Origin: a virus
Length of the DNA: 64,000 bases
Direction: 5' to 3' (one strand)
IMG/VR virus record: IMGVR_UViG_3300009103_000014
Coordinates: 16,404-80,403 of that record
Shown here: positions 1 through 64,000 of the stretch, piece by piece
Layout of the letters: the number at the start of each line of letters is the position of its first letter
How positions within the stretch are numbered: the first letter of the stretch is position 1
Notes under the pieces: model-generated
What the model saw: only the letters and a program-made list of their open reading frames with translations
Told to the model about the DNA's origin: nothing
The model's database searches: none
Program-made: the position numbers and the translations under genes

Positions 1-427
1 ATGGTCCAGCAACAACTTCAATGTTACCCATAGCACCATACTGATCGTCGACATAAACAACACCTCTTTCGCCGCTAGTGTTATCTAAGATACTATAGTT
101 TAGAAAATGTCCAGCTACAGCACTTAAATCACTTTCAGTAATATCAAATCGTACTTTACCTTTAGAAGCATTTATAATTGTACCAGTTTTACTGATAAGA
201 GTTTGTGTTTTATCTTCATCTAAAACATTAAAGACAAATGTTTTGCCTGTAATATCGACAGCTTTCTGGTCAGTATTTTTCATTTCTATTACAATAGGGT
301 TTTTAGCACCTTTGTAAACTTTTAAATTACGAGCATACATAGTCAAATTCCTGTTCGGTGTAGACCCAATAGTGGTATATACTACTGAGTGGTTTTGTTG
401 TACTAAATAGGTTGTAGTCTTTAGCAT
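1..427 (-). CDS. Tail/baseplate-type structural protein, N-terminal part (partial)
   Basis: The minus frame opens with ATG at 427 and stays open to the left window edge (142 codons), so the C-terminus is missing. The visible part has a short lead, then a beta-rich domain around residues 30-130 with the pattern 'NLKVYKGAKNPIVIEM', 'DITGKTFVFNVLD' and 'GKVRFDITESDLS'. This resembles the N-terminal domain of phage baseplate upper/tail-fibre proteins (BppU-like), known to dock receptor-binding proteins to the baseplate. That assignment rests on motif feel only. A late-promoter box lies 23 nt upstream, fitting a virion gene. It could also be another beta-sandwich virion protein. Confidence 0.6.
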   Translation of the reverse strand, partial: MLKTTTYLVQQNHSVVYTTIGSTPNRNLTMYARNLKVYKGAKNPIVIEMKNTDQKAVDITGKTFVFNVLDEDKTQTLISKTGTIINASKGKVRFDITESDLSAVAGHFLNYSILDNTSGERGVVYVDDQYGAMGNIEVVAGP

Positions 428-449
428 TATAAAATTACCTTTATTACTA

Positions 450-457
450 TATTTATG
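450..457 (-). promoter_or_regulatory. Late promoter box CATAAATA
   Basis: On the minus strand the box reads CATAAATA followed by TAGTA, 22 nt before the ATG at 427. It matches the T4 late -10 element TATAAATA except at the first base. It abuts the GGAG ribosome site (457-460) of the divergent plus-strand gene. Confidence 0.5.
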
Positions 458-465
458 GAGCGAAC

Positions 466-837
466 GTGAATAAATTTGAGAAGTTAAGAGAAAAATATCC
501 TTTTTTAAGCCACGTTAAATATGCTGGCAACGAGTTTATAGGAATAATTCAAAATTTTGACAAACATTGTTTAAGTATATACGATATCGAACGATTAAAA
601 ACTACAGATGAAAAAACATTATTTTTAGAGCTAGGTGATACTTGGTGGAATGAATCAAACAGAATGATTCCTATTAACATATTTCTAAAAAAAGACTTCC
701 AATACTTTAAAATTTGCCTACAAACTTTTATATCTAAAGATTGTGAAATTATTAGCGGACCACAAGTAAGTTTAAAAAATATTAGTGAGAAACGTGTTAA
801 GAAAAGAAGTATACAACTAGTTAAAAAAGCTACTTAG
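466..837 (+). CDS. Conserved hypothetical protein, 123 aa
   Basis: GTG start preceded by GGAG at 457-460, with a good spacing of five bases. The product is a basic, soluble, aromatic-rich protein with no signal peptide or membrane segment; visible features are 'LELGDTWWNES' near the middle and a Lys/Arg-rich tail. I do not recognise a family. It is a lone plus-strand gene between minus-strand genes, and its stop region overlaps the end of the convergent gene by 8 nt. Function unknown. Confidence 0.6.
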   Translation: MNKFEKLREKYPFLSHVKYAGNEFIGIIQNFDKHCLSIYDIERLKTTDEKTLFLELGDTWWNESNRMIPINIFLKKDFQYFKICLQTFISKDCEIISGPQVSLKNISEKRVKKRSIQLVKKAT

Positions 838-1546
838 GTAATTCTAAAAAATCTTCATACTCTTGATAAGATATAAACTCTCCACCATACGTGTCTGGAC
901 TTATAACCTCAGATATAGCATCAATATTTTTTTGAGCCCATTCTAAATAATTAGTGTCAGCTCTAAATTTTAAATCATCAACATCAATTCTACTATTAGG
1001 AAATTTATTACTATAATATTTTTTAAACCTTTTTATAGTAGACTTTGTTCTTGTTAATGTATCTGTTCTGATATCAACATCACCTTTTACAATTATACAA
1101 AGAGCCCAATGAAGAATCCAATAAGGATTAGTATAATCTAACCATTTCCAAACTGGTTCTCTAAATAAATTAAAATCAAAATGTGTATGGAACCACTTAC
1201 TACTTTCTAAAACATTTCTTCTGCCAAGTCTTGGATTATCTCTATCAGGATTACCAGAACTAAACTTCCACTGATCTGTTGGATCAGTTTTGTTTATAAA
1301 TTCTTTTAATTCTTGTTCAGATGAAAAATTAAGTCTACATTCTTCAGACCATTCTTGATTAATTTCCTTTAAGGCTGTTGATGTTTTATATAACAAATCA
1401 TGAGCAGGGAAAGAATTTAAAGATTTATATCTGTTACTATCTAGTAATATTAATTTTTGACCATTTAGTATCGATGTAACGTATTCACCACCTGCTCCTG
1501 GGTGATATACTAATACTCGCTGATCATCTTTGAACCAATTGCTCAT
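830..1546 (-). CDS. GxGGEY-family P-loop-like protein, 238 aa
   Basis: N-terminus reads '[17 protein letters not shown]', a glycine-rich loop after a beta strand. It is clearly paralogous to the plus-strand gene at 48631-49398: both share the GxGGEY loop, 'WKW(L/V)D....W(I)..HW.(L/I)C' near the middle and a 'FP(N)....EWA.(K)N(I/L).A' segment near the C-terminus. A third, shorter relative is at 28575-29261. The loop sits where sulfotransferase-like or nucleotide-binding folds carry theirs, but no full Walker A (GxxxxGK[ST]) exists, so the activity is unknown. Start ATG overlaps... the stop of this unit is convergent with the preceding plus gene; the ferredoxin gene ends in an ATGA overlap with this start, so they are probably co-translated. 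Confidence 0.6.
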
Positions 1547-1911
1547 TCATCACCTTTTCCTGGGGTAGGATCGAATAAATGTTTTTTACCTTCAGGAAAA
1601 TTATCTGGGTGATATTCTTCTGCTTCTGGTAATGGTCCTCTATTTTTTGTTATAACTGGCCATTTGTGATCTTGAGAATATTCTGTATTGAAATTGAACC
1701 AATGATCTAATACATCTTTTTTTGTAGGATCTGTATCCGGCCATATAGCATCAACTGGACATTCTGGTTCGCATACGCCACAATCAATACACTCGTCTGG
1801 GTTAATAACCAGCATATTTTCACCTTCGTAAAAACAGTCAACTGGACATACTTCAACACAATCTAAGTGTTTACATTTTATACATTTATCATCTACCAAA
1901 TAAGTTGCCAT
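1543..1911 (-). CDS. fdxA: 7Fe-8S bacterial ferredoxin (FdxA/FdI type)
   Basis: Low-potential electron carrier of the Azotobacter FdI/alphaproteobacterial FdxA type, about 122 aa. Nine cysteines match that family: C10, C13, C18, C22, C26 in the first motif and C41, C44, C47, C51 in the second. By family knowledge C10, C18 and C51 bind the 3Fe-4S cluster and C22, C41, C44 and C47 the 4Fe-4S cluster. The C-terminal segment with '[17 protein letters not shown]' matches the FdI tail. I chose ATG at 1911 (AGGA 11 nt upstream) over the TTG at 1935, whose region overlaps the preceding small gene. Cyanophages usually carry plant-type 2Fe-2S ferredoxin, so this type is unusual. Probable role: redirecting host electrons during infection (inference). 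Confidence 0.93.
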
Positions 1912-1913
1912 AC

Positions 1914-2078
1914 TTATATTCCTATGTTCTTCCAACTGTCGGACAAATTATAATTTTTTCTTTTCTTTTTTATTAACAATCGAATTCGATTTCGATTTTT
2001 ACCAAAATAATAACCTGCTGAAAATGAAACAGCCATTACAGTTACTATTGCTGAAATATGCCATATCCAAAATATCAT
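1914..2078 (-). CDS. Small single-span membrane protein, 54 aa
   Basis: ATG at 2078 follows AAAGGAG (at the end of the DnaE-like gene) with ideal spacing, and the stop lies 2 nt before the ferredoxin ATG. The product begins [17 protein letters not shown], a hydrophobic helix of about 24 residues ending 'SAGYYFGK', followed by a very basic stretch ([15 protein letters not shown]-like), which predicts an N-out/C-in single-span protein. Placement suggests translational coupling to the ferredoxin; it might anchor or assist a membrane redox reaction, but this is only inference. No family recognised. Confidence 0.7.
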
Positions 2079-2079
2079 G

Positions 2080-2655
2080 TTAATCTCCTTTCTCTTGTTC
2101 TTCTAATAAATTAATGTGTAATGCTACTAAATGAGCATAAGCAACAGCATGAGCTTTTTTAAAGTAATAACTACCATCCATAGGTTTTGTCCATACTGTA
2201 TCTGCTATTTGTTTCCAGTGACTATTTCTTAAACTTGCTTTACCTGGTCTCATCACTGCTAAAAACATAGCCATTCTAACCATGCTATCAGGTTTTAGTT
2301 GTGTTAGTAATTCAAAATGATTATTCACGTGTATTACTTTTTCACAAAATTCTTTATCTGTCCATAAACGTTGCCAGTTAGGTTCTTTAGCAAGTAGTGT
2401 ATTCATATGTTCTTCGTCTTTAATGCCTTGGTACACATTTACATTTAAAAAGTCTACTTTAAAGTATCCTCTTTCTTCTGCTGTTTCATAATCAATACTA
2501 GCTTGTCCTGTTGCTGGGTTTAATGGTATATCAATAAAGTAAGCACCAGTATTGTGCTTTTTACCATCTTCCAACGTTGCTGGAATATGTTTAATCTTAT
2601 CTAATATTAAATCTCTATTAGCAAAATCTATATCAATGTCTGGTAACTTTTTCAT
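2080..2655 (-). CDS. Miniature DNA polymerase III alpha (DnaE) catalytic-core-like protein
   Basis: Only 191 aa against about 1,160 for E. coli DnaE, yet it retains the palm signatures in order: 'LPDIDIDF' (D6, D8; E. coli D401/D403), a 'HNTGAYFIDIPL' segment like the region before the third aspartate, 'GYFKVDFLN' (D68; E. coli D555), 'LKPDS...AVMRPG' (residues 120-138) like 'LQPDCFEDMIALVALFRPG', and 'YYFKKAHAVAYA' (163-174) like 'YGFNKSHSAAYA'. PHP, fingers, beta-binding and OB parts are absent. Start set by an ATGA overlap with the upstream membrane gene. Whether it polymerises, regulates or has another nucleotidyl role is unknown. It might be a non-catalytic derivative, but all three acidic residues are kept. 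Confidence 0.8.
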   Translation of the reverse strand: MKKLPDIDIDFANRDLILDKIKHIPATLEDGKKHNTGAYFIDIPLNPATGQASIDYETAEERGYFKVDFLNVNVYQGIKDEEHMNTLLAKEPNWQRLWTDKEFCEKVIHVNNHFELLTQLKPDSMVRMAMFLAVMRPGKASLRNSHWKQIADTVWTKPMDGSYYFKKAHAVAYAHLVALHINLLEEQEKGD

Positions 2656-2936
2656 AAATTTAAAATCAATGTTATTAAAGCAATAACGTTCATTAGTGTA
2701 AACCAACTACACAAAAATATTACCATTGCCGCCTTTCTAATTACTGAACTAACTACACCTAATGCTGACCCAACCATATACATTGGAACAAATATCCACA
2801 TAGCTGGGTCTAATACTGTAAATGTTAATACAGCACTTGCTCCAACTAATAATATAGTTTCAACAACTTCACACCAAAAAGCCAATGGACTTAACTGATA
2901 CGACTCTTTAAAAAATCCTACAACTTTTTGATACAT
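2652..2936 (-). CDS. Small membrane protein, three helices, 94 aa
   Basis: Hydropathy by eye shows three transmembrane stretches: about residues 17-38 ('PLAFWCEVVETILLVGASAV'-like), 44-64 and 70-93. The N-terminal 15 residues are amphipathic. It overlaps its upstream gene by one base (TAATG) and its downstream gene by ATGA, so the set is translated as one operon. No signal sequence or catalytic motif is visible. Function unknown; possibly host-membrane modification. Confidence 0.6.
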   Translation of the reverse strand: MYQKVVGFFKESYQLSPLAFWCEVVETILLVGASAVLTFTVLDPAMWIFVPMYMVGSALGVVSSVIRKAAMVIFLCSWFTLMNVIALITLILNL

Positions 2937-3676
2937 TAAAATCCTACTTCTTTCAACGTTTCTTTAACTATTTTAGATTCTTTATTATACTTGATAAAAT
3001 ATTGTCTCCAATAATCCGGATCAATGTATTCATAAACTAATTCTAATTGTTCTTGATTAAGTTTACTTAAAAATTCTTTACCTGTTTCTGTATTAAAAAC
3101 AACCCAACAACTAATACGACCATTAATAATATCTTGACAAATTTTATTTTTACTATTAGCAAAGAAATAACTTTTAGATAAAACATTTTCACCAGCACTA
3201 TCAGACCAATCATCCATTGTAGTTAAACTTCTAGACAAAGCATCTTCCCAATGTTCTGTTTTAAGATATCCTGATAGCCAGTCTAAATAATATTGTTCTT
3301 TACACCAATAGTCTAATTTAAACTTGCTTTTAATTACATATTCAATATATCGTTTCGTGTTTATAACTTTATAATCAATTAAAAATCTACCAAACTTTAC
3401 AAAAGCATTATAATAATTGCTTTTAACAAAATCAGCATACGTTAATTTTCTACCTGAATTTGGTTGTGTATCTTTAAAAAATATTAGATATGCTTGTTGA
3501 CCTAATTGTACATTTTTATCATATTGTTGTTCCCAACGTCTTTTAGACTCACACATATGAGCTAATAATGTTGTTTCTTTTACAAAACTTCTATGACAAT
3601 ACTTACAACTATATTTCTTGGGAGATTTGTAATTTTCTTGTGCTTGTTTTACTATCTCGGTCATTTCTACATTCAC
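2936..3676 (-). CDS. Zinc-finger-containing phage protein, 246 aa
   Basis: A C2HC-type finger occupies residues about 22-43: 'SCKYCHRSFVKETTLLAHMC' (CxxC, then H and C). The remaining 200 residues are rich in Tyr, Trp and Lys, with no motif I recognise. The protein is encoded between small phage genes and UvsW in a tightly overlapping operon (ATGA with the gene before), so a nucleic-acid-linked role in replication or transcription is reasonable but unproven. Confidence 0.6.
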   Translation of the reverse strand: MNVEMTEIVKQAQENYKSPKKYSCKYCHRSFVKETTLLAHMCESKRRWEQQYDKNVQLGQQAYLIFFKDTQPNSGRKLTYADFVKSNYYNAFVKFGRFLIDYKVINTKRYIEYVIKSKFKLDYWCKEQYYLDWLSGYLKTEHWEDALSRSLTTMDDWSDSAGENVLSKSYFFANSKNKICQDIINGRISCWVVFNTETGKEFLSKLNQEQLELVYEYIDPDYWRQYFIKYNKESKIVKETLKEVGF

Positions 3677-4149
3677 TTGATCTCGGCCTTTATATCAGAG
3701 TCTTGCCATCCTAACAAAACTAGTTGTTCCTTGAGTTCTTTTTTAGTTACAATACTTGACAACAGTTGAACGTCATCTTCTTTCATATTAGGATATATTT
3801 TCCTAATAGTTTTATCAAATCCAGTTTTACTTGACTTATCTTTTTTCTTATGAGGAATCCACTCATGAAAATGTGTTCCCATTTGTGGACTAATTGTAGT
3901 TAATAACAACCAATGTAATTTAGGATGTTTACTAGTACTTATATCAAAGAAATTCTTGTTGGTTCTTTCGTTAGTCGCTCTTAAATACCATTGCTGTAAA
4001 AGTTCCTCGCCCTTAACAGACGAAGAATATCTATTATATAAGAAAGGTGAAAATGCTTTCTTTTCTTCTACTGAAAGTCTATCCCAGAACTTTCTATCTT
4101 TTTTATCGATAGCTGGAAGAACTTTGTTTAATGGTAAATTTACCCCCAT
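3673..4149 (-). CDS. Conserved T4-like phage protein, possible clamp-loader small subunit (gp62-like)
   Basis: 158 aa, basic, helical. Visible segments: 'DKKDRKFWDRLSVEEKKAFSPFLYNRY', 'WYLRATNERTNKNFF', 'HPKLHWLLLTT' and a C-terminal 'KELKEQLVLLGWQDSDIKAE'. I recall this pattern from marine T4-like phages next to uvsW. The short length and the C-terminal 'LKELKxQLxxLGW' are compatible with gp62, but T4 gp62 itself is too divergent to align by eye and no gp44 lies beside it here. Treat as conserved, unknown function, with gp62 as one hypothesis. Overlaps both neighbours. Confidence 0.5.
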   Translation of the reverse strand: MGVNLPLNKVLPAIDKKDRKFWDRLSVEEKKAFSPFLYNRYSSSVKGEELLQQWYLRATNERTNKNFFDISTSKHPKLHWLLLTTISPQMGTHFHEWIPHKKKDKSSKTGFDKTIRKIYPNMKEDDVQLLSSIVTKKELKEQLVLLGWQDSDIKAEIK

Positions 4150-4646
4150 GCTTTTCCTACGTCTACAATTTCATTATTTCTTGTAACCTCTTTAACAAAA
4201 AAGGCACACTTAGGTTTATCACCTTCATGTAATGGTACTGCTAATAATTGACCTGCTTTTAATTTTGGAAAGAACCATCTTACTTCTTGATACACGTCTA
4301 CTATCTCAACAGGATAAAAGTCTGGTTTAAAATCAGATAACTGATTAAACACAAACGCCTTAAATCCTCTATCGTTAATACTTGTTAATGACAATACTTC
4401 TAAATCACCGTGGTCTTCTTCACCTATAAGCATACACCAATCTAATGGCATTTTAATTTGATGTTTACCTATCTTAAGAACTAAAGCAGGGCTATTAAAA
4501 CTTTCTAAAAATATAAGTGGTATAAAAAAATAATCCGGGTTTTCTGGGTCCGAATTATCTAATACGCCAAATCTCATATCTTCTACTTCATCAGGTACCT
4601 CGGTCATCGGAAAGCATTTGTTGTCCAATGTTAATATTTGACTCAT
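4140..4646 (-). CDS. Conserved phage protein upstream partner of the UvsW operon, 168 aa
   Basis: Acidic, beta-rich protein; visible parts are 'DPENPDYFFIPLIFLESF', 'MPLDWCMLIGEEDHGDLEVL' and a C-terminal 'CAFFVKEVTRNNEIVDVGKAWG'. No signal peptide, membrane helix or known catalytic motif. ATG preceded by AAGGATAAAAA. It is translated directly after UvsW (33-nt gap) and overlaps the next gene by 10 nt. I believe equivalents lie at this place in other marine T4-like phages; no function is known to me. Confidence 0.55.
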   Translation of the reverse strand: MSQILTLDNKCFPMTEVPDEVEDMRFGVLDNSDPENPDYFFIPLIFLESFNSPALVLKIGKHQIKMPLDWCMLIGEEDHGDLEVLSLTSINDRGFKAFVFNQLSDFKPDFYPVEIVDVYQEVRWFFPKLKAGQLLAVPLHEGDKPKCAFFVKEVTRNNEIVDVGKAWG

Positions 4647-4679
4647 TTTTTATCCTTTTATAATATGTGTAGTATAGCA

Positions 4680-6146
4680 TCATTTAGCCTCCCAGTCAAC
4701 TTTTTCTACCTGGAATGGGTAATTAGCTTCTTTATAAAACTTCTTTCTTTTAGTTAAATGTCTTTTAGCAAACTTACAGGTGCTAGTGATATCCCAAATT
4801 TGAACAAAATCTTTATCATCTGCTTTTCTAATACCACGTCCGATGCTTTGAATTACCCTAACAAAAGACTTGCCTGGTTCAAGCAAAATTAAATTAAATA
4901 TTCTTGGAATATTAATTCCTACTGAAGCTACACCATAAGTTGCTACAATAATTTTATCTGTAGCATCTGCTACTTCGTCGTAATGTTCTTTTCTATCATC
5001 ACCTTTTGTACTACCCGATATGAATACTGCTTTATCACCAATCATTTCTGTTAAATCTTTACCAGCACTAATTCTATCTACCAATATAAGTGTATTGCCT
5101 GACTCTGCTATTTTAGTAAACAATCGAGACAAATATTCTATTCTACTAGAATTTGTTAACAAGTATTTAAGCTCTTGCTGATAGCCTCCATAATCACCAT
5201 AGTCTTGTAATTGTACAACATTAACGTGACAATTGGCTAATACACCCTGAGCTTGTAATTCACTTGCCGGTATTTTTGCTGTTACCTCACCTAAACTTAC
5301 TTGTAAACTTTTCCATTCAAAATTTTCTTTAGGTATAGTTCCTGTTAATCCCCAACGTATTGGTACGTGAGCAAAGACTCCTGTTAATAACTGCTTTAAT
5401 ACATCTGCCTTAGCCATATGTACTTCATCAACCATAACACAAACAACATCTTCTATAAACTCTTCTATAGGAATTAATGCCTCACTATTTTTTGTTTTCT
5501 TTAACAATATATTTAAACTTTGCCAAGTACAAATGGTATGTGTTTTACCAAACTCTTTTCTATCACCAAAAAATACACCAACATCAAGACCCATATTAAG
5601 ATAGTCTTCTTCTGTTTGTGTTACTAATGATTTATTAGGTACAATTACAATACTTCTACCATATGGTTCTACCTTTTGACTTAATACAGCCGTTATTAAA
5701 GTCTTACCAGCACCAGTGGCTATTTCTTGTATGCTTTGTGGATTTTCTAAAAACTTATTAATGGTGTCTACTTGGTAATCACGTAATTTAATTGCTTCAC
5801 CGACCATTAAATGTTTTTCAGGCCAAGTAATATTACTATAAGAATCTTCTTTAACTTTTTCAAATTGAAAATTAGTTTTATATTGGCGTTTGTCATCTAG
5901 CTCAATTTCATAACCGAGTTCTTCTAATACAGGAATAATTTCTGGTAACAAATTAGTATAGGTGGAACCACCCAGCTGAAAAAATGCTATCTTACCGTCC
6001 CAGCGACCTAATCTTACTGCTGGAAGATATCTAGCATACGGAACTTCATATTTAAAACGATTTGATAATTTTTTACGAGCATTAAGATCTAATCCTTCAA
6101 ATTTAATGTTAACTTCATCCTTTATATGTAATATACATTTGCTCAT
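4680..6146 (-). CDS. uvsW: UvsW-like DNA/RNA helicase
   Basis: Superfamily 2 helicase that in T4 drives branch migration, fork regression and R-loop removal. 488 aa, close to T4 UvsW (about 500). N-terminal domain (1-110), then 'KLRDYQVDTINKFL', Walker A 'EIATGAGKT' near residue 145, Walker B 'MVDEVHMAK' near 240, motif III 'LTGT', and motifs V-VI 'ATYGVASVGINIP' and 'QSIGRGIRK'. Stop and start overlap neighbours (start shares one base with the stop of the 403-residue gene). Expected to act with UvsX, UvsY and gp32 encoded further right. Confidence 0.93.
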   Translation of the reverse strand: MSKCILHIKDEVNIKFEGLDLNARKKLSNRFKYEVPYARYLPAVRLGRWDGKIAFFQLGGSTYTNLLPEIIPVLEELGYEIELDDKRQYKTNFQFEKVKEDSYSNITWPEKHLMVGEAIKLRDYQVDTINKFLENPQSIQEIATGAGKTLITAVLSQKVEPYGRSIVIVPNKSLVTQTEEDYLNMGLDVGVFFGDRKEFGKTHTICTWQSLNILLKKTKNSEALIPIEEFIEDVVCVMVDEVHMAKADVLKQLLTGVFAHVPIRWGLTGTIPKENFEWKSLQVSLGEVTAKIPASELQAQGVLANCHVNVVQLQDYGDYGGYQQELKYLLTNSSRIEYLSRLFTKIAESGNTLILVDRISAGKDLTEMIGDKAVFISGSTKGDDRKEHYDEVADATDKIIVATYGVASVGINIPRIFNLILLEPGKSFVRVIQSIGRGIRKADDKDFVQIWDITSTCKFAKRHLTKRKKFYKEANYPFQVEKVDWEAK

Positions 6147-7357
6147 TAAAATAATTCATCACTATCAATTTCATTTTCTGAAGGTACTTTTGGTGCGACT
6201 TCAATAACTTTATTACTTTGGAATACATTTCTTTTACTAAACATACCGTACCCAATAGTTATCTCAGAATCAAAATCCCATTCTTTATTATGTAACCTAC
6301 TCATTTTATCAGTTATTAATACCTTTGTAGTTTCTATAGGCTTGTCTACCTTTGACCCAAGTCCATCAAAAACATTACTCTTACCACTAATTACTAATTC
6401 ATCTACTGTTCCAAACCTAGCTTTCCACATTCTTGCGATCTTTTTAATCTCTTTAATGTTTTCAGTTGAATGACTTGATAATCCAACGGCAATTTTTTCA
6501 AAACCTAAATCTAAACAACTAAACAATATAGTACTTAGATCGTTGTCCAATTTAACAAACCTATTTGTTAAGATTTTCTTTTCAAGTATATTAAAATTAT
6601 ACTTGGTTAAGACATCATTGTCAAGATTTATTGCCAATAATCCGCAACTTTTTATTTGTTGGAGAATTGACTTTTCTTTAATATTTTCATCCCAATACTT
6701 CTGTAATTCTTCAGGGGCATTATGTAATACTAATGAATCATTATTATGAGTAGCATAAATTGAATACTTTTCTTTATTGTTTAGAATTTCATTTAACTCA
6801 TTAACATAAGGCTCGACGTCATCTGAAAACTTATCAAATTCTTTTTCTTTACACCAGTTATACATCTTTAAAAAGTTATGTTCGTTATTATCTATCTCCC
6901 ATCTCTTTTTACTTTGATTCCATTTTGAATTCCCGTCATGTAATAAATTATCATCTCGTAAAAACCCGTTAACTTCTTTAATCCAATCTTGATTATATGG
7001 GAAATGTAAATAAATCCATTTATCGTTAAAATCAAATCTCTTTGAACGATCTACTGTCCTAACTTCTGTTCTAAAAACAGGATCTAAAACAATCTTTGTA
7101 ATATCAACACCAACTTGTCTAAACTGTTTGCGGTATTTACTAGTCAATTTAATAGCAAGATCTCGTTGACGTGATGTCATACCTTCGTTTCGATGTATGT
7201 AAGAAGACACATTATTAACAAAGTTAACATCATAACGAGCTAACTTAATATACATACCTATACCTCGACCGTGCTTTTTAGGAGTACGTGGCGGGGACTC
7301 AGACCCCGCCATAACTTCTATACAATACTCTATGTCTTTAGGTAAAAGCATCTTCAT
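6146..7357 (-). CDS. UvsW-adjacent conserved protein with HARP-like segment, 403 aa
   Basis: Basic N-terminus, then around residues 90-165 'WIYLHFPYNQDWIKEVNGF...WNQSKKRWEID', which resembles the HARP-type domain (lysine/tryptophan-containing 'W..k.k.W' pattern) found in annealing helicases of the SMARCAL1 family. The C-terminal half has 'FEKIAVGLSSHSTENIKEIKKIARM' and 'ETTKVLITDKMSRLH'. No ATPase motifs. Because it precedes UvsW with a one-base overlap and starts in an ATGA overlap itself, I infer it assists UvsW on forked DNA. The HARP match is weak and by eye. Confidence 0.5.
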   Translation of the reverse strand: MKMLLPKDIEYCIEVMAGSESPPRTPKKHGRGIGMYIKLARYDVNFVNNVSSYIHRNEGMTSRQRDLAIKLTSKYRKQFRQVGVDITKIVLDPVFRTEVRTVDRSKRFDFNDKWIYLHFPYNQDWIKEVNGFLRDDNLLHDGNSKWNQSKKRWEIDNNEHNFLKMYNWCKEKEFDKFSDDVEPYVNELNEILNNKEKYSIYATHNNDSLVLHNAPEELQKYWDENIKEKSILQQIKSCGLLAINLDNDVLTKYNFNILEKKILTNRFVKLDNDLSTILFSCLDLGFEKIAVGLSSHSTENIKEIKKIARMWKARFGTVDELVISGKSNVFDGLGSKVDKPIETTKVLITDKMSRLHNKEWDFDSEITIGYGMFSKRNVFQSNKVIEVAPKVPSENEIDSDELF

Positions 7358-8355
7358 TGATTAATTCCTTTTGTTACTGACTCTTTATTTTTGCCTTTTC
7401 TTACTTCATCATAATAGACAATAGTAGTAGGCACTTCAACTGGTTTGTAATACTCTTTACATTTTTTGTAAAGTTTGATTGAATCTTTATGATTAATATT
7501 AGGGGCTCCGGCACCATGTTCTAATTTATATAAAGTAAGATTATCATCATCTGTATAACCTTCACTTTGGTAACAATCCCATATAACATTTAAATTCTGA
7601 TAATTTATGTACCTTGTTAAGCCTGTACGATAAATGCCCCATTGAAAAAATACACCTCTATATTTTGATTGTGTTCGACCTTTGTAGTTGTATTTAAGTT
7701 CGTTATTAACCCAAACTTTAAAAAATCCGTCTTTCTTTTTAGTCCATTTTACGTTTATTAAAATATCATTCCATTTGCCTATCATATCTTCTTTAGGAAT
7801 AAGCAAAACTTCATCTCTATCACAAAATCCCATAGAACAATATCCTTCGATACCTTTATTACCGATAGTTCTTACTAAAGTATATCCACTCCTGTTTTCT
7901 TTAGTTTGAAATACAGGGTCATAACTATCACCAATATAATCTACTTCTTTAAATTGCCCGTATGTGTTTTGTAAAGGCCATAAATTTATATGACTTTTTG
8001 GAAAATACATTGACCAGGCTAACCAATGTTCACCGCCTGTCATATAATCTTTAGAACCTCTAGAATCGCCTGAATTAAATTCACGTCGTTCTCGATCTGT
8101 TTTACAATCTTGATGGAACCCAGTACCTCTACCGCAATCACCTTGTCGTACTTCGATTCTTAATGCTTCATTACCACTTCGTACAATATCATTAACAACT
8201 GTTACACCATAATCGCTAGGTTTAAAATTTCCTGCTTTATGTAAAGTATAAAAACCAGAACCAATATCATCTGATATTTTATACTTAGGCCCTTGTCCAG
8301 CATACGACTGAAATGATACAACGACAAATACTAAAGTTAGCAAAATCTTTTTCAT
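7354..8355 (-). CDS. Secreted polysaccharide lyase (heparin-lyase-I-like fold)
   Basis: Signal peptide at residues 1-19 (MKKILLTLVFVVVSFQSYA|G). The mature part shows the pattern of the bacterial polysaccharide-lyase family PF14099: 'SGNEALRIEVRQGDC', 'DRERREF...YMTGGEHWLAWSMYFP', 'GQFKEVDYI', 'GKWNDILINVKWT', 'GFFKVWVNNELKYNYKG' and 'RGVFFQWGIYRTGLTRY'. Such proteins cut acidic polysaccharides by beta-elimination. Here it would be exported by the infected host, or be part of lysis/release. It sits upstream of the UvsW partner (ATGA) and downstream of a strong terminator. Exact substrate is unknown; a non-catalytic glycan-binding protein of the same fold is possible. Confidence 0.75.
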   Translation of the reverse strand: MKKILLTLVFVVVSFQSYAGQGPKYKISDDIGSGFYTLHKAGNFKPSDYGVTVVNDIVRSGNEALRIEVRQGDCGRGTGFHQDCKTDRERREFNSGDSRGSKDYMTGGEHWLAWSMYFPKSHINLWPLQNTYGQFKEVDYIGDSYDPVFQTKENRSGYTLVRTIGNKGIEGYCSMGFCDRDEVLLIPKEDMIGKWNDILINVKWTKKKDGFFKVWVNNELKYNYKGRTQSKYRGVFFQWGIYRTGLTRYINYQNLNVIWDCYQSEGYTDDDNLTLYKLEHGAGAPNINHKDSIKLYKKCKEYYKPVEVPTTIVYYDEVRKGKNKESVTKGINQ

Positions 8356-8375
8356 GATAATTCCTTATCCTCAGT

Positions 8376-8406
8376 TAAAAAATTGGGGAGTATAAAACTC
8401 CCCAAT
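8376..8406 (-). terminator. Rho-independent terminator after the AAA+ gene
   Basis: On the minus strand a 10-bp stem ATTGGGGAGT/ACTCCCCAAT with a 5-nt loop (stem arms 8397-8406 and 8382-8391) is followed by a run of T. It lies 19 nt behind the AAA+ gene stop and separates that gene from the lyase operon. Confidence 0.9.
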
Positions 8407-8424
8407 CTGCTTGGTTCGGAGTAA

Positions 8425-9471
8425 CTATGCCGCCCGTTTCATACAGGTCGATACAGCCAAGCTCTGCCACTTTTCGGAAATCTTCTTAAGGTCACCAACT
8501 TTAAGAGCTGTCCTCAAACTCATTTCACGAAGTCTGTTTCGGTTCTCATATATAAAAGCAAGAATTTCTTCTTCGTCTTCTTTAGTAAAACCGTAACCTT
8601 GAAACAAATCACCTTTATCAGCAATTTGTTTAATTCTTAAAAACTTATCTCTCATAGTATCAAGAGTAAGATCTAAATAGTGACATCTTGACATAAGTGC
8701 CTCTAGGTGATCTTTAAGTTTCTTAGATTTAACGTGTTCAAATTTAATGTTGGTAACAAAACAAGCTGAACCTTTAAATTCAAATTCGTTTGGTATACCT
8801 TCTGCTCTAAGTTTTGAACTATCCGCACTCCACATTAACCTACGTCTCTTACCACTATCTAAAGCGGCCTTTAAAATGTTTAATGCCAAGTCATCTAGTA
8901 AAACTGAATCACAGTCATCAAAAACGATAACATTTCCTGAATCACTGAACTCATAAAGTTTAGCATAAAGTCCTAGTGCCGTCATCGCACCTTTAACAAC
9001 TTCATACTTCCTTTTACCGCCACCGATATCATCAAATAGGCTATGCTCATCTAATGTTTGTTCAACACCGTATGATTTACCAACCCCTGGAGGTCCTGTA
9101 ACAATCAAAGCACGGATGTCGCCATTTTTTAGACTGGCCGCCATCTCGTTTAAAATTTCAAAACGTTCAGTAATTTCTTTAATACGTTTTTCATCGGAAA
9201 CTTGAGAACTAAACTCGCCTTCTTTCTGGCCTTCGTTCATTCCTAATGTTTCACATTGTTTTAAATAATCCGCTTCATCTTCAACGAAGCTAAACCCTGT
9301 TGGTTTAACAGTAACCCTAATTTTATTAAAATCAGGACCGAACACTTTTGAACCATCAACAGTAAGAAACATTCCTTTCTTACCGGATGTCATGTTCTTG
9401 ATGAGTGGGAAAATGATGTTCTCTACAGGCTTATTTCTGTAAGAACCTTTCTTAATTAACACATATGACAT
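8425..9471 (-). CDS. Phage AAA+ ATPase
   Basis: 348 aa, with Walker A 'GPPGVGKS' near residue 130, Walker B 'NVIVFDDCDSV' near 180 and a sensor-like 'CFVTNIKF' near 230, so a MoxR/clamp-loader-like AAA+ core with an N-terminal domain of about 100 residues. Start at 9471 is chosen because AAGGAG lies just before it; the ATG at 9489 would contain that site. It is a monocistronic unit with its own sigma70-type promoter and a strong terminator. Marine myo- and podoviruses often carry this gene; the substrate is unknown. Confidence 0.85.
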   Translation of the reverse strand: MSYVLIKKGSYRNKPVENIIFPLIKNMTSGKKGMFLTVDGSKVFGPDFNKIRVTVKPTGFSFVEDEADYLKQCETLGMNEGQKEGEFSSQVSDEKRIKEITERFEILNEMAASLKNGDIRALIVTGPPGVGKSYGVEQTLDEHSLFDDIGGGKRKYEVVKGAMTALGLYAKLYEFSDSGNVIVFDDCDSVLLDDLALNILKAALDSGKRRRLMWSADSSKLRAEGIPNEFEFKGSACFVTNIKFEHVKSKKLKDHLEALMSRCHYLDLTLDTMRDKFLRIKQIADKGDLFQGYGFTKEDEEEILAFIYENRNRLREMSLRTALKVGDLKKISEKWQSLAVSTCMKRAA

Positions 9472-9521
9472 ATAGTTACTCCTTTTCATTGTCTATTGGT
9501 TTTTCTAACTTTACATATACT

Positions 9522-9550
9522 ATTGTACAGTCATTCGGCCCATTTGTCAA
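9522..9550 (-). promoter_or_regulatory. Sigma70-type promoter for the AAA+ gene
   Basis: Minus strand: -35 TTGACA (9545-9550), 17-bp spacer, -10 TACAAT (9522-9527). Expected start about 9515, giving a leader of about 45 nt before the AAGGAG site. Confidence 0.85.
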
Positions 9551-9592
9551 CCGAAATGACGTCTTTTTTTCGCTTGTAAGTCGTTGATTTTA

Positions 9593-10186
9593 TTAGGTTT
9601 TTAAATTATTTTCCTGTTTTAACCACTTTTGGAATTGATTTTGGGCATTTTGGAGTGATTTTACCCAGTCAAAATCAGCATTTTCGTCGGCATTATCAGA
9701 AATATACTTGATACAACGAAACTTTATACCCAATTTAGCACAGACAGTTGCCATGGCATAAGCCTCCATATCTACTATATCTACTTTTGCTTCGTCAAAC
9801 CATGGGTCTTTTGTGTTTACAAAACTATCACCTGTCCCTAGTGTAATATTAGTGCCTGAATTAAGCATTATAGCATGAGTTACACCGCCTTGATACGGTG
9901 TTTGGCCTCGTGGTGCTAATGGTGTTGCTACCATATCTCGCTGTAAAATAGTATCTACTTCTACTAACCCAGTATGCTTACCATTTACAGAACCAACTGT
10001 TCCAAAATTAATAACTTCAGTAATTTTACCATAGCTCAGACTGTGATTATCTTGAATAATTCTTCTTGTTAAGTTAAATGTGGCATTTATTTTACCTACA
10101 CCTGTATATACGATGCCAGATATCTCTGGTGGTTTATTTGCTAATGGAAATTCTTCTTCCAAAGCTACACTTATTAATGTTCCCAA
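9593..10186 (-). CDS. Nucleoside phosphorylase/nucleosidase-family protein
   Basis: About 197 aa from a TTG start. Visible motifs: 'YTGVGKINAT' (substrate loop), 'VINFGTVGSV', 'LGTGDSFV' and 'DIVDMEAYAMATVCAK', the last being the Glu-bearing purine/ribose site of the PNP/MTA-SAH nucleosidase fold, then 'RCIKYISDNADENA'. Family members cleave or phosphorolyse nucleosides; here a salvage role in phage nucleotide supply is likely. The TTG at 10186 has AGGAG seven bases before it; any upstream ATG would put the promoter (10214-10242) inside the coding frame, so it is rejected. Substrate (MTA/SAH, adenosine or other) is not decided. Confidence 0.85.
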   Translation of the reverse strand: MGTLISVALEEEFPLANKPPEISGIVYTGVGKINATFNLTRRIIQDNHSLSYGKITEVINFGTVGSVNGKHTGLVEVDTILQRDMVATPLAPRGQTPYQGGVTHAIMLNSGTNITLGTGDSFVNTKDPWFDEAKVDIVDMEAYAMATVCAKLGIKFRCIKYISDNADENADFDWVKSLQNAQNQFQKWLKQENNLKT

Positions 10187-10213
10187 TGTACTTCTCCTAT
10201 AAATAACTTTGTT

Positions 10214-10242
10214 ATTGTAACACAGACTAGTAAGTATGTCAA
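10214..10242 (-). promoter_or_regulatory. Sigma70-type promoter for the nucleosidase gene
   Basis: Minus strand: TTGACA (10237-10242), exactly 17 bp, TACAAT (10214-10219). It is nearly identical in layout to the site at 9522-9550 and decides the downstream TTG start. Confidence 0.88.
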
Positions 10243-10268
10243 GTTTATCCTTCATAATAAAATAAACC

Positions 10269-10276
10269 AATAAATA
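10269..10276 (+). promoter_or_regulatory. Late promoter box AATAAATA
   Basis: Plus strand AATAAATA followed by TCATAAC, 20 nt before the ATG at 10297, with AAAGGAG between. It is likely to drive the plus-strand cluster 10297-14109. Confidence 0.55.
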
Positions 10277-10296
10277 TCATAACTAAAGGAGACTCA

Positions 10297-11064
10297 ATGG
10301 AAATTGATGATAAAATTATTCCTCTGCCAATTGACTTTGGCATTAAGCCCTTAGACAATCAACAAACATATGATTGGATTAGAGATAACAAACACCCTCA
10401 AGGAAATCATTTTGGTTGTGCTTTACCATGGTTAATGTTAGACTTTCCTGAATGGCCTCATAAAGAAATGGCCGAAGAAGCTAAAAAAATAGATGAAGCT
10501 GGATTGATACCAGATTACAATAGTGGAAGTAATATAGGCTGGTCAGCTGTAGCACTTTATGGGTTAAGTTCCGACTCTACATTACCTCCAGAGGAATATG
10601 GTTACAGCAATTACCAAGAAGCTAGAGCCGCCGGAGCATTAAACTGGACTGAGATTGCGGACCATTGTCCAATTACTACAAAATTTTTCAAAGACGACTT
10701 TCATTACAAACGTTATAACAGAATTAGATTTATGAAAGTAGCACCAGGTGGAATTATACGTTGGCATAACGATGTCCCTGACAACGAAGGCCCTACATTT
10801 GATTTAGGCGTTGTTAATATTAGTTTAACTAATCCAGAAGGTTGTTATTTTCATATGGGACAATGGGGTAATATTCCTGTAACTGATGGTTGTATGTGGT
10901 TGTTTGGTAACAATCATTATCATATGGTTATTAATACAAGTAAAGAACCTAGATATCATATGATAGCTAGTGGAACACCAGACGAAAAATTCTGGGCTGA
11001 TATAACAGCAAATAGTTTTCGTCGACAATGGTGGGGTGAATTTGTAGAGGACGAAAATGATTAG
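10297..11064 (+). CDS. AspH-like 2-oxoglutarate/Fe(II) hydroxylase
   Basis: 255 aa; residues about 145-225 contain 'RFMKVAPGGIIRWHNDVP', 'LGVVNISLTNPEGCYF', 'GCMWLFGNNHYHMVINTS' and 'PRYHMIASG'. This fits the aspartyl/asparaginyl beta-hydroxylase family: HxD-like WHND, a second His in 'YHMV' and the 2-oxoglutarate-binding Arg in 'EPRYHMI'. In marine phages such enzymes are thought to modify proteins or small molecules; substrate unknown. SD AAAGGAG is 5 nt before ATG. It overlaps the next gene by 8 nt, so it heads the plus-strand operon. Confidence 0.75.
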   Translation: MEIDDKIIPLPIDFGIKPLDNQQTYDWIRDNKHPQGNHFGCALPWLMLDFPEWPHKEMAEEAKKIDEAGLIPDYNSGSNIGWSAVALYGLSSDSTLPPEEYGYSNYQEARAAGALNWTEIADHCPITTKFFKDDFHYKRYNRIRFMKVAPGGIIRWHNDVPDNEGPTFDLGVVNISLTNPEGCYFHMGQWGNIPVTDGCMWLFGNNHYHMVINTSKEPRYHMIASGTPDEKFWADITANSFRRQWWGEFVEDEND

Positions 11065-11779
11065 TTGGAGTTTTATTAAAAATCAAGTTGCTTTAGTATA
11101 TTGGGATTATCGTAAATTCCTAGACGATAAAATTGATACTATGGATGAAAGTGGTGATACTGGTTTTATATTAACTAAAGCAAACCATGACGAACTTAAA
11201 GATATGTTTGCTTTTGAATATTCAGGCCCTGTTATTGAACTAGGTATTCTAAAAGCTATACAAAAATCTGAATCAAAATTTGCTATTATACAGGCACCAG
11301 GTAGTGTTATTGCTCGTGAATTTACTATTAGGGCTATAAACTATATGGAAAAAAATACTGAGTGTAGTGTTCTAGCTACCCATATACACAAAGTTGATAC
11401 CGAAGGTGATCGTTGGTGGGGTTTAATGCCGTATGTTATAGTTGTAAATTTAGTACATTTTAAAGAAGCCGGTAGATTATTTTTTGGCAATCGTAGAGAC
11501 GGTCCAGATGCTGGACAATTATTTCCTGAAATAGTAGATAACGATGGCATATTAACATCAACTGGTACAGATATACCTCCTCCAAGTAATAAATTGTTCT
11601 ATGGATGGAATTGGATATGTAAATTTTTACAAAAAGGATATGAAATTCATAAATTTGATAACAGAATAAATCCATTCAGACAATTTGTGTACTATGAATC
11701 AGAAAAAGATTTGAAAAAGCACAATTGGTTGCTAGAGAATATGACTGATTATATTGAGGACGGCGAACTTGACATCTGA
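11057..11779 (+). CDS. Hypothetical protein of three-paralogue cluster (member 1, N-domain only), 240 aa
   Basis: The protein shares a segment with the N-terminal half of the next gene: 'AIQKSESKFAIIQAPGSVIAREFTIRA' resembles 'ALEYKSNYAIIVEHNAKFCETLFIEM', each followed by an 'IH' strand and 'GLMPYVIVVNLVHF'-like hydrophobic strands. I do not recognise the family; alternating beta strands and helices look like a Rossmann or GT-A-like fold. Member 1 lacks the second domain of members 2 and 3. It overlaps both neighbours, so it is operonic. Function unknown. Confidence 0.6.
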   Translation: MISWSFIKNQVALVYWDYRKFLDDKIDTMDESGDTGFILTKANHDELKDMFAFEYSGPVIELGILKAIQKSESKFAIIQAPGSVIAREFTIRAINYMEKNTECSVLATHIHKVDTEGDRWWGLMPYVIVVNLVHFKEAGRLFFGNRRDGPDAGQLFPEIVDNDGILTSTGTDIPPPSNKLFYGWNWICKFLQKGYEIHKFDNRINPFRQFVYYESEKDLKKHNWLLENMTDYIEDGELDI

Positions 11780-12959
11780 TTTTAACAAAGATTTTAACAA
11801 ATACAAAGTTGATGATAACGAATATCCTAATGCCCAAAGGATATTAGAATCTAAAGTTGACTTAATATTAGTAAACCCAAACGAAGAAACATATTTCTAT
11901 AGTTTACTTGTTAATAACGTTGTTAATAATGTACAAACTGTTAAAACACTAAAAGAAGCACTCGAATATAAAAGTAACTATGCTATTATTGTAGAGCATA
12001 ATGCTAAATTTTGTGAAACATTGTTTATTGAAATGTTAATCAAACACATTCGTGAACAAAAAAATATTAGTACTGGTAACATTCATCTTTTAAAACAAAG
12101 AGACCCTTTAATAGTTCGTGGTGGACAAGGAAACACTTTAGAAGATTGTATTACTGACAAAACATTAGAAGAATTTTCTACTCTTGACAGACCTGTTTGT
12201 AATGATTTAACAACATTAAAAATTGATGAATCAATTAGTCCTTGGCGGAGTAATATTTTTGCTTTTAATACAGAAATATATATAAACCCTTTTGAAAAAA
12301 TTAACAACAAAGAATTTGGTCACTATATGATGGTTGCTTCGGGTTGGTTATGGGCATGGTTATTACATACTAATAATTGGAACCCAAGAGAAAATCAATA
12401 TGTAACATTATTCGATGTTAGTGGGTTACAATTATTATTTGTAGAAAACTTAATAAGTTATTGGTCTCCGTGGGACCAATCTTATACTGACTTTGTTATG
12501 TCAAATGATCTTGCTAAAAGTATAATGATTAAATCTGGATGGATTGAAGATTTTTCAGAGGAAAGAATTAAAGAGAGTAAAGAACATTTAGATTCTTTAT
12601 GGGATCAAGAAATGAAAAGATGGGGCGATGAACAATCATTTCTAGAATTTTTTCGAGAACTACAATGGGCATCAGCTAATGGTAAACTATCTTATGCTAA
12701 TTTAAATATTATAAGTGATGGTTATATAACAAAAAAATTAGCATCTTCAACAAATGGAAGAACTTTTTGGTTTGTAAGTAACATCTTTACTAGTCATGCT
12801 AGTCGTATGTGGTCGAATGGTAGTAAAGAAAACGAACTAGACTGGTATGAGGTATTTAAAAAGAGACTAAACAAAAAAGATATTATATATGGACGTTATC
12901 CAATTTTTGATGAAAAAGAAGATATAATTAGACCTGAAAAATCCCCAGAGGAAATATAA
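11769..12959 (+). CDS. Hypothetical protein of three-paralogue cluster (member 2), about 396 aa
   Basis: Two parts. The N-terminal half resembles member 1. The C-terminal half (about residues 175-290) carries 'MVASGWLWAWLLH..NW', 'VTLFDVSGLQLLFVENLISYW' and 'WDQEMKRWG', all repeated in member 3. The pattern 'LFD(V/I)S.L...F...(L/I)..W' has a methyltransferase-like strand-turn look, but no clear SAM loop is seen. The TTG start at 11769 is preferred (GAGGA eight bases before it); TTG 11754 is the alternative. The stop of member 1 overlaps the start. Function unknown. Confidence 0.6.
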   Translation: MTSDFNKDFNKYKVDDNEYPNAQRILESKVDLILVNPNEETYFYSLLVNNVVNNVQTVKTLKEALEYKSNYAIIVEHNAKFCETLFIEMLIKHIREQKNISTGNIHLLKQRDPLIVRGGQGNTLEDCITDKTLEEFSTLDRPVCNDLTTLKIDESISPWRSNIFAFNTEIYINPFEKINNKEFGHYMMVASGWLWAWLLHTNNWNPRENQYVTLFDVSGLQLLFVENLISYWSPWDQSYTDFVMSNDLAKSIMIKSGWIEDFSEERIKESKEHLDSLWDQEMKRWGDEQSFLEFFRELQWASANGKLSYANLNIISDGYITKKLASSTNGRTFWFVSNIFTSHASRMWSNGSKENELDWYEVFKKRLNKKDIIYGRYPIFDEKEDIIRPEKSPEEI

Positions 12960-12960
12960 T

Positions 12961-14109
12961 ATGAAATATACTGAATACTATGAAATAATGAGAGACAATT
13001 ATTCTATTATAGTTCCTAAAACTATGAATCAAAATACTAAATTCTTTTCTAAAATAGTTTCATATTGTTTTGGTGATAGAATTTATTCTTCTGTTGAACA
13101 ATGTCCAACAGCTGGGTATTTTACTATTACTGACAACAATAAAAATATTAGTGAAGATATTTTAATGATGTTAGTACATCTTCAACATACAAAAAAAGCA
13201 GGTGAAGTTAAATCACATTGTGGTTCTATTATTGCTACCTATAATACATTTGATACTAATAACAAAGAAACATTAAACTCAAGTGATTATCAAGATGCTT
13301 TAACTATTACAGATGATTGGCAAACTAATAATTATTTTAGAAATGTAATTTCAATTTCATTAGGAGGATATACTTTAGTCCATCATATGTACAATACTGA
13401 AAAATATTGGAATGGTGGTATAAAGAAAGCAATTCGTACTAAGGCAAACTTTGATCAATTTGTTATGTTACCGAGCGGATTAAAATTTGCTTGGATGTTA
13501 CATAAATTAGGTTGGACACCTGATAAACCTTTAGTTCTTTTTGACATTAGTAGTCTTCCTATTGCTTTTGCTAAAGAAATGATACTATCATGGGATGGTT
13601 CTTATCCATTACATGATTGGGCGATAAAAGACCCTATTGCTAAAGGAGTACTATTAGCTAGTGGTCAATTACAAGAAGGTACAAGACCAGGAGCAGGACC
13701 AAAAGAATGGGACGATCTTTGGCAAAGAGAAATTAAACTCTGGGACGGAATTGAAAATATTATCGACACTATGGCAGACTTAAAAGAAGCAGAAGTTAAT
13801 AAAAACATTGTTTGGTGCTCTCTTAATGTTGTTACTGATTCAATGGGACAAGATATTATTTTTAAAAACTTAGATAATAAGCCTACAGTATTTTGGTTTA
13901 GTAATTGTTATAATACTAGTAGTACTGGTTCAATGATAGCAAGTGATGTTGATAACATTTATAACATTAAATCTAGATACAGCACATCTATTGACTTATA
14001 CCAAAACTTAAAATCTAAACTACCAAAAGATAGTTTAATAATAGGTAGCATTCCTGTTGAAGATTATGGAAGACATTCGGATGGTTGGGCTGGATTTGAT
14101 TGGTTATAA
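12961..14109 (+). CDS. Hypothetical protein of three-paralogue cluster (member 3), 382 aa
   Basis: ATG one base after the stop of member 2, with GAGGAAAT just before. The N-terminal half contains 'DRIYSSVEQCPTAGYFTITD' and 'EDILMMLVHLQHT', and the C-terminal half 'MLPSGLKFAWMLHKLGWTP', 'LVLFDISSLPIAFAKEMILSW' and 'WDDLWQREIKLWDG'-like pieces that match member 2 ('WDQEMKRW'). It ends in a 6-nt convergent overlap with the FkbM gene. It is most likely a duplicated enzyme or binding protein tied to surface modification, inferred from the neighbouring glycan cluster only. Confidence 0.6.
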   Translation: MKYTEYYEIMRDNYSIIVPKTMNQNTKFFSKIVSYCFGDRIYSSVEQCPTAGYFTITDNNKNISEDILMMLVHLQHTKKAGEVKSHCGSIIATYNTFDTNNKETLNSSDYQDALTITDDWQTNNYFRNVISISLGGYTLVHHMYNTEKYWNGGIKKAIRTKANFDQFVMLPSGLKFAWMLHKLGWTPDKPLVLFDISSLPIAFAKEMILSWDGSYPLHDWAIKDPIAKGVLLASGQLQEGTRPGAGPKEWDDLWQREIKLWDGIENIIDTMADLKEAEVNKNIVWCSLNVVTDSMGQDIIFKNLDNKPTVFWFSNCYNTSSTGSMIASDVDNIYNIKSRYSTSIDLYQNLKSKLPKDSLIIGSIPVEDYGRHSDGWAGFDWL

Positions 14110-14937
14110 AAGTTTATTAGCTTTAGTTAAATCATTAGACACTCTAGCATACATTTTTTTATAACTATCATTTTCATCTAATACAGGTTCTAAATATTCA
14201 AATTTAACATTTATCTTAGGTGATATTACTAACAAGTTAATTACCCCGCTACTACCAAATATATTTTTTTCAAAATTATTATAATTATCTGGATTAAAAT
14301 TCCTAACAGGACACCAATACATTTTTTCATATCCTAATTTTTTAAATCTAGTATATATATGAGTAAGATGTGTTTCATCATTACATTCAACAAATACACT
14401 AGGTAAATGTTTTGCCAATGTATGTTTGGCTCCTTTAAATACAGATAATTCTTCTCCTTCTACATCTACTTTTAAAAGATCTAATCTCGTAAATTGCATT
14501 TGATCTAATCTCATTGTAGGAACTAGTTCCATATATTCGCCACTTGTATTTAAACTAGATTCACCGTAGTTGCCAGGTTTTTGAGGATTGTAATTACTTA
14601 AATATCTATTACCAGCACTTCTACTTAAAGCATAAGGAAATACTGTAGCATTAGTAACTTTATTATCTAATAAATTACGTTCTAATAATCCTCTAGAATA
14701 TTCATTTGGTTCAAAGGCGTGTACATGACCTTTATGTGCTAATCTTGTAAAAGGTACTGTATGGGTTCCAATGTTAGCACCTATATCAGCTATATGCCAG
14801 TCTGGTTCTATTATTTGTTCTAAACACATTATTTCCCATTCACAATATTCGCCATATACATTTAAACTTTTTCCAATAATAATATCATTATCAAAAAAAG
14901 TATATGAACCGTGTCTACATTTTTTAGTTGTTATCAT
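14104..14937 (-). CDS. FkbM-family SAM methyltransferase
   Basis: 277 aa. SAM site 'IADIGANIGTHTVPF' near residue 50, then 'VHAFEPNEYSRGLLERNL' and 'FTRLDLLKVDVEGEELSVFKGA', a textbook FkbM pattern; 'LPSVFVECND' follows. These enzymes O-methylate sugars or polyketides, so a glycan target fits the cluster. The start at 14937 forms ATGA with the stop of the glycosyltransferase gene before it; the TTG at 14943 is less likely. Confidence 0.88.
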   Translation of the reverse strand: MITTKKCRHGSYTFFDNDIIIGKSLNVYGEYCEWEIMCLEQIIEPDWHIADIGANIGTHTVPFTRLAHKGHVHAFEPNEYSRGLLERNLLDNKVTNATVFPYALSRSAGNRYLSNYNPQKPGNYGESSLNTSGEYMELVPTMRLDQMQFTRLDLLKVDVEGEELSVFKGAKHTLAKHLPSVFVECNDETHLTHIYTRFKKLGYEKMYWCPVRNFNPDNYNNFEKNIFGSSGVINLLVISPKINVKFEYLEPVLDENDSYKKMYARVSNDLTKANKLL

Positions 14938-15635
14938 ACCCAATTCTCTGCTATTATAGGATCATTAGCAAGTTCAGAAGGATTTGGACTACCATGAAAA
15001 ACTAATACACTTGTATCATTATCTATTGTTGTAATATCTGAATTGTATTCTGTGGTACCCATTCTTTTTAATCCGCCGTTTAATACTTCCCATTTATAAC
15101 TCATTACCCATTTTTTAGGCCACCAAACTTTGTTGTCGCCTAAAATACTTGTTAACCAATCTTGGTCGCCTTTAAACTTATTAATAATTTTTGTTTTATC
15201 ATTTAAAAAGTCTACATAATATTTAACAAAAGAATTAGCCTTGAACATCATAACAGAACTATTACTTACATGGTAATCTGGCATAGAGTGTCTATTAAAA
15301 TCTTGACATATATTAAATTCTTCTGGTGAATTCTCAAACAATTTATCTAATTGTCCTACAATTACAGTATCTAAATCTAAATATAATACAAGACCTTCCC
15401 ATTGTTGTTCATTAAACATATTAGTTTTATACCACCAGGCTTTATTACCTTTTTGAAATTGTTCATCAACAGGAAGTTCTATAGGTATAACACCAGGTAT
15501 ATTTACATTTAACTCTGTTGTTAAGCAATAAAAATTAAAAGGTTGATGTAGATGTCGTTTGACGCTATTGTATAATTTCTGTACATAAGAAATATCATAC
15601 TTTGGTGGTACCCAAACACAAGCTACATTTACCAT
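14934..15635 (-). CDS. GT8-like glycosyltransferase
   Basis: 233 aa with 'YVQKLYNSVKRHL' near the start, 'WWYKTNMFN', the metal-binding DxD in 'LVLYLDLDTVIVGQLD' (about residues 83-98), 'CQDFNR', 'FKGDQDWLT' and 'VFHGSPNPSE' near the C-terminus. This is the usual order of GT-A, GT8-like nucleotide-sugar transferases. It shares a base with the cupin gene stop (15635), and ATGA with FkbM downstream. Donor and acceptor sugars unknown; likely lipopolysaccharide, capsule or virion glycan. Confidence 0.8.
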   Translation of the reverse strand: MVNVACVWVPPKYDISYVQKLYNSVKRHLHQPFNFYCLTTELNVNIPGVIPIELPVDEQFQKGNKAWWYKTNMFNEQQWEGLVLYLDLDTVIVGQLDKLFENSPEEFNICQDFNRHSMPDYHVSNSSVMMFKANSFVKYYVDFLNDKTKIINKFKGDQDWLTSILGDNKVWWPKKWVMSYKWEVLNGGLKRMGTTEYNSDITTIDNDTSVLVFHGSPNPSELANDPIIAENWV

Positions 15636-15991
15636 TATACTTTTCTACCTATCGTTCTACGAACTATATCATTATGGTTAAACTCTGCCCAATACAATTC
15701 AAAAGCAACACCATCTTCTATGCCCTCAAATTGATGGACCATTCCAGGCTTAACTACTGTAAAGTCTCCTGGACTTAAAATTGTTTCGTCTATTAATCCG
15801 TCTTGATCATTATCTTGCCAAACACGAACAAGCATCTTTCCTGACTCTACAAAAAATCCGTTAAACTTATATTTGTGTTCATGTTCTGAACATTTAAATC
15901 CTGCTTTAAATTCTATTCTATGAAATTCTAATACACCATTGGCGTGTATTAATTCTGTTTGTCCCCATACTTTTCCTGCTTTTACTGTCAT
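15635..15991 (-). CDS. Single-domain cupin protein
   Basis: 118 aa with one cupin barrel: 'EFKAGFKCSEHEHKYKFNGFFVESGKMLVRV' region (residues 28-57; not quoted further), 'LSPGDFTVVKPGMVHQFEG' (73-91). Metal-ligand histidines are present ('HEHK', 'VHQF'). Similar to the C-terminal cupin of mannose-6-phosphate isomerase/sugar epimerases, so sugar or nucleotide-sugar binding is the likely role. It is encoded in an ATGA overlap behind thyX and one base before a glycosyltransferase gene. Confidence 0.75.
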   Translation of the reverse strand: MTVKAGKVWGQTELIHANGVLEFHRIEFKAGFKCSEHEHKYKFNGFFVESGKMLVRVWQDNDQDGLIDETILSPGDFTVVKPGMVHQFEGIEDGVAFELYWAEFNHNDIVRRTIGRKV

Positions 15992-16653
15992 GCTATATCT
16001 CCTATTAATGGAAAAATCTTTGCTATAGCTATAGCACAGGCGTGAGCTATTTCCATGTGTTCTTTTTGTGTTCCGTGAGCACTTCTTAAATCAATATAAT
16101 GTACCCAGCTTCGTAAAGTACCATTCATATACAAAGTTGTTTTAGTTAATCCTTCTGGCAAAACTGCTCTAGCTTGTTCTTTAGCTATTCCGTTAGTTAT
16201 TGCCCATTCATAAGCTCTTTCAGAGGCTTCTATGACTCCTTGTTGATACCTAAACCAATCCATAGTTAATTGAACATCTTCTGTTGGAATTGAATTTTGT
16301 CTATTAACAGGGTCTTGTAATCTTGTTTCTTTAGTAGTATACCAATCTTCCATTTGTGTAGGGTCAGCATAACGTTGACTAAATTCTTGAAAACTAAAAC
16401 TACGATGTCTAACTATTTGATGAGCAATATCTCTTGTTGTTTTAATTTCCAAACAGGCATTAACCATTTCCAAAGGTGACCAATGTTGATGTTTAATCAA
16501 ATACTTAATTAACTTTTCACTAGTTGCTTTGTTTACTTGATTACTTGGATTGCTTACTTTGGCACAATAGGCTATTAACTCTTGTATATTATCAAGACCT
16601 AAATGCTTATATTCGTCTGTAGGTTGTGTATACGATACTAATTTTACATTCAT
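15988..16653 (-). CDS. thyX: FAD-dependent thymidylate synthase
   Basis: Makes dTMP from dUMP with methylene-tetrahydrofolate and NADPH. 221 aa, a usual length. ThyX motif 'RHRSFSFQEFSQRY' at about residues 82-95 matches RHRxxSxxExSxRY, with conserved 'QARAVLPEGLTKT' and 'LRSWVHYIDLR' further on. First gene of the minus operon, with its own sigma70-type promoter; supplies thymidine for phage DNA synthesis. Common in marine phages. Confidence 0.95.
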   Translation of the reverse strand: MNVKLVSYTQPTDEYKHLGLDNIQELIAYCAKVSNPSNQVNKATSEKLIKYLIKHQHWSPLEMVNACLEIKTTRDIAHQIVRHRSFSFQEFSQRYADPTQMEDWYTTKETRLQDPVNRQNSIPTEDVQLTMDWFRYQQGVIEASERAYEWAITNGIAKEQARAVLPEGLTKTTLYMNGTLRSWVHYIDLRSAHGTQKEHMEIAHACAIAIAKIFPLIGDIA

Positions 16654-16673
16654 AATAATTTCTCTATAATACT

Positions 16674-16702
16674 ATTATAACAAAACTTACAACAATGGTC
16701 AA
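16674..16702 (-). promoter_or_regulatory. Sigma70-type promoter for thyX
   Basis: Minus strand: -35 TTGACC (16697-16702), 17 bp, -10 TATAAT (16674-16679), 21 nt before the thyX ATG. The -35 sits directly at the stop end of the next FkbM gene. Confidence 0.8.
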
Positions 16703-17344
16703 TCATTTTAAAAACACAGCCTCTTTTTTAAATTGTCTTGGTTGCCACTTATAGCCATGTGACGCTAATAGTTCTTTCATTTTTCTGTGGGTGTGTTTTT
16801 CTTGTTGACTTCGTCTAGGCAACTCTACTACTAAACATACGTCATTATTTTTTAAAGTTTCCAATGACCCTAGTATTACTTCTTCCTCTGTACCTTGTAC
16901 GTCTATCTTTATATACCCAACGTTGGTTAAATTGTAACTATCTAATGTATGTACTGAAGTTGTTTCTCCACTATCTGTTGTTGCCCATTCACTATTTAAA
17001 CTACCAGCACCACAATTTTTAGCATTTGAATACAATACTTGATCATCTTTTTCTTCTTTGCCTAATGCTAAATTATATAATGTATAGTTTTCACTAGTGA
17101 CATTTTTTTCTAAACATTTACAGTTATCTAGGAAAGGTTCAAAAGCATGAACATGATTAAATTTTTCACAGAGAGGACTTGTCCAAAATCCAATATTAGC
17201 ACCAATATCTATTGCTATTGTATTAAAGTCTTTTACCTTTTTAAGAGTAAAGTCTCTACTATACTTTTGATAATGCCCTTCAATTATTTGCTTTTCAAAG
17301 TGGTAGTCATAATCTGGCATCCACCAACCTTTTACATTTTTCAT
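16703..17344 (-). CDS. FkbM-family SAM methyltransferase
   Basis: 213 aa with SAM loop 'AIDIGANIGFWTSP' near residue 45, 'VHAFEPFLDNCKCLEKN', 'LDSYNLTNVGYIKIDVQG', and 'VCLVVELPRR'. Same family as its neighbour at 17341-17985 and as 14104-14937, but the three are not close copies. Start forms an ATGA overlap with the preceding gene stop. Sugar O-methylation is the family role; the target is not known. Confidence 0.87.
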   Translation of the reverse strand: MKNVKGWWMPDYDYHFEKQIIEGHYQKYSRDFTLKKVKDFNTIAIDIGANIGFWTSPLCEKFNHVHAFEPFLDNCKCLEKNVTSENYTLYNLALGKEEKDDQVLYSNAKNCGAGSLNSEWATTDSGETTSVHTLDSYNLTNVGYIKIDVQGTEEEVILGSLETLKNNDVCLVVELPRRSQQEKHTHRKMKELLASHGYKWQPRQFKKEAVFLK

Positions 17345-17985
17345 TTCATTACCACGTTTCGGTTATAACTATCCCAAGCAACAATATCATAATTGAGATG
17401 TTCTCGACAATAATCTATTCCAGATGTATCACCTGCTTCTGCTTCTACTACTAGTACAGGTTTGTGTTTTAGAATAGTTTCTTTTGCGCCTGCTAATACT
17501 CTTGTTTCAAATCCATCAACATCTATTTTAATATAATCTACTTGAGGTATATCAAACTGATCCAAAGCATAAATTCTATGATCTTGCCAGTTTGTTTTTT
17601 CTCCTACCCTCTCAACCATCATATTAGCACCGCCACTAACTTTAATAACTTTTTCTGCTTCACCTAGTCCTGTATGAAATAAAGTTATTTTGTCTAGGGG
17701 TATGTTATGAGTAAAATATGCTCTTGGTCTATAATCAAAGCAATATACGTGATTAAAGTTGTTTGCTAGATACCTAGCATATTCTCCATCTCTACATCCA
17801 ATATCAATAGCATTATTAAACGAATCAATATGTGGTATACTGGCTACCCATGTAACTTTACAATGATGGTTTGGAAATTCTTTATTTCCATCAACACTTT
17901 TAAAATAATCTCTTTCATACCAATCAGGCTGGTAACCACCTTCTACTGATTGGGGTAACTCGACAGGTTTAATTGGATACATCAT
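17341..17985 (-). CDS. FkbM-like SAM methyltransferase
   Basis: About 214 aa. 'NNAIDIGCRDGEYARYLA' (SAM loop, altered from GxNxG to GCRDG), 'VYCFDYRPRAYFTH', 'DQFDIPQVDYIKIDVDGFETRVLAGA' (split here: 'VDYIKIDVDGFE' is the FkbM hallmark) and 'KPVLVVEAEAG'. Start choice is uncertain: ATG 17985 has GGTGG seven bases before it; 17982 and 17991 are alternatives. It overlaps the upstream fusion gene by 17 nt. Likely acts on a sugar in the same pathway. Confidence 0.8.
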   Translation of the reverse strand: MMYPIKPVELPQSVEGGYQPDWYERDYFKSVDGNKEFPNHHCKVTWVASIPHIDSFNNAIDIGCRDGEYARYLANNFNHVYCFDYRPRAYFTHNIPLDKITLFHTGLGEAEKVIKVSGGANMMVERVGEKTNWQDHRIYALDQFDIPQVDYIKIDVDGFETRVLAGAKETILKHKPVLVVEAEAGDTSGIDYCREHLNYDIVAWDSYNRNVVMK

Positions 17986-18832
17986 GTTCATACCACCGTT
18001 CAATATCATTTTCTGTTAGCTTGTTAGTTTCGCCTTTCCATATTTCAATAATATGTGCTGGCTTATCACTTTTGTTTCTACCTTTATGCCAATACCCTTT
18101 TGCTATATCAACAGGATTAGCAGGAGCCAACGTCCACACATTTGCTCCATCAAATGGATTACCCATTAATGTCCAATTAACTAATACTTCAGCTTCACCA
18201 CTAACAAGGTTCCAAGTTTCACTTCTGTTTTGATGACGTTGCATACTCAAACTACTATGTGGGTTAATAACTAATTCTTTAACCATAAATCCTTTGCCTT
18301 TATATAAGTTTCTATAATGCCCCCAACTACGAACAACTTTAGGTGCCTTCCAATTTTCTAATAACCAACTACTTGAATTCTTTTTATCTTCTCCACCTAC
18401 ACCAAAAACAAATTGTACCTGGCTTTCATCATAATAATGAGAAACTTCTGGTATATTTTCTCTTGTTCGATCACCGCCATTAGCAAATATAACAGTATCT
18501 TCCCAAGAAGCAGTTTTTGAACCTACGTTAAACACATTACCAGCAAGAACTTTTTCAATAGCATCTATGGCAGTTCCATCAGTCCAAACTTGGTCACCAT
18601 TTATATTTGTATCATTAAATGTAATAGCTTGATCTACACATCTTAATTCTTCAACAACAGCAAGACGCTCTTTCATAGGCATAAAAGGTTTTCCTTTTTT
18701 ACGCCTTAACCATTCATCTGAATTAAGACCGACAACTAGTTTATCACCAAGTTTTCTTGCTTCTTTAAACAAAGCAATATGACCTGAATGTAATGGGTCA
18801 AATCCGCCAGTTACTAATACAATTTTAGACAT
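17969..18832 (-). CDS. Nucleotidylyltransferase-cupin fusion (sugar-nucleotide enzyme)
   Basis: 287 aa, two domains. Residues 1-165: cytidylyl/adenylyltransferase with the HxGH signature 'TGGFDPLHSGHIALFKEAR', 'KLVVGLNSDEWLRRKKG' and 'FANGGDRTRENIPE' plus an ISTSS-like 'KKNSSSWLLENW'. Residues 170-287: cupin of the mannose-6-phosphate isomerase type II kind, with 'LVINPHSSLSMQRHQNRSETW' spanning its histidine site and 'YWHKGRNKSDKPAHIIEIW'. The first domain would activate a sugar or polyol phosphate (HldE/TagD-like), and the second may isomerise or bind it. A compact one-gene supply route for a nucleotide sugar is inferred. Two-base gap from the preceding gene. Confidence 0.82.
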   Translation of the reverse strand: MSKIVLVTGGFDPLHSGHIALFKEARKLGDKLVVGLNSDEWLRRKKGKPFMPMKERLAVVEELRCVDQAITFNDTNINGDQVWTDGTAIDAIEKVLAGNVFNVGSKTASWEDTVIFANGGDRTRENIPEVSHYYDESQVQFVFGVGGEDKKNSSSWLLENWKAPKVVRSWGHYRNLYKGKGFMVKELVINPHSSLSMQRHQNRSETWNLVSGEAEVLVNWTLMGNPFDGANVWTLAPANPVDIAKGYWHKGRNKSDKPAHIIEIWKGETNKLTENDIERWYEHDVSN

Positions 18833-18834
18833 TA

Positions 18835-19521
18835 TTATTGACTAGAGTATAGATTAATAACTTCCTTTTTCCAGATATCACTGTACTCACAATTCCTCAT
18901 ATTATCAAACCAAGGTCCTCCCAAGGTATAATGTAAAACTTTTGGTTTTACATCTGCTGTTTCTTTATACCAACCAACAAGCCAATTATAACTGTGATGT
19001 AGACTACCTATTTCCGAATCATCTAACCAACTAAACCTATGGAGGTATTTTCCGGTGGTGTTAGGGTCGTTAATAAGCTCACTAGTTAACTTTTTATTGC
19101 TAGGGTGTCCACAGTTAAACAAAACAACAGAACTCCAATTTTTCCGCGGATATGGTAGTTGTAACTGGTTATCCATTTTAGTACCTTCACTGATATTATA
19201 TTCATGTTGAACACACATTACAGCATATTTGTCATCTGCTTGATCAAATATTTCTTTAGCATCTGTTAAAAATACCATATCACAATCGCAGAACATAGCC
19301 CAGCCTTCATAGTTGTTTAAAAATGGAACTAAAAATCTAGTAAACGTAAATTCTGTACTACCTAACTTATCTACTTCTCTAGTATATGCGCCTTTATCTC
19401 TTAACTCATTTTGTTTTAACGGTAATACATTTGTTGTTTTAGATCTCTTAAGAATACTATGCTCACAAACTTGATAAGCAATATCCTCTCTACTATCCCA
19501 TCCTATATAAACGTTATTCAT
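18835..19521 (-). CDS. DxD glycosyltransferase
   Basis: 228 aa from ATG 19521 (GAGG five bases before; it overlaps nothing, one base after the previous stop). Starts 'MNNVYIGWDSREDIAYQVCE' and has DxD-type 'AMFCDCDMVFL' near residue 80, 'FTFTRFLVPFL', 'SVVLFNCGH', 'SWLDDSEIGSL' and 'VLHYTLGGPW'. This is a family of GT-A transferases frequent in marine phages and proteobacteria. Pairs with the next GT gene in the operon. Confidence 0.8.
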   Translation of the reverse strand: MNNVYIGWDSREDIAYQVCEHSILKRSKTTNVLPLKQNELRDKGAYTREVDKLGSTEFTFTRFLVPFLNNYEGWAMFCDCDMVFLTDAKEIFDQADDKYAVMCVQHEYNISEGTKMDNQLQLPYPRKNWSSVVLFNCGHPSNKKLTSELINDPNTTGKYLHRFSWLDDSEIGSLHHSYNWLVGWYKETADVKPKVLHYTLGGPWFDNMRNCEYSDIWKKEVINLYSSQ

Positions 19522-19522
19522 T

Positions 19523-20245
19523 TTATCCTCTGAATTCTCCACTACGTCCTGCTTTTTTTCTTCGTGGTCCTTTTGTGTGATCGTATATTTGTCCTAATAT
19601 ACTTCTACATTGAACATGACCTTTTTGATCATCGCCAATGTTATGGTTTAAAGTTCCTTTTTCATTTTCAAATTTTAATCTTACTACGTCCCATATCCAA
19701 CTGTCGTGCCATTCTTGTTCATTATAAAGCAAATCTGAATCGTACATTTCTTTCATTGCTTCAGCAAATTGTTTAGTATGCGGATGTTTTAAATTAAAAT
19801 ATAGATAACCACACTCGCTATAATCTGGTCTCGGTCTACCTAAATAAGTTAACATACAATCATCGCGATGTATATGTTCCTTCATCCATTCTATATCAAT
19901 CGGATTATAAAATACACTATCGGCATCTATACATATTAATCCATCTGTACCTGCTTTAATTTGTTTTAATATTTCATGTATATAAACATATACTTTGTAA
20001 CAAAACCTAACAGCATCAAACTTAAAAGTATCATTTCTAAGATCTGGAACTTCCCTGTCTTTATTTCTTTCAACAAACTCTTTACATTGTGGTATAATAT
20101 CAAAAGTATTTTCATGCTCAACTTCGGGTATGCTATCTTCACTGTAAACAGTTAATTCAAACGGCCAATTATATGTTCTCATGAACCGATGAGCATACTC
20201 ATCATATAATCGTTTATTAAAAGTTGTTACACAATTTATTTTCAT
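19523..20245 (-). CDS. DxD glycosyltransferase
   Basis: 240 aa: 'CVTTFNKRLYDEYAHRFMRTY' at the start is typical of this group, 'GLICIDADSVFYNPI' (about residues 105-119) is the metal/nucleotide-sugar site, and 'HDSWIWDVVRL' follows. The C-terminus is basic ('GPRRKKAGRSGEFRG'). Start in ATGA overlap with the small membrane gene. Role: sugar transfer to surface or virion glycans, specificity unknown. Confidence 0.75.
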   Translation of the reverse strand: MKINCVTTFNKRLYDEYAHRFMRTYNWPFELTVYSEDSIPEVEHENTFDIIPQCKEFVERNKDREVPDLRNDTFKFDAVRFCYKVYVYIHEILKQIKAGTDGLICIDADSVFYNPIDIEWMKEHIHRDDCMLTYLGRPRPDYSECGYLYFNLKHPHTKQFAEAMKEMYDSDLLYNEQEWHDSWIWDVVRLKFENEKGTLNHNIGDDQKGHVQCRSILGQIYDHTKGPRRKKAGRSGEFRG

Positions 20246-20520
20246 TCTGCTATCTCGTCTACTATCATATTAAATGTTTCTTCGCCTAGTAAATGATAAA
20301 GTCCGACTACTAATAAAATAAACCATAATAACCAAAATACATAGTAACCTAGTTTTTTCCAACCTAAACCACAAACTTTATATACTGTTTCCATTGGCAA
20401 ATACTTTTCAAATAGTGTTGTTATATCCCATACATATCTAAATAGTAAGACATAACAAAACCATCTAACGTATTTGTTTGGTACTGTCTTTTCGTTTATA
20501 GTCTGATCGTATTTTTTCAT
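20242..20520 (-). CDS. Small membrane protein, 92 aa
   Basis: Two hydrophobic stretches, about 18-33 ('VRWFCYVLLFRYVWDI') and 56-79 ('LGYYVFWLLWFILLVVGLYHLL'), with an acidic C-terminal tail. ATGA overlaps on both sides place it in the glycan operon. It might tether a transferase to the membrane; no family recognised. Confidence 0.6.
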   Translation of the reverse strand: MKKYDQTINEKTVPNKYVRWFCYVLLFRYVWDITTLFEKYLPMETVYKVCGLGWKKLGYYVFWLLWFILLVVGLYHLLGEETFNMIVDEIAE

Positions 20521-20984
20521 ACTTTGTACTCAAAATTTTGTGTTGTAGGATTAATATTAATTAATCTAGCACCATTTCTAATATGGTAATGTGTGGCCAT
20601 AGGTGTTAATGGTGATAAAGTCATTATGCTATCTACTTTATCTTTTGCTTTCATGTATCTTAAAAGCTCTTCCATAATCTTTTTCCCTGCTCCTTTTTTC
20701 AAAGACCATACTGTATATGCTACTGCTATTTTACCTTCATCTTTACTCATCAAATCTAGTTCTTTAACAGTAGTAGGTATATCATCTGTATAAGCAACAC
20801 AAATTACACCTTCTATCTCATCTTTATATTTTAAACCAAATATTTTTCTACCTTTTTCTTTTCGAAATTCATTACTTAATTCTGGTCTTACTGGATCATG
20901 TGCTGGGTCTATTTTATCTAACTCTACTAATTCTGACCGTGAAATCCAACTAAAAAAATCAAAATCATAATTACCTATTTTCAT
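20517..20984 (-). CDS. GNAT-like acetyltransferase
   Basis: 155 aa. 'KYKDEIEGVICVAYTD' followed by 'IAVAYTVWSLKKGAGKKIMEELLRYM' (split: 'VAYTVWSLKKGAGKK' is a motif A-like acetyl-CoA loop, RxxGxG/A replaced by KKGAGKK) and 'THYHIRNGARLI' in motif B position. ATG 20984 with AGGG upstream is preferred to GTG 20990, which overlaps the previous stop. In the cluster it may N-acetylate an amino sugar (inference). Confidence 0.7.
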   Translation of the reverse strand: MKIGNYDFDFFSWISRSELVELDKIDPAHDPVRPELSNEFRKEKGRKIFGLKYKDEIEGVICVAYTDDIPTTVKELDLMSKDEGKIAVAYTVWSLKKGAGKKIMEELLRYMKAKDKVDSIMTLSPLTPMATHYHIRNGARLININPTTQNFEYKV

Positions 20985-20986
20985 TA

Positions 20987-21193
20987 TCACCCTTCATCTT
21001 TCCTACTTCCTATATCTGTAATATTGCCACCATCATCGTCAACCCTTTTTTGTTGACTACTATGTAGCTGGGCGACAATTATTGTACATACAGCTAACAT
21101 AGGTATAACGTAAATCATTTTATCGGTTAGATATGCCATAAGATATGTTGGTACTAGTATTATTAGAATAGCATATACAGTCTTTTTAATCAT
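20987..21193 (-). CDS. Small membrane protein, 68 aa
   Basis: Two transmembrane stretches, about residues 5-21 and 26-42, then a soluble acidic/basic tail ('SSQQKRVDDDGGNITDIGSRKDEG'-like). It lies 9 nt from the kinase-like gene and overlaps the GNAT start region by a few bases. No family recognised. Confidence 0.55.
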   Translation of the reverse strand: MIKKTVYAILIILVPTYLMAYLTDKMIYVIPMLAVCTIIVAQLHSSQQKRVDDDGGNITDIGSRKDEG

Positions 21194-21202
21194 ATTTAAT
21201 TC

Positions 21203-22168
21203 CTATTTCAAACCATTTAATGTTTCTTGAACTACTCTCCATGTTTTAGGTTTTGTCCAATCTAATTTCTTTGTATCTCTAATAAGTTTCTTACAAGTAC
21301 CACTTTCAAATAATGACTCGTCTGTTGTTTCAAACATCTTATTAAATTTATTACTAATCTGAAGCATTGATGCTATACCTTCTATAAAATTTTTAGTATG
21401 TATATCATCATCTGGGGTTCTATGATATTCAATATGTAATAAAAAATACCACTTCAACATTGTACTATTAAGTACACCTAACATGGGCCTTTTATATGAT
21501 TCGACGTACTTATTCTTTTTTTCATACCCTTGCCATTTTGCTAAAATAGTATTTCCTTCTGGCATACAAAAAGCATTTCCGCCATAGTCAACCCAACGTG
21601 TTTTGCCCGATTCATAATGTTTCATATAATTTAAACCACTTTTAAACTTTGAATCTTTTAAATCGGCTATTCCGACAAAACCATAATCCCATATTGCCAT
21701 ATTGTGCTCTAGCAATTTAGAATTTAATCTAGCAATTTCAATAAGTGCTTTAATCCATTCTTCTTTACGATTTATAGGATCATACTTAATGTATGGTTCA
21801 TTACATGGATATCCTATTACTTCATAAACTTTACCTGCTGTTGATATTTGTTCAGGAAATCTAATAAGATCATTAAACTCTTTATCTAAATTTACTTTTT
21901 CATAAATTCTTTGTACTGATTCTGTCCTATGATAAAAAGCTCGACCATAATGCGATTGTACTTTTATTGCCCATTTACTTTTATCATCACTACGTTCACA
22001 AAAATAAGTACTACCATCCTTACCCCTGCCTAGTTGTTCTTTAACAAGATATATAATTTTTCCACCGGCATGAATTTCTGTTAAAATATCTGATTCTAAT
22101 GTGTCTGGATTATAAGCATATCCAAATACATTATTCTTAGAAAATACAAGATTATTTTTTTTCGTCAT
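21203..22168 (-). CDS. Protein-kinase-fold protein
   Basis: 321 aa. A glycine loop 'KEQLGRGKDGSTYFCE' then 'KWAIKV' (ATP-binding Lys) near residue 70, a catalytic-loop-like 'HNMAIWDYGFVGIADLK' near 165, and 'TRWVDYGGNAF' in the position of DFG. The HRD Asp is kept as the D of 'WDYG' and the metal Asp as the D of 'VDYGG'; spacing is shorter than Hanks kinases, more like lipopolysaccharide (WaaP/Kdo) or small-molecule kinases. Start in an ATGA overlap with the preceding gene. Substrate could be a sugar or a protein. Confidence 0.6.
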   Translation of the reverse strand: MTKKNNLVFSKNNVFGYAYNPDTLESDILTEIHAGGKIIYLVKEQLGRGKDGSTYFCERSDDKSKWAIKVQSHYGRAFYHRTESVQRIYEKVNLDKEFNDLIRFPEQISTAGKVYEVIGYPCNEPYIKYDPINRKEEWIKALIEIARLNSKLLEHNMAIWDYGFVGIADLKDSKFKSGLNYMKHYESGKTRWVDYGGNAFCMPEGNTILAKWQGYEKKNKYVESYKRPMLGVLNSTMLKWYFLLHIEYHRTPDDDIHTKNFIEGIASMLQISNKFNKMFETTDESLFESGTCKKLIRDTKKLDWTKPKTWRVVQETLNGLK

Positions 22169-23043
22169 AATACCCACTCCTGTATCAAATTCCAAGCTGT
22201 GCCATTCTCCATTTCACTCAAATGAAACTGGTGATATGCTAAAGCATTAAACCATCTTTGACGATCTGGTTCTTGTGATAATCTTTTAGTGTTATTAATA
22301 TCACTTAAATCAAAACTTATTGGCCAACTAGGTGCTTGATCAGTACTAAACACTGGCACACCTTCTGATATTGCTTTAACTACAGCACCACTATTATAAG
22401 CTATTACACAATAAGCATCTTGAATATCTTCTTCAAAGGATGTTTGTCTAACTAATGGTTTCATTTCGTTTTTCTTTTGTTCTATTAGTTCATGCTGTAA
22501 CGGAAACCCAAAAGAATCACAAAACGTTACTGGAGGTTTATATCTAACAATTACTTGCCTATCAGTATGAGTTTGTAACCAATTTACTGTATCATTCAAC
22601 CAGTTATCAGCACCTAAATACCATGCCGTTGGTTGGGTAGGCGGGAGAACTAATATATGTCCTGTTGATTTAACCCGCCAAGGTTTAATGTTTACTGATG
22701 ATTTAAAATAATGATCGAACCGATCTTGAGGGAATACTTTGTTTAATTGTTTAAGATTAATGCCATTTTTACTAACACGATACCACGGGTCCTTATGTTT
22801 ATGGTGCCCTGCTAAAAAGTAAGCATGGTCAATATGTAAATAATTTATATTATTTGCTATTGCTTTTTTATATACTTCTGCTGTTCCTCTTAAAATTCCA
22901 AAGCTAGTAAGATACGTTGTATTAGATGGTATTCCTTCTTGTTCTAATACGGATATGTCTTTAAATTCGCCACCAGATCCTGTTGTAAATACCCGGACAA
23001 CCTTTGTTGTTGTTTTTCGTCTGGTGCTATAGCCGTATAACAT
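22165..23043 (-). CDS. Capsule-type (KpsS-like) GT-B transferase-like protein
   Basis: 292 aa. 'GSGGEFKDISVLEQEGIPSN' near the N-terminus, 'HILVLPPTQPTAWYLGADNW', 'IVRYKPPVT', 'DAYCVIAYNSGAVVKAISEGVPVFSTD' (residues about 218-244; the 'Y.SG.....I..G.PV' pattern is typical of capsular polysaccharide transferases). Clearly paralogous to the plus-strand gene 23099-23983: both end with 'DR..W...LA...........E.GT.W'. Head of the minus operon, with a late box before it. Acceptor unknown. Confidence 0.65.
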   Translation of the reverse strand: MLYGYSTRRKTTTKVVRVFTTGSGGEFKDISVLEQEGIPSNTTYLTSFGILRGTAEVYKKAIANNINYLHIDHAYFLAGHHKHKDPWYRVSKNGINLKQLNKVFPQDRFDHYFKSSVNIKPWRVKSTGHILVLPPTQPTAWYLGADNWLNDTVNWLQTHTDRQVIVRYKPPVTFCDSFGFPLQHELIEQKKNEMKPLVRQTSFEEDIQDAYCVIAYNSGAVVKAISEGVPVFSTDQAPSWPISFDLSDINNTKRLSQEPDRQRWFNALAYHQFHLSEMENGTAWNLIQEWVL

Positions 23044-23078
23044 TGAATTTCCTATCCATTAATTGAGTTGCTCAGTGA

Positions 23079-23093
23079 TATTTATTGTAAATA
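23079..23093. promoter_or_regulatory. Palindromic, bidirectional late promoter
   Basis: The sequence TATTTATTGTAAATA is an inverted repeat. On the minus strand it gives AATAAATA (23079-23086), 36 nt before the ATG at 23043; on the plus strand TGTAAATA (23086-23093), 5 nt before the ATG at 23099. So both paralogous genes can be transcribed from one 15-bp element. Confidence 0.6.
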
Positions 23094-23098
23094 GTTTT

Positions 23099-23983
23099 AT
23101 GAAAGTATCTTTCTTCACTAAAAATTCAAGTAAAGCAGGCATACCAGTTTTTAAATCAATGATGAAAGCTGTAGCTGAAACTGATACCGTTTTAGAAAAT
23201 AGTATTGACGCCGATGTGGCTGTTATTTGGAGTTTATTATGGCATGGCAAAATGGCCGCAAATAAACTTATATGGAAAGAATTTAAAAAACAAGGAAAAC
23301 CTATAGTAGTTTTAGAAGTTGGCGGTATTAATCGTAACACTACATGGAAAGTTGGTATAGATGGCATTAACGGTCGTGCTAATTTTTGTAATAAAGAAAA
23401 TTTAGATGTTAATAGACCTAAAAAATTAGGTATAGAACTAAAGCCTTGGAAAACTAATGGAGAGAATATTATTATATGTGGGCAACATCAAAAAAGCGAA
23501 CAATGGATAAATTTGCCTCATATTGATCAATACTATGAAAATAGAATTTTAGAAATTAGAAATCACACAGATGCTCCAATATTTTTAAGAGAACACCCTA
23601 GACATCTACGTGGAATTCACTATATGAATGAAATTGATTTACAATTAAAATATGCTGTAAAATATATGGCAACTAATCATATAGAAGGAACATACGATAA
23701 TTATGATTTTAATACAGCACTAGAAAATGCCAAATTGGTTGTTAGTGAAAGTAGCAACCCTGGAATGGAAGCCACTATTAACGGTGTGCCAGCATGGACT
23801 GGTCCTGAAAGTTTAACATATCCTGTTAGTGTTCATCCAAAAGATTTAGATAAAGAATACCCCGATAGAGAACAATGGCTAATAGAACTAGCACATACAG
23901 AATGGACAGTTGAAGAAATTGAGAGTGGAATACCTTGGGCTAGATTGTTGAATAGTCTATCAACGTACCATCAATCCAACTAA
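23099..23983 (+). CDS. Capsule-type GT-B transferase-like protein, paralogue of 22165-23043
   Basis: 294 aa from ATG 23099 (the TTG at 23063 would overlap the promoter). 'KPIVVLEVGGINRNTTWKVG', 'ENIIICGQHQKSEQW', 'PIFLREHPRH', 'ALENAKLVVSESSNPGMEATINGVPAW' (residues 216-242) and 'WARLLNSL' at the end. The SNPG.EA...GVP pattern corresponds to the phosphate/nucleotide region of KpsS-like transferases. Divergent from its paralogue, as if duplicated with inversion. Convergent overlap of 44 nt with the methyltransferase gene. Confidence 0.65.
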   Translation: MKVSFFTKNSSKAGIPVFKSMMKAVAETDTVLENSIDADVAVIWSLLWHGKMAANKLIWKEFKKQGKPIVVLEVGGINRNTTWKVGIDGINGRANFCNKENLDVNRPKKLGIELKPWKTNGENIIICGQHQKSEQWINLPHIDQYYENRILEIRNHTDAPIFLREHPRHLRGIHYMNEIDLQLKYAVKYMATNHIEGTYDNYDFNTALENAKLVVSESSNPGMEATINGVPAWTGPESLTYPVSVHPKDLDKEYPDREQWLIELAHTEWTVEEIESGIPWARLLNSLSTYHQSN

Positions 23984-24722
23984 GAAGTAAATTTTTATTT
24001 GAAAGATATCCAACTTTATTAAGCTGGTTTACCATAGAAGGAGGTAAGCGATCCATTTCCATTAAATCATAAGGTGTAACAGATCCAACTTCATATGTTT
24101 CATCAGTGTTTTTATAAACTATAGCATTAATTAAATTACTATTCTTTTCTTGTAAAAAATAAGCATCACGGCAATCATATCCTGCCAACGCTAACCCATA
24201 AATTAAATTTACTATATTAATATCAGAATGACAATCTGTATATACTCTATAATCAGGGTCACCATAAAACATATTATGAATTTTTGGAACTGTTATACAT
24301 AACAATCCGTCTTTTTCTTGTAGTGTATTAATATTACATAAAACATCATAAAAATTAGTAAATTTATGTAATACACAATGGGCCCAAACAACATCAAATA
24401 ATTTAGAACCCTTTCTCATAGATTGATAATATTCCCAAAAGTTTTTTTGAGTACGATTAAATGTTACTCGATCTAAAGATAAAACTTCTTGCTTCATTTC
24501 ATCCATTCTAGAACAAGCTGTTACATCAATTTCTAATGGCTTTGGATTCTTCTCATCGTCATCCATTCTAGTAGCCCACCACTCTGTGTCTAAACCTATA
24601 CCAGATTCAACATCTAATACTGAAGAAATACTTGACATCATTTCTCCGTGCTGTTCTAGTGCTGATAAAAATTTGAGAGAGTGTAACCCTCTTGTTTGAT
24701 GGTTATTTAATAGTAGATCCAT
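23940..24722 (-). CDS. Class I SAM methyltransferase-like protein
   Basis: 260 aa. 'ISSVLDVESGIGLDTEWWATR' near residue 32 is an altered SAM loop; 'LFDVVWAHCVLHKFTNFYDVL' and 'GLLCITVPKIHNMFYGDPD' are the later strands; the Tyr/His pattern is typical of sugar or small-molecule methyltransferases. The last 44 nt are antisense to the end of the plus-strand transferase gene. Start overlaps the following 101-aa gene by 20 nt. Confidence 0.7.
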   Translation of the reverse strand: MDLLLNNHQTRGLHSLKFLSALEQHGEMMSSISSVLDVESGIGLDTEWWATRMDDDEKNPKPLEIDVTACSRMDEMKQEVLSLDRVTFNRTQKNFWEYYQSMRKGSKLFDVVWAHCVLHKFTNFYDVLCNINTLQEKDGLLCITVPKIHNMFYGDPDYRVYTDCHSDINIVNLIYGLALAGYDCRDAYFLQEKNSNLINAIVYKNTDETYEVGSVTPYDLMEMDRLPPSMVNQLNKVGYLSNKNLLLSWIDGTLIDYSTI

Positions 24723-25008
24723 GTTTTATACCTTCTATCATTGATTGATACTTGTAGTTATCATAATATTCACTAGCTTTCTTATATTTCGTTATTAACT
24801 TATCTAAGTTTTCATTAGTATTAACTTTATCATATTGAGTTAAATTTCTTTTCATATCATCCATTAAAATTTTTAATGTATTATGTCGAATAGAATGTTG
24901 CTGAAATTCTTTTTCATCGATAACTGATTTTTGCTGTGATATTGTATCAAACCACTCGTCTTTTTGCCATTCTGTTAAAAGGTTTTTTACTTTATTATAC
25001 GCTAACAT
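24703..25008 (-). CDS. Hypothetical helical protein, 101 aa
   Basis: Mostly charged helix with repeated Lys/Asp/Glu; 'EWQKDEWFDTISQQKSVIDEKEF' and 'ILMDDMKRNLTQYDK' suggest a coiled coil or alpha bundle. No motif or signal recognised. Co-transcribed between uvsY and a methyltransferase gene, overlapping both. Confidence 0.5.
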   Translation of the reverse strand: MLAYNKVKNLLTEWQKDEWFDTISQQKSVIDEKEFQQHSIRHNTLKILMDDMKRNLTQYDKVNTNENLDKLITKYKKASEYYDNYKYQSMIEGIKHGSTIK

Positions 25009-25465
25009 CTTCCATACCTGCCGTTCTGAGTCTAGTTATATGACCAATTTGAAAGTTCTTGGATTCAAGCCCTTTCATTATACCTAAATAACGGTTTCTC
25101 AATAAAGCTACTTCATTAATAAGTGTTTCAAAATCAATAACTTCATCTTCACCATCAACATACTTTTCAGCATCTCTTGTAGATAATGCCCTAGCATAGT
25201 TTTCTAGATATTTTTTAAAATAAGTTTGTCTAATTTTTCGAAGTCTAATATTAAGAAGATTTAGAACAGCCTCAATCTCTTGAAGCTGACTAAATCGGAC
25301 TTCTGTTTGTGCCGGAAGTTCCTTTAGGTTTTTTTCTACGTTGCCGTGAATGCCGGCATCATAACGAGCTTGTTTTAACTCTTCGTTATACCAATCAAGA
25401 AAATCTGGTATAGCGCCTAAATCATGTACTATCTTTCCGTACCAATTTTTACTAATAATTGTCAT
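24995..25465 (-). CDS. uvsY: UvsY-like recombination mediator
   Basis: Loads UvsX onto gp32-coated single-stranded DNA. 156 aa, near T4 UvsY (137). The C-terminus carries 'YLGIMKGLESKNFQIGHITRLR', matching the T4 tail 'LDAIKSRGFAIKHIQDMR'; the upstream region is helical with 'VALLRNRY' and 'KYLENYARALSTRDAEKYV'. The gene follows a small acidic gene behind uvsX by a 14-nt overlap, the arrangement usual in marine T4-like phages. Confidence 0.85.
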   Translation of the reverse strand: MTIISKNWYGKIVHDLGAIPDFLDWYNEELKQARYDAGIHGNVEKNLKELPAQTEVRFSQLQEIEAVLNLLNIRLRKIRQTYFKKYLENYARALSTRDAEKYVDGEDEVIDFETLINEVALLRNRYLGIMKGLESKNFQIGHITRLRTAGMEDVSV

Positions 25466-25703
25466 TGTCCTCAGTTTCTAAATCTTCTTCTTCGTCATAC
25501 AAAGGTTCTTCCATAGCATTTGTACAATGTTCTTCCATTATTTCATCTGTATCAGCCAAAGCATTAAGTACTTCATTTTCTACACCATTGTCTTGTAATA
25601 CTCGTACCCAATGTTCTCCTGCTTTATCTTTATCCTTCTCAGGAATATATTCTTGTAAAGTTCTCCAGGTCTCGACTATAATATCTACTACATCTTCGCT
25701 CAT
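25452..25703 (-). CDS. Acidic conserved protein between uvsX and uvsY, 83 aa
   Basis: Strongly acidic, especially the tail ('EEPLYDEEEDLETEDNDNY'). The front half 'VDIIVETWRTLQEYIPEKDKDKAGEHWVRVL' (residues 5-35, not quoted in full elsewhere) is helical. I have seen similar small proteins at this spot in marine T4-like phages. Function unknown; perhaps a UvsX/UvsY modulator or DNA mimic (speculative). Confidence 0.6.
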   Translation of the reverse strand: MSEDVVDIIVETWRTLQEYIPEKDKDKAGEHWVRVLQDNGVENEVLNALADTDEIMEEHCTNAMEEPLYDEEEDLETEDNDNY

Positions 25704-25708
25704 TTAAA

Positions 25709-26791
25709 CTACTCCGTGGTTGTTATTTCTTCTTCTGATTCTTCAGTACTTATATTATCATTTGTACTTTTTAGATCAGCAGAAACTATATCATCCATAA
25801 CTATCTGTAGTTTTTCACCTGTCCAGCCTTTACGAAATTCTTTAATTTCCTGCCCATTTGCTGTAATATACTTTAACTTGTTTCCTTCTTTTACAACATA
25901 ATTATTCTTTTCAAACATTTCAAGTAAACCACTATAAGGGTCCATTCCTCTATCATAAGGAATTTTTACTTGTACTCCTTCAAACGGTTTAGAGTAACGT
26001 GTTTTCATTACTTTACAACCTGCTCTAATACCTCTAACATCACTTATCTTGTTACCTGCTTCGTCTTCTTTTAGTTTCAATTTTTTCATTGCTATTACAA
26101 TTGAACTAGCATATATAAACCCTTGACCACCGGATATTTTATCATCTGGATCAAACATATCCTGCGAAGCATAAGTGTGGTTTGTACATACCATGCCAAC
26201 ATTGTAAGCACCGATCATATTAACTGTATTACGAACAAGAGCTGTTAAGGCTTTAGGTTTACGACCCATATCACCTTTCATATCACCCTTGTCAAATTGA
26301 TCTACGTCAGTTGGTGTTAATAACATACCTAAACTGTCAATTACAAACAATACTTTAGTTTCAGCCCTTTCTTCCGGCTCCATTGTTTTATAATCTTTCA
26401 TAAACGTTGAAATTGTTTTAGCTACATCATCAACCATACTCATTGATAACTTTAATAACTTATCTTCATCTGTGCTAACGCCTAAAGCATGAAGCCAAGT
26501 TTCATCTAAAGCATTTTCTGAATCAATTAGTACTACAAAAATTCCTTGTTCTTGTGCGGCCTTTACAATATTACCTGCCGCGAAATAACTTTTACCTGAA
26601 CCTGATTCTCCAGCAAATACTGTAACTTTGCCTAATGGTACACCTTTATTAAAGTCGCCACTAACCAAGTAGTTTAAACAATAATTACCTGTTGAAATCC
26701 AATCTGTTGGATCATGAAACCCAATGTTTAATCCGTCTATGGATTTTGTTATATCTCTTCTAAATTTACTTACATCGAATGGTTTTGCCAT
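25709..26791 (-). CDS. uvsX: UvsX recombinase (RecA family)
   Basis: 360 aa. Walker A 'FAGESGSGKSYFAA' near residue 60, 'VVLIDSENALDE' near 90, Walker B 'KVLFVIDSLGML' near 145, DNA-binding loops around 'SRKPKALTALVRNTVNM'-like segment, and 'GGQGFIYASSIVIAM'. T4 UvsX is about 390 aa. It forms presynaptic filaments for strand exchange with gp32, UvsY and UvsW. A 30-nt hairpin separates it from gp32 upstream. Confidence 0.95.
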   Translation of the reverse strand: MAKPFDVSKFRRDITKSIDGLNIGFHDPTDWISTGNYCLNYLVSGDFNKGVPLGKVTVFAGESGSGKSYFAAGNIVKAAQEQGIFVVLIDSENALDETWLHALGVSTDEDKLLKLSMSMVDDVAKTISTFMKDYKTMEPEERAETKVLFVIDSLGMLLTPTDVDQFDKGDMKGDMGRKPKALTALVRNTVNMIGAYNVGMVCTNHTYASQDMFDPDDKISGGQGFIYASSIVIAMKKLKLKEDEAGNKISDVRGIRAGCKVMKTRYSKPFEGVQVKIPYDRGMDPYSGLLEMFEKNNYVVKEGNKLKYITANGQEIKEFRKGWTGEKLQIVMDDIVSADLKSTNDNISTEESEEEITTTE

Positions 26792-26814
26792 ATCTACCTT
26801 CCATATTGGTTAAA

Positions 26815-26844
26815 GAGTGTAGCAGACCTAAGTCTACTACACTC
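26815..26844 (-). terminator. Hairpin between gp32 and uvsX
   Basis: A 13-bp imperfect stem (arms 26832-26844 and 26815-26827) with a 4-nt loop follows the gp32 stop by 14 nt; it is followed only by TTTAAC. It may be a weak terminator that lowers uvsX relative to gp32, or an mRNA 3-prime end protector. Confidence 0.55.
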
Positions 26845-26858
26845 GTATCTTACTAAGA

Positions 26859-27884
26859 CTACTTCTGTTGTGAACGTTCCTTAATCATAGAGAGTATATC
26901 TTGAGCTCTCTTTGGACTAGTTGTTTCACTTGAAGCCTTTGGAGCAGAAGTCGATTCCGTCTGAATCGGTTCTGGTGCTACCTTTTCTGTACTTACTTCT
27001 TCAGTTGTAGCTTTGGCAACAGACTGTTCTGAGACAGTCGGAGCGGGAGACGGTGTTGCCTCTTTTTTTGAAGTATTAGTAGTACTTGGAGCACTTACCC
27101 CTGCCGGACGATAATAAGCACCAAATCTCTCAGTATCGTAAGGTTTGCCATCAACTGATTCTTCAAACATTTGTTTGATGATTTTTAATTCAGTTTCTGA
27201 CGGTTTCTTAGGTAAGAAATCGTTTAAATTAAACAATCCGTTAGTATCGATAGCTGTTTGCTCTTCAGCAGTCAACGGTGTTTCTTTACGTGACCAAGTT
27301 GAAGTTGAATAATCAGCATATCCACCTTTAGTTGTTTTTGTTACACGGAAATCTAAACCAGCTGTGTAATCAGTTGGTAATTCTTCCATTTCTGGGTCCA
27401 TTAAACTTGCTTTAATAATATTAAAGAGTTGTGGTCCCATTATAAAACGTCTAATTGGGTTTTCAGGTGTATTTTCCTCAGTCAACGGATTATCACGAAC
27501 AAAACCTTGGAAAACGTATGAACGTTTTTTCCAATATTTACGACCCATGTCTTCTAGTGAGCTGTCTTTAAACCAAGGACGAACCTCAGTTAAAATTGGA
27601 CATGAACCAATGGCTTCCCACATTTCCATACACGGTACTTGTACCGTTACCGGCTTACTGTCAACTTGACCTTTAATACCTTGAAAAGGTAATCGAATCA
27701 TTTGACGTTCTGCCCAGAAGAATGTGTTTCCTGAATTTCCGTCAGGAAGAAATCTTAATGTTGTTGTTTCGTTTTCTTGGATATTCCAGTGAGGGAAGAT
27801 AGCGTTGTCGCCACCTGTGCTACCGCCTGATTGGCGTGTTTCTTGAGCTTGTAGCCTCGCTCTAATTTCGGCTAATGATGCCAT
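26859..27884 (-). CDS. gp32: gp32-like single-stranded DNA-binding protein
   Basis: 341 aa, T4 gp32 being 301. Starts 'MASLAEIRARLQAQE' (basic N-terminal cooperativity domain), core with 'FPHWNIQENETTTLRFLPDG', 'FFWAERQMIRLPF', 'VPCMEMWEAIGSCPIL' and 'KKRSYVFQGFV', and a long acidic/low-complexity C-terminal arm rich in Ser, Thr, Glu. T4 uses His and three Cys for zinc; here only two cysteines, 12 apart ('PCMEMWEAIGSCP'), are seen, so the zinc site may be reduced. Binds ssDNA and recruits replication and recombination proteins. Two promoter classes lie upstream. Confidence 0.9.
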   Translation of the reverse strand: MASLAEIRARLQAQETRQSGGSTGGDNAIFPHWNIQENETTTLRFLPDGNSGNTFFWAERQMIRLPFQGIKGQVDSKPVTVQVPCMEMWEAIGSCPILTEVRPWFKDSSLEDMGRKYWKKRSYVFQGFVRDNPLTEENTPENPIRRFIMGPQLFNIIKASLMDPEMEELPTDYTAGLDFRVTKTTKGGYADYSTSTWSRKETPLTAEEQTAIDTNGLFNLNDFLPKKPSETELKIIKQMFEESVDGKPYDTERFGAYYRPAGVSAPSTTNTSKKEATPSPAPTVSEQSVAKATTEEVSTEKVAPEPIQTESTSAPKASSETTSPKRAQDILSMIKERSQQK

Positions 27885-27958
27885 AATGTGTGCCTCCTAT
27901 GTGCCTATGTTTATTTTGCCTTGATAAAAACATAATCCCAATTATGCTTCTAACGTTA

Positions 27959-27966
27959 TATTTATC
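27959..27966 (-). promoter_or_regulatory. Late promoter box GATAAATA upstream of gp32
   Basis: Minus strand GATAAATA then TAACG, 75 nt before the gp32 start. With the sigma70-type site at 28024-28052 it would give gp32 early and late transcription. Confidence 0.5.
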
Positions 27967-27998
27967 ATCTTTACCTTAAAGTTAAATAATAAATGGCC

Positions 27999-28017
27999 TG
28001 TTAATTTTTTATTAACA
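27999..28017 (-). promoter_or_regulatory. Leader hairpin of the gp32 transcript
   Basis: A 7-bp perfect stem TGTTAAT/ATTAACA with a 5-nt A (minus strand) loop. It begins about where the upstream promoter should initiate, so it would cap the 5-prime end of the early gp32 mRNA. T4 gp32 autoregulates through a leader structure; this one is only an analogy. Confidence 0.45.
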
Positions 28018-28023
28018 AGTATA

Positions 28024-28052
28024 TTATTACATAAAACCGTGGTACTTGTCAA
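28024..28052 (-). promoter_or_regulatory. Probable sigma70-type promoter for gp32
   Basis: Minus strand: TTGACA (28047-28052), 17 bp, TAATAA (28024-28029). The -35 is perfect and the -10 is poor. It lies directly after the stop of the methyltransferase gene. Confidence 0.6.
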
Positions 28053-28059
28053 CCTTTTT

Positions 28060-28578
28060 TTAACTTTTTTTCCATTCGGCGTAGATCCGATTACTCGAAT
28101 CCCATTTACACTCAACTACTTCACATCCATATTTTTGAGCCCATTCGTAATTTAAATCAATTGTCCAAGGAAAAAACTTAACTACTTCAACACCTTTCCA
28201 AGGATGATCTCCAACTCCTGGGTTTTGTCTCCAATATATTCGACCGTTTTTCTTTAATAAACTAACTGCTTTTTCAACTTGTGGTTCAACATCTTCAATT
28301 GTTCCAAAATTTAAACTTCCTAATGCTAAAATAACGTCCCATTGTTTGTCTGTTTGGAATTCCATAATTCCAACAACTTCATCTGCTTCGTCATTTGCTG
28401 GATCAATACCATATAATTTATTACCCCAATGCTTTTTAAATAAATTATAACCACAGCCAATATCTAAAATTTCTTCGTCTGATTGAACTTTATCAAGTAA
28501 TGCCCAACCACTATACTTAAAATATGAGTAATCAGGTTTCCAACTTTTTCCAAAATAATCTAATAAGTCTTTTTTCAT
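28060..28578 (-). CDS. Class I SAM methyltransferase
   Basis: 172 aa: 'SDEEILDIGCGYNLFKKHWG' is the SAM loop, 'LYGIDPANDEADEVVG' the acidic end of strand 2, 'QWDVILALGSLNFGTIED' strand 4 and 'LLKKNGRIYWRQNPG' strand 5. No extra DNA-recognition domain is present, so a small-molecule or glycan target is more probable than DNA. Start in an ATGA overlap with the gene before it, end 8 nt from the gp32 promoter. Confidence 0.8.
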   Translation of the reverse strand: MKKDLLDYFGKSWKPDYSYFKYSGWALLDKVQSDEEILDIGCGYNLFKKHWGNKLYGIDPANDEADEVVGIMEFQTDKQWDVILALGSLNFGTIEDVEPQVEKAVSLLKKNGRIYWRQNPGVGDHPWKGVEVVKFFPWTIDLNYEWAQKYGCEVVECKWDSSNRIYAEWKKS

Positions 28579-29261
28579 ATATCTAAATACTCACGTAATT
28601 CATTGTCTATTTTTATATGTTTCTTATACAACTTACTATTTTCAGTTGTCCAGTCTTTACACATTTTAGAAAATATCTCATTATTTACAGGTACACCAAG
28701 TATAGAAGATAATTCATTACAAAATTTATCTTGTTTCAGCCTGTGATAAAAACCCATATACGGGAATTCAATATCAAATTTTATTTTTCTCGACTTCATT
28801 ACAAAATCCATAGGATTCGGTAACTCGTTATTTAAATACGGCTTTTGTTGTGGTGGATTGTGTTCCCACAAACTTGTAAATTCACAGTCTGGTGAATTAC
28901 TATTATTATTTTTTATAATTTGATTTAACCTAACAGATATTATTTCCCAATGTGTTTTTGTTGTGATTTTAATTTTAACTATTTTTGAAAATTGCCCTGA
29001 ATCTTTTTGACTTCTAGAGGCACGTTCTTCAGTAAATTTCCACGGTTGATGACACTCGTCTACAAAAATGTTAACTTTGTCTTTTTGGTAATCTTTTTTA
29101 TCAACATTAAAAAACCATCTATTACGATTCATTTTTTTTGGCTGATCATCGTGTAATTTAAATGTATAAGGAGAAACATTATCTTCTAAGGCTTTAGCTA
29201 TTGCGCCAGACAAATATTGTCCACCGCACCCCATATCATAAAATACTGTTAAACCTAACAT
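28575..29261 (-). CDS. GxGGQY-loop protein related to the two GxGGEY proteins
   Basis: 228 aa. Starts 'MLGLTVFYDMGCGGQYLSGAIAKAL': a beta strand followed by a glycine loop as in '[10 protein letters not shown]' (830-1546) and 'VYCPGMGGEY' (48631-49398). The rest resembles those only loosely ('KVNIFVDECHQPWKF', 'GFYHRLKQDKFCNEL'). ATG 29261 is chosen because it overlaps the previous stop as in an operon; the frame is open slightly upstream. Function unknown, perhaps sulfotransferase-like. Confidence 0.5.
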   Translation of the reverse strand: MLGLTVFYDMGCGGQYLSGAIAKALEDNVSPYTFKLHDDQPKKMNRNRWFFNVDKKDYQKDKVNIFVDECHQPWKFTEERASRSQKDSGQFSKIVKIKITTKTHWEIISVRLNQIIKNNNSNSPDCEFTSLWEHNPPQQKPYLNNELPNPMDFVMKSRKIKFDIEFPYMGFYHRLKQDKFCNELSSILGVPVNNEIFSKMCKDWTTENSKLYKKHIKIDNELREYLDI

Positions 29262-29857
29262 ACTGCCAACCAAACATCCTTGTCAAATTTAAAATCTATA
29301 TTTCGTTTAAAATTTTGTCTAAACCAGTTTTTTCCTGGTTGTTCTAGCCTTAAGCCTTTCTTATAACAAAAGTCTAGTATTGCTTTATTTTGTTCTGTTA
29401 TCTGATGATTCATTGTAGTGTTATCTCTATACCATTCATAGCTAGGATATGTAATATCCCAACCACCTGCTTCATGCCACCATTTGTAACATTCGTCGTC
29501 TGGTCTATAACACAATACTAACTTACTATCAGGAAAAGTTTTTACTAATTCATCTAAGTAATAAGCAAAATTGTGGCTAAGAATAACTTTTACAGAATTA
29601 GGAAGACCTTTAAAACTTTGTTTAATTTCCTTTTCCCACATATCCTTTGTGCCAAATTCATAATCTAACCAATGACCGTTAAGCATCTTAGGACCATAAT
29701 AGTTTCCTTTATGGCCGCTGTATTTGTGATGTGTGTATAATTTTTTAGGATCTAATAAATCTGAGTTATCAGCATCTTCCCAAGTATCTCGTATTACTTG
29801 ACTTACGCCACTCCAACGACTTCCTGGTGCTCCTGTAAAAAATACCCAATTCTTCAT
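29255..29857 (-). CDS. Sulfotransferase-like P-loop protein, 200 aa
   Basis: Begins 'MKNWVFFTGAPGSRWSGVSQ', a strand followed by 'GAPGSRWS', in the place of the PAPS-binding PSB loop of sulfotransferases. Later 'FPDSKLVLCYRPDDECYKWWHEAGGW' (residues about 108-133; 'LVLCYRPDDE' equals the 3-prime-PB strand) is typical of such folds. 'NVK VILSHNFAYYLDELVKTF' gives the helix between. These proteins are frequent in SAR11 and cyanobacterial myophages; catalysis has not been shown. Likely acts on sugars together with the glycan cluster. Confidence 0.6.
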   Translation of the reverse strand: MKNWVFFTGAPGSRWSGVSQVIRDTWEDADNSDLLDPKKLYTHHKYSGHKGNYYGPKMLNGHWLDYEFGTKDMWEKEIKQSFKGLPNSVKVILSHNFAYYLDELVKTFPDSKLVLCYRPDDECYKWWHEAGGWDITYPSYEWYRDNTTMNHQITEQNKAILDFCYKKGLRLEQPGKNWFRQNFKRNIDFKFDKDVWLAVC

Positions 29858-30207
29858 GTATATACACTTCCTATTATAAAGTAATCAACTATAAAAGTCA
29901 ACTCTGCTCCAATGAATAATGCTACCCAGTAGTTTCCAATCCAATCCCATAACTGCTTAATAACCCACCAAGCACACAATACTCTTATACAGTATAACAC
30001 ATTCGCATCTATGATGTCAATCCATAAAAAGGAATTAGCTGAAAAATAATTATAAAATATGATGTTATCGTATATAAAACTTAACTGGGCCATTAGAAAA
30101 ACGGCCAAGTAGTAAGGAAGATAGTTTATAGAAAACTTAACTAACGGTCCAGAGATCGCCATTCTATAAAAAACATATATCGCGTTAGCTAGTGCTAACT
30201 CAATCAT
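29854..30207 (-). CDS. Polytopic membrane protein, 117 aa
   Basis: About four hydrophobic helices: residues 4-25, 28-48, 65-85 and 92-115, with tryptophans and tyrosines at the ends. It begins directly at the base after the TctC stop codon and overlaps the next gene by ATGA, so it belongs to the transporter transcript. It could be a partner of the Tct transporter or an unrelated host-membrane effector; no family recognised. Confidence 0.55.
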   Translation of the reverse strand: MIELALANAIYVFYRMAISGPLVKFSINYLPYYLAVFLMAQLSFIYDNIIFYNYFSANSFLWIDIIDANVLYCIRVLCAWWVIKQLWDWIGNYWVALFIGAELTFIVDYFIIGSVYT

Positions 30208-31350
30208 TTAATCTTTCTTTAGTAACGATTTAATCCAACCAATAATACCTTCTTTTTTGGGTTCTTCTGGTTTTTCATCTATAGTAGTTACAGGTTGATT
30301 CGCATAATGTAATAAAATTTTTGTTTTATCTACACTTGCTAAACCCAATGCTTTTGTATTAAACTCAACTAAATTTTTAAGAGCATCTGCTGTAATAAAT
30401 GTCATCAGTGTATCTCTTTGATTATCACCAGCATCACCTATTAGCCATTCATAGTTACCAACTTTAGCTGTAATAACTGCGATAGCATCTGGATCTTGTG
30501 ACATTTCTAATAATGCTTTTTGAAGTTTTGCGGCATTAGGATTTCCTTTATTAACCCACATTGCCTTTTGTAAACCATCTCTAAAAGATTTTACAAGATT
30601 ATAAGCATCATAAAATTCACCACTTGGTTTTACACCCCATCGCTCTTCAAATAAGTTTTCTAACTGATAACCAGGATAGTTAGGATCGTCTATGCGACTA
30701 CCATCTGGTTGTAGTATTCCGTGATGGAACCAAATTTCAGCATTTTCATTTCCAGCAACGTGTTTCTTATAAGCCGCAGGATTTTCTCTTGTTCCTGTTA
30801 ACTCTCCACGTTTAAATGCTAAACGTCTTTCTCCACCGCTCATACCAGCTACCCAAGTAACGTGTTCTTTAAAACAAGTTATGTATTCGTCTACAGTTTT
30901 ACCTGGTCCGCAAATTAATAGTGTCATAGCAAATGCTTCTGGCACCATTCCTGACCCTGCGGCAAAACTTGGGTTATCCATATCAGCACCTTTTAACTTC
31001 CCAGCAATAATATTAAGATTCATTAATCCAATTGACGTGTATTCACCGTAATTGTAATCAACTTCTTCTTGTAAAAATGCTACTCCGTTACCACCATGTG
31101 ATACCATAACAACTTTGTCGTCATCTCGCATCTCATTATGCCATGTATTAAAACCAGGTATATCTCTAGCACCAGGTTGATGTGATATTACAATTTTTTC
31201 ACCTAAAAAAGGTTCTAGTTGTTCAGCAATAATTGCCGCCCATTGACTAGTTCCTGCTCCTGGTTTTTGAGGTACAACAAATGTATATTCAGCGAGTGCT
31301 GAAGTACATATACCTAACGTTAATAGTATAGTTAAAAGTAATTTTCTCAT
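30208..31350 (-). CDS. tctC: TctC-like periplasmic substrate-binding protein (TTT transporter)
   Basis: 380 aa with a Sec signal peptide (MRKLLLTILLTLGICTSALA|E). The mature start 'YTFVVPQKPGAGTSQWAAIIAEQL' and 'VISHQPGARDIPGFNTW' match the P-x-G and PGA-G loops of Bug/TctC receptors, which bind carboxylates; 'TSIGLMNLNIIAG' is a later family strand. Somewhat longer than the family (about 325) because of a basic C-terminal tail 'EGIIGWIKSLLKKD'. It would deliver a carboxylate to TctA encoded in the same operon. Ligand not deducible. Confidence 0.85.
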   Translation of the reverse strand: MRKLLLTILLTLGICTSALAEYTFVVPQKPGAGTSQWAAIIAEQLEPFLGEKIVISHQPGARDIPGFNTWHNEMRDDDKVVMVSHGGNGVAFLQEEVDYNYGEYTSIGLMNLNIIAGKLKGADMDNPSFAAGSGMVPEAFAMTLLICGPGKTVDEYITCFKEHVTWVAGMSGGERRLAFKRGELTGTRENPAAYKKHVAGNENAEIWFHHGILQPDGSRIDDPNYPGYQLENLFEERWGVKPSGEFYDAYNLVKSFRDGLQKAMWVNKGNPNAAKLQKALLEMSQDPDAIAVITAKVGNYEWLIGDAGDNQRDTLMTFITADALKNLVEFNTKALGLASVDKTKILLHYANQPVTTIDEKPEEPKKEGIIGWIKSLLKKD

Positions 31351-31361
31351 TTTATTTTCCT

Positions 31362-31601
31362 TTATAGTTTTTTATGTAATTGAGCAACTAACTTATCTTT
31401 GGTTAGTCGTCTATCAAGCTCGATACCAGCTTTTTGTCTTCCTAATTCTTCTAATTGAACTTTAGTTAATTTAGAAAGTTCTTTTTTAGTGAGCTTTTTT
31501 TCTGTTTTAACTTTAGGCGCCACTTTTTTTACTGGCTTTTTCTTTTCTTCTGTACCAAAGAATAGCTCAGTTAAAGTAGGCCAATTTTTAAACCAACTCA
31601 T
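31362..31601 (-). CDS. Basic 79-aa protein with SAP-like tail
   Basis: Very lysine-rich middle ('EEKKKPVKKVAPKVKTEKKL') followed by 'LTKVQLEELGRQKAGIELDR' and 'LTKDKLVAQLHKKL', which resembles a helix-extended-loop-helix (SAP-like/HeH) DNA-binding motif. ATG overlaps the TGA of the microprotein (ATGA). Its place between tctA and tctC is odd: it is not a known transporter part. Confidence 0.6.
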   Translation of the reverse strand: MSWFKNWPTLTELFFGTEEKKKPVKKVAPKVKTEKKLTKKELSKLTKVQLEELGRQKAGIELDRRLTKDKLVAQLHKKL

Positions 31602-31738
31602 GATATTTTTTCTCCTTTAATAAATTTATTATTAAACCAATCTAGCATTACAGCTAGTCCCATAGGTATACCTATCAGTATATAAAATAATGCCATTCCT
31701 AAAAATAAAAATGGTATTAGTATTATTGCTTTAAGCAT
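31598..31738 (-). CDS. 46-aa membrane microprotein in the TctB position
   Basis: ATG at 31738 overlaps the tctA stop by 8 nt, and its TGA overlaps the next ATG. The product is one long hydrophobic helix ('AIILIPFLFLGMALFYILIG') plus 'IPMGLAVMLDWFNNKF'. TTT systems usually have TctB, a four-helix protein of about 150 aa, beside TctA. This protein occupies that place but is a quarter of the length, so it may be a minimal TctB substitute or a transporter modulator. Both ideas are inference. Confidence 0.75.
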   Translation of the reverse strand: MLKAIILIPFLFLGMALFYILIGIPMGLAVMLDWFNNKFIKGEKIS

Positions 31739-33170
31739 ACTCTAATTTACTCCTTCTTGTAACTCCCCATCCAAATAAAATAATTATAGCTAATACTAAT
31801 ATTAAGAAGATTGGTCTAGTAAGTAAACTATCTACTGTATAAAGTTTAGTTAGCTGTATTGTTAATGCTTCAACTCTATCAGCTAGAATAAATGCCATTA
31901 ACAAAGCAGGTCTACTAAACTTGTATTTCTTTGCTAGTACTCCTAACAAAGAACAAATACCAAGTATAGCATAATCTTCCCAACCACCTGTATATTGAAC
32001 ACAGGCCCAAACTATAAAAACTATTAGTACTGGGAAATAATATTTATAAGGAACGTAGGTGATGAGGGCTATATAACGGTTGAACAAAATACATACTATT
32101 CCAACAATTACAGTTGCCCACATAAACCCAAATGTTAAACTGTCAAAAAATCTTGTATCACTAGCAAGATCAGGAACACCTAATTCAAAACCCAAATACA
32201 TAAACAACGCCATTAACACCGCGGCAAAACTTGCCCCAGGAATTCCAAATAATACTGTTGGAATCATTGATGTTGCTTTTTGAGAATTATTAGCACCTTC
32301 AGGTCCTATAACTCCTCTAATATTTCCATTACCAAATTCTTCATTAGGATTTGATGCTACTGTTGAACCATATGCCATCCAATCTGCCATAGCACCGCCT
32401 ATACCTGGAAGGAATCCTATAAAGGCTCCAATGGCTCCACCTCGTAAGGCATCCCATTTATATTTCCAAACTGCTTTAATACCTTCCCAAGTTTGTTTAC
32501 TATGTGTATGGTCTCTTATTTTTGCTATTGATTTACCTTTCCGCCAGCCATCTAAAATTTCTGGGAAGGCAAACAAACCAGCAACAAATGGTAAAAGTTG
32601 AATACTATCTGCTAGATAATCCCAACCAAATGTAAACCTATCAACGTTAGTAGCTGGGTCTACTCCTATAAGTCCTATAAAAATTCCTACAGCGATTGCT
32701 ATTAAACTTCTAAACCAAAATCTATTACTAACAAATCCTACACAGGCTAAACTTAACATTATAAAAGCCCAGAGTTCTGGTATTCCAAGATACATTATAA
32801 GTTTCGCATACCATGGTAATAAAGCAAAAGTAAGTGTACCCCATAATAAACCGTTTATTGTTGATGTTGTAATTGCTGAAGTTAAGGCGTATGTGGCTTT
32901 ACCTTGTTTTGCTAAAGGATAACCATCTACCATTGTAGCCGCGGCTGAATTGGCTCCTGGTATCCCTAATAATATTCCGCTGTATGTGTCGCCTGTTGTA
33001 CTGGCGGCTACTACAGCCATACAAAATATTACGCCTAAATAAGGATCAAATCCAAAATAACCTATAAAGCCAAACAAAGCTACAAGTCCTGTTGTAGCTC
33101 CAGCCGCCGGTATTAATCCTATGATTAATCCGTAAAATGTTCCTGCTAATAATGTTAATATGGCATCCAT
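31731..33170 (-). CDS. tctA: TctA-like large membrane subunit of a tripartite tricarboxylate transporter
   Basis: 479 aa, about twelve transmembrane helices, family length about 500. Hallmarks: 'GLIIGLIPAAGATTGL' (residues 13-28), 'ILLGIPGANSAAATMVDGYP' (64-83), repeated 'GAFIGFLPGIGGAMADW' and 'TVLFGIPGASFAAVLMALF' in the second half, showing the internal duplication of the family, plus 'GPEGANNSQKATSMIP'. Uses an ion gradient to import carboxylates given by TctC. A late box (33204-33211) precedes it, so it is probably expressed late. Clear homologue in a phage is very unusual. Confidence 0.95.
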   Translation of the reverse strand: MDAILTLLAGTFYGLIIGLIPAAGATTGLVALFGFIGYFGFDPYLGVIFCMAVVAASTTGDTYSGILLGIPGANSAAATMVDGYPLAKQGKATYALTSAITTSTINGLLWGTLTFALLPWYAKLIMYLGIPELWAFIMLSLACVGFVSNRFWFRSLIAIAVGIFIGLIGVDPATNVDRFTFGWDYLADSIQLLPFVAGLFAFPEILDGWRKGKSIAKIRDHTHSKQTWEGIKAVWKYKWDALRGGAIGAFIGFLPGIGGAMADWMAYGSTVASNPNEEFGNGNIRGVIGPEGANNSQKATSMIPTVLFGIPGASFAAVLMALFMYLGFELGVPDLASDTRFFDSLTFGFMWATVIVGIVCILFNRYIALITYVPYKYYFPVLIVFIVWACVQYTGGWEDYAILGICSLLGVLAKKYKFSRPALLMAFILADRVEALTIQLTKLYTVDSLLTRPIFLILVLAIIILFGWGVTRRSKLEYA

Positions 33171-33203
33171 GTGAATTCTTTATGTTAATACGTTACTATT
33201 AAT

Positions 33204-33211
33204 TATTTAGA
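33204..33211 (-). promoter_or_regulatory. Late promoter box TCTAAATA upstream of tctA
   Basis: Minus strand TCTAAATA followed by ATTAATAG, 33 nt before the tctA ATG and after the stop of the His-rich gene. The CTAAATA form is that reported for cyanophage late promoters. Confidence 0.55.
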
Positions 33212-33239
33212 AAATGTATGCCCTTGATTATTACTGAGC

Positions 33240-33728
33240 CTATTCTTCTTTTTGATGTTTTCCTAGTATCTCAATAATTTCCCAACTACCATCAGCATAA
33301 TGATGTATTTGAGCATCAACCAGATCACACATAAATTGTAAACTCTCGCCTTCTATTTTATAAGTGATGCCATTGATTTCTATAGAATCAGTTGAGGCTT
33401 GTTTGTTGCGCCATTTCTTTTCAACTTCTCTTTTAGTTTTTAAACAATCACTCATGCTGTCAGCACCTTTGTGATCTACTAATGTTCCATCAGCAAATAC
33501 ACATACGGCAAAAACAACTTCTGGATCTGGTGCTGTTGATTGCTCTAGTTTTTCTTCATGCTTGTGATCATGAAAAATACCTATAACATGATCATGGTCT
33601 TGACTTGATTCGTGAGTATGGTTTGGATCTTCTATACATACTCCGTGGCCTTCTTCGCCACAGCCTGTACAAGCGGCATATACGTTAAATGTAAACAATA
33701 GCGTAAATAAAAATATTAAATATCTCAT
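33240..33728 (-). CDS. Exported His/Cys-rich small protein, 162 aa
   Basis: Signal peptide (MRYLIFLFTLLFTFNVYA|A). The mature part begins 'CTGCGEEGHGVCIEDPNHTHE' and continues with 'DHDHVIGIFHDHKHEE', i.e. a metal-binding region of many histidines and cysteines. Later comes 'VVFAVCVFADGTLVDHKGAD' and 'DCLKTKREVEKKWRNK' plus 'QFMCDLVDAQIHHY'. The 'DSM(S)(D/E)CL(K).KRE' block is shared with the 103-aa protein at 34797-35108. It may chelate zinc or nickel in the periplasm; unknown family. Confidence 0.6.
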   Translation of the reverse strand: MRYLIFLFTLLFTFNVYAACTGCGEEGHGVCIEDPNHTHESSQDHDHVIGIFHDHKHEEKLEQSTAPDPEVVFAVCVFADGTLVDHKGADSMSDCLKTKREVEKKWRNKQASTDSIEINGITYKIEGESLQFMCDLVDAQIHHYADGSWEIIEILGKHQKEE

Positions 33729-33737
33729 TTTGTTCTC

Positions 33738-34787
33738 CTATCTAAAAGGTGGAACATATAATATACCACCATTGTTCCATAAATTATTTAATCCTCTGTC
33801 TATAGCAAGAGGTGTGTTTGGTCCTACGTTTCTTTCGTAAGATTCTCCGTAGTTTCCTACTTGTTTAATAATATTATATCCAAATTTCATTCCAAGTCCT
33901 AACATAGGACCCATATACCCATCTTCACCTAAAAGTCTTAAAACTTCTTTTGATTTAGATGTTAACATTTCGTCAACGTTGTCAGATGTGATTCCTAATT
34001 CTTCAGCACTAATCATAGCAAACATACTCCATCTAACTATATCTTCCCATTCTTGATCACCTTGTCTTACAAGTGGACCTAAAGGTTCTTTAGATATAAT
34101 TTCTGGTAACACAACCCAATCGCTTGGATTATCTGCTCCAGCTCTTGCTGATGCTAACCCAGAAGCGTCTGTTGTAAATACATCACATTCGCCAGCAAAT
34201 AATTTTGCCTTAGCGTCTTTATTACCTTCAACTGGTATTTCTTTATATTGCATACCATTCTCTGTGAAGTAATCATTTAAGTTTAGTTCTGACGTTGTTT
34301 CTTTTGTAATACAAACAAAAGCACCGTTTAATTGTGTAGCACTTGTAATCTCTAATGACGCTGGCACCATAAAGCCTTGACCATCATAAAAATTAACACC
34401 AGCAAATTCAAACATTAAATTAACATCTCTGCTAATTGTCCATGTAGTATTTCTTGCTAGTAAATCAATCTCTCTAGATGCTAATGTAGGAAATCTCTGA
34501 GCGGCATTTAAACCAACATATTCTGTTTTAGTAGCATCTCCAAATATTGCGGCCGCAACTGCTCTACACATATCAACATCTAAACCACTCCAATTACCTT
34601 CTTCATCTTGAGCAGAAAAACCAGGTAGTCCTGCGTTAACTCCGCAGATAACATATCCTCGTTCTTTTACAGTTTTTAATAAGCTAATTTGTTCTGGTTG
34701 GTATACTTGTATTTTATCTGGTGTGCTACATCCTATTAGTAAACTACTTAATAATAATGTAGCAATAGTCATTAATAATTTTTTCAT
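33738..34787 (-). CDS. AapJ/BztA-like general amino-acid binding lipoprotein
   Basis: 349 aa. A lipobox 'SLLIGC' puts the modified cysteine at residue 20. The mature part is clearly AapJ-like: 'YVICGVNAGLPGFSAQDEEG', 'GLDVDMCRAVAAAIFGD', 'DLLARNTTWTISRDVNLMFEF', 'YDGQGFMVPASL', 'CDVFTTDASGLASARA', and the C-terminal 'ERNVGPNTPLAIDRGLNNLW'. AapJ-type receptors are soluble partners of an ABC transporter for amino acids. No permease (AapQ/M) or ATPase (AapP) is encoded in the window, so it would have to use the host's. The lipoprotein form differs from the usual cleaved, soluble form. Confidence 0.9.
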   Translation of the reverse strand: MKKLLMTIATLLLSSLLIGCSTPDKIQVYQPEQISLLKTVKERGYVICGVNAGLPGFSAQDEEGNWSGLDVDMCRAVAAAIFGDATKTEYVGLNAAQRFPTLASREIDLLARNTTWTISRDVNLMFEFAGVNFYDGQGFMVPASLEITSATQLNGAFVCITKETTSELNLNDYFTENGMQYKEIPVEGNKDAKAKLFAGECDVFTTDASGLASARAGADNPSDWVVLPEIISKEPLGPLVRQGDQEWEDIVRWSMFAMISAEELGITSDNVDEMLTSKSKEVLRLLGEDGYMGPMLGLGMKFGYNIIKQVGNYGESYERNVGPNTPLAIDRGLNNLWNNGGILYVPPFR

Positions 34788-34796
34788 TGATACTTC

Positions 34797-35108
34797 CTAT
34801 GGCTTTGTTAATACTTTTAATCCGGACTTTTCCTGTTTTTTCTTAGTTGTTAATGACGTAGCGTTTGTACCACCTAATTTTAAACTACCAGAAGTATCTG
34901 GCATTTTATTATGAATAGTAACTATATTACCGTCGGCATCTAGTTCTGCCATTGATGGTCCACAAATTGCTTTTCGACCATCTTTTGCTTTTGTTATTTC
35001 TCTTTTGTCTTTCATACATTCCATTAAACTGTCATAAGGAACAAAATGACTCGATGTATTACTTACAATAAACATAGTAATAATTGTTACGAGTGTTGTT
35101 GCTGTCAT
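34797..35108 (-). CDS. Small exported/membrane-anchored protein, 103 aa
   Basis: Hydrophobic N-terminus (TATTLVTIITMFIVSNTSS) that may be a signal peptide or anchor, then 'YDSLMECMKDKREITKAKDGRKAICGPSM' (residues 24-52; two cysteines). The 'DS(L/M)..C(M/L)KxKREI' block is shared with the His-rich protein on the other side of the AapJ-like gene. The tail is polar and lysine-rich. Unknown; possibly a periplasmic accessory of the transport island. Confidence 0.5.
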   Translation of the reverse strand: MTATTLVTIITMFIVSNTSSHFVPYDSLMECMKDKREITKAKDGRKAICGPSMAELDADGNIVTIHNKMPDTSGSLKLGGTNATSLTTKKKQEKSGLKVLTKP

Positions 35109-35117
35109 TTTCTTATC

Positions 35118-35582
35118 CTAGTTGTTGGAACTAACGTGACCGTTACCTTCTCTAATTTTGTCTTTTAATTTTTCTATATCTTGTAAGACTTTTTCCATGT
35201 CAGTTTGTAACCTCTCGATATTTACTTTATTATTCATCATACCTTCGAGTTGTTTTTGTATAGACTCTACTTGTCCGCTCAAAAATTCAATCAACATGAA
35301 TTGCTCACTATCAGCCGGTGGAGAACCTAAATCTCCCCTTGGCCATTTTATTCTAAATTCATTATTTTGGGCTATATCGCCTTTTACTAAACTTTCAACA
35401 GCACCATCGATTCTTTCTACTTCAGATTTAATATCTTCTTGTATTAGAATAATTTGTGTTTCAGATTTGTTTAGTCTTTCAACTATACCAAAATATGCCC
35501 ACACACCTAATCCTACAGCAATGACTATAGAAATTAAATTCCGCATTGGCATCGCTACAGATGTGTCGCTCGATACTTTCAT
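35118..35582 (-). CDS. Membrane-anchored coiled-coil protein, 154 aa
   Basis: One transmembrane helix at about residues 14-32 ('NLISIVIAVGLGVWAYFGI'), then three charged helical stretches ('LNKSETQIILIQEDIKSEV', 'QVESIQKQLEGMM', 'DMEKVLQDIEKLKDKIREG') predicting a coiled coil. Its size and layout resemble spanin/virion-anchor style proteins, but no lysis gene lies beside it. It follows the large 739-aa structural gene by 17 nt. Confidence 0.55.
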   Translation of the reverse strand: MKVSSDTSVAMPMRNLISIVIAVGLGVWAYFGIVERLNKSETQIILIQEDIKSEVERIDGAVESLVKGDIAQNNEFRIKWPRGDLGSPPADSEQFMLIEFLSGQVESIQKQLEGMMNNKVNIERLQTDMEKVLQDIEKLKDKIREGNGHVSSNN

Positions 35583-35599
35583 TACTACTTCCTCTCGAA

Positions 35600-37819
35600 T
35601 TAACTGTTTCTTTTATGTATTGACCTCGGTGTTGTTTGATGTTCACTAGTTTTAGGTCTTAATGCTTTATTAGATGACATAACACCTGCTAACTTTTTCA
35701 TATGATTTAAAGATTCATCTGTGTCTTCTTCATCTTCTAATTCATCTTCTACTTTATCAGCAAGTTCATCCGCCATTGCTTTTTTAAGAACTTCTTCTGG
35801 GTTTTTTGATTCATTAATATCTACACCAAAAGGAGCATCACCAAAGAAATCTTCTAGTCTGCTTTGAACAATGTATCTAACGTCAAGTACATCTCCGCCA
35901 TCTTCTGCTTCACCTAGGCTATCTAATAACTCATCATCAAATACAAAACCAGTTACCATGTTAGTTGTTTCTTCGCCTGGTGGACGAGGTTTAGACATAA
36001 ACTCTTTGTATCTCGCTACAGCGTCTTCATGTTCGCCTTCTGGTTGACCATCATATTTCATTAGTCCGCCAATCATAGTGCCTTCAGCAACTTTTTTTGC
36101 TTCAATTTCTTCAACTGCCGCCTCTGCCTCAATTGGTAATTCTTTTGTTTCACCAACAACGCCTACCATTTTATTTAAAATTTCATTATGTGGTTCTTCA
36201 AAGCCAGCCTTCGCGGCTTTTTTCAACCAAGCTATAATTGTAGGACGGGTATCTTCTTGTTCGCCTTGGTCTTTCCCAACAGCATATAGATCATCAAATA
36301 ATTGATCATCACCAAATATTTCACCAATTTCATCTGTTGCGGCTTGACCTTCTTCACCTGCGAAAACAGGTGTTGACATAATTTCTTTAAACCTTGCTAC
36401 GTCTTGATCACTTGATGGTAAATGCCATGTTCCTTCTTTTACAACTGAATCTGTCCATTTTTGAAATTCATCAACAGGTTCTTTAAGTTTAAATTTAGGA
36501 TCGAAGTCTTGTACTTCTACATCACCTTTAAGCCATTTACTAGCAACTGCTGTCATTAATTTAGCATCATGCTTATTTTCAAAACTATCATCTAAATTAA
36601 AAATAGCTCTTGCTAAATCATCATTTTTTGTACGAACTGATATTGTAGTTAAAATTCTTCTTACTAAAGCCTGTAAAGGATTCTCAGCATGATCTAAACC
36701 TTGTGAATCGTTTGGCTTTTTAAACTTATTAGCTTTAACAAAGGCAAGTTGCTTTTTAATTAAAGCATCTTCTTCTTCATTAGGCGTAACAACAATTTTT
36801 TCTTTGCCTTGAATTATATCATGTAATGGTCCCATATCTTCTTGTACTTTCTTTCTTGCTTTAAGTACTGTAGGTAATAAACTTTCTAATTCTGTTTGAT
36901 CAACATTTCTTACTAACTTACCTTTTAATTCATTAATGTCTGATTCATCATATGTTGATTCTGTTGGTTTAAAGTTTTCAGCATACAATCTATATCCTTT
37001 TGGTCTACTAAGAGTTGTTATTGTTTCTCGTAAACCTTGATAACGTTTTTTAGCATCTAAAATAATATTAGCAGAATCTTCATCAACAAACCCGTCAGCA
37101 CGGTTTAATTTGCGAACAAACTGTTTTAGCTCACGCATCTCTTTTATACATTCAATAATGTGTGTTCCTAATTCATCATGTGGATTGCCTCCAGCGTTGA
37201 TGTGTCTTGCCATTGCTCTAGCACCTGGTAAGTACCTGTAAGGAAATTTAAATCTTTCTTTTGAACTATTTTCAATAAAGATTGCTTGTATTTGTCTACT
37301 TCTAGAACCCATTTTATCTTCATCTACTGCGGTTCTATGTTTTACTATAATTTTTGCTGATTCAACTGTTTGGTAACTTGTTTTAGTTGATCCCCATAAT
37401 TTGCTGACTGATTCCATGGTTATCTCATCCGTTGTGTATTGAGAACTATTTTTAGTAATAGCCTCATAATCTCGTTTATCTAACTGATTTTTACCAATGT
37501 TTCTTACATCAAAATTCATCATATTTCTTTTAGCAAATTGTCTCATTTCTTTTAAAAATTTAAACCAACTATTTTGTATTGAGTCGGGTAAATCACCACT
37601 TAAACTTTCAGCAAAATAAATTGTAAAATTAGCTGGGTCAATAATACTAATTGTTACAGGTCCGTACTTTTGTCCCTCGACAATGTAGTTAAAGTCAAAT
37701 AATCTAGCTTGTTCTGACTCTAATACAGCACCTGCTGAACTATCAGCTATGTTTACTTCGCCGAATTTACTGGCTAAATTTTGATATAATGTATCAGCAA
37801 TCTTATTAATCAGTTCCAT
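35600..37819 (-). CDS. Large conserved virion/internal protein with internal repeat, 739 aa
   Basis: Mostly helical, acidic C-terminal half. Visible parts: 'FDFNYIVEGQKYGPVTISII' and 'WFKFLKEMRQFAKRNMMNFD' in the first 110 residues, 'IQAIFIENSSKERFKFPYRY' near 185. The C-terminal third contains two related units, 'VARFKEIMSTPVFAGEE...DDQLFDDLYAVGKDQG' and 'VARYKEFMSKPRPPGEE...DDELLDSLGEAEDGG'. It follows the terminase gene in the same direction, as structural genes do. I recall similar 'virion structural' proteins in marine T4-like phages. Function unknown. No SD is visible; the late box ends five nt before the ATG. Confidence 0.65.
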   Translation of the reverse strand: MELINKIADTLYQNLASKFGEVNIADSSAGAVLESEQARLFDFNYIVEGQKYGPVTISIIDPANFTIYFAESLSGDLPDSIQNSWFKFLKEMRQFAKRNMMNFDVRNIGKNQLDKRDYEAITKNSSQYTTDEITMESVSKLWGSTKTSYQTVESAKIIVKHRTAVDEDKMGSRSRQIQAIFIENSSKERFKFPYRYLPGARAMARHINAGGNPHDELGTHIIECIKEMRELKQFVRKLNRADGFVDEDSANIILDAKKRYQGLRETITTLSRPKGYRLYAENFKPTESTYDESDINELKGKLVRNVDQTELESLLPTVLKARKKVQEDMGPLHDIIQGKEKIVVTPNEEEDALIKKQLAFVKANKFKKPNDSQGLDHAENPLQALVRRILTTISVRTKNDDLARAIFNLDDSFENKHDAKLMTAVASKWLKGDVEVQDFDPKFKLKEPVDEFQKWTDSVVKEGTWHLPSSDQDVARFKEIMSTPVFAGEEGQAATDEIGEIFGDDQLFDDLYAVGKDQGEQEDTRPTIIAWLKKAAKAGFEEPHNEILNKMVGVVGETKELPIEAEAAVEEIEAKKVAEGTMIGGLMKYDGQPEGEHEDAVARYKEFMSKPRPPGEETTNMVTGFVFDDELLDSLGEAEDGGDVLDVRYIVQSRLEDFFGDAPFGVDINESKNPEEVLKKAMADELADKVEDELEDEEDTDESLNHMKKLAGVMSSNKALRPKTSEHQTTPRSIHKRNS

Positions 37820-37824
37820 ATTTT

Positions 37825-37832
37825 TATTTATC
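37825..37832 (-). promoter_or_regulatory. Late promoter box GATAAATA, leaderless type
   Basis: Minus strand GATAAATA, then AAAAT, then ATG at 37819. It sits in the 15-nt gap behind the terminase stop. T4 late transcription starts about 6 nt after the box, which would be at the ATG. Confidence 0.5.
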
Positions 37833-37834
37833 CA

Positions 37835-39406
37835 TTATATAACTACAAAAGGCATTGGCTCAATAAAGTCATCTTCACTTGATCTCATATCTTTTTGTAT
37901 ACTAGGGTCGTATGTTCCTAAAAATACAGCAATTCTCAAAGCCAAAACAAGAGCCATAACTAAATCGTCATGTTCTCCTGGCTTACTTTGGTAGCTATTA
38001 CCACTCGCTACAAATGTTTTTAACTGTGATATAAGAGGTTTACTATGAACTACTAGCTTTTGATTTTCTACTAGTTCTTTTAACTTGGCACAAGAAGCCA
38101 ATTTACTTTTATGTGTTGTATTAAATCCTTTTCTAAAGCGTCTAACGTGACCGCTTCTAGCAGGTTCACTCATAAAATATCCATGGATTGCTTCTTCGCC
38201 TACTTCTGCTATAGAAACTAGGGCCGCCTCTCCTAGCGTATTGTTTTCTACGCTGTAATAGATATTATTATTATCATTTGTAATGCCATAGATATATTTT
38301 GTAATCTGTTTTAAAATAGTTATTTGTTCTTGTATTGTTGTTTTATTATGTTGCCATTCAGCACATTGTTTCATACCTGGTAATTCAAATACTTGAATAG
38401 CACTATAGTCACCACCTGTACCTAAACTTGGATCTAATCCAAGCACATACGTCATTCCTTTTCTAGGTTTATGATACCAACGTACTTGTCCTTGTTTATA
38501 TAAAGGTTCATGTCCTTCTAAACTTGCTAATATAATTGGGTTGATTAGCGTCTCGTCAAATATGATAGGCTCACATTCGTGTTCACGTTTGAACCTTTCA
38601 ATTCCTATTCTTCCTCGCTCATCTTCAGCCCATTTTTTATCTCTATCAGGATGTTCATCCCATAAAGCCTTAAAGGCATGGAACCCGTTAACACCAACTT
38701 CATTAGCATTACCAAAGTTATCTAAAATTTTATTTGCTTCAGTCCATAATAACCAAAACTGGTCTTCGTCTGAATTTGGTGTAGAAGTAATAATCGCTTT
38801 ACCACCTGTTGCTAGTGTAGGTGAAATAGAAGTCCAAAATTCTGTTGCTATGTTATTTCGCACAAAGGCAAACTCATCACAATATAATAATGTAATGGAC
38901 ATACCTCTTCCTGTATTTTCTGTAGTCGCTTGTGATACAATTCTACTACCGTTCTCAAATTCAATTGATCCTCTATTGTAATTTGTAACACCTGCCCTAA
39001 TATAATCAGGACAAAGTTCATATCCATATCTAATACGTTGCATAATTTCTTGGGCGCCAGCGTATTTGTGTGCCGCAATTAATATTACACTATCGGGAAT
39101 AAACATAGCATACCATAATAAGTATCCAGCCGCTGTTGTAGTTTTACCCATTTGGCGACTTAACAAGTTTATACTAAATCTATTTTTATGGTAACTATCT
39201 GTTAATAATTCTTGGAATGGGTACGGTTTATATAACAACTTTCCATCAACAGGATGTTGTATATGGAAATAATTTTCAAGAAAATGCTTTGGACCACCAA
39301 CAGGGTCGGCACAAGCCACAAAACTGTCAATTTGTTCTTTAGTAAACTGTTGACCTTTGTTAGCTTTTTTAACTAAAACACCATCTAAAGTTTTATTACT
39401 GCTCAT
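37835..39406 (-). CDS. gp17: Terminase large subunit (gp17-like)
   Basis: Packages DNA into the prohead: ATPase and headful nuclease. 523 aa (T4 gp17 610). Walker A 'LLSRQMGKTTTAAGYLL' near residue 82 (T4-type SRQxGKTT), Walker B 'ITLLYCDEFAFV' near 170, coupling motif 'AIITSTPNSDED', nuclease acids in 'YVLGLDPSLGTGGDYSAIQ' near 310 and 'EHDDLVMALVLAL' near 490. The N-terminal part of T4 gp17 is shortened. Placed behind a bidirectional-looking terminator. Confidence 0.95.
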   Translation of the reverse strand: MSSNKTLDGVLVKKANKGQQFTKEQIDSFVACADPVGGPKHFLENYFHIQHPVDGKLLYKPYPFQELLTDSYHKNRFSINLLSRQMGKTTTAAGYLLWYAMFIPDSVILIAAHKYAGAQEIMQRIRYGYELCPDYIRAGVTNYNRGSIEFENGSRIVSQATTENTGRGMSITLLYCDEFAFVRNNIATEFWTSISPTLATGGKAIITSTPNSDEDQFWLLWTEANKILDNFGNANEVGVNGFHAFKALWDEHPDRDKKWAEDERGRIGIERFKREHECEPIIFDETLINPIILASLEGHEPLYKQGQVRWYHKPRKGMTYVLGLDPSLGTGGDYSAIQVFELPGMKQCAEWQHNKTTIQEQITILKQITKYIYGITNDNNNIYYSVENNTLGEAALVSIAEVGEEAIHGYFMSEPARSGHVRRFRKGFNTTHKSKLASCAKLKELVENQKLVVHSKPLISQLKTFVASGNSYQSKPGEHDDLVMALVLALRIAVFLGTYDPSIQKDMRSSEDDFIEPMPFVVI

Positions 39407-39412
39407 ATACTG

Positions 39413-39420
39413 TATTTACT
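39413..39420 (-). promoter_or_regulatory. Late promoter box AGTAAATA, leaderless type
   Basis: Minus strand AGTAAATA, then CAGTAT, then the terminase ATG at 39406. The 6-nt spacing leaves no room for a ribosome site on the RNA if initiation is as in T4. Confidence 0.5.
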
Positions 39421-39421
39421 C

Positions 39422-39459
39422 AAAAAAAAGCCAGCTATATTACAAGCTGGCCATTTTTT
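39422..39459. terminator. Bidirectional rho-independent terminator
   Basis: Stem GCCAGCT/AGCTGGC (arms 39430-39436 and 39445-39451) flanked by eight A on the left and seven T on the right, so it can terminate in both directions. It ends the gene 39487-40086 on the minus strand. Confidence 0.85.
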
Positions 39460-39486
39460 TATCTTATTATATGCTTTAAAAAGCTA

Positions 39487-40086
39487 TTATTCCATATCGT
39501 CGTATGATTTCTTTAATTTCATAACTATTCTGTTATGACCATCATTACCTACTGTTGGCATAGCTTTTGGTCTATTAATTCCACCTGATAATTTGTTTAA
39601 TTGTGTATCAGCATCAGCATATTGCTCATCTGGTGAGTTAGAATATTCGTCAACTGGTTCAGCACCATCTTGTGGCTGATTAATATCAGCATCTGTAACA
39701 GGTTTTAGTCCTGCTAAATTTAGAAGTGTTGATAAAGTAGTTGTATCCATAGAAACCATTTCAGGTTGTTCTGTTACTTCTTCTTCAGCTACTTCTTCTT
39801 CAGCAACTGGTTTGTCTTTAACGACAGCAATAACAGGTGTTTCTTCTACTTTAACTATATCTTCAGAAACTTCTTCTTTAGTTTCTTCAACTGCTTCTTC
39901 TTTTGCTTCATCAGTAGTTTCATCAGCTTCTTCGACTGCTGAGTCATTGTCTGTTTCTTCTACTTCTTTAATTGTTTTTTTAAATTCTGATTCTTCTTTT
40001 GCTTCGTTTTTAGCGTACTCTTCTTCCTGAATTTCTCTAAAAAGACCAGCAACTTTATGTAAATCAATTAATTTATTGTCTTCCAT
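39487..40086 (-). CDS. Acidic conserved protein, probable virion/scaffold-type, 199 aa
   Basis: Extremely Glu-rich central stretch (residues about 20-110) of low complexity. The C-terminal part 'MDTTTLSTLLNLAGLKPVTD', 'EYSNSPDEQYADADTQLNKL' and 'SGGINRPKAMPTVGNDGHN' is specific; I recall it from other marine T4-like phages. It ends 27 nt before the bidirectional terminator and follows the 184-aa gene by 2 nt. The position next to terminase and the acidic character suggest a prohead-core or packaging accessory. Not proven. Confidence 0.6.
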   Translation of the reverse strand: MEDNKLIDLHKVAGLFREIQEEEYAKNEAKEESEFKKTIKEVEETDNDSAVEEADETTDEAKEEAVEETKEEVSEDIVKVEETPVIAVVKDKPVAEEEVAEEEVTEQPEMVSMDTTTLSTLLNLAGLKPVTDADINQPQDGAEPVDEYSNSPDEQYADADTQLNKLSGGINRPKAMPTVGNDGHNRIVMKLKKSYDDME

Positions 40087-40088
40087 AA

Positions 40089-40643
40089 TTATCTCCCTGC
40101 CACCGGTGATTTTGTACCTTGTGGCAAATCACTAGTTGTTTTAGCTTTTTCTGTTGTACCGCCAGCAATTTCAATTTCAGGTGTTTCTTTTACATTATTT
40201 AATTCTCTAATGAAACCTAATTTTGCTTCTGCTGGTGCTTCACCCGAAGCGTAATCGTTTCCAAGTTTTGTTTCATATTCTTGTCCTTGTGTTGCTACTG
40301 CTTCTTCTCTAGCAATTTCTTCCGGGTGTTCGCTATTAATAACAACAACTTGGTTTCCAGGAATTCCTGCTAAATTTACTAAATCAGCATGAACAACTTG
40401 AGGTGTACTTGGATATGTTAATGTAATTTCAAAAATTGTTACCTTGCTATTGCGAAGGTTTTGAAAGTCCATTGGGTGTTCTTGAATTGGCGTTACTTTA
40501 GGAGCCGTGATATCTTTAACATCATACTTGCCTAGAACCCTTTCAATTAGGTCCATCAAATCAGGTTCAGCTTCTATTGCCAGTTTAACCTTAAATTTAT
40601 ATTCTTTTATTGACTCTGTCAAGTATTCGTTAAATGACTTCAT
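40089..40643 (-). CDS. Conserved head-region protein with capsid-targeting-like N-terminus, 184 aa
   Basis: From ATG 40643 (GGAG seven bases before; the ATG at 40655 contains that site). N-terminus 'MKSFNEYLTESIKEYKF' resembles the T4 internal-protein capsid-targeting sequence 'MKTYQEFIAE', ending in L-x-E-like 'YLTE', the type of site cut by the gp21 protease. The rest has a beta region 'KVTIFEITLTYPSTPQVVHA' and 'NQVVVINSEHPEEIA', then an acidic tail. Suggests an internal head protein (inference). Confidence 0.6.
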   Translation of the reverse strand: MKSFNEYLTESIKEYKFKVKLAIEAEPDLMDLIERVLGKYDVKDITAPKVTPIQEHPMDFQNLRNSKVTIFEITLTYPSTPQVVHADLVNLAGIPGNQVVVINSEHPEEIAREEAVATQGQEYETKLGNDYASGEAPAEAKLGFIRELNNVKETPEIEIAGGTTEKAKTTSDLPQGTKSPVAGR

Positions 40644-40666
40644 TTCAATCTCCATTTGTATTATAA

Positions 40667-41185
40667 CTATTTATTATCTTTTGTGTCATTTTTGCTAAGA
40701 ATTCTCTCTAATAACTCGTTACGATTTAATATAGTTGCTTCGCCAGTTTCAGCACCATCACCTAGTTTACCCATATCACGGTCTATTCTAGCGTCTAAGG
40801 CCTTCTTACGAAGCTGTAATTCTACCATTTTTAGCTTTTTATCTATCTTAGCCTGCTTGGCATTCAATGTAATAGTTAACATTTTACTAGCTGTATCAAA
40901 TATTTGTCCACTAAATCTAGCTTCTACGTTCATACCTAAGTCCATTAGGTTATTAAAAGAATCTTCTGCCTTGCCGGCAATTTCATCCATTTCTTTATCA
41001 TTTGCTGTTAAATTCTCAACTCCTGCCAATGCTGATTCAATAGTATCTACTTGTTTTAACTCTTTTTCTACTTTATCTACTGTTTCCAAAGACTTATGTG
41101 GATCAACCTCTTCAGGGAGAGCTGTACTATCATCTTTATCTACATTGGGGGCTATATTTAGAAGCTCTTCTAGTTTTTTTGTCAT
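40667..41185 (-). CDS. gp16: Terminase small subunit (gp16-like)
   Basis: 172 aa (T4 gp16 164). The acidic N-terminal third precedes a long helical part 'FNNLMDLGMNVEARFSGQIF', then 'TASKMLTITLNAKQAKIDKK', matching the central helices of gp16 that form the ring; the C-terminus 'ATILNRNELLERILSK' resembles T4 'ATVFMGSPTELMDEI'. It regulates gp17 and recognises DNA. Separated from gp17 by two other genes, whereas T4 has them adjacent. Confidence 0.75.
   Translation of the reverse strand: MTKKLEELLNIAPNVDKDDSTALPEEVDPHKSLETVDKVEKELKQVDTIESALAGVENLTANDKEMDEIAGKAEDSFNNLMDLGMNVEARFSGQIFDTASKMLTITLNAKQAKIDKKLKMVELQLRKKALDARIDRDMGKLGDGAETGEATILNRNELLERILSKNDTKDNK
40668..40675 (-). promoter_or_regulatory. 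Late promoter box AATAAATA
   Basis: Minus strand AATAAATA followed by GTTATAATAC, overlapping the stop codon of the gp16 gene. It lies 24 nt before the ATG at 40643, with GGAG between. Confidence 0.5.
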
Positions 41186-41210
41186 GTTTAAACCTTATTA
41201 GTAATAAAGG

Positions 41211-41218
41211 TATTTAGC
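41211..41218 (-). promoter_or_regulatory. Late promoter box GCTAAATA over a stop codon
   Basis: Minus strand GCTAAATA with the TAA of the gp4 gene inside it, 25 nt before the gp16 ATG. The same box-and-stop arrangement recurs at 50337-50344. Confidence 0.55.
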
Positions 41219-41660
41219 GACGGCGTTTTCCTTGATGAAACAAATCGTTTTCTGTTACTACCCTAAAACGTATACCTTTTTGTTTACACCAGGCTGTTGC
41301 GGCCTCCCATTTAGCCATATTTTGTACTACAGCCATTTGTCTATTTTTACTTTTACCAGCGGCTTCCATTGTGGATTGGTTACTAGGTTTAATTTCAACT
41401 ACTTCAGTTCTTTTCTTACCTTTAGCATCTTGATACTGTACAAAAAAATCTGGTACATAAGTTGTTGTTTTACCAGTTAAAGGATTTTTATAAGGAATTC
41501 GTACAGCTTCACTGGCCCAGCCTATAACACCGTGACTATTATCACAAAACGTCATAAAAGCGTGTTCCCAGCTTGATCTATAAATTGGTGTTTTTGTGCC
41601 GGCGTATTTGTCTGGATTCTTTAATGTGTATCGACCGCGGGCAACTCCCTTGCCTATCAT
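41214..41660 (-). CDS. gp4: Head completion protein, PD-(D/E)XK nuclease fold (gp4-like)
   Basis: 148 aa, the T4 gp4 length. 'IYRSSWEHAFMTFCDN' near residue 27, 'YVPDFFVQYQD' near 70 and 'TEVVEIKPSNQ' near 87 give the E...PD...ExK active site of TnsA-like nucleases. In T4 gp4 completes filled heads so that tails can join. Start in ATGA overlap with the 127-aa gene. Strong basic N and C termini suit DNA binding. Confidence 0.85.
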   Translation of the reverse strand: MIGKGVARGRYTLKNPDKYAGTKTPIYRSSWEHAFMTFCDNSHGVIGWASEAVRIPYKNPLTGKTTTYVPDFFVQYQDAKGKKRTEVVEIKPSNQSTMEAAGKSKNRQMAVVQNMAKWEAATAWCKQKGIRFRVVTENDLFHQGKRRR

Positions 41661-42040
41661 TCAATGATGTTCCTTAATACATTTGGGTTTGCTGTTCTAG
41701 AATTAGCGTATCCTAAGACACTAGTTTTTATTCTATAACTGTTTATAATAGCTATTAAATTTTTTTGTACGTCGTTAATATTTTCTGATTCTAATCTTTC
41801 TATTAAAGACATTATATCATATCCACCATTATAAGCAATCTCAAACAGACTATCTGTTAATGTACTTGCTGTTGTTTGATCATCATTTGTTTTTCTTAAA
41901 AAGAAAGATTTAACTGCTTGATGTTGTGCGGCATCAATAGATATATTTTGATTAAAATATCCATTAAAAAAATCTACTGTTTTTTCTTTTGATTCTACGT
42001 TTTGATCTACGTTTGTACTAGCATATAAATTCTCAGCCAT
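41657..42040 (-). CDS. Small conserved structural-region protein, 127 aa
   Basis: Helical, uncharged surface; 'KTVDFFNGYFNQNISIDAAQ' and 'LTDSLFEIAYNGGYDIMSLI', ending 'SVLGYANSRTANPNVLRNII'. It overlaps its neighbours by one base and ATGA, being translated between the tube-like protein and gp4. I recall equivalents in other marine T4-like phages. Virion or assembly role presumed. Confidence 0.6.
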   Translation of the reverse strand: MAENLYASTNVDQNVESKEKTVDFFNGYFNQNISIDAAQHQAVKSFFLRKTNDDQTTASTLTDSLFEIAYNGGYDIMSLIERLESENINDVQKNLIAIINSYRIKTSVLGYANSRTANPNVLRNIIE

Positions 42041-43590
42041 TATTCACCTGCCTCTGGAGTCCAAGTACTAGAATTATTCTTTTTAACAATATATGGTTCG
42101 CCGTCAATTTCTGCTAGTTCTGAACCTTTAGCAATTGATTGTCCTGTATAAGCTGTAGCGTCTTGATGAGGATTACTTGCTGTTCCGTATGTTGTGCTTC
42201 TCGAAGAAGCAGACGAAGAACTTAATTGTGTGTTTACTTCACCTTTACTAGTTGTTGCTCCACCTAATGTGTTTATTATTGTACCTGCGGCCGCACCAGC
42301 AATAACTCCTTTAACCATTCCTTTAATATCACCGTCCATGATAGCACCTGCGGCGGCTCCAACAATAAGAGATTTAGTCATTGTACTCATATTAAATCCT
42401 GATTGTACTCTGCTATTTCCACCTTCTGGAACTCCCATTCCACCAAACTCCATCCCGCCAGCACTAGCAACTGATCCAGCACCACCACTCGCGTCAGCTT
42501 GTAAGTACGCCATTGGGCCAGCGGCAAACGGTTGTGTACCTTGAACAGCATTTCCGTCTTCACCAGTAACTGTGCCTGTGCCTGTTATAAAATTCGTTTT
42601 AGGTAATGGGTTAAATTTTCTTGCGACGCTTTGACCGGCTGATCCTGGGAAGGCAAATGGATTTTCACCTTTTAATGCTTTACGAACTCCCTGACTTATT
42701 TCAGAATTTACAAAACTTTTTAAATCAACATTTTGGAAATTTTGAAATGTTCTTAAACCTTGTATTGCGGCACTTCCAAATTTTCCTGAAGCTAAATCCT
42801 GAGACATTTGTCCAGTAGCATCAAATAAACCGCCTACACCAAATAATGATGTTGTACCTCCGCCTTCTGGCGACAATGGACTTGCTTTTTTATCATAGTG
42901 TAAATCACCAAAGCCTGTCGGCGAACCTACACCACCAATAAAACCAGTAGCATATTTTACAAGTTCATATTCAACTTGCATTATATTTTCTAATACATCA
43001 CTTTGACTATGATCATGACTGTCATGATTATAATTTGTTAGTAATGGATTAATTAATGTGTATTCTGTAAACTTTTTACCGTATATACTATAAATTCTTA
43101 TATCATCAAAAAACGGTTCGTGATTTGCTCTTTCATAACCAAACATTCTAGCAACTCTAGGGCCATATGTATCTTTATACCTATAAGTAGCGAAATTTTC
43201 ATATGCTTGATCAGTATAGTAATAATCCATGTAAGCATACCACATATTTCGTGATATGTCTGCCATATCATCGTGTATTCGTATGTTTATAGGATTAAAA
43301 TTTAATTTAGATTGAATATTTCTGACACGATTGTATTGATTCATCTGAGTTGTGTCAAAAGTGTATGTTGGTAATTCAACTGATTTTACCAACATACTTA
43401 TTTCTCTTTTTGTTTCGTCTTTTACTATAGCCGCCGCTGTTGGCGACAAGTTAAACACGACATAAAATAAAAACTTTTGCTTCGGTGCTAACCTAAAATT
43501 ACCATCTCTAAAAGTTCTAGAGGCGTGTTGGTAATCTCTTATAGCTTTCCGACCGGTTAAGGCATTAAGAAAAGCGTTCATGCTCCCCAT
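42040..43590 (-). CDS. Tail-tube-superfamily protein, gp54-like, 516 aa
   Basis: N-terminal 270 residues have the tube-like domain: 'PKQKFLFYVVFNLSPTAAAI', 'LVKSVELPTYTFDTTQMNQY', 'NPINIRIHDDMADISRNMWY' and 'VEYELVKYATGF', similar in order to gp19. The C-terminal half is Gly/Ser/Ala-rich with hydrophobic Ala-Gly stretches ('IMDGDIKGMVKGVIAGAAAG'). T4 gp54, the tube initiator, has a tube fold but is 320 aa; whether this is gp54 or a phage-specific tube relative is not settled. ATG 43590 has AAGG before it; ATG 43581 is possible. Confidence 0.65.
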   Translation of the reverse strand: MGSMNAFLNALTGRKAIRDYQHASRTFRDGNFRLAPKQKFLFYVVFNLSPTAAAIVKDETKREISMLVKSVELPTYTFDTTQMNQYNRVRNIQSKLNFNPINIRIHDDMADISRNMWYAYMDYYYTDQAYENFATYRYKDTYGPRVARMFGYERANHEPFFDDIRIYSIYGKKFTEYTLINPLLTNYNHDSHDHSQSDVLENIMQVEYELVKYATGFIGGVGSPTGFGDLHYDKKASPLSPEGGGTTSLFGVGGLFDATGQMSQDLASGKFGSAAIQGLRTFQNFQNVDLKSFVNSEISQGVRKALKGENPFAFPGSAGQSVARKFNPLPKTNFITGTGTVTGEDGNAVQGTQPFAAGPMAYLQADASGGAGSVASAGGMEFGGMGVPEGGNSRVQSGFNMSTMTKSLIVGAAAGAIMDGDIKGMVKGVIAGAAAGTIINTLGGATTSKGEVNTQLSSSSASSRSTTYGTASNPHQDATAYTGQSIAKGSELAEIDGEPYIVKKNNSSTWTPEAGE

Positions 43591-43596
43591 GGCGCC

Positions 43597-44223
43597 TTAC
43601 CCCGTAATAACTTGTCCTGCCGCTCTAGCCACTGCCGCGCCTATACCTGCTCCGCCGGCTCCAGCTGGTAATTGTACCGCATTATCAAATCTAATTGACA
43701 TAGTAACACTTGCTGGTTCTGATGAAGCATAGTTCAAGTCATTGTAATTAACATTCTCAATATAACAACCATATAGTTCCCACTCTTCTAATGAAGTAGG
43801 AGCAGATGATCCGTTACCGCCATCTAATAGCTCAAATCTTGTTAAGAACTTATAATCAATACCAGCTGAAGCTGATGCTTGTTCCATGAAGTCAAATTGC
43901 TTCTGAACTTGCTCGCCTACTAGTTTTGATACATTACTTGAAACGTCATCTCTTATATTAACTGTAACGGGGTCCCACGTATGTTTCCCAATTATATTAA
44001 TCTTAGAGTTATAAACATCTACAGGAATTTGCTCAAAGTTAACGCTTGGACGGGTTACATCCATAACCTGTTTTGTAAGTTCTGCTCTTGAAGTAGATAC
44101 TCCAAAATTCTCAAAACTCACTCTAAAGCGATATTTAAGTTTTGGCATAAGCAGACCTTGTGAACTTGCACTTTGTCCGCCTGCTAGTGGAACAGTAAAC
44201 TTGTTTAATGAACTTACTGACAT
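43597..44223 (-). CDS. gp19: Tail tube protein (gp19-like)
   Basis: 208 aa versus 163 in T4. 'LKYRFRVSFENFGVS', 'ELTKQVMDVTRPSVNFEQIP', 'IIGKHTWDPVTVNIRDDVS' and 'ELYGCYIENVNYNDLNYASS' form the known gp19 order; the C-terminus is Gly/Ala-rich. Polymerises inside the sheath as the inner tube. AAAGGAG precedes the ATG, and a late box is 26 nt upstream. It lies directly downstream of gp18, as in T4. Confidence 0.9.
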   Translation of the reverse strand: MSVSSLNKFTVPLAGGQSASSQGLLMPKLKYRFRVSFENFGVSTSRAELTKQVMDVTRPSVNFEQIPVDVYNSKINIIGKHTWDPVTVNIRDDVSSNVSKLVGEQVQKQFDFMEQASASAGIDYKFLTRFELLDGGNGSSAPTSLEEWELYGCYIENVNYNDLNYASSEPASVTMSIRFDNAVQLPAGAGGAGIGAAVARAAGQVITG

Positions 44224-44248
44224 TTGTACGTCTCCTTTATTATAATAT

Positions 44249-44256
44249 TATTTATC
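44249..44256 (-). promoter_or_regulatory. Late promoter box GATAAATA for gp19
   Basis: Minus strand GATAAATA followed by ATATTATAA, 26 nt before the gp19 ATG. Confidence 0.55.
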
Positions 44257-44272
44257 ATATCTTTCGACCTAT

Positions 44273-44299
44273 AAATTAGGCGGCATAACCGCCTAATTT
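44273..44299 (-). terminator. Hairpin after gp18
   Basis: Perfect 11-bp stem AAATTAGGCGG/CCGCCTAATTT with a 5-nt loop, 16 nt behind the gp18 stop. The following minus-strand bases are ATAGG, so the U-run is weak. It may terminate gp18 transcripts or protect their ends. Confidence 0.7.
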
Positions 44300-44314
44300 A
44301 ATTGATTCAATTAA

Positions 44315-47300
44315 TTATACCCCTGATATAGACCCAGTATTCTGTATTCTTACTGGAATGTATATAAACTCAACACTCTTAACAGGTTCAACAGCAACGT
44401 CAATATATAATTCGTTTCTATCTATTCTGTCTGATGTGTTATTAGTTTCATCACAAACTACCAAGTAGTCGTATAATCCACGTTTAGCAACCAAGTCATT
44501 CATTAGTGACTCAACAACACCTTTAACTTCATCTCTAGTTAACTTGTCGTTTGGTTCAAATACAAATGGTTTTGTAATTTCGCCTAGTCTTTCTCTAATA
44601 TAAGCTACTAATCTAGCAACGTTAATTCTGTCTAACGCTGAAGCAGAGCTATGTCTTGTTTTGTTACCAAAGTTTAATATACCTACACCTGGGAAAAATG
44701 ATATAGGATTAATTTTATTTTCATATAACGTATCTCTTAAAGATTCTCTAATACCTACAGTTTGGAATTCACCTGTCGCTTTGTCAATGTGACCCAATGC
44801 TGTAGCATTATCTACGCCACCTCGTCTAGTACCAGCTGGAGCAAACCAAGGAAAACTAGCATCATCTGAACGTAATATTGTTCTCAATGCCATGTGTGTA
44901 GGCGGAACAACAACTTTGTTTCCGTCTAAGTCTGTTGTGTTACCCGCTGGATAAAACACACCTTGATAAGTGTCTGCTGTAACTAGTCCATCTTCATCAT
45001 TGTCAATAGCTAATTTAGTATTACTAGCCCAGTTCTGAATATCAGTACTATTTGGTGCTAATCTAAATGGAGCATCTCCAAGAATAAAGCCAGTGTTACG
45101 TCTTTCATTATTAAGAGCTACTAGGTTAGCCATAAGTTCTGGATATCCAGGAGCAACTAATAAGTTAAAGTTACGTTGTTCTTCACGAATCTCTGCTGAT
45201 GTTTTAACAGCTGACTTCATAGCTGATACAACAACGTTACGTTGAGCAAATCTGCCCATAAACGGTGAACCATCATTTTTCAATCCTGAAGTTGTTACCC
45301 AAGCATTTGTTTCTGTAGGTAAAGTTTCACCTGCGAAATCAGTAGCATTAAAGTAACTCTTAGTATATTTTTTAACACAATTCGAGCTTCTTCTTAAGTT
45401 ATATGCTAGTGTGCCTTTTGGATATAAGGCGGCACTTGGAGCATCTAAGTCTAAGTAGTCACTCTTTAACAATGTTTTTGTTGATGTCATTGATGATGTT
45501 GTTACATCATCAGTACCACTATCATGGAATCTAAAGTCAGCAAATACAATACCATCTTCAGTAGTTTGGTCAGCATTATCAATCAATACCCATTTATCTT
45601 CACCAGATACACTTTCGTATCTGTTAAGTTTAGGATAAGCATCTAAATCTGAACTGTCTAACCATAAGTCACCATATACCAATGCTGTCTTATCTGACTG
45701 GGCTGTGGGCTCACTTGCTGAAACAATTACACCATTTGGTGAAGTGTTTGACAAGTTAAAACCTCTAGCATCAGAAGTAACATTTTGGTAACCTTTCCAA
45801 GCTGACCCATCATGTATCATTACATCAACTTCATCTACAGCCGCACTAAACCAAAGTCTTCCATCTGCTGGATCGCTAGTTGGTTGTGTGTTTGAAGCTG
45901 TATATGTGTAAGTTTTCCAATTTGATATAATAAGATCACTGTTATTACCTGATCTTACTGTATCGTCGTCTGTACTAATACCAGCGTCAGCTATCGGAGT
46001 ACCACTTGTATCTTTAACTACAATAACACCACCTAAATCATGTGTTAAAGTAATTTTATTAGTAGTAGTATCTCTTGATACTGATAAATTGGAAATGTTT
46101 TTAGCTGTTAAGTCTGCTACAAACGTTTCAGCAGTTGTACCACTCATAGTAACTGTTACTGCCGCTGGTAAAGTTGCTGTCTTATCTGAAACTTGAATTG
46201 TGAACGTTTCAGACGCTGTAAAGCTAGGACTATCAACACCGCTCGCTGTAGTAACTCCTTTGGCGTGTCTAGTATAGAATCTATATCCTACTCTTCCGTT
46301 GTCTGCTGGATCGTATTTTACATACATAGTATCAGCTTCAACATTTAATCCGCCGCCTGCTTTATCTAAACCAAAGTTAGCTGATTGATCATTTTGATAA
46401 ATCGGAGCTGTTAACGTTTCAAATAAAGAAGTATTAGAGTTATATTTTTTCAAACTAACATTAGCACCTAAGTTAGGTGTAGTAGTTTTAATCCACATAG
46501 CACCACTTGGTCTAGTGTAAGTATCTGCTGTTTTCCATTCAGGTACGCTAGTGTGAGCCGCTACTGTTAAAATAGGGCCATAATAAGTACCAGCAGTTAA
46601 CCCACAGACTGTGAGGATTGTACCTGTGCCGTTCGCTAGTACGATTGTAGCATTAGCTGTTGAATCTCCACCTGATGAACTATCAGCATAAATCTGTAAT
46701 TTGTTATTAACTACATCAGCAGTAACTCCAGTTAATGAAGCACCGTTAATATCTGATGCCATTGTAGTAACTGTAGTTCCTGAAGCTGTAACAACATTAC
46801 CATTAATAGAAATTGTATTACCAGCAACAATAGTTGGTGAACTTTCTGTTCCTGCTATTGTTGGGAATGATTTCTGCCAAGTAGATGTTCCAACTTGTGT
46901 CCAAGCATTGTTAGACTTTTTGTAAAATAACGGGTTTTGTGTATTAGTAGCATCAATGGCGTAATCGCCTATTGATCCAAAAGCCGCTTTAGGAACTGAA
47001 CCGGAAATATCATTTGAATCTGTAATAACTTTTGGTACTTTGTTTTCGAACTTCTGTGTAGAAGCATTCCAAACTTGGACACCAAATAATGTTTTACTAG
47101 TATCAAACCATTGTGTATTTGCCGCTGGTGTTCCTGTAGGTCTTCCAGCTGATGTAATTATTTCTGATAAATCTACATCTGCTCTTAATACATAAGCTCT
47201 GTTACTAACACCTAATACGCTGTAGGCCGCTAATAATCCGTACTCGTTTGGTTCAATACCATGTAACGGAGTACCACTTGTATTCTTATAAAAATTAGGC

Positions 47301-47515
47301 TCACCGTAGGTTGTCACCAACTCTCTTTGAGACCCAATTAAATATGTTTTTTCTGCATTTGCTTTAGTAGTACCTGCCGCCGTTGCGGTGCTTGTACCAC
47401 TAGTTTTGTCTTGGGCTGTGGCGATAACAATTAACGGAATCGTTCCAACTGCCGTTGGAGCGTATTGCGATTCGTCTGTTACACTAACCTGTATGCCCGG
47501 TGATATAAGTGCCAT
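44315..47515 (-). CDS. gp18: Tail sheath protein (gp18-like), oversized
   Basis: 1066 aa against 659 in T4. The ends are gp18-like: N-terminal 'ISPGIQVSVTDESQYAPTAV', 'GTIPLIVIATAQDKT' and C-terminal 'LREEQRNFNLLVAPGYPELM'-like, 'SASALDRINVARLVAYIRER', 'AVEPVKSVEFIYIPVRIQNT'. The middle (about residues 120-700) is a Ser/Thr/Gly-rich, repeated beta region with patterns like 'VPEWKTADTYTRPSGAMWIK', 'NTQWFDTSKTLFG' and 'WLDSSDLDAYPKLNRY', likely outward-facing insertions. The sheath contracts to inject DNA. Extra domains may face the host or mediate surface interactions. Confidence 0.92.
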   Translation of the reverse strand: MALISPGIQVSVTDESQYAPTAVGTIPLIVIATAQDKTSGTSTATAAGTTKANAEKTYLIGSQRELVTTYGEPNFYKNTSGTPLHGIEPNEYGLLAAYSVLGVSNRAYVLRADVDLSEIITSAGRPTGTPAANTQWFDTSKTLFGVQVWNASTQKFENKVPKVITDSNDISGSVPKAAFGSIGDYAIDATNTQNPLFYKKSNNAWTQVGTSTWQKSFPTIAGTESSPTIVAGNTISINGNVVTASGTTVTTMASDINGASLTGVTADVVNNKLQIYADSSSGGDSTANATIVLANGTGTILTVCGLTAGTYYGPILTVAAHTSVPEWKTADTYTRPSGAMWIKTTTPNLGANVSLKKYNSNTSLFETLTAPIYQNDQSANFGLDKAGGGLNVEADTMYVKYDPADNGRVGYRFYTRHAKGVTTASGVDSPSFTASETFTIQVSDKTATLPAAVTVTMSGTTAETFVADLTAKNISNLSVSRDTTTNKITLTHDLGGVIVVKDTSGTPIADAGISTDDDTVRSGNNSDLIISNWKTYTYTASNTQPTSDPADGRLWFSAAVDEVDVMIHDGSAWKGYQNVTSDARGFNLSNTSPNGVIVSASEPTAQSDKTALVYGDLWLDSSDLDAYPKLNRYESVSGEDKWVLIDNADQTTEDGIVFADFRFHDSGTDDVTTSSMTSTKTLLKSDYLDLDAPSAALYPKGTLAYNLRRSSNCVKKYTKSYFNATDFAGETLPTETNAWVTTSGLKNDGSPFMGRFAQRNVVVSAMKSAVKTSAEIREEQRNFNLLVAPGYPELMANLVALNNERRNTGFILGDAPFRLAPNSTDIQNWASNTKLAIDNDEDGLVTADTYQGVFYPAGNTTDLDGNKVVVPPTHMALRTILRSDDASFPWFAPAGTRRGGVDNATALGHIDKATGEFQTVGIRESLRDTLYENKINPISFFPGVGILNFGNKTRHSSASALDRINVARLVAYIRERLGEITKPFVFEPNDKLTRDEVKGVVESLMNDLVAKRGLYDYLVVCDETNNTSDRIDRNELYIDVAVEPVKSVEFIYIPVRIQNTGSISGV

Positions 47516-47559
47516 TTTTTGTCCTCACTAATAAGTTTGTTATATCTTTTTTATAAGTG

Positions 47560-47567
47560 TATTTACC
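47560..47567 (-). promoter_or_regulatory. Late promoter box GGTAAATA for gp18
   Basis: Minus strand GGTAAATA followed by CACTTATAA, 45 nt before the gp18 ATG. Confidence 0.5.
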
Positions 47568-47588
47568 AATAATGTTGAAAAAGGCTCT

Positions 47589-47612
47589 AAATAAAAGCCC
47601 TTTATAAAGGGC
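47589..47612 (-). terminator. Terminator-like hairpin behind the dNMP kinase transcript
   Basis: Perfect palindrome GCCCTTTATAAAGGGC (47597-47612), followed on the minus strand by TTTTATTT. It would end minus-strand transcripts that run through the HNH-like gene from the kinase. Confidence 0.6.
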
Positions 47613-47619
47613 ACCAGCG

Positions 47620-47627
47620 AATAAATA
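47620..47627 (+). promoter_or_regulatory. Late promoter box AATAAATA, leaderless type
   Basis: Plus strand AATAAATA, then CTGTT, then ATG at 47633. No ribosome site can fit on the RNA if initiation is T4-like. Confidence 0.45.
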
Positions 47628-47632
47628 CTGTT

Positions 47633-47965
47633 ATGACCAGGCCTGTATGTATAACTTGTAATGCTCCAGCGGCAATAAATTACAAAAGAAAAGGAAAAAT
47701 TTACTATCGTAGATTTTGTGATAGCTGTGTGCGACAAACTAAAAAACCTAATCCTTTTAAAGTACACGGATTTATTAAAAAAGACACTTGCGATCACTGT
47801 GGATACAAAAGTAAATATCCTGATAGTTTTTTAATTTATTATTTAGATGGAAATAAAAGTAATACTAGAATGTCTAATCTTAAAACTATTTGTCAGAATT
47901 GTAAAGTGGTTCTAAGTCGGACCGGGTGGAGTAAGATTGCTGGTGATCTAACACCTGATCTATAG
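47633..47965 (+). CDS. HNH-like zinc-finger protein with altered active site, 110 aa
   Basis: Two cysteine pairs ('CITCNAPAA', 'CDSCVRQ') then 'DTCDHCGYKSKYPDSF' and 'IYYLDGNKSNTRMSNLKTIC' (with a final 'QNC'). The last part is the HNH beta-beta-alpha-metal fold, in which the usual first His (as in 'HH.DGN.xN') is Tyr here, so nuclease activity may be lost. I recall related phage proteins with 'YH.DGN'. The end is antisense to the dNMP kinase end for 80 nt. Confidence 0.7.
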   Translation: MTRPVCITCNAPAAINYKRKGKIYYRRFCDSCVRQTKKPNPFKVHGFIKKDTCDHCGYKSKYPDSFLIYYLDGNKSNTRMSNLKTICQNCKVVLSRTGWSKIAGDLTPDL

Positions 47966-48569
47966 AGTGATATAACGTTTCAATAGTATCTTTATTTGTA
48001 AGTAAAATATCAAAATCCCAACCTGCCCAGCGCCATTCACTGCGATGAACATTTGGATGATTTTTTGCTACTGGGTTATCTTCTGGTGGGTTCGTATGTA
48101 GCTTATTAAGTTTTCCTGCCATCTTCCAATACTCGGGTTCTTTATCTCGCCACACTTCCCAAGTATACCCTTTAAGCCCTTTAACCATTTCAAGTTCATT
48201 AAAGAATCTACAATCAGGTATTACAAAGTTTTTACTAGGATTTTCTAGTATTTGTTGTTTAACTAAACTAACCCAAATACCATCAAAAAATCCTCGTCTT
48301 AAACATTCAGTTCCATATAACTGTAATACAAGTCTAGGTGTTATTTCTCTGCCTGTTTCGTTGGACCAGTATTCGTCTACTGTTTCTCTAAATTCTCTTG
48401 ACTCAACTGTATCGCCTTCAAGTAGTGCTCTATCCCAGCCAAACAAAGTTGATACACCATCCTTTAATCTATCAGCAAAACTTAATTTTATAAAGTTATG
48501 GTTATCAACTAGGTAGTCAGCTACAGTTCCTTTACCTGATCCAATTAACCCACATATTCCTATAATCAT
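47886..48569 (-). CDS. Deoxynucleoside monophosphate kinase (gp1-like)
   Basis: 227 aa, T4 gp1 241. P-loop 'IIGICGLIGSGKGTVADYLV' at residues 2-21, 'FIKLSFADRLKDGVSTLFGW' in the substrate region, 'RLVLQLYGTECLRRGFF' and 'FVIPDCRFFNELEMVKGL'. T4 gp1 phosphorylates dGMP, dTMP and hydroxymethyl-dCMP; the base specificity here cannot be read. Own sigma70-type promoter. Confidence 0.88.
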   Translation of the reverse strand: MIIGICGLIGSGKGTVADYLVDNHNFIKLSFADRLKDGVSTLFGWDRALLEGDTVESREFRETVDEYWSNETGREITPRLVLQLYGTECLRRGFFDGIWVSLVKQQILENPSKNFVIPDCRFFNELEMVKGLKGYTWEVWRDKEPEYWKMAGKLNKLHTNPPEDNPVAKNHPNVHRSEWRWAGWDFDILLTNKDTIETLYHSIDQVLDHQQSYSTRSDLEPLYNSDK

Positions 48570-48575
48570 ACTTGT

Positions 48576-48605
48576 ATTATACTATAAACACAAGTTGGTT
48601 GTCAA
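48576..48605 (-). promoter_or_regulatory. Sigma70-type promoter for the dNMP kinase
   Basis: Minus strand: TTGACA (48600-48605), 18 bp, TATAAT (48576-48581), right before the ATG at 48569 with a very short leader (about 1-2 nt), so translation start may be leaderless or the true promoter position shifted. Confidence 0.7.
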
Positions 48606-48617
48606 GTTCTTTTTTTA

Positions 48618-48625
48618 ATTAAATA
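48618..48625 (+). promoter_or_regulatory. Late promoter box ATTAAATA, leaderless type
   Basis: Plus strand ATTAAATA, then ATGGT, then ATG at 48631. Same 5-nt distance as at 23099 and 47633. Confidence 0.4.
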
Positions 48626-48630
48626 ATGGT

Positions 48631-49398
48631 ATGAACGAGCTTATTAAAAAAACTCAAACAGTACTTGTATACTGTCCAGGAATGGGAGGTGAATATATTG
48701 CTTGTATGAAAACTCCAAAATCATATAGACCAGACTTACTAACAAAACACGGTTTAATGACTTCGTTTACTGATACTAATAAATGGGTATCTTGTGGTTT
48801 TCCTAGAGAAGATTTTTTACGAGAAAGAGTAATGGGGTTACAAAGTTTATCAAAAGAATATACTCCTGAACAACGACTAACTTTTAAAACACAAAAAGAA
48901 GCATTTGATTATTTGTACAAAATAGGTTTAGATCCTCACAAAACTCCTCCCCATACAGAACCATTACTTAATAATGCTTGGTTAAGTGTACATTGGCATT
49001 ATGGATTATGGGAGGATCATTGGAAATGGGTTGATTGGGATAATGATAATTGGATCTATCATTGGGGTATATGCCATAATTGGAAATTTAAAAATAGAGA
49101 CGAAGACTGGACTAAATTAGATGATATTAGTTATAATAATGCTAACAATAACCCTAACTGGCTTCATGATCATATTAACTGGTTTAGATTACAAACAACT
49201 CGCTATAAAGAATATTTTAATAAGCACTTTCCTAACAATGGATTTAATATAGACAGAAAAGATGGCGAGTTAATTGATTATAAAGGATGGGCAAGAAATA
49301 ACCTAAAAGCACTTGAGGGTCAAGACTTTTACAAACAAGGGTTAGTACCAGATTATTATTTAAAAAAATTTAAAAGTGTAATTGATCAAACAACGTAA
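48631..49398 (+). CDS. GxGGEY-family P-loop-like protein, paralogue of 830-1546, 255 aa
   Basis: 'TVLVYCPGMGGEYIACMK' at residues 10-27, 'WKWVDWDNDNWIYHWGIC' near 130, 'YFNKHFPNNGFNIDRKD' and 'YKGWARNNLKALEG' near the end. All four blocks have counterparts in the gene at 830-1546. No signal peptide or helix typical of membranes. Function unknown. Promoter box 5 nt before ATG. Ends 13 nt into the zinc-ribbon frame on the opposite strand. Confidence 0.65.
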   Translation: MNELIKKTQTVLVYCPGMGGEYIACMKTPKSYRPDLLTKHGLMTSFTDTNKWVSCGFPREDFLRERVMGLQSLSKEYTPEQRLTFKTQKEAFDYLYKIGLDPHKTPPHTEPLLNNAWLSVHWHYGLWEDHWKWVDWDNDNWIYHWGICHNWKFKNRDEDWTKLDDISYNNANNNPNWLHDHINWFRLQTTRYKEYFNKHFPNNGFNIDRKDGELIDYKGWARNNLKALEGQDFYKQGLVPDYYLKKFKSVIDQTT

Positions 49399-49544
49399 TT
49401 TACTTTCTGGTCATGGTAACATTTTTTACCACAATGTGGACAAAATAATTCTTTTGGAACCCACTTATCCATAGTAGCAATAGACCAAAATCCAGTACAA
49501 CTTTTACAAGTAAAATGCCAAATTATTTCTTTGGTTGTTTCGAT
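49386..49544 (-). CDS. Zinc-ribbon frame in phase behind gp13, no ordinary start
   Basis: 52 codons open directly after the TAA of gp13 in the same frame, with 'HFTCKSCTGFWSIATMDKWV', 'FCPHCGKKCYHDQKV' coding for two CxxC pairs, a four-cysteine zinc ribbon. No ATG, GTG or TTG precedes the ribbon in frame; ATC at 49544 has AGGAT eight bases before it. Either translation begins at a rare codon, or gp13 is read through, or a point change removed the start. I recall similar small ribbon proteins in marine myophages, so the frame is likely real. Confidence 0.5.
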   Translation of the reverse strand: METTKEIIWHFTCKSCTGFWSIATMDKWVPKELFCPHCGKKCYHDQKVNYVV

Positions 49545-49550
49545 TTGAAA

Positions 49551-50312
49551 TTATCCTATAACAAAACTTAAAGGAGTACTACCTTCTTCGTAGTTATGTA
49601 GAGACGCTTCTAATTTCTCTATTAGTGCCGACGCTTCTTGTTTTAAAGCATCACCATTCATAGTAGTACCACCTTGTGGACCGGCTATTGTGGCAAATTT
49701 GCTTCTAGCTTCACCAAGCATATACATACAATGAGCTTTTGTATAATCATATATCCAAGGTTGGCTTCTATGATCTTTTAAAAGTGTTACATCTGGTTTA
49801 TGATTATACAACCAAAGTAACACACTTTCACCTGATTCAGGTACTTTTCTAACTATTGTAAGTTTTTTAGATACAGGATTAAAAGTAAAATTAATAAATC
49901 CACCAAACATTCTAGCAGTTAATTCTTGATATTGACTAAACAATTCATACGTTGCTAAACCACCTACTCGTCCTGCCTGCATTAAGTAAACATTAACATA
50001 GCCTGCTTCAAATGGTTCAAATTGATTAGCACCATCGCCCTGACTAGAACCAATAGTTCTACGAAATACTTGTCTTACTTCAGTTACTATACTAGGTAAT
50101 GTGTATTCTTGAGTTTCTTTTATTAGCTCTAAAAAGCCATAACTTTCTTCTACGCTATTTGAACTTCGTTGACGATATACAGCCGTTGCTTTTTTAAAAG
50201 CTATATTATAATGTTCTGGATCTAACTCCACATCAACCATACCATCGCCTAAGCTAAAGCGTACATAATCAATTAGTTTTGTTTTTTCAGTCTGTAGTTC
50301 TGTGTCAGCCAT
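49551..50312 (-). CDS. gp13: Neck protein (gp13-like)
   Basis: 253 aa (T4 gp13 309). 'LIDYVRFSLGDGMVDVELDP', 'YNIAFKKATAVYRQRSSNSV', 'YTLPSIVTEVRQVFRRTIGS', 'LATYELFSQYQELTARMF' and 'LLWLYNHKPDVTLLKD' follow the gp13 order; the tail is helical. With gp14 it joins head and tail. Stop followed in frame by a zinc-ribbon sequence. A late box covers the stop codon of the gene before it. Confidence 0.8.
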   Translation of the reverse strand: MADTELQTEKTKLIDYVRFSLGDGMVDVELDPEHYNIAFKKATAVYRQRSSNSVEESYGFLELIKETQEYTLPSIVTEVRQVFRRTIGSSQGDGANQFEPFEAGYVNVYLMQAGRVGGLATYELFSQYQELTARMFGGFINFTFNPVSKKLTIVRKVPESGESVLLWLYNHKPDVTLLKDHRSQPWIYDYTKAHCMYMLGEARSKFATIAGPQGGTTMNGDALKQEASALIEKLEASLHNYEEGSTPLSFVIG

Positions 50313-50336
50313 TTGTGTTTCCTACTTTAATAGTAG

Positions 50337-50344
50337 TATTTAGC
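50337..50344 (-). promoter_or_regulatory. Late promoter box GCTAAATA over a stop codon
   Basis: Minus strand GCTAAATA followed by CTACTATTAAAG, 25 nt before the gp13 ATG; its TAA is the stop of the 419-aa gene. Confidence 0.6.
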
Positions 50345-51599
50345 TCGTTAGCAATAGGATTGTTTCAGGATTAATACGGCCGTTTAGTTTGATTTCTGTA
50401 ACTTTAAGGCCTTCAAAAAACTTTTTACGCTGTATTTTACCACACTTCTTAAATTCAGCTAGTTGTTCTGCTGGCTTTCTTAGTGTTTTACAAACACTTT
50501 CATCTTCTTTAAAGCCAGTAATTGTAGTACCTTTAACACTTAATCCTGTTCCATCACGTTTTTGATGTAATGGATCTAGGTTAGATGCTACATATTTTCC
50601 TAGCTTTCTAGTTTTAGTATTATAAACCCAAAGCATTTCAGACTTAATAATATCAATAGGGTTAATACTAACAAGAGTTGTTTTTTCGTCTTGTAGTTTA
50701 TATTTTATTTTAGTTACTAGTTTTTCAGCACTTTTTGGTTTTACTTTACGAGATTTCCTATTAACTTTAGCGTCAGCAATAAGCATATCACAAGCATCTA
50801 CAATTAATTTATAAGCACCGTATCTAGTTTGTATTTCTTCTTTAGTAAAACATTCAAAGCTCTCATCAAGTTGAGCTCTCCAATCAAGCTCTTGCTCTGT
50901 CATTTTTGCTTTTTCTTTTGCTTTTGGGGGATTAAGCAATTCATGTAATTCATCATAACCTGGTTTATAAAAGCCTTTAATAATTTTAGCGTGGTTTCCT
51001 TTACATTGATGATTCTGTAACCATTTTAAAGGTTTAAATGTTGTTAAATTAATAACACTATCATCAGCTTCTATAACATCATCTATCTCTTGTGTCATTT
51101 TAATAGCCGCCTGATATAATCTTTGTTGTATAGTTGGCTGATAAAAGATAGATTTTTTTGCGTCTTCTTTTTTCTTTTTCTCAACAAGAACCTTACCTTG
51201 TTCAATTCCTTTTGATATTTGGATTTTAACCCATTCAGTTGCTGGTTTAATATTTCCCATAGTTCCTGCTAACGTTTGCCAATGATCATCTTCCTTTTGA
51301 TTAAAGTCTGGCATTCCGTTTGTTAGCATACGACAAGTTATATGTGTTGTAGTACCTATAACATATGAAGGGACAGCTTTAACACATTTAATTTCTTCTT
51401 TACTATAACCATTATTTTCCATCCACTCATATGTATGAGTGGAAAGTTCGTCTGGTTTAAACGTTTGGTAATACCACGAATGTATAGAATCTCTAAATCG
51501 ATGGTATTGTTGACCGTCCATATCTTCCCAACCTTCCCATGTAGGTTCGTTACTTTTCTCTTTTTTTGTGATACGACGTGCTTTACGTTTGATAGCCAA
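50340..51599 (-). CDS. Conserved basic protein, 419 aa
   Basis: Lys-rich, soluble, helical. Visible: 'SIHSWYYQTFKPDEL', 'HITCRMLTNGMPDFN', 'KPLKWLQNHQCKGNHAK' and 'MLWVYNTKTRKLGKYVASNL' near residue 325, then 'GLSVKGTTITGF' and 'CKTLRKPAEQLAEF'. I recall homologues in cyanophages and other marine T4-like phages, function unknown. It has the best sigma70-type promoter of the window, so it is an early gene and unlike the late virion genes beside it. A nucleic-acid-linked early role is inferred. Confidence 0.6.
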   Translation of the reverse strand: MAIKRKARRITKKEKSNEPTWEGWEDMDGQQYHRFRDSIHSWYYQTFKPDELSTHTYEWMENNGYSKEEIKCVKAVPSYVIGTTTHITCRMLTNGMPDFNQKEDDHWQTLAGTMGNIKPATEWVKIQISKGIEQGKVLVEKKKKEDAKKSIFYQPTIQQRLYQAAIKMTQEIDDVIEADDSVINLTTFKPLKWLQNHQCKGNHAKIIKGFYKPGYDELHELLNPPKAKEKAKMTEQELDWRAQLDESFECFTKEEIQTRYGAYKLIVDACDMLIADAKVNRKSRKVKPKSAEKLVTKIKYKLQDEKTTLVSINPIDIIKSEMLWVYNTKTRKLGKYVASNLDPLHQKRDGTGLSVKGTTITGFKEDESVCKTLRKPAEQLAEFKKCGKIQRKKFFEGLKVTEIKLNGRINPETILLLTS

Positions 51600-51679
51600 T
51601 TTTATCTCCTGTGTAATGCTTATATAGTAACATTATTAAAATTAGGGTTATTTCTGTCAGGGTTTCTGTTTATTGTATG

Positions 51680-51708
51680 ATTATAATGTCTTCTTCGAAA
51701 CTTGTCAA
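51680..51708 (-). promoter_or_regulatory. Consensus sigma70-type promoter for the 419-aa gene
   Basis: Minus strand: TTGACA (51703-51708), 17 bp, TATAAT (51680-51685); both hexamers and the spacing are ideal. Confidence 0.9.
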
Positions 51709-51710
51709 CC

Positions 51711-51718
51711 GATAAATA
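51711..51718 (+). promoter_or_regulatory. Late promoter box GATAAATA, divergent from the early promoter
   Basis: Plus strand GATAAATA followed by ATACTATCG, 26 nt before ATG 51745 with AGGAAAA as ribosome site. It lies 2 bp from the early -35 of the opposite strand. Confidence 0.6.
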
Positions 51719-51744
51719 ATACTATCGTAGAATAGGAAAAAAAT

Positions 51745-52896
51745 ATGCCCAGAATCTCAATGTGGAAAGAGAATAAAGGACTTGATTACAGCTTTCATGA
51801 CAATAGAATCAGTGAAATGTTCACTATTGGCGGAACTGGTGTTAATATCCACAAATATTTAGGTACTTTTGAACAAGCGGCTGGTGATGCCACACAACCT
51901 AAATATGACACTATTACTGAAAATCGTATACAAGATTTACTATTCTTAGAAAACAGAGATCGTAAGTATGATCAAACAATATATCAATTAAGAGGTATTT
52001 ACAACGTACAAGATATTGATTTTGATTTAACACAGTTTGGTTTATTTTTAGCTAACGATACACTTTTTATAAACTTCCATATGCAGAATATGGTGGAAAC
52101 ATTAGGTAGAAAACTAATGAACGGTGACGTTTTAGAGTTACCACACTTAAAAGAATTCTACCCATTAGATACAGATTTACCTACAGCACTAAGAAGATAC
52201 TATGTTGTACAAGATGCGAGTAGATCCGCTGAAGGGTTTAGTCCTACTTGGTATCCTCATTTGTGGAGATGTAAATGTACACCACTAGTTGATGCTCAAG
52301 AATATAGAGATATACTTGGTGATGCTAGTGAATCAAATAGTTTAAAAAATTTACTATCTACATACAAACAAGAATTAGAACATAATAACGCTATTATTGA
52401 ACAAGCAGAAAAATATGTTCCTAAAACAGGTTATGATACAGAAAAATTTTACATCATTCCTACAAAGAACGACGGAACAGCGGCTGATCCAAAAGGTAAT
52501 ACCGCAGATGATACTAATATTAAAGCTAGTTCAACTACTCACGAAACAAGTAGTACATTGGTTAGTCCAAGTGGTGAAGGTTGGGGCAAAGGTTACTTAA
52601 CTGGTGATGGTTTAGCACCAAATGGATTTCCTGTTACTCCTGGAATAGTATTTCCATCCAATCCTATCGAAGGCCAATATGTATTAAGACTTGACTATAT
52701 GCCAAATAGATTATTTAGATATGATGGTGCTAGATGGGTTAAAGTTGAAGATGCTGTTAGAACAAAATTAGATGGAACTGGAGATAGACATCATGATTCA
52801 TTTATTAATAACACAGGAACATACATTGACAATAAAGGCAATAAGAAATCTGGCAGAACTGGATTAAGTAAAGCACTTGAGCCGGAGGAAGATTAA
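51745..52896 (+). CDS. Conserved neck-region structural protein, possibly gp14-like, 383 aa
   Basis: 'MPRISMWKENKGLDYSFHDN', 'NRIQDLLFLENRDRKYDQTI', 'YNVQDIDFDLTQFGLFLAND', 'MNGDVLELPHLKEFYPLDTD' and 'RRYYVVQDASRSAEGFSPTW' form a highly conserved set I associate with virion structural proteins of marine T4-like phages. Located beside gp13 and gp15 genes, so a neck role (gp14) is the natural guess; similarity to T4 gp14 itself is too low to see. C-terminal part is low-complexity Ser/Thr/Gly. Confidence 0.6.
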   Translation: MPRISMWKENKGLDYSFHDNRISEMFTIGGTGVNIHKYLGTFEQAAGDATQPKYDTITENRIQDLLFLENRDRKYDQTIYQLRGIYNVQDIDFDLTQFGLFLANDTLFINFHMQNMVETLGRKLMNGDVLELPHLKEFYPLDTDLPTALRRYYVVQDASRSAEGFSPTWYPHLWRCKCTPLVDAQEYRDILGDASESNSLKNLLSTYKQELEHNNAIIEQAEKYVPKTGYDTEKFYIIPTKNDGTAADPKGNTADDTNIKASSTTHETSSTLVSPSGEGWGKGYLTGDGLAPNGFPVTPGIVFPSNPIEGQYVLRLDYMPNRLFRYDGARWVKVEDAVRTKLDGTGDRHHDSFINNTGTYIDNKGNKKSGRTGLSKALEPEED

Positions 52897-52898
52897 TA

Positions 52899-54317
52899 AT
52901 GAAAACTTTTTTCTATGATGAACAAATTCGCAGATTTATTTTACAATTTGTTAGAATGTTCTCACATTATCAAGTAGAATTTGGTAAAGGGAGAGACGGT
53001 ACTGTAACACTTTATCAAGTACCAGTACGTTATGGTGATGCTAGTAGACAAGCGTCAGCTATTATGAAACATAATAGTGAAAACGGTATTCCTACTTCAC
53101 CTCTTATAACTGTTTATATAAGTGACTTACAATATGACAGGGATAGAATGCAACAACCAAGTCACGTTGACAAAATGCAGGTTCGTACAAGAGGCGTAGA
53201 CGAAAACACAGGAGCATATACTCAACAACAAGGTGAAGCATATACTATTGAACGTCCTATGCCTACACCATACAGACTACAAATGAATGTTGATATATGG
53301 ACAACTAATACAGAACAAAAATTACAATTATTAGAACAAATTTTAACTTTGTTTAATCCTGATTTAGAAATACAAAGTACAGACAATTACATTGACTGGA
53401 CTAGTTTAAGTTACGTTGAACTAACTAGTCAAACTTTTACAAGTAGAAGTATTCCTACTGGAACTGAAGACCAAATTGATATAGCAACATTAATTTTTTC
53501 AATGCCTATATGGTTGAGTTTACCTGCTAAAATTAAAAAACTAGGTGTTATTAGAAACATTGTTAGCGGTATACATGATAATTCAGGTACAATTAAAGAA
53601 TTAGATGTAGGATTATTATACGGTAGTAGAATAGCTGTTACTCCTCAAGGTTATGGTATAATATTACTAAATGGTCAAGCACAATTAATTAGACAAGCAG
53701 ATGCTACTGAAACTGATCCTATTAAACTAACTAAAACACTTAATAAAAATAGAAAGAAACCAAGCTGGGCTACTGTTATTAATGACTTTGGTAAACTAAC
53801 AAATTTACAACAAGCTACACTTAACAACGGAACCAGTCAATTGAGAGTAGTACAAGAAATTGGAAGTACTACAGAAGTAATAGGTACTGTAGCACATCAT
53901 CCCACAGATGAAGATATATTATTGTTTAGTGTTGATGCTGATACTATACCTACAAATACGTTAGGAGCCATTGATGCTATTGTTGATCCTACTAAAAATG
54001 GACCAAGTTCAGGTTTAACAGCATCAGTAGAAGGACAAAGATACTTAATTATACAAGACATTGGTGCTGAAGGTAATACAGATGGTGCTGATGCTTGGAA
54101 GGGTGCTAATAACGAAGATTTGATAGCATCAGCGAACGATATTATAGAATATAAGAGCAATAAATGGCAAGTAGTTTTTGACTCGTCAACAATGAAAACC
54201 GATGTACACTATATGACAAATACAAAAACCGGAATTCAATATAAATGGGACGGATCGAAATGGATAAAAAGTTACGAAGGCGAATACGAAGCAGGGAAGT
54301 GGAGGCTAGTACTTTAA
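52899..54317 (+). CDS. gp15: Tail sheath terminator/stabiliser (gp15-like)
   Basis: 472 aa (T4 gp15 272). The first 200 residues align by pattern with T4 gp15: 'FFYDEQIRRFILQFVRMFSH', 'YQVPVRYGDASRQASAIMK', 'TPYRLQMNVDIWTTNTEQKL' and 'LLEQILTLFNPDLEIQ' (T4 'IVEQILPYFQPHF'). The C-terminal half is an added Gly/Thr-rich region with a 'YKWDGSKWIKSYE'-like end. gp15 caps the tail tube and sheath and contacts the neck. ATG 3 nt after the previous stop, with GGAGGAAG before. Confidence 0.85.
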   Translation: MKTFFYDEQIRRFILQFVRMFSHYQVEFGKGRDGTVTLYQVPVRYGDASRQASAIMKHNSENGIPTSPLITVYISDLQYDRDRMQQPSHVDKMQVRTRGVDENTGAYTQQQGEAYTIERPMPTPYRLQMNVDIWTTNTEQKLQLLEQILTLFNPDLEIQSTDNYIDWTSLSYVELTSQTFTSRSIPTGTEDQIDIATLIFSMPIWLSLPAKIKKLGVIRNIVSGIHDNSGTIKELDVGLLYGSRIAVTPQGYGIILLNGQAQLIRQADATETDPIKLTKTLNKNRKKPSWATVINDFGKLTNLQQATLNNGTSQLRVVQEIGSTTEVIGTVAHHPTDEDILLFSVDADTIPTNTLGAIDAIVDPTKNGPSSGLTASVEGQRYLIIQDIGAEGNTDGADAWKGANNEDLIASANDIIEYKSNKWQVVFDSSTMKTDVHYMTNTKTGIQYKWDGSKWIKSYEGEYEAGKWRLVL

Positions 54318-54736
54318 ATAGTGTTGGTTGCTTATTCTGGGCTCGTAAAACAAACCGCTTTCTTTTTGTTTTAAGAGCTACTAAAACATATAAGTTTACA
54401 TGGGCCTTAGTAGGTGGTAAAGTTGATAGTGGTGAAACTGTTTATCAAGCTATGTGTAGAGAAATAGAAGAAGAACTTGGTTCGTTACCTGACATAATTA
54501 AAACAATTCCTATAGAAAAATTCACTCATAAAAAAAATAAATTTGTTTATGAAACATTTGTAAACATAATCGAAGAAGAATTTATTCCTAAACTAAATTG
54601 GGAACATACAGGCTATGCTTGGGTTGGCATTGATCACTTTCCTAAACCATTACATCCAGGTTTATATCAAACTCTTAATATTGATGCTATTGGTGAAAAG
54701 TTAAAAGTATTAATTAATCAGTATAATATTACATAG
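54299..54736 (+). CDS. Nudix hydrolase
   Basis: About 145 aa. Nudix box 'GGKVDSGETVYQAMCREIEE' followed by 'ELG' equals Gx5Ex7REUxEExGU. Front 'NSVGCLFWARKTNRFLFVLR' is the usual first strand. Substrate is unknown (oxidised dNTP, nucleotide sugar, or dinucleotide). Start is uncertain: GTG 54299 fits the domain edge; ATG 54260 and 54245 lie deeper inside gp15. Its stop overlaps the convergent gene by 8 nt. Confidence 0.85.
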   Translation: MEASTLNSVGCLFWARKTNRFLFVLRATKTYKFTWALVGGKVDSGETVYQAMCREIEEELGSLPDIIKTIPIEKFTHKKNKFVYETFVNIIEEEFIPKLNWEHTGYAWVGIDHFPKPLHPGLYQTLNIDAIGEKLKVLINQYNIT

Positions 54737-55484
54737 ACCCAATGTCTAATTCACTTGTAAATTCTCTATAAGACATTTTTCTTAAATTTTTATACCAATT
54801 AAAATCATCTGGGTATCTAGCAGGGTTATTATCAACTAAAGTAAATGATACATCTGGATATGCTCCAAATATTTGACACATATTCCTCTCCCATTTGACA
54901 CTAGATGTTGAATGTTGTTGTGGATTATAATGAGGTGTTCCGGCATATAAATTATTATTATATCCTTCACCACCATTTTGTCCATCAAAGCCTACCATGT
55001 AAATATTTTTATGATTATCAAAAGCCGCAAGATACAAAGCAATACATCCAGCGTTCATTCTTACATTATTTGGAACCAAATGAAACTTTCCTGGGTTTTC
55101 TAAGCAACTTGTGGCAGAAGAGTAAACTATGTTCTCATCAGCAAATGGTATTTCATAAAATTCTGTGCTATTAGCAATTTCATCAACCATACCTTTACCA
55201 GTTGCTACTAAAAAATCTGGTTTAAATTCTCTAGATAAAGCGTTACAGCCATACGTTTGGCAAGCCATGGACCCTAATAGTCCACCTCTATGTCCTTTTA
55301 ATAAGTCGTGTCTGAAGGTTTTTCTACTTTCGCCATTACCAATAACTACAGCATATCCTAAATGAGTGTCATTAAATACTGTTCTTGGTATCCATTCTCT
55401 AGTTTCTTGACGTTTTCCAGCCTCATATTTTACTGAGGTTATAAAAAACTCACCTTCATAGTCGTTGGATGTTTTTCCTAGCAT
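54729..55484 (-). CDS. Conserved phage protein, DUF115/MptE-like features, 251 aa
   Basis: Residues about 45-65 'GYAVVIGNGESRKTF', later 'NAGCIALYLAAFDNHKNIYM' and 'VGFDGQNGGEGYNN', a Rossmann-like loop series with G.G.S and 'GFDG', as in the DUF115 or 6-hydroxymethylpterin pyrophosphokinase-like group. These proteins are common in marine T4-like phages and in bacterial glycan islands. Activity here unknown. ATG preceded by AGGAAG; a late box is 38 nt upstream. Confidence 0.55.
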   Translation of the reverse strand: MLGKTSNDYEGEFFITSVKYEAGKRQETREWIPRTVFNDTHLGYAVVIGNGESRKTFRHDLLKGHRGGLLGSMACQTYGCNALSREFKPDFLVATGKGMVDEIANSTEFYEIPFADENIVYSSATSCLENPGKFHLVPNNVRMNAGCIALYLAAFDNHKNIYMVGFDGQNGGEGYNNNLYAGTPHYNPQQHSTSSVKWERNMCQIFGAYPDVSFTLVDNNPARYPDDFNWYKNLRKMSYREFTSELDIGSM

Positions 55485-55521
55485 ACTATTAATTATCTTC
55501 CTATGGGGGGTATTGTAAATG

Positions 55522-55529
55522 TATTTATT
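55522..55529 (-). promoter_or_regulatory. Late promoter box AATAAATA
   Basis: Minus strand AATAAATA followed by CATTTACAATA, 38 nt before the ATG at 55484. Confidence 0.5.
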
Positions 55530-55564
55530 ATTAAGGGTTTTTGAGTATTAAATAAAATGGTCCA

Positions 55565-55593
55565 TAAAAAAAGGGCGACCCTAAAGCCGCCCT
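55565..55593 (-). terminator. Rho-independent terminator after the giant fibre gene
   Basis: Minus-strand stem AGGGCG/CGCCCT (arms 55588-55593 and 55572-55577) followed by eight T. It lies 26 nt behind the stop of the 55619-60610 gene. Confidence 0.85.
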
Positions 55594-55618
55594 CTTTAAA
55601 ATTTCAATTGTTTTTGGC

Positions 55619-58600
55619 TTACATTCTGCCTACAACAACCTCAATCATACCTTCTTCACCGTCATGATCTTCTAATGCTTTACCAATTACTTGGCCCATT
55701 TTCGGATCTTCTTCGGCTCTTGCCGCACCATGTCCAGCACTTACCATCATGTCGCCTTTTGATACTTTTCCTTTAACTTTACAAGGAACTCTACCAACCA
55801 ATGCTACAGAACATTTGTTCTCAGCATCTAAGCCGTCATTCATTAAGTAAGCAGGATTAGATGTAACAACACCTGCAACGGATTTACAACCATCAATATC
55901 ACAAAGTGATACTTCATGCTCTCCACCAAAGTGGACAACTGTACCTGGAGCATATTCGGCGTCTGCCGCATAACACTCTGCCAAGTCAGCAAATTGAGCC
56001 TGTGTAGCTGTACCAGTAAGTGTATCTACTCTCATATTCGCATATGAAGTAATACCTACGTTACCTGCTGTAGTACCGTCTTCTGTAGTGTTAATAGCCG
56101 CGAATGTATCAGCACTTTCGTCCCAAATCATTCCAACATTAGCACTTGATCCACGCTCAACAACCCAACCTGAGTCATAAGCAGGAGATCCTGACTGTCC
56201 AGTAGCCCAAATCTGTAATGGATCTTCAACAGTTGTGTTAGTTGAACTAACAGTTGTTGTTGAACCGTTTACAGTTAAGTTTCCTGTAACAATCATGTTT
56301 CCAGTAGCAGTAACTTCATCATCCAATTGAATGATACCAGTACCATTTGATTGTAATACTAGGTTTTCATTAGTAACAGCGTTTTTAACTGAGTTACCTA
56401 TAATAGTAACGTTACCAGCTTTAGCACCGTCGGATAATAGTACACCAGTAGCAGAGTCATCAGCATGAGCAGTAAGTGTAACACCACTTCCCATTTCTGT
56501 TGTTCTAAGCACCTGGATTCCAGCACCACCGTCTAATTGTAGTAAACCTGAGCCTGAACCTGAAGCAACTTTTAAGTTTTGGTTCGCATCAGTACCCATA
56601 GTTATTGTACCACTATCGTCTTGAAGTACTTCTTTACCATTAACGTACAATGATCCTGAGGATACATACAAGTCTTTCCATTGAGCACTTGATCCACCTA
56701 AGTCAAATCCTGTTGAACCGTTGGAGTTAACGTTAGGTACAAGTCCACCACTTGTAAATTTAGCAATAGAAGTGCCACCACAAGTAAACTGAATTTCATC
56801 AGCATCAGCAGTAGCTTCTACACTAATTTTAGTATCAGCATCAGCATCTTGCATTTCAGTGATTGTTGATGTAGTAGTTAAAACTCTAGCATCAATAACG
56901 TCGCCAGTTGCCGGAGCTTCTGTAAACGTTAGTGTTGTTCCACTTACCGCATAAGCTGTTGTTGGAATTTGTACCACACCGTTTATCATAACGATTGTAG
57001 TCGCTGTAGTTCCAGCTGAGCTTAATGTAAATGCTGTCGCACTATCATCACCGTTGTAAGAGTTAGCTGTAATTGTTGTAAAGTCAGCACCTGAGTTCCA
57101 TTCAGATCCAGTATAGATCTCCATGTTACCCAATGTAGTGTTGAATCTAAACATACCAGCTGAACCACTTCCTGGTCTTTGAGCTGTTGTTCCAACTGGA
57201 ATCATCATAGAGTCCGTAGCTGAAACGTGTAATGTTACGTCTGTTGTAGGAGTACCAGTTCCAATACCAACACTTCCTGTAGAACCTTCTACAAAGAAAG
57301 CATTAGCGTCGTTATCTGATTCAACTCTAAAGTCGACGTCGGCACTTGCTTCGTTAATAACAATTTCTTGACCAGCAACACCTTCAACTATAAGTTTACC
57401 ACTTGTAGAAGAAATTGTATTTGAATCAATGCTTATGTTATCAATGTCAACAGCACCTGCTGTTAATGTAGTACCATCAAAAGTTAAGTCAGCGTCATCT
57501 TGTAACTCACCACCAGTACCAGCGTATGTAACGCGGCCTGCTGTTAAGTCTTCAACTTTAGCTGTAGCTAAAGTAGACGCACCGTCAACTTCTAAAGCAC
57601 CACTAAACGTACCTTTACCAGTAACGTCTAATGTACCAGCAACTGTAGTATTACCTGACGCAACTGTAACCTGGAATTTTTCACTTCCAGCCGCACCCAC
57701 GTCTAAGGTTGTGCCGTTATATCTTAATGTAGCGTAGTCGTCCAAAGAACCAGATGTTCCAGCAACAACAACTCTTCCAGAAGTTAAATCTGAAACAGTC
57801 GCACTATTCATAGTTACACCACCAGCAACAGCATTTAGTACTGTAGTTGAATCAACTTCAACAGCAAACGAACCCGTTCCTGAATCAGAAACAGTAGCAG
57901 TTGTATTACCCTGCTCTAATCTAGTTGAAGTTTGAGAATCAACGTATGCCTTAGTAGCCGCATCTTGAGCCGAAGTAGGATCAGTAACGTTAGTTACTTT
58001 ATTACTTCCCATGCTAATTGTTTGTGAGCCAGCTACGGTTAGTGAACCATTAATTGCTGTAGCACCATTTGATGTTAATGTACCAGCCACTGTAGCTGTT
58101 CCATCAACGTCTAAGTTACCACCCATATTAAGGTTTTCAGCAAGTCCTAAACCACCTAATACTAATAACGAACCTGAGTTGTTAGAAGTTGAAGTAGTTG
58201 TAGCATTTGCTGTTATAACGCCTGTACTTTCTAATGTACCAGCAACTTGAGTATTTCCTGAAGCCGCTGTAACGATGAACTTATTAGTGTTAACTGTAAA
58301 GTTTCCACCAACATCACCAGCGCCACTTATATTAAGTGTAGCACCAATGTATTCACCAGCACAAGTTAAGTTAGTACCATCGTATGTTAAACCAGCATCA
58401 TCTTCAAGTAAACCTGAAGCGCCAGCTGTTACAACACGACCGTCAGTTAACGTACCTGATTTTACAGAACCAACAATTATATTACCAGCTGTACCTGACA
58501 TCACTTCTGATGTGTTAGTAACACCTGTCATATAAACAAAAGCATCTGCTGAATTGTCATAACCGAAGAAACCTAATTTAGCACTTCCGTCATAATATCT

Positions 58601-60610
58601 AAATTCAATACCTCTGTCTTTACCGTCGTCTGAACCAGGAGCAGAATCACCACCCAATGTAAATATTGGATCGTCAACTGTTACTGTAGTTGAGTTTGTA
58701 GTAGATGTTGTACCGTTAACTGTTAAGTTACCAGTTACAATTAAGTTATCTCCAACTGTCACGTTAGCGCCAGAAGAAGAAAGTGTACTTGCCGCAATTG
58801 ACAAGTCACCAGCTGTAAACGTTGTACCTTCCCAAGAACCAATTTCGGAACCATCAACTGTCATAGCAATTTTTCCGTTTGATCCTGTGTCAGTGATAGT
58901 AATATTTGTATCACCTTTTTCGATTACATTACCAGCCGCTGAAATTGTATTATCAACATAGTATTTTGTAGCCAAGTCTTGGTTATCAGTTGTAGTGTAT
59001 GACGTATGTGCTCTAATTTGTAAAGCACCTGCCGCCGTCGCACCAATTGTAAGTACTTCAGTATCAGTACCACCAACAACAGCCTGAACAACGACAGAGC
59101 CGTCTTCAGTACCATTTGTGATATCTACTGCCTTACCTTTAAGTTGAGCGAAAGTAGTAGTATTATTTCCGTCATCATAACCTTTCCAAGTTATTTGTCC
59201 ACAGCTATCGCCGTCCGCCGGAGAAGCAGATTGTTTATTAAACAATAATTCTCCACCATAAGCATCAGCGTTAGAGTTAAGCATAGTCATTTGAGGTTTA
59301 GAACCACCTGATTGAGACATTAATACGTCTGAACCAATAGTACCATTAACTGTTATGGCATCGCCTGCGGCGTCACCTAAAGTTACAGCACCATTTAAAG
59401 TAGTAGTTCCTGCCGCTGTTAAAGTACCATCAATATCAGCGTTACCGCCCATATTAAAGTTCTCAGCAAGACCTAAACCACCATCAATTATTACAGCACC
59501 TGTAGTGTTTGTAGTTGATGTAGTAGTGTCGTTAAAGTTTGAGATACCTGTTACGTTTAAAGTAGCTCCAACAACTACGGCTCCTGCCGCACTTGCTGTA
59601 AATGAACCACCAACGTCTAAAGCACCTGTTGTGACAATTTGTCCACCAACATATATATCTTCAGCAACACCCATACCACCATCAACAATAACAGCACCAG
59701 TAGTGGTACTTGATGAAGCGGTTGTATTATTAAAGTTAGCAACACCACTTGCGTCAAGTGTACCTACTGATGTATTACCAGTAGCATGAGCAATAGTGGC
59801 AGAACCAACTGTTAACGTTGTTCCGTCAAATGTAAAGTTAGCGTCGTCTTCAACAGCGCCAGAGGCACCTGCGATAACAACACGGTTATCTGTTAAATCA
59901 GTAATCTTCGCTGATGCTACAGTAACATCTGAAGCATTAGCAGTAAACACAGTAGTTGAATCAAGTTCCATTGTAACTGAACCTGTACCACTGTCACTTA
60001 CTGTTACTGAAGTATTTCCCTCGATCAAGCGTGACGCCGAACCTAGTTGAGAATCAACATAGGCTTTGGTAGCCGCATCTTGGTTTCCTGATGGATCAGC
60101 AACACCAGTAATTCTATTACTGCCTGCCGCTATATTACCTGCTGGATTAAGTGTAAAGTCACCAGCTGATGTAGTAATTCCATTGGAATCGAGAGTGGTA
60201 TTATCAACAATTAAAGAACCAGCTTGAAAAGCCGAGTATGCCGATAATGTTATATTTCCTGCTGTTGTACCAGCTTCTGTAGTAGTCGCTACAACGAATT
60301 GATCAGCACTTTCGTCCCAACCAATAAACACGTTTGTATCGTCACCACGTTCAGTTACAAGACCGGCGTCAACCGCTCCTGAACCAGTAGCACCAGAGGA
60401 TAATACCATTAAAGGATCAGCTACAGATGTATTTGTAGAGTCAACTGTAGTTGTTGTTCCTTGAACTGTTAAGTTACCAGTAATTGTTAAGTTCGAACCG
60501 TATGTTATAGAATTAGCAAGTTTACCAGCCGTAATCGCATTATTGGCGATTTTAGCCGTTGTTACCGCTAGGTCTGTAATCTGATTCGATTTTATTCTTG
60601 TTACGGGCAT
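55619..60610 (-). CDS. Giant repetitive tail-fibre/appendage protein
   Basis: About 1663 aa from ATG 60610 (AAGGAG nine bases before; the TTG at 60619 is not needed). Begins 'MPVTRIKSNQITDLAVTTAK', a common fibre N-terminus, and repeats modules: 'TGNLTV.GTTTTVDSTNT', 'DAATKAYVDSQ', 'D(L)T..RVV(I/Y)AG(A/T)SG...DDA' and 'GLGLAENFNMGG'. The last 130 residues, 'ADLAECYAADAEYAPGTVVHFGG' region to 'EEGMIEVVVGRM', form a separate conserved C-terminal domain known in cyanophage fibre proteins. It likely makes contact with the host surface. Confidence 0.85.
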   Translation of the reverse strand: MPVTRIKSNQITDLAVTTAKIANNAITAGKLANSITYGSNLTITGNLTVQGTTTTVDSTNTSVADPLMVLSSGATGSGAVDAGLVTERGDDTNVFIGWDESADQFVVATTTEAGTTAGNITLSAYSAFQAGSLIVDNTTLDSNGITTSAGDFTLNPAGNIAAGSNRITGVADPSGNQDAATKAYVDSQLGSASRLIEGNTSVTVSDSGTGSVTMELDSTTVFTANASDVTVASAKITDLTDNRVVIAGASGAVEDDANFTFDGTTLTVGSATIAHATGNTSVGTLDASGVANFNNTTASSSTTTGAVIVDGGMGVAEDIYVGGQIVTTGALDVGGSFTASAAGAVVVGATLNVTGISNFNDTTTSTTNTTGAVIIDGGLGLAENFNMGGNADIDGTLTAAGTTTLNGAVTLGDAAGDAITVNGTIGSDVLMSQSGGSKPQMTMLNSNADAYGGELLFNKQSASPADGDSCGQITWKGYDDGNNTTTFAQLKGKAVDITNGTEDGSVVVQAVVGGTDTEVLTIGATAAGALQIRAHTSYTTTDNQDLATKYYVDNTISAAGNVIEKGDTNITITDTGSNGKIAMTVDGSEIGSWEGTTFTAGDLSIAASTLSSSGANVTVGDNLIVTGNLTVNGTTSTTNSTTVTVDDPIFTLGGDSAPGSDDGKDRGIEFRYYDGSAKLGFFGYDNSADAFVYMTGVTNTSEVMSGTAGNIIVGSVKSGTLTDGRVVTAGASGLLEDDAGLTYDGTNLTCAGEYIGATLNISGAGDVGGNFTVNTNKFIVTAASGNTQVAGTLESTGVITANATTTSTSNNSGSLLVLGGLGLAENLNMGGNLDVDGTATVAGTLTSNGATAINGSLTVAGSQTISMGSNKVTNVTDPTSAQDAATKAYVDSQTSTRLEQGNTTATVSDSGTGSFAVEVDSTTVLNAVAGGVTMNSATVSDLTSGRVVVAGTSGSLDDYATLRYNGTTLDVGAAGSEKFQVTVASGNTTVAGTLDVTGKGTFSGALEVDGASTLATAKVEDLTAGRVTYAGTGGELQDDADLTFDGTTLTAGAVDIDNISIDSNTISSTSGKLIVEGVAGQEIVINEASADVDFRVESDNDANAFFVEGSTGSVGIGTGTPTTDVTLHVSATDSMMIPVGTTAQRPGSGSAGMFRFNTTLGNMEIYTGSEWNSGADFTTITANSYNGDDSATAFTLSSAGTTATTIVMINGVVQIPTTAYAVSGTTLTFTEAPATGDVIDARVLTTTSTITEMQDADADTKISVEATADADEIQFTCGGTSIAKFTSGGLVPNVNSNGSTGFDLGGSSAQWKDLYVSSGSLYVNGKEVLQDDSGTITMGTDANQNLKVASGSGSGLLQLDGGAGIQVLRTTEMGSGVTLTAHADDSATGVLLSDGAKAGNVTIIGNSVKNAVTNENLVLQSNGTGIIQLDDEVTATGNMIVTGNLTVNGSTTTVSSTNTTVEDPLQIWATGQSGSPAYDSGWVVERGSSANVGMIWDESADTFAAINTTEDGTTAGNVGITSYANMRVDTLTGTATQAQFADLAECYAADAEYAPGTVVHFGGEHEVSLCDIDGCKSVAGVVTSNPAYLMNDGLDAENKCSVALVGRVPCKVKGKVSKGDMMVSAGHGAARAEEDPKMGQVIGKALEDHDGEEGMIEVVVGRM

Positions 60611-60725
60611 TTTCCACAACTCCTTTTTATATTATTATGCATAAGTGGCGCCGAAGAGCACCTGTAATTGGAGCATTACTGCCACCGTAATATTAGTCTA
60701 AAGATAGATTAATGTACGATAATGT

Positions 60726-60733
60726 TATTTATA
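60726..60733 (-). promoter_or_regulatory. T4-consensus late promoter TATAAATA
   Basis: Minus strand exact T4 late box TATAAATA then ACATTATCG, about 115 nt before ATG 60610. It is the only perfect T4 consensus in the set found. Confidence 0.7.
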
Positions 60734-60767
60734 CAATTTTGGAAAAAGATATAAGATCAGATCTAAA

Positions 60768-62048
60768 TTAATGTAAATCGACCCAGCCACCGTTAGCGTA
60801 GCCTTGGAACTTATTTGTTGTAGAATTATATATTACAGCACCATTAGAAGGTGATGTAGCATTTCTTTGTGTGGTCGTATAACTAGCAAACTGAACTAGT
60901 TGACTATGTGTTGTTGCTGTATTTGTTATTGTTAACTTATCAGACCCTGCTACTTTTATATAAACAGTATCATCATCTGCTGTACGCTCAACTTCAATTT
61001 TTGTATCAGCATCAGCGTCTTGTACTTTATCTAAATATGTTATACCTCTAAATATTCTAGCAGATATATGGTCAGTATTTGCCGGTGCTGATGTAAATGT
61101 TAAAGTACTACCACTTATAGTATAAGCATTTGTAGGTTCCTGGACTACACCATTTAAAGTAACAATTACTGTATTGGTTGTGGCATCGCTGACGCTTAAT
61201 GTAAAAGTTGTATCAGAGCCATCACCATTAAACTCATCATGTGTTACTGTTGATAAATCAGGATCACCTACTCTAACCCAAGCACTATTTTTATATACTT
61301 CAACATAATCTAAAGTTGAGTTATATCTAACTTCACCTTCAGATGGTGACCCAGGTCTCTGTGCTGTAGTACCAACTGGTAACAATAAAGATTCTGTAGA
61401 ATTAATTTTAACTTTACCTGTACCTTGTGGCTCAAGTATTAAATCATCGTTAGTTGGAGTATAAAGTGTAGTATCTTCTGCTGTTATATCTCCTAAAGAA
61501 CTACTTGCTCCACCTACACCAAATGTTCCTGTGTATCTAGCACCTGAAATATAAACTGACTTGCCTGAAAAAGAAATTCCATTTGGTAAATTTGTTCCTA
61601 TAAAATGTACAACACCAGATTGATAATCAAAAAACCATTCGTCGTCATTACCAGAACCTGTAGCATATACCTGAGTTCCACCACTTGCGGCCGAACCAGC
61701 ATTTCCTGATGTATGTACATAAATTTTAAGTTGATATGTTGAACCTACCTCAGGTGGTATCCAATCAGTTAATCCTGATTTCCAAGTTCTGTTTGCTGTT
61801 GCTGTACCATCTACAGTACATTCACGAGGACTACCTGTAGCATATACTGTAACTACTCCAGAACTTGATCCTGGCATAACAGCAGGAATTGTATCTGCTT
61901 GTTGCCAAACTTTGTCACCTCTTAATAATAGAGGAGATGCTATAGCTTCGTTAGGTGCTTTTTTAACAGCATTTGTATCTGTTTTAGTTGCTCCGTACCC
62001 TAGCTTCTTCCAAAGGTAATCAATTTTTTTACTATCAGGTATCGCCAT
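60768..62048 (-). CDS. Structural/fibre-associated protein sharing modules with the giant fibre, 426 aa
   Basis: N-terminus 'MAIPDSKKIDYLWKKLGYGA' (about 50-residue basic head), 'TDWIPPEVGSTYQLKIYVHT', then a module shared with the giant fibre: 'LLPVGTTAQRPGSPSEG', 'VIVTLNGVVQEPTNAYTISG' and 'VQDADADTKIEVE' match 'MIPVGTTAQRPGSGSAG', 'IVMINGVVQIPTTAYAVSG' and 'MQDADADTKISVE'. End 'GAVIYNSTTNKFQGYANGGW'. It probably connects fibre and baseplate. Start shares one base with the previous stop (TAATG). Confidence 0.7.
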   Translation of the reverse strand: MAIPDSKKIDYLWKKLGYGATKTDTNAVKKAPNEAIASPLLLRGDKVWQQADTIPAVMPGSSSGVVTVYATGSPRECTVDGTATANRTWKSGLTDWIPPEVGSTYQLKIYVHTSGNAGSAASGGTQVYATGSGNDDEWFFDYQSGVVHFIGTNLPNGISFSGKSVYISGARYTGTFGVGGASSSLGDITAEDTTLYTPTNDDLILEPQGTGKVKINSTESLLLPVGTTAQRPGSPSEGEVRYNSTLDYVEVYKNSAWVRVGDPDLSTVTHDEFNGDGSDTTFTLSVSDATTNTVIVTLNGVVQEPTNAYTISGSTLTFTSAPANTDHISARIFRGITYLDKVQDADADTKIEVERTADDDTVYIKVAGSDKLTITNTATTHSQLVQFASYTTTQRNATSPSNGAVIYNSTTNKFQGYANGGWVDLH

Positions 62049-64000
62049 TACGCATCCTCAATCTCTAATAACGTAAGCGAGTCGCCACTTACTAGTTTGA
62101 TTCTAACTAAAACAGTATTACCTGTAGAGTTGTTCATATTTTCAGTACCAAGTGTTAATGTTTTGCTTTCATTTGATACTGTTGAACCTGTTGTTACTCT
62201 GTCACCTGATGTAAAGGCACAACCATCACTACCATTGCCACCATTACCTGTATCACTACCTGGAACTCCACTACCAGCATAAGTTGATGTAGCATCTATC
62301 CAACCACTTAATCCACTAGCACTATCAATAGCAGTACCAGGTGCCGCTATCCATACACCTGATAACTTTCCGCTAAATTTAAATTTAAAGTTAGCCGCTG
62401 GTGTTCTACGGAAAGCAAAAGTATAATATTGTGCTCCGCTTCTTCCTGTTGCTAAATCAGGACCTGCTGGTAAGTAACCAGAACTTAAATCTGTTGTAAA
62501 ATGTTGTACTGTTCCAAATCTACAAATTGCTTCTTGTGTTCCTGCTACTGTTACAGCACCACTCCAAGCATTACTTGTATAGTAATTTGTTGCTCCTGTG
62601 AAACTAGGCGTGTCGCTGGCCGCACCAAAACCTGTAATTCTTTTACCATCATCTGTATGTGTACTTCCGTTACCTAAACTATCTGAAACTGGAATACCTG
62701 CTTCATCGTCCATAGTTAATAATGTATTTGTGTATAACTGAATATTTGTACTTGCTGTACTATAAGAACTTGTACCATTACAGTTACTAGCTCTCATTTT
62801 AATTTGTTGTACTGAACGTCTTTGAGTACTTAAAAGTGGTACAGTTAAAGTTCCTAAAGTATAAGCACTACTAACACCTGTGTTTACTTTTGGTATCCCA
62901 CCATTTAACATTGTTGTACTACCATCAACATTAGCGTATGTAAAACTCAAATTAGATATAACGTGTCCTGATGTTCCTTCTTGGTTACTACCTGGGTCAA
63001 CTTCAACAGGATCAGTTGTATCTTTATATGCTTGTCCTGTAAAGTTTGCTACAGTTGATCCTGTAATACTTAAACTAGGTGAGCCTGTATTATAATATGG
63101 TACTCCTGAAATATATCTTTTAGAACCAGGTGTACCTTCTGCTACTGTTCCTATTGTTGCTGTAGGACTTGACGTCATATCATCTTTAACTACATAAACG
63201 AAATTAGTATTTCCACCGTCTGAACTTTCTATTCTTTGAGCACTAGATCCAACAGCATAACCAGTTAGGTTTAGTCTTTGCATGGCCGATGCTACAAGAT
63301 ATGCTCTCTGTGGATATGACGAAACTACTTCATCATAATCTTGGTGACCTGCTATTGCTAGAGTAGTATATGTGTTATTGTTTCCGCCACCTTCTGATGT
63401 TGTAAGGGTATGACTTCCTCCAGTACCTGTATTATTAATTTCTGATGTAATAGTTTGATTGGTACCATCGTAATGGTTAGTTAAGAAATTCATAACAAAG
63501 TTCGTGTCAATTGGGTTAGCAGTTGTATAACGTCTTGCTATGGTATTTGTTAATGCCGCGCCTGCTGATTGTGACGTAAACGTTCCTGTATTATCTGTAA
63601 ATCCATGACATAATTTTGGTGCCGTTCCTTGGTATGAGGTGCTTAATGTTAAACTCTTTGTACTTAAATTTGCCGGCGCCGCCGGTACAGAATTCATTTG
63701 GAATGTTATTCCTGTATATGAATCTGTTTGTGCTGTTATGTCTGGTGTGGCACTTACACTAAGATTTAAATTATAATTTCCTGCTGACTCTCCAGCATAG
63801 TTATGAGTTATAGCATTACCTACTGTACCTGGTGATGATCCGTTTTCTGTAGGTGTATCATTTGAACTTCCGTCAGCCCAATTAAATGTATAACTGGCTC
63901 CTGTTACTGTAGGACTAACAGCATTGGTTACTGTTACTAAAGCTCTATTGTTTCCGTCTATATCTGTATAATCATATATGTCATATTGGTTATCACTACT
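62048..64000 (-). CDS. Large beta-rich structural protein, 5-prime end outside the window (partial)
   Basis: The frame is open without stop from the right edge, so the ATG at 63697 is internal and the start lies beyond the window. The new N-terminal part contains a PKD-like domain ('ASYTFNWADGSSND', 'THNYAGESAGNYNLNLSV'). Further parts are Ser/Thr/Gly-rich beta repeats with no enzyme motif, e.g. 'VKDDMTSSPTATIGTV'. PKD domains in phage tail proteins are usually adhesion or spacer modules. Gene follows its neighbour in the appendage operon. Confidence 0.7.
   Translation of the reverse strand, partial: SSDNQYDIYDYTDIDGNNRALVTVTNAVSPTVTGASYTFNWADGSSNDTPTENGSSPGTVGNAITHNYAGESAGNYNLNLSVSATPDITAQTDSYTGITFQMNSVPAAPANLSTKSLTLSTSYQGTAPKLCHGFTDNTGTFTSQSAGAALTNTIARRYTTANPIDTNFVMNFLTNHYDGTNQTITSEINNTGTGGSHTLTTSEGGGNNNTYTTLAIAGHQDYDEVVSSYPQRAYLVASAMQRLNLTGYAVGSSAQRIESSDGGNTNFVYVVKDDMTSSPTATIGTVAEGTPGSKRYISGVPYYNTGSPSLSITGSTVANFTGQAYKDTTDPVEVDPGSNQEGTSGHVISNLSFTYANVDGSTTMLNGGIPKVNTGVSSAYTLGTLTVPLLSTQRRSVQQIKMRASNCNGTSSYSTASTNIQLYTNTLLTMDDEAGIPVSDSLGNGSTHTDDGKRITGFGAASDTPSFTGATNYYTSNAWSGAVTVAGTQEAICRFGTVQHFTTDLSSGYLPAGPDLATGRSGAQYYTFAFRRTPAANFKFKFSGKLSGVWIAAPGTAIDSASGLSGWIDATSTYAGSGVPGSDTGNGGNGSDGCAFTSGDRVTTGSTVSNESKTLTLGTENMNNSTGNTVLVRIKLVSGDSLTLLEIEDA

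Follow-up and report, generated by a model that had tools for sequence, protein, structure and literature searches.

Organization of the H-A-B-C operon

The window, i.e., the 64,000-nucleotide stretch of DNA analysed here, belongs to an IMG/VR virus record of 80.4 kb and contains four consecutive plus-strand genes, denoted H, A, B and C. The genes and the two domains discussed below are:

10297..11064, plus strand: H, aspartyl/asparaginyl beta-hydroxylase-like protein (PF05118), 255 aa
11057..11779, plus strand: A, 240 aa orphan with a weakly GT-A-like fold, DxD absent at the expected strand end
11769..12959, plus strand: B, two-domain protein with a TTG start, paralog of C
12294..12956, plus strand: C-terminal domain of B (approximately residues 176–396), homologous to its counterpart in C (blastp, hhalign)
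12961..14109, plus strand: C, two-domain protein of 382 aa, structure modelled
13414..14106, plus strand: C-terminal domain of C (approximately residues 152–382), predicted SAM-methyltransferase-like fold (AlphaFold2, VIA-align)

H and A overlap by 8 nt, A and B by 11 nt, and B and C are separated by a single nucleotide. Each gene is preceded by a Shine-Dalgarno-like GAGG or AGGA; in the case of B, the TTG start is served by a GAGGA, while the mechanical open reading frame begins at 11754. Minus-strand genes flank the operon on either side. The coordinates and spacings, together with the PF05118 match of H, are in agreement with the original prediction of three plus-strand genes in an overlapping operon behind a hydroxylase, and the phage context claimed at the same time is likewise correct. 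The window codes for a T4-type tail sheath, a tail tube, UvsX, a single-strand DNA-binding protein and clamp-loader-like proteins, the closest terminase relatives belong to jumbo phages of the PA5oct group (52% identity), and one relative record with the H-A-B-C operon is 204.1 kb long; the source phage is therefore a T4-type jumbo phage.

The hydroxylase H

H matches the PF05118 profile of Pfam with 39.2 bits, against a curated cut-off of 22.6. Enzymes of this family are best known for their action on Asp and Asn. The residues H157, D159, H209 and R219 are invariant across the seven lineages compared, and the positions of the Fe(II)-ligand histidines and the 2-oxoglutarate-binding arginine are thereby kept (H157, H209 and R219, which we take to be the equivalents of residues in human AspH). 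H may be enzymatically active. It shares the curated-cut-off match and the His and Arg positions with PF05118 hydroxylases, and differs from them by its linkage to orphan proteins.

The lysyl hydroxylase/glycosyltransferases human LH3 and mimivirus L230 offer a parallel, in that they link a 2-oxoglutarate hydroxylase to the transfer of sugar, and the glycosyltransferase domain of LH3 is found among the weak matches of the A model (Z 4.1–4.5). The likeness is one of analogy, however, since the phage module uses another hydroxylase family and separate genes, and the phage has no collagen-like substrate. A lysyl-hydroxylase-like reading was rejected on the latter ground: a collagen-like GXY substrate is absent from the window and from the 204 kb relative.

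B and C are paralogs with a predicted methyltransferase fold

Comparison of B and C by blastp gave 27% identity over 232 aa in the C-terminal region (E 1e-21), and hhalign aligned the two proteins over 344 columns with a probability of 99.7%. Compared alone, the C-terminal domains match with E 1e-24 (hhalign), and the N-terminal parts show a weak but in-register match with E 0.0018, reversed controls giving 0.1–0.7. At the level of sequence, B and C are paralogs. The claim that genes 2 and 3 have a common C-terminal domain with 'LFD(V/I)S' and 'ASG...AW.LH' blocks is thus borne out by the blastp and hhalign comparisons.

The AlphaFold2 model of C has a pLDDT of 87 and a pTM of 0.84. In the VIA-align comparison, residues 137–382 superimpose on 6ulo_A with Z 11.3 and an rmsd of 4.1 for 200 aligned residues; the corresponding values for CheR are Z 9.2, an rmsd of 3.6 and 167 aligned residues, and EgtD and NNMT both give Z 9.1. 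The C-terminal domain of C is hence predicted to adopt a class I SAM-methyltransferase fold, i.e., a seven-stranded Rossmann-like domain, and the same fold would apply to the C-terminal domain of B by homology. The assignment for C rests on the VIA-align Z-scores; a Foldseek search of the PDB with the C model gave no match under E 0.001, the best having E 0.012. Four uncharacterised Caudovirales proteins cover both domains of C in Foldseek searches (E 2e-10 to 5e-4), namely A0A6J7WK42, A0A6J7WH01, A0A6J5KYS8 and A0A6J5T9P3, the first three with E 2e-10 to 1e-5. All four show about 10% identity to C and are without assigned function.

The predicted fold is common to C and the class I SAM methyltransferases (6ulo, CheR, EgtD and NNMT), whereas B and C differ from these in having no motif I, no sequence similarity and an extra N-terminal domain. 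SAM motif I, an acidic-x-GxGxG sequence after strand 1, is missing in all 14 B and C proteins, its place being taken by LPSGLKF in all C proteins and by (A/S)SG(W/F) in all B proteins. At the end of strand 2 an acidic residue, D195, is present in all seven C proteins, while the B proteins have Asp in four of seven and Asn in three. Both B and C keep N289, D293 and the pair S314-N315 without variation, and the invariant polar, active-site-like residues of C comprise H141, H142, N145-E147, D195, D212, H218, E239, R242, N289 and D293. Because motif I is missing, B and C are not canonical methyltransferases: the C-terminal domain has a methyltransferase fold, and canonical membership fails on this motif. 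The N-terminal domain of B and C appears to be of alpha/beta type in the C model, and its GT-A-like look is an impression from the order of strands and helices.

The neighbouring FkbM methyltransferases (PF05050) are likewise of the SAM-methyltransferase type and are encoded by adjacent genes, yet profile similarity to B and C is absent. Descent of B and C from these genes was rejected, the profile comparison giving E 0.13–0.47 as against 2e-14 in the FkbM versus FkbM control, and Pfam reports no match of B or C to PF05050.

A shows no similarity to B and C in sequence

The original prediction described three tandem paralogs with an N-terminal domain common to all. Our present data lend support for this view in part. 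B and C are paralogous as described above, while the relation of A to them amounts at most to a weak fold resemblance. No similarity of A to B or C was detected by blastp, and comparison of the A profile with the full B and C profiles gave E 0.05 and 0.3. Against the N-terminal parts of B and C the values are 0.026 and 0.19, as compared with 0.024 for the unrelated pair A and H. With profile scores at the level of an unrelated control, a sequence relation between A and the two paralogs was rejected, and the common N-terminal domain is not confirmed, A being at noise level and the match between B and C being weak.

Of the structure predictions called for with the original prediction, that of C is confident, whereas the model of A is poor (pLDDT 45). 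All 50 matches listed against the PDB are GT-A or nucleotidyltransferase-type proteins, with Z of at most 5.8, and they include IspD, KdsB and NeuA. A may have a GT-A-like fold, to the extent that such a model can indicate it. The resemblance is to the class represented by TarP, SpsA, IspD and KdsB; A differs from these GT-A enzymes in that QxPGS replaces DxD. At the expected strand end, the place of which was judged from the poor model, A has AIIQxPGS in seven of seven lineages, and a conserved DxD is absent from A, B and C alike. Descent of A from the neighbouring glycosyltransferase was considered and rejected, the profile signal being absent. A viral protein of 768 aa, A0A6J5T9P3, was retrieved with the A model (E 1.4e-3) as well as with the C model (E 5e-4), which hints at a possible fused relative.

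Conservation of the four genes

A comparison of synteny had been proposed with the original prediction, and it revealed the same H-A-B-C order in six further IMG/VR lineages (L006/L007/L009, L008, L010, L011/L012, L013 and L030). Several flanking genes are also kept beside the operon in these lineages. Nearby accessory genes turn over, extra open reading frames being present in L006, L008 and L010. The order is intact while the identity of B falls to 33% across the seven lineages. Values of omega between 0.08 and 0.41 indicate purifying selection on all four genes, and pairwise identities are correlated with r 0.95 between B and C and with r 0.52–0.82 for the other pairs.

In profile searches, the record of the window and six relative records, that of 204 kb among them, each yielded exactly one B and one C; a separate fragment, L070, adds to the sample a close copy of the C of L030. 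When all B and C proteins were placed in one tree, they separated into a B clade and a C clade, both with 100/100 support, and the topology points to a single B/C duplication that is older than the divergence of the sampled lineages. The pattern is one of conservation of a unit rather than of tandem expansion, and the suggested tandem growth of a domain family gives way to one old duplication.

No credible match to A, B or C was found in Pfam, PHROGs, NCBIfam or the PDB sequences, and tblastn searches of 50,697 phage records with P0001, P0002, P0003, P0004 and two divergent members returned no meaningful relative. Profile searches (A6, A7 and A8), with the phage's own genome as positive control, detected no relatives in the jumbo phages PA5oct, Phosso, Vibrio 2.275 and Atu_ph07 or in eight cyanophages. 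The single match in cellular genomes, L034 (Prevotellaceae), was discarded as an out-of-frame chance match. PADLOC gave one sub-noise match, and the literature search returned nothing on point for the combination. None of the libraries searched here annotates the B/C family or the association of the four genes, whereas the folds themselves are known.

A late-promoter motif upstream of H

The late promoter is reported to be TATAAATA in T4 and KVP40 and NATAAATA in cyanophage S-PM2 (PMC2984593). Two sites of this kind precede the operon:

10198..10205, plus strand: TATAAATA, exact T4-type late-promoter match in a site scan, 99 nt upstream of H
10270..10276, plus strand: ATAAATA, late-promoter-like site, 27 nt upstream of H

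An ATAAATA core is present near the equivalent of the 10198 site in L006, L008, L010, L011 and L013. The site at 10270 is conserved in five of the six other lineages, L030 having ATAAGTA. ATAAATA occurs 13 times in the window, as compared with 30–71 times for other orderings of the same bases, and eight of the 13 sites lie 10–60 nt upstream of gene starts, a zone that covers 2.5% of positions; the same holds for 20 of the 39 sites in the 204 kb relative. Genes downstream of the motif include those for the tail tube, virion structural proteins and the single-strand DNA-binding protein. The conserved ATAAATA upstream of H and the enrichment of the motif make it most likely that the H-A-B-C operon is transcribed late.

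Discussion

Our tentative reading, to which we assign somewhat less than an even chance, is that H, A, B and C form one late-expressed unit for the chemical modification of a macromolecule while virions are being produced. H would hydroxylate an Asp or Asn side chain, or a related acceptor, by means of Fe(II) and 2-oxoglutarate, and A, B and C would extend, transfer to, or hold the hydroxylated acceptor. B and C would act as an obligate pair, each combining an N-terminal alpha/beta domain with a domain of SAM-methyltransferase fold. The acceptor would most likely be a phage structural protein, otherwise a cell-surface glycan; late timing favours a virion protein over a role in early host takeover. 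The specific substrate suggested in the original prediction would be plausible here. The joint action of the four proteins, the order of steps, the substrate and the chemistry are what we infer from these data, and catalysis by A, B and C is a proposal, with motif I missing in B and C and DxD absent from A. The poor model of A and the minus-strand orientation of the genes next to the operon also count against this reading. A more elaborate version, which we regard as quite improbable, is a four-protein late machine in which H makes an attachment site on virion proteins, and A together with a B-C heteromer installs a new modification, the transferase folds having a non-canonical SAM or nucleotide-sugar site.

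The missing canonical motifs make it a realistic possibility that A, B and C lack catalytic activity and serve H as partners or substrates. In that case B and C, perhaps together with A, would be pseudo-enzymes whose transferase folds have a binding or structural role, e.g., in scaffolds or minor virion parts, and H would modify them; that they may be its substrates was suggested in the original prediction. We consider this a serious if unlikely explanation. The loss of SAM motif I in all 14 B and C proteins, the change of the strand-2 Asp to Asn in three B proteins, the lack of a conserved DxD in A, B and C and the late-promoter motif that the operon has in common with structural genes are consistent with it, whereas the strong invariance of the polar, active-site-like residues of C is not, and a conserved substrate alone would leave two divergent, strictly paired copies unexplained. 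An unlikely role, below that of pseudo-enzymes in our estimate, would be one in which the target of the module is not a protein but a glycan of the host surface or a small precursor of nucleotide-sugar type, for example in a block of superinfection. The adjoining conserved genes, i.e., three FkbM methyltransferases, a glycosyltransferase, a cupin and a nucleotidyltransferase-like gene, fit such a role, as do IspD, KdsB and NeuA among the weak matches of A. However, the adjoining glycan genes lie on the opposite strand, and the ATAAATA motif is absent from all of them, so they are probably outside the regulon of the operon, and PF05118 enzymes are generally associated with Asp/Asn targets.

It is very improbable, finally, that the operon consists of accessory genes with no connection beyond their common transcript. 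The coming and going of other accessory genes in the neighbourhood (L006, L008 and L010) would fit this explanation, and joint action of the four proteins is presumed rather than observed. On the other hand, the order is intact in seven of seven lineages at B identities as low as 33% while accessory genes nearby turn over, and purifying selection acts on all four genes.

Under our preferred reading, that of a late-expressed modification unit, a hydroxylase and transferase-fold cassette that diverged jumbo phages have retained intact, apparently downstream of a late-promoter motif, would point to modification of the phage particle or of the late host surface. B and C constitute a family without annotation in which the SAM-methyltransferase fold is altered, and H offers a testable handle on hydroxylated Asp or Asn in virion proteins. 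Little is known about such post-translational modification, whether of the particle or of the late host surface, among bacterial viruses.

Genes flanking the operon

On the minus strand beside the plus-strand operon of the PF05118 hydroxylase, an unassigned protein and two paralogs (10297–14109), three FkbM-type methyltransferase genes lie within 4 kb (14104–18009), two of which are clearly related to each other by profile comparison, and the same group holds a glycosyltransferase, a cupin and ThyX.

14104, minus: FkbM-type methyltransferase 1
14934, minus: glycosyltransferase
15635, minus: cupin
15988, minus: ThyX
16703, minus: FkbM-type methyltransferase 2
17341, minus: FkbM-type methyltransferase 3

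The product of 17969–18832 (minus strand), judged by eye, resembles an RfaE-type nucleotidyltransferase at its N-terminal start (GGFDPLHSGHIALFKEA) and a cupin at its C-terminal end, and is possibly a nucleotidyltransferase with a cupin-like fusion.

Divergent from the operon is a phosphorylase superfamily gene (PF01048; 9593–10270, minus strand), whose TTG start at 10270 is probably placed too early, because a gene beginning there would enclose the operon's two late-promoter-like sites. Two relatives with the same operon order, L011 and L013, encode instead a 236 aa protein, in a neighbourhood matching 16703–18009 and 9593–10270 (minus strand) of the window; by eye, this protein resembles a phosphorylase-type enzyme, distinct from the first.

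The conserved cluster adjoining the operon also carries inserted genes particular to individual lineages, neither type of which was seen in the window.

L010, 9328–10854, minus: 508 aa ORF
L006, 10076–10672, minus: ~195 aa protein beginning MLAFGCS
L008, 7276–7872, minus: ~195 aa protein beginning MLAFGCS
L011, 10323–10904, minus: ~195 aa protein beginning MLAFGCS

Genes without a PHROG match, and tail genes

Two further genes lack a PHROG match. The first, kept in relatives, has none in Pfam either; the second, with a likely N-terminal signal peptide, has no counterpart among the listed ORFs of relatives.

6146–7357, minus: 403 aa protein
7354–8355, minus: 333 aa protein

Elsewhere, two neighbouring tail-tube-like genes of very different length lie beside a very long tail sheath gene.

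42040–43590, minus: tail-tube-like protein, 516 aa
43597–44223, minus: tail-tube-like protein, 208 aa
44315–47515: tail sheath, 1066 aa

Late-promoter signature

On both strands of the window, ATAAATA is rarer than expected and clustered 10–60 nt upstream of gene starts, and the same depletion and clustering are found in a 204 kb relative carrying the operon. This is a T4-type late-promoter signature, which could be used for mapping the late regulon of this phage lineage.

Follow-up and report, generated by a model that had tools for sequence, protein, structure and literature searches.

Organization of the tctA-tctC Locus

The window, by which we mean the whole 64,000-nucleotide stretch of DNA that was analyzed, comprises bases 16404–80403 of an 80,403-base IMG/VR virus record. 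It carries on its minus strand genes for a TctA-family permease and a TctC-like binding protein, separated by two small open reading frames (ORFs). An earlier note, made by a model from the sequence, had described this layout as tctA, 46-aa, 79-aa and tctC, and all four ORFs were confirmed at the positions given below.

25709..26791, minus strand: UvsX-type recombinase, left-hand phage marker (phrog_97, E = 4e-69)
26859..27884, minus strand: gp32-type single-strand DNA-binding protein, left-hand phage marker (phrog_1192, E = 3e-70)
29255..29857, minus strand: 200-aa sulfotransferase-like protein (PF17784, E = 1.4e-4, just below the cut-off)
29854..30207, minus strand: 117-aa protein directly after tctC, with about 3–4 predicted membrane helices (hydropathy scan)
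30208..31350, minus strand: tctC, predicted 380-aa secreted solute-binding protein of a divergent branch with the TctC/Bug fold
31362..31601, minus strand: 79-aa basic protein between tctA and tctC, optional cargo
31598..31738, minus strand: 46-aa one-helix membrane protein between tctA and tctC, optional cargo
31731..33170, minus strand: tctA, 479-aa TctA-family membrane permease, full length, its C terminus without a TctB domain
33240..33728, minus strand: 162-aa secreted protein rich in His and Cys, immediately upstream of tctA (phrog_24646, E = 6e-7)
33738..34787, minus strand: 349-aa AapJ-like binding protein for an amino-acid ABC transporter; it carries a lipoprotein-type signal (PF00497, E = 1.4e-13)
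37835..39406, minus strand: terminase large subunit TerL, right-hand phage marker (phrog_36964, E = 4e-114)

The tctA and tctC genes are flanked by UvsX and gp32 at 25.7–27.9 kb and by TerL, tail tube and tail sheath genes at 37.8–47.5 kb, and the TerL is nearest to those of PA5oct-type Pseudomonas jumbo phages (52% identical). The order TerL, structural gene, island, TctA, TctC, gp32 is repeated on contig L002, with most genes 90–100% identical, and related gene orders are carried by L014 and by the 204-kb contig L015. Because independent contigs repeat the same order across both borders, a chimera is excluded, and tctA and tctC lie inside a genuine phage genome. This bears out the earlier view that phage core genes on both sides set the island apart from host contamination, and a survey of other phage contigs, which had been proposed as a check, recovered the gene order.

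Host contamination or an assembly chimera would be suggested by the fact that TctA and TctC are bacterial families, and a search of annotated phage isolates gave no relatives of TctC, while its matches to TctA were distant and confined to a few records, some of them likely host DNA. We give this explanation virtually no credence in view of the repeated TerL-to-gp32 order; in addition, the clade of the pair consists mostly of viral sequences and lies far from cellular TctA, a bacterial MAG contributing one relative.

Identification of TctA and TctC

In a Pfam profile search, the phage TctA matched PF01970 with E = 2.1e-96 over model positions 1–422/423. The family motif sought, G-x3-G-x3-G-x2-P-G-x-G once per half, is a described signature of TctA in this duplicated form (PMC5812351), and both copies are present: GTFYGLIIGLIPAAG at residue 10, where the variant reads PAAG, and GGAIGAFIGFLPGIG at residue 244, where it reads PGIG. 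Both marks of a permease of the tripartite tricarboxylate transporter (TTT) family, a PF01970 match over the whole length and the duplicated motif, were thus found. These data indicate that ORF 31731–33170 on the minus strand is, judged by its sequence, an intact full-length TctA, as had been proposed from the two half signatures; the strength of the profile match disposes of the idea that it would resemble unrelated permeases only. A PDB sequence search with TctA returned one chance-level match, and the AlphaFold2 model of TctA was moderate (pLDDT 74) and was left out of the argument.

The TctC-like ORF has a signal peptide ending ALA-E and a C-terminal tail, about 30 aa long, that is specific to its lineage. 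The Pfam TctC profile (PF03401) did not match this protein even at E = 10, nor did it match any of 26 aligned phage relatives or any of 27 viral records; we therefore turned to fold and family-profile evidence for its identity. A PDB sequence search gave weak, in-register matches to BugD, Bug27 and Rhodopseudomonas TctC. Of the 17 best PDB matches to an AlphaFold2 model built from the phage alignment (pLDDT 83, pTM 0.81), 16 were TctC-type proteins, among them MatC, BugD, Bug27, TphC and a terephthalate-binding protein. A profile built from the phage TctC family reached cellular proteins, down to E = 1e-16, whose genes directly adjoin TctA wherever the neighborhood was read and which mostly escape Pfam TctC as well. 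From the predicted fold and the distant profile matches, we conclude that ORF 30208–31350 on the minus strand encodes a divergent TctC. The claim of a TctC with a signal peptide thus holds by fold and by cellular profile relatives, and the part of it that looked to PF03401 does not.

PBP2_Bug_TTT proteins also exist in uncultured Caudovirales phages (BFVD A0A6J5T247 and A0A6J5L7K0); by Foldseek they have the fold in common with the phage TctC, at an identity of just 14–16%.

Spread and Conservation of the Pair among Viruses

A scan of IMG/VR showed that TctA relatives are encoded on at least 127 stretches, the best 80 of which are 66–100% identical. In 73 of these best 80 viral loci, tctA has a tctC nearby on its own strand, in 59 of them within 60 nt; in the other 7, the contig ends shortly beyond tctA. 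The pair occurs on the terminase side of PA5oct-like phages and, on other contigs, close to genes for the baseplate hub, DNA ligase or virion structure. In T4-like phages it sits between regA and gp43, in the order gp44, gp62, regA, tctA, tctC, Hsp20, NifU-like, gp43. The genes between or beside tctA and tctC differ among loci and the pair itself is constant. These results demonstrate that many different marine viruses (myoviruses) retain the two genes as a pair, and do so in several phage contexts.

The dN/dS ratios were 0.11–0.14 for TctA and 0.12–0.18 for TctC at synonymous distances of up to 1.9, indicating that both genes are under purifying selection in phages. Such selection and the location inside a phage genome are two marks of a phage auxiliary metabolic gene that tctA and tctC show. 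Distances between TctA proteins correlated with those between TctC proteins across 25 loci (Mantel r = 0.69, 0 of 2000 permutations), a correlation that shared phage ancestry alone could explain in part.

Neighboring Genes of the Island

The two small ORFs between tctA and tctC have a limited distribution. Relatives of the 46-aa protein are confined to close kin, for example with 70 aa in L003–L005 and 44 aa in L006, and its longer form has a weak DUF3267 match. The 79-aa protein resembles phrog_8608 (E = 2.7e-5, residues 39–75), a weak likeness to a phage prohead-protease-inhibitor family, and has relatives in L003–L005, L008, L015, L016 and L018. Both ORFs are variable cargo and the transporter pair is the constant part. 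The 162-aa His/Cys-rich protein is likewise kept in close kin only.

The AapJ-like gene, a second transport-related gene of the island, was found only in L001, L002, L006 and L008, and its product matched 4z9n with E = 2.5e-104 (phmmer). No ABC permease was found adjoining it, and this binding protein would need the ABC permease of the host. The window also encodes sugar-nucleotide and FkbM methyltransferase genes.

A homologue of the sulfotransferase-like gene is often near tctA and tctC in other phages and in the bacterial MAG (L082). The recurrence of sulfotransferase-like and methyltransferase-like genes beside the pair, the MAG included, together with the sugar-nucleotide and FkbM methyltransferase genes of the window, raises the alternative that the pair serves a surface or envelope change instead of nutrition, for example a glycan-modification precursor or a block on a second phage. 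We consider this very unlikely: such genes are common in T4-like phages generally, the pair is also found in settings dominated by replication genes, and a full permease with a binding protein would be an odd means of altering the surface.

Timing of Expression

The string CTAAATA is present at 33204–33210, 34 nt upstream of tctA, where the earlier note had read it as a late-type promoter. Of the 64 ORFs of the window, 3 have it in the 100 nt upstream, compared with 1.5 in shuffled upstream regions, and 49 of 300 shuffles reached 3. CTAAATA is thus not enriched upstream of these ORFs, as it would be if it marked T4-type late genes. The T4-like relatives carry the pair among replication genes, from regA to gp43, and in T4 itself the replication genes of these surroundings are early or middle genes. 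The string itself therefore stands and the late-type reading does not; late expression of tctA and tctC is unsupported.

Cellular Relatives of the Pair

A genome-wide TctA scan with strict peptide patterns yielded one bacterial locus, and searches of sampled cellular genomes were added. The bacterial locus belongs to the MAG "marine bacterium B5-7" (L082, BQJD01000039.1); its TctA and TctC are adjacent, 57% and about 56% identical to the phage proteins, with no TctB beside them. It shares the sulfotransferase-like and methyltransferase-like neighbors with phage loci but, unlike them, is part of a contig that is rich in GC (54%) and carries cellular genes for Fe-S oxidoreductases to one side of the locus.

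Outside this MAG, the closest cellular TctAs found were about 33–36% identical to the phage TctA and mostly 650–700 aa long. When the tails of six of the nearest were compared with TctB, four matched at E values from 4e-7 to 4e-4, two of these above the Pfam cut-off; of the remaining two, one gave a weak match and one nothing. A TctA tree places the phage proteins together with the MAG protein in a single group, next to the cellular TctA-TctB fusions. By these comparisons, the phage branch is without the TctB domain that its nearest cellular kin mostly carry; whether TctB was lost or had never joined depends on the root, which the TctA tree does not fix.

PrpF adjoins tctC and the fused tctA in the four cellular loci read, and in one of them (L113) an isocitrate/isopropylmalate-dehydrogenase-type gene follows. 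In the operons of the order PrpF, TctC, TctA-TctB fusion (L112, L114 and L115), tctC adjoins tctA as in the phages, and the cellular TctC is recognizable by the phage TctC profile and by shared residues. The differences are that the cellular TctA has 650–700 aa with a C-terminal TctB, whereas the phage TctA has 479 aa without one, and that the cellular operons hold PrpF and, in L113, the dehydrogenase-type enzyme, neither of which was seen beside the phage TctA. These neighbors hint at di- or tricarboxylates as the substrate; because the phage TctC is just 23–26% identical to the PrpF-linked cellular TctC, they remain a hint, the distance being too great to name a substrate.

The phage pair also has in common with Salmonella TctCBA and Bordetella Bug/TctC (TTT family, TC 2.A.80) the TctA motifs, a full Pfam TctA match and the TctC fold; it differs from them in having no detected TctB and in a TctC that falls outside the Pfam TctC profile.

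Search for TctB

The TctB profile (PF07331) matched nothing in 27 viral records. Because this profile is weak on the fused tails, we added a hydropathy scan of all 80 loci for ORFs of 90–260 aa with three or more helices, and it revealed no conserved TctB-sized multi-helix ORF; the same scan of the remaining 16 kb of the window's record gave no further multi-helix ORF. The cassette had been called tripartite, and these searches recovered TctA and TctC only: the TctB, separate or fused, by which a TTT system is recognized was not found in the phage loci with a profile that is weak for this branch. Since TctB sequences are poorly conserved and one fused tail escapes PF07331, a diverged TctB may have been missed.

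The sole recurring gene-like candidate of the hydropathy scan was the 117-aa protein after tctC. We asked whether a small phage membrane protein of this kind might replace TctB, a role for which the 117-aa ORF would be the candidate here and DUF6552 proteins in other phages. Its 3–4 predicted helices and its start right after tctC in the window lineage are compatible with such a role, as is a hydrophobic protein of 72–75 aa that several other loci encode directly after tctC; the one tested belongs to DUF6552. Neither protein is universal: T4-like loci such as L023 are without both, and the 117-aa protein is absent from most other loci and about 6 kb away in L010–L012. The 117-aa protein also has no TctB profile match, and TctB usually has 4–5 helices (PMC5812351). 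Replacement of TctB by such a protein is accordingly improbable.

Proposed Function

Taken together, we regard it as probable that the viruses maintain a working secondary importer of di- or tricarboxylates, made of TctA and TctC without TctB. TctC would be secreted to the periplasm and there bind a small carboxylate, which TctA in the inner membrane would take over and carry inward, driven by an ion gradient. The pair comes from a TTT branch whose cellular members are mostly TctA-TctB fused and lie beside PrpF, and it is this fused, PrpF-linked kinship that makes a di- or tricarboxylate the most likely substrate. With no TctB domain and no recognizable TctB gene, the phage version would either work without TctB or borrow one. 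During infection, the pair would raise carbon uptake, and a boost of this kind to the infected host is a reasonable inference. In the phage of the window, the AapJ-like protein could in addition feed the amino-acid ABC transporter of the host; the pair and the AapJ-like protein fit a general rise in organic nutrient capture by the infected cell.

On the first of these two options, the pair would be a two-component TTT branch of marine phages, derived from or sister to the TctA-TctB fusion lineage, and uptake by it would require no more than TctA and TctC. We advance this more tentatively, judging it nearly as probable as its opposite. In Comamonas terephthalate uptake, both membrane subunits were reported to be essential (reviewed in PMC5812351), and by that precedent the pair might not function by itself without TctB.

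The second option leads to a chimeric system, in which the host gives TctB and the phage TctC mainly redirects the host transport or widens its substrate range. Most systems have TctB as an accessory subunit of its own, and a genome can encode far more TctC than TctA proteins (PMC5812351); moreover, phages of this lineage carry the AapJ-like binding protein on its own, no ABC permease having been found beside its gene, and this makes sense only with host partners. For redirecting, tctC alone would do, yet tctA is intact and selected alongside it, and the nearest cellular TctAs carry a fused TctB, so that the right loose host TctB may not exist. We thus think a chimeric system unlikely, though a better candidate than replacement of TctB by a small phage protein.

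TctA-type genes have been noted on marine virus contigs before. One study reported tctA on contigs of SUP05 viruses, as a domain match whose role was unknown (PMC4164917), and another mentions in passing a tricarboxylate-transport gene on the scaffold of an OMZ myovirus, from oxygen-poor water (PMC8115048). Some of the loci described here may be of the same kind; neither text, as far as accessible, describes a TctC partner or a missing TctB. In a search that lay outside most subscription papers and preprints, we found no published account of a viral TctA-TctC pair or of its missing TctB. Viral tctA was thus known before, and we found no report of what is added here, the TctC partner and the absence of a recognizable TctB.

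If the preferred reading of a TctB-less importer is true, phages bring to their hosts a nearly complete nutrient importer, beyond a single metabolic enzyme or binding protein, and the delivery of such importers to infected marine bacteria spans several phage lineages. The pair offers a natural test of the purpose of TctB and of whether TctA and TctC work without it. If TctA and TctC do suffice, the phage pair would be a minimal natural TTT system.

Genes accompanying tctA and tctC

Upstream of tctA, the window carries the following genes:
33738-34787 (minus strand), AapJ-like binding protein for amino acids, carrying a lipoprotein-type signal (LIGC)
33240-33728 (minus strand), secreted protein whose N-terminal part is rich in His and Cys, immediately upstream of tctA

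The AapJ-like gene was found in only 4 of the 80 related loci (the best 80 of at least 127 IMG/VR stretches encoding TctA relatives), and a lone binding protein of this kind would require a host ABC permease for function. The secreted protein is possibly metal-binding. Elsewhere in the window lies a sugar-nucleotide or glycan-modification patch:
17341-18832 (minus strand), cytidylyltransferase, mannose-6-phosphate-isomerase-type gene and FkbM methyltransferase

Related loci in phages and bacteria

The comparison loci contained these features:
L024 5332-14828, TctA-TctC-sulfotransferase-like-Hsp20-NifU/IscU-like, inserted between regA and gp43 of a T4-like phage
L057 10476-10697, hydrophobic protein directly 3' of tctC
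L082 5995-9835, TctA and TctC with neighbour genes in a GC-rich bacterial MAG (marine bacterium B5-7)

Similar hydrophobic proteins directly follow tctC in the phage loci L050, L060, L066, L068, L069 and L077, the set measuring 72-75 aa; the L057 protein, the single member tested, is DUF6552. The TctA and TctC of L082 were 56-57% identical to their phage counterparts and adjoined by sulfotransferase-like, methyltransferase-like and 2OG-Fe(II) oxygenase genes, this being the sole match of such strength in 109 genomes from its order. Whereas TctA-TctB fusions were described as rare in a 2018 review (PMC5812351), many of the Pseudomonadota genomes that we sampled and that matched TctA closely carry them (L112-L115 and L121-L134).
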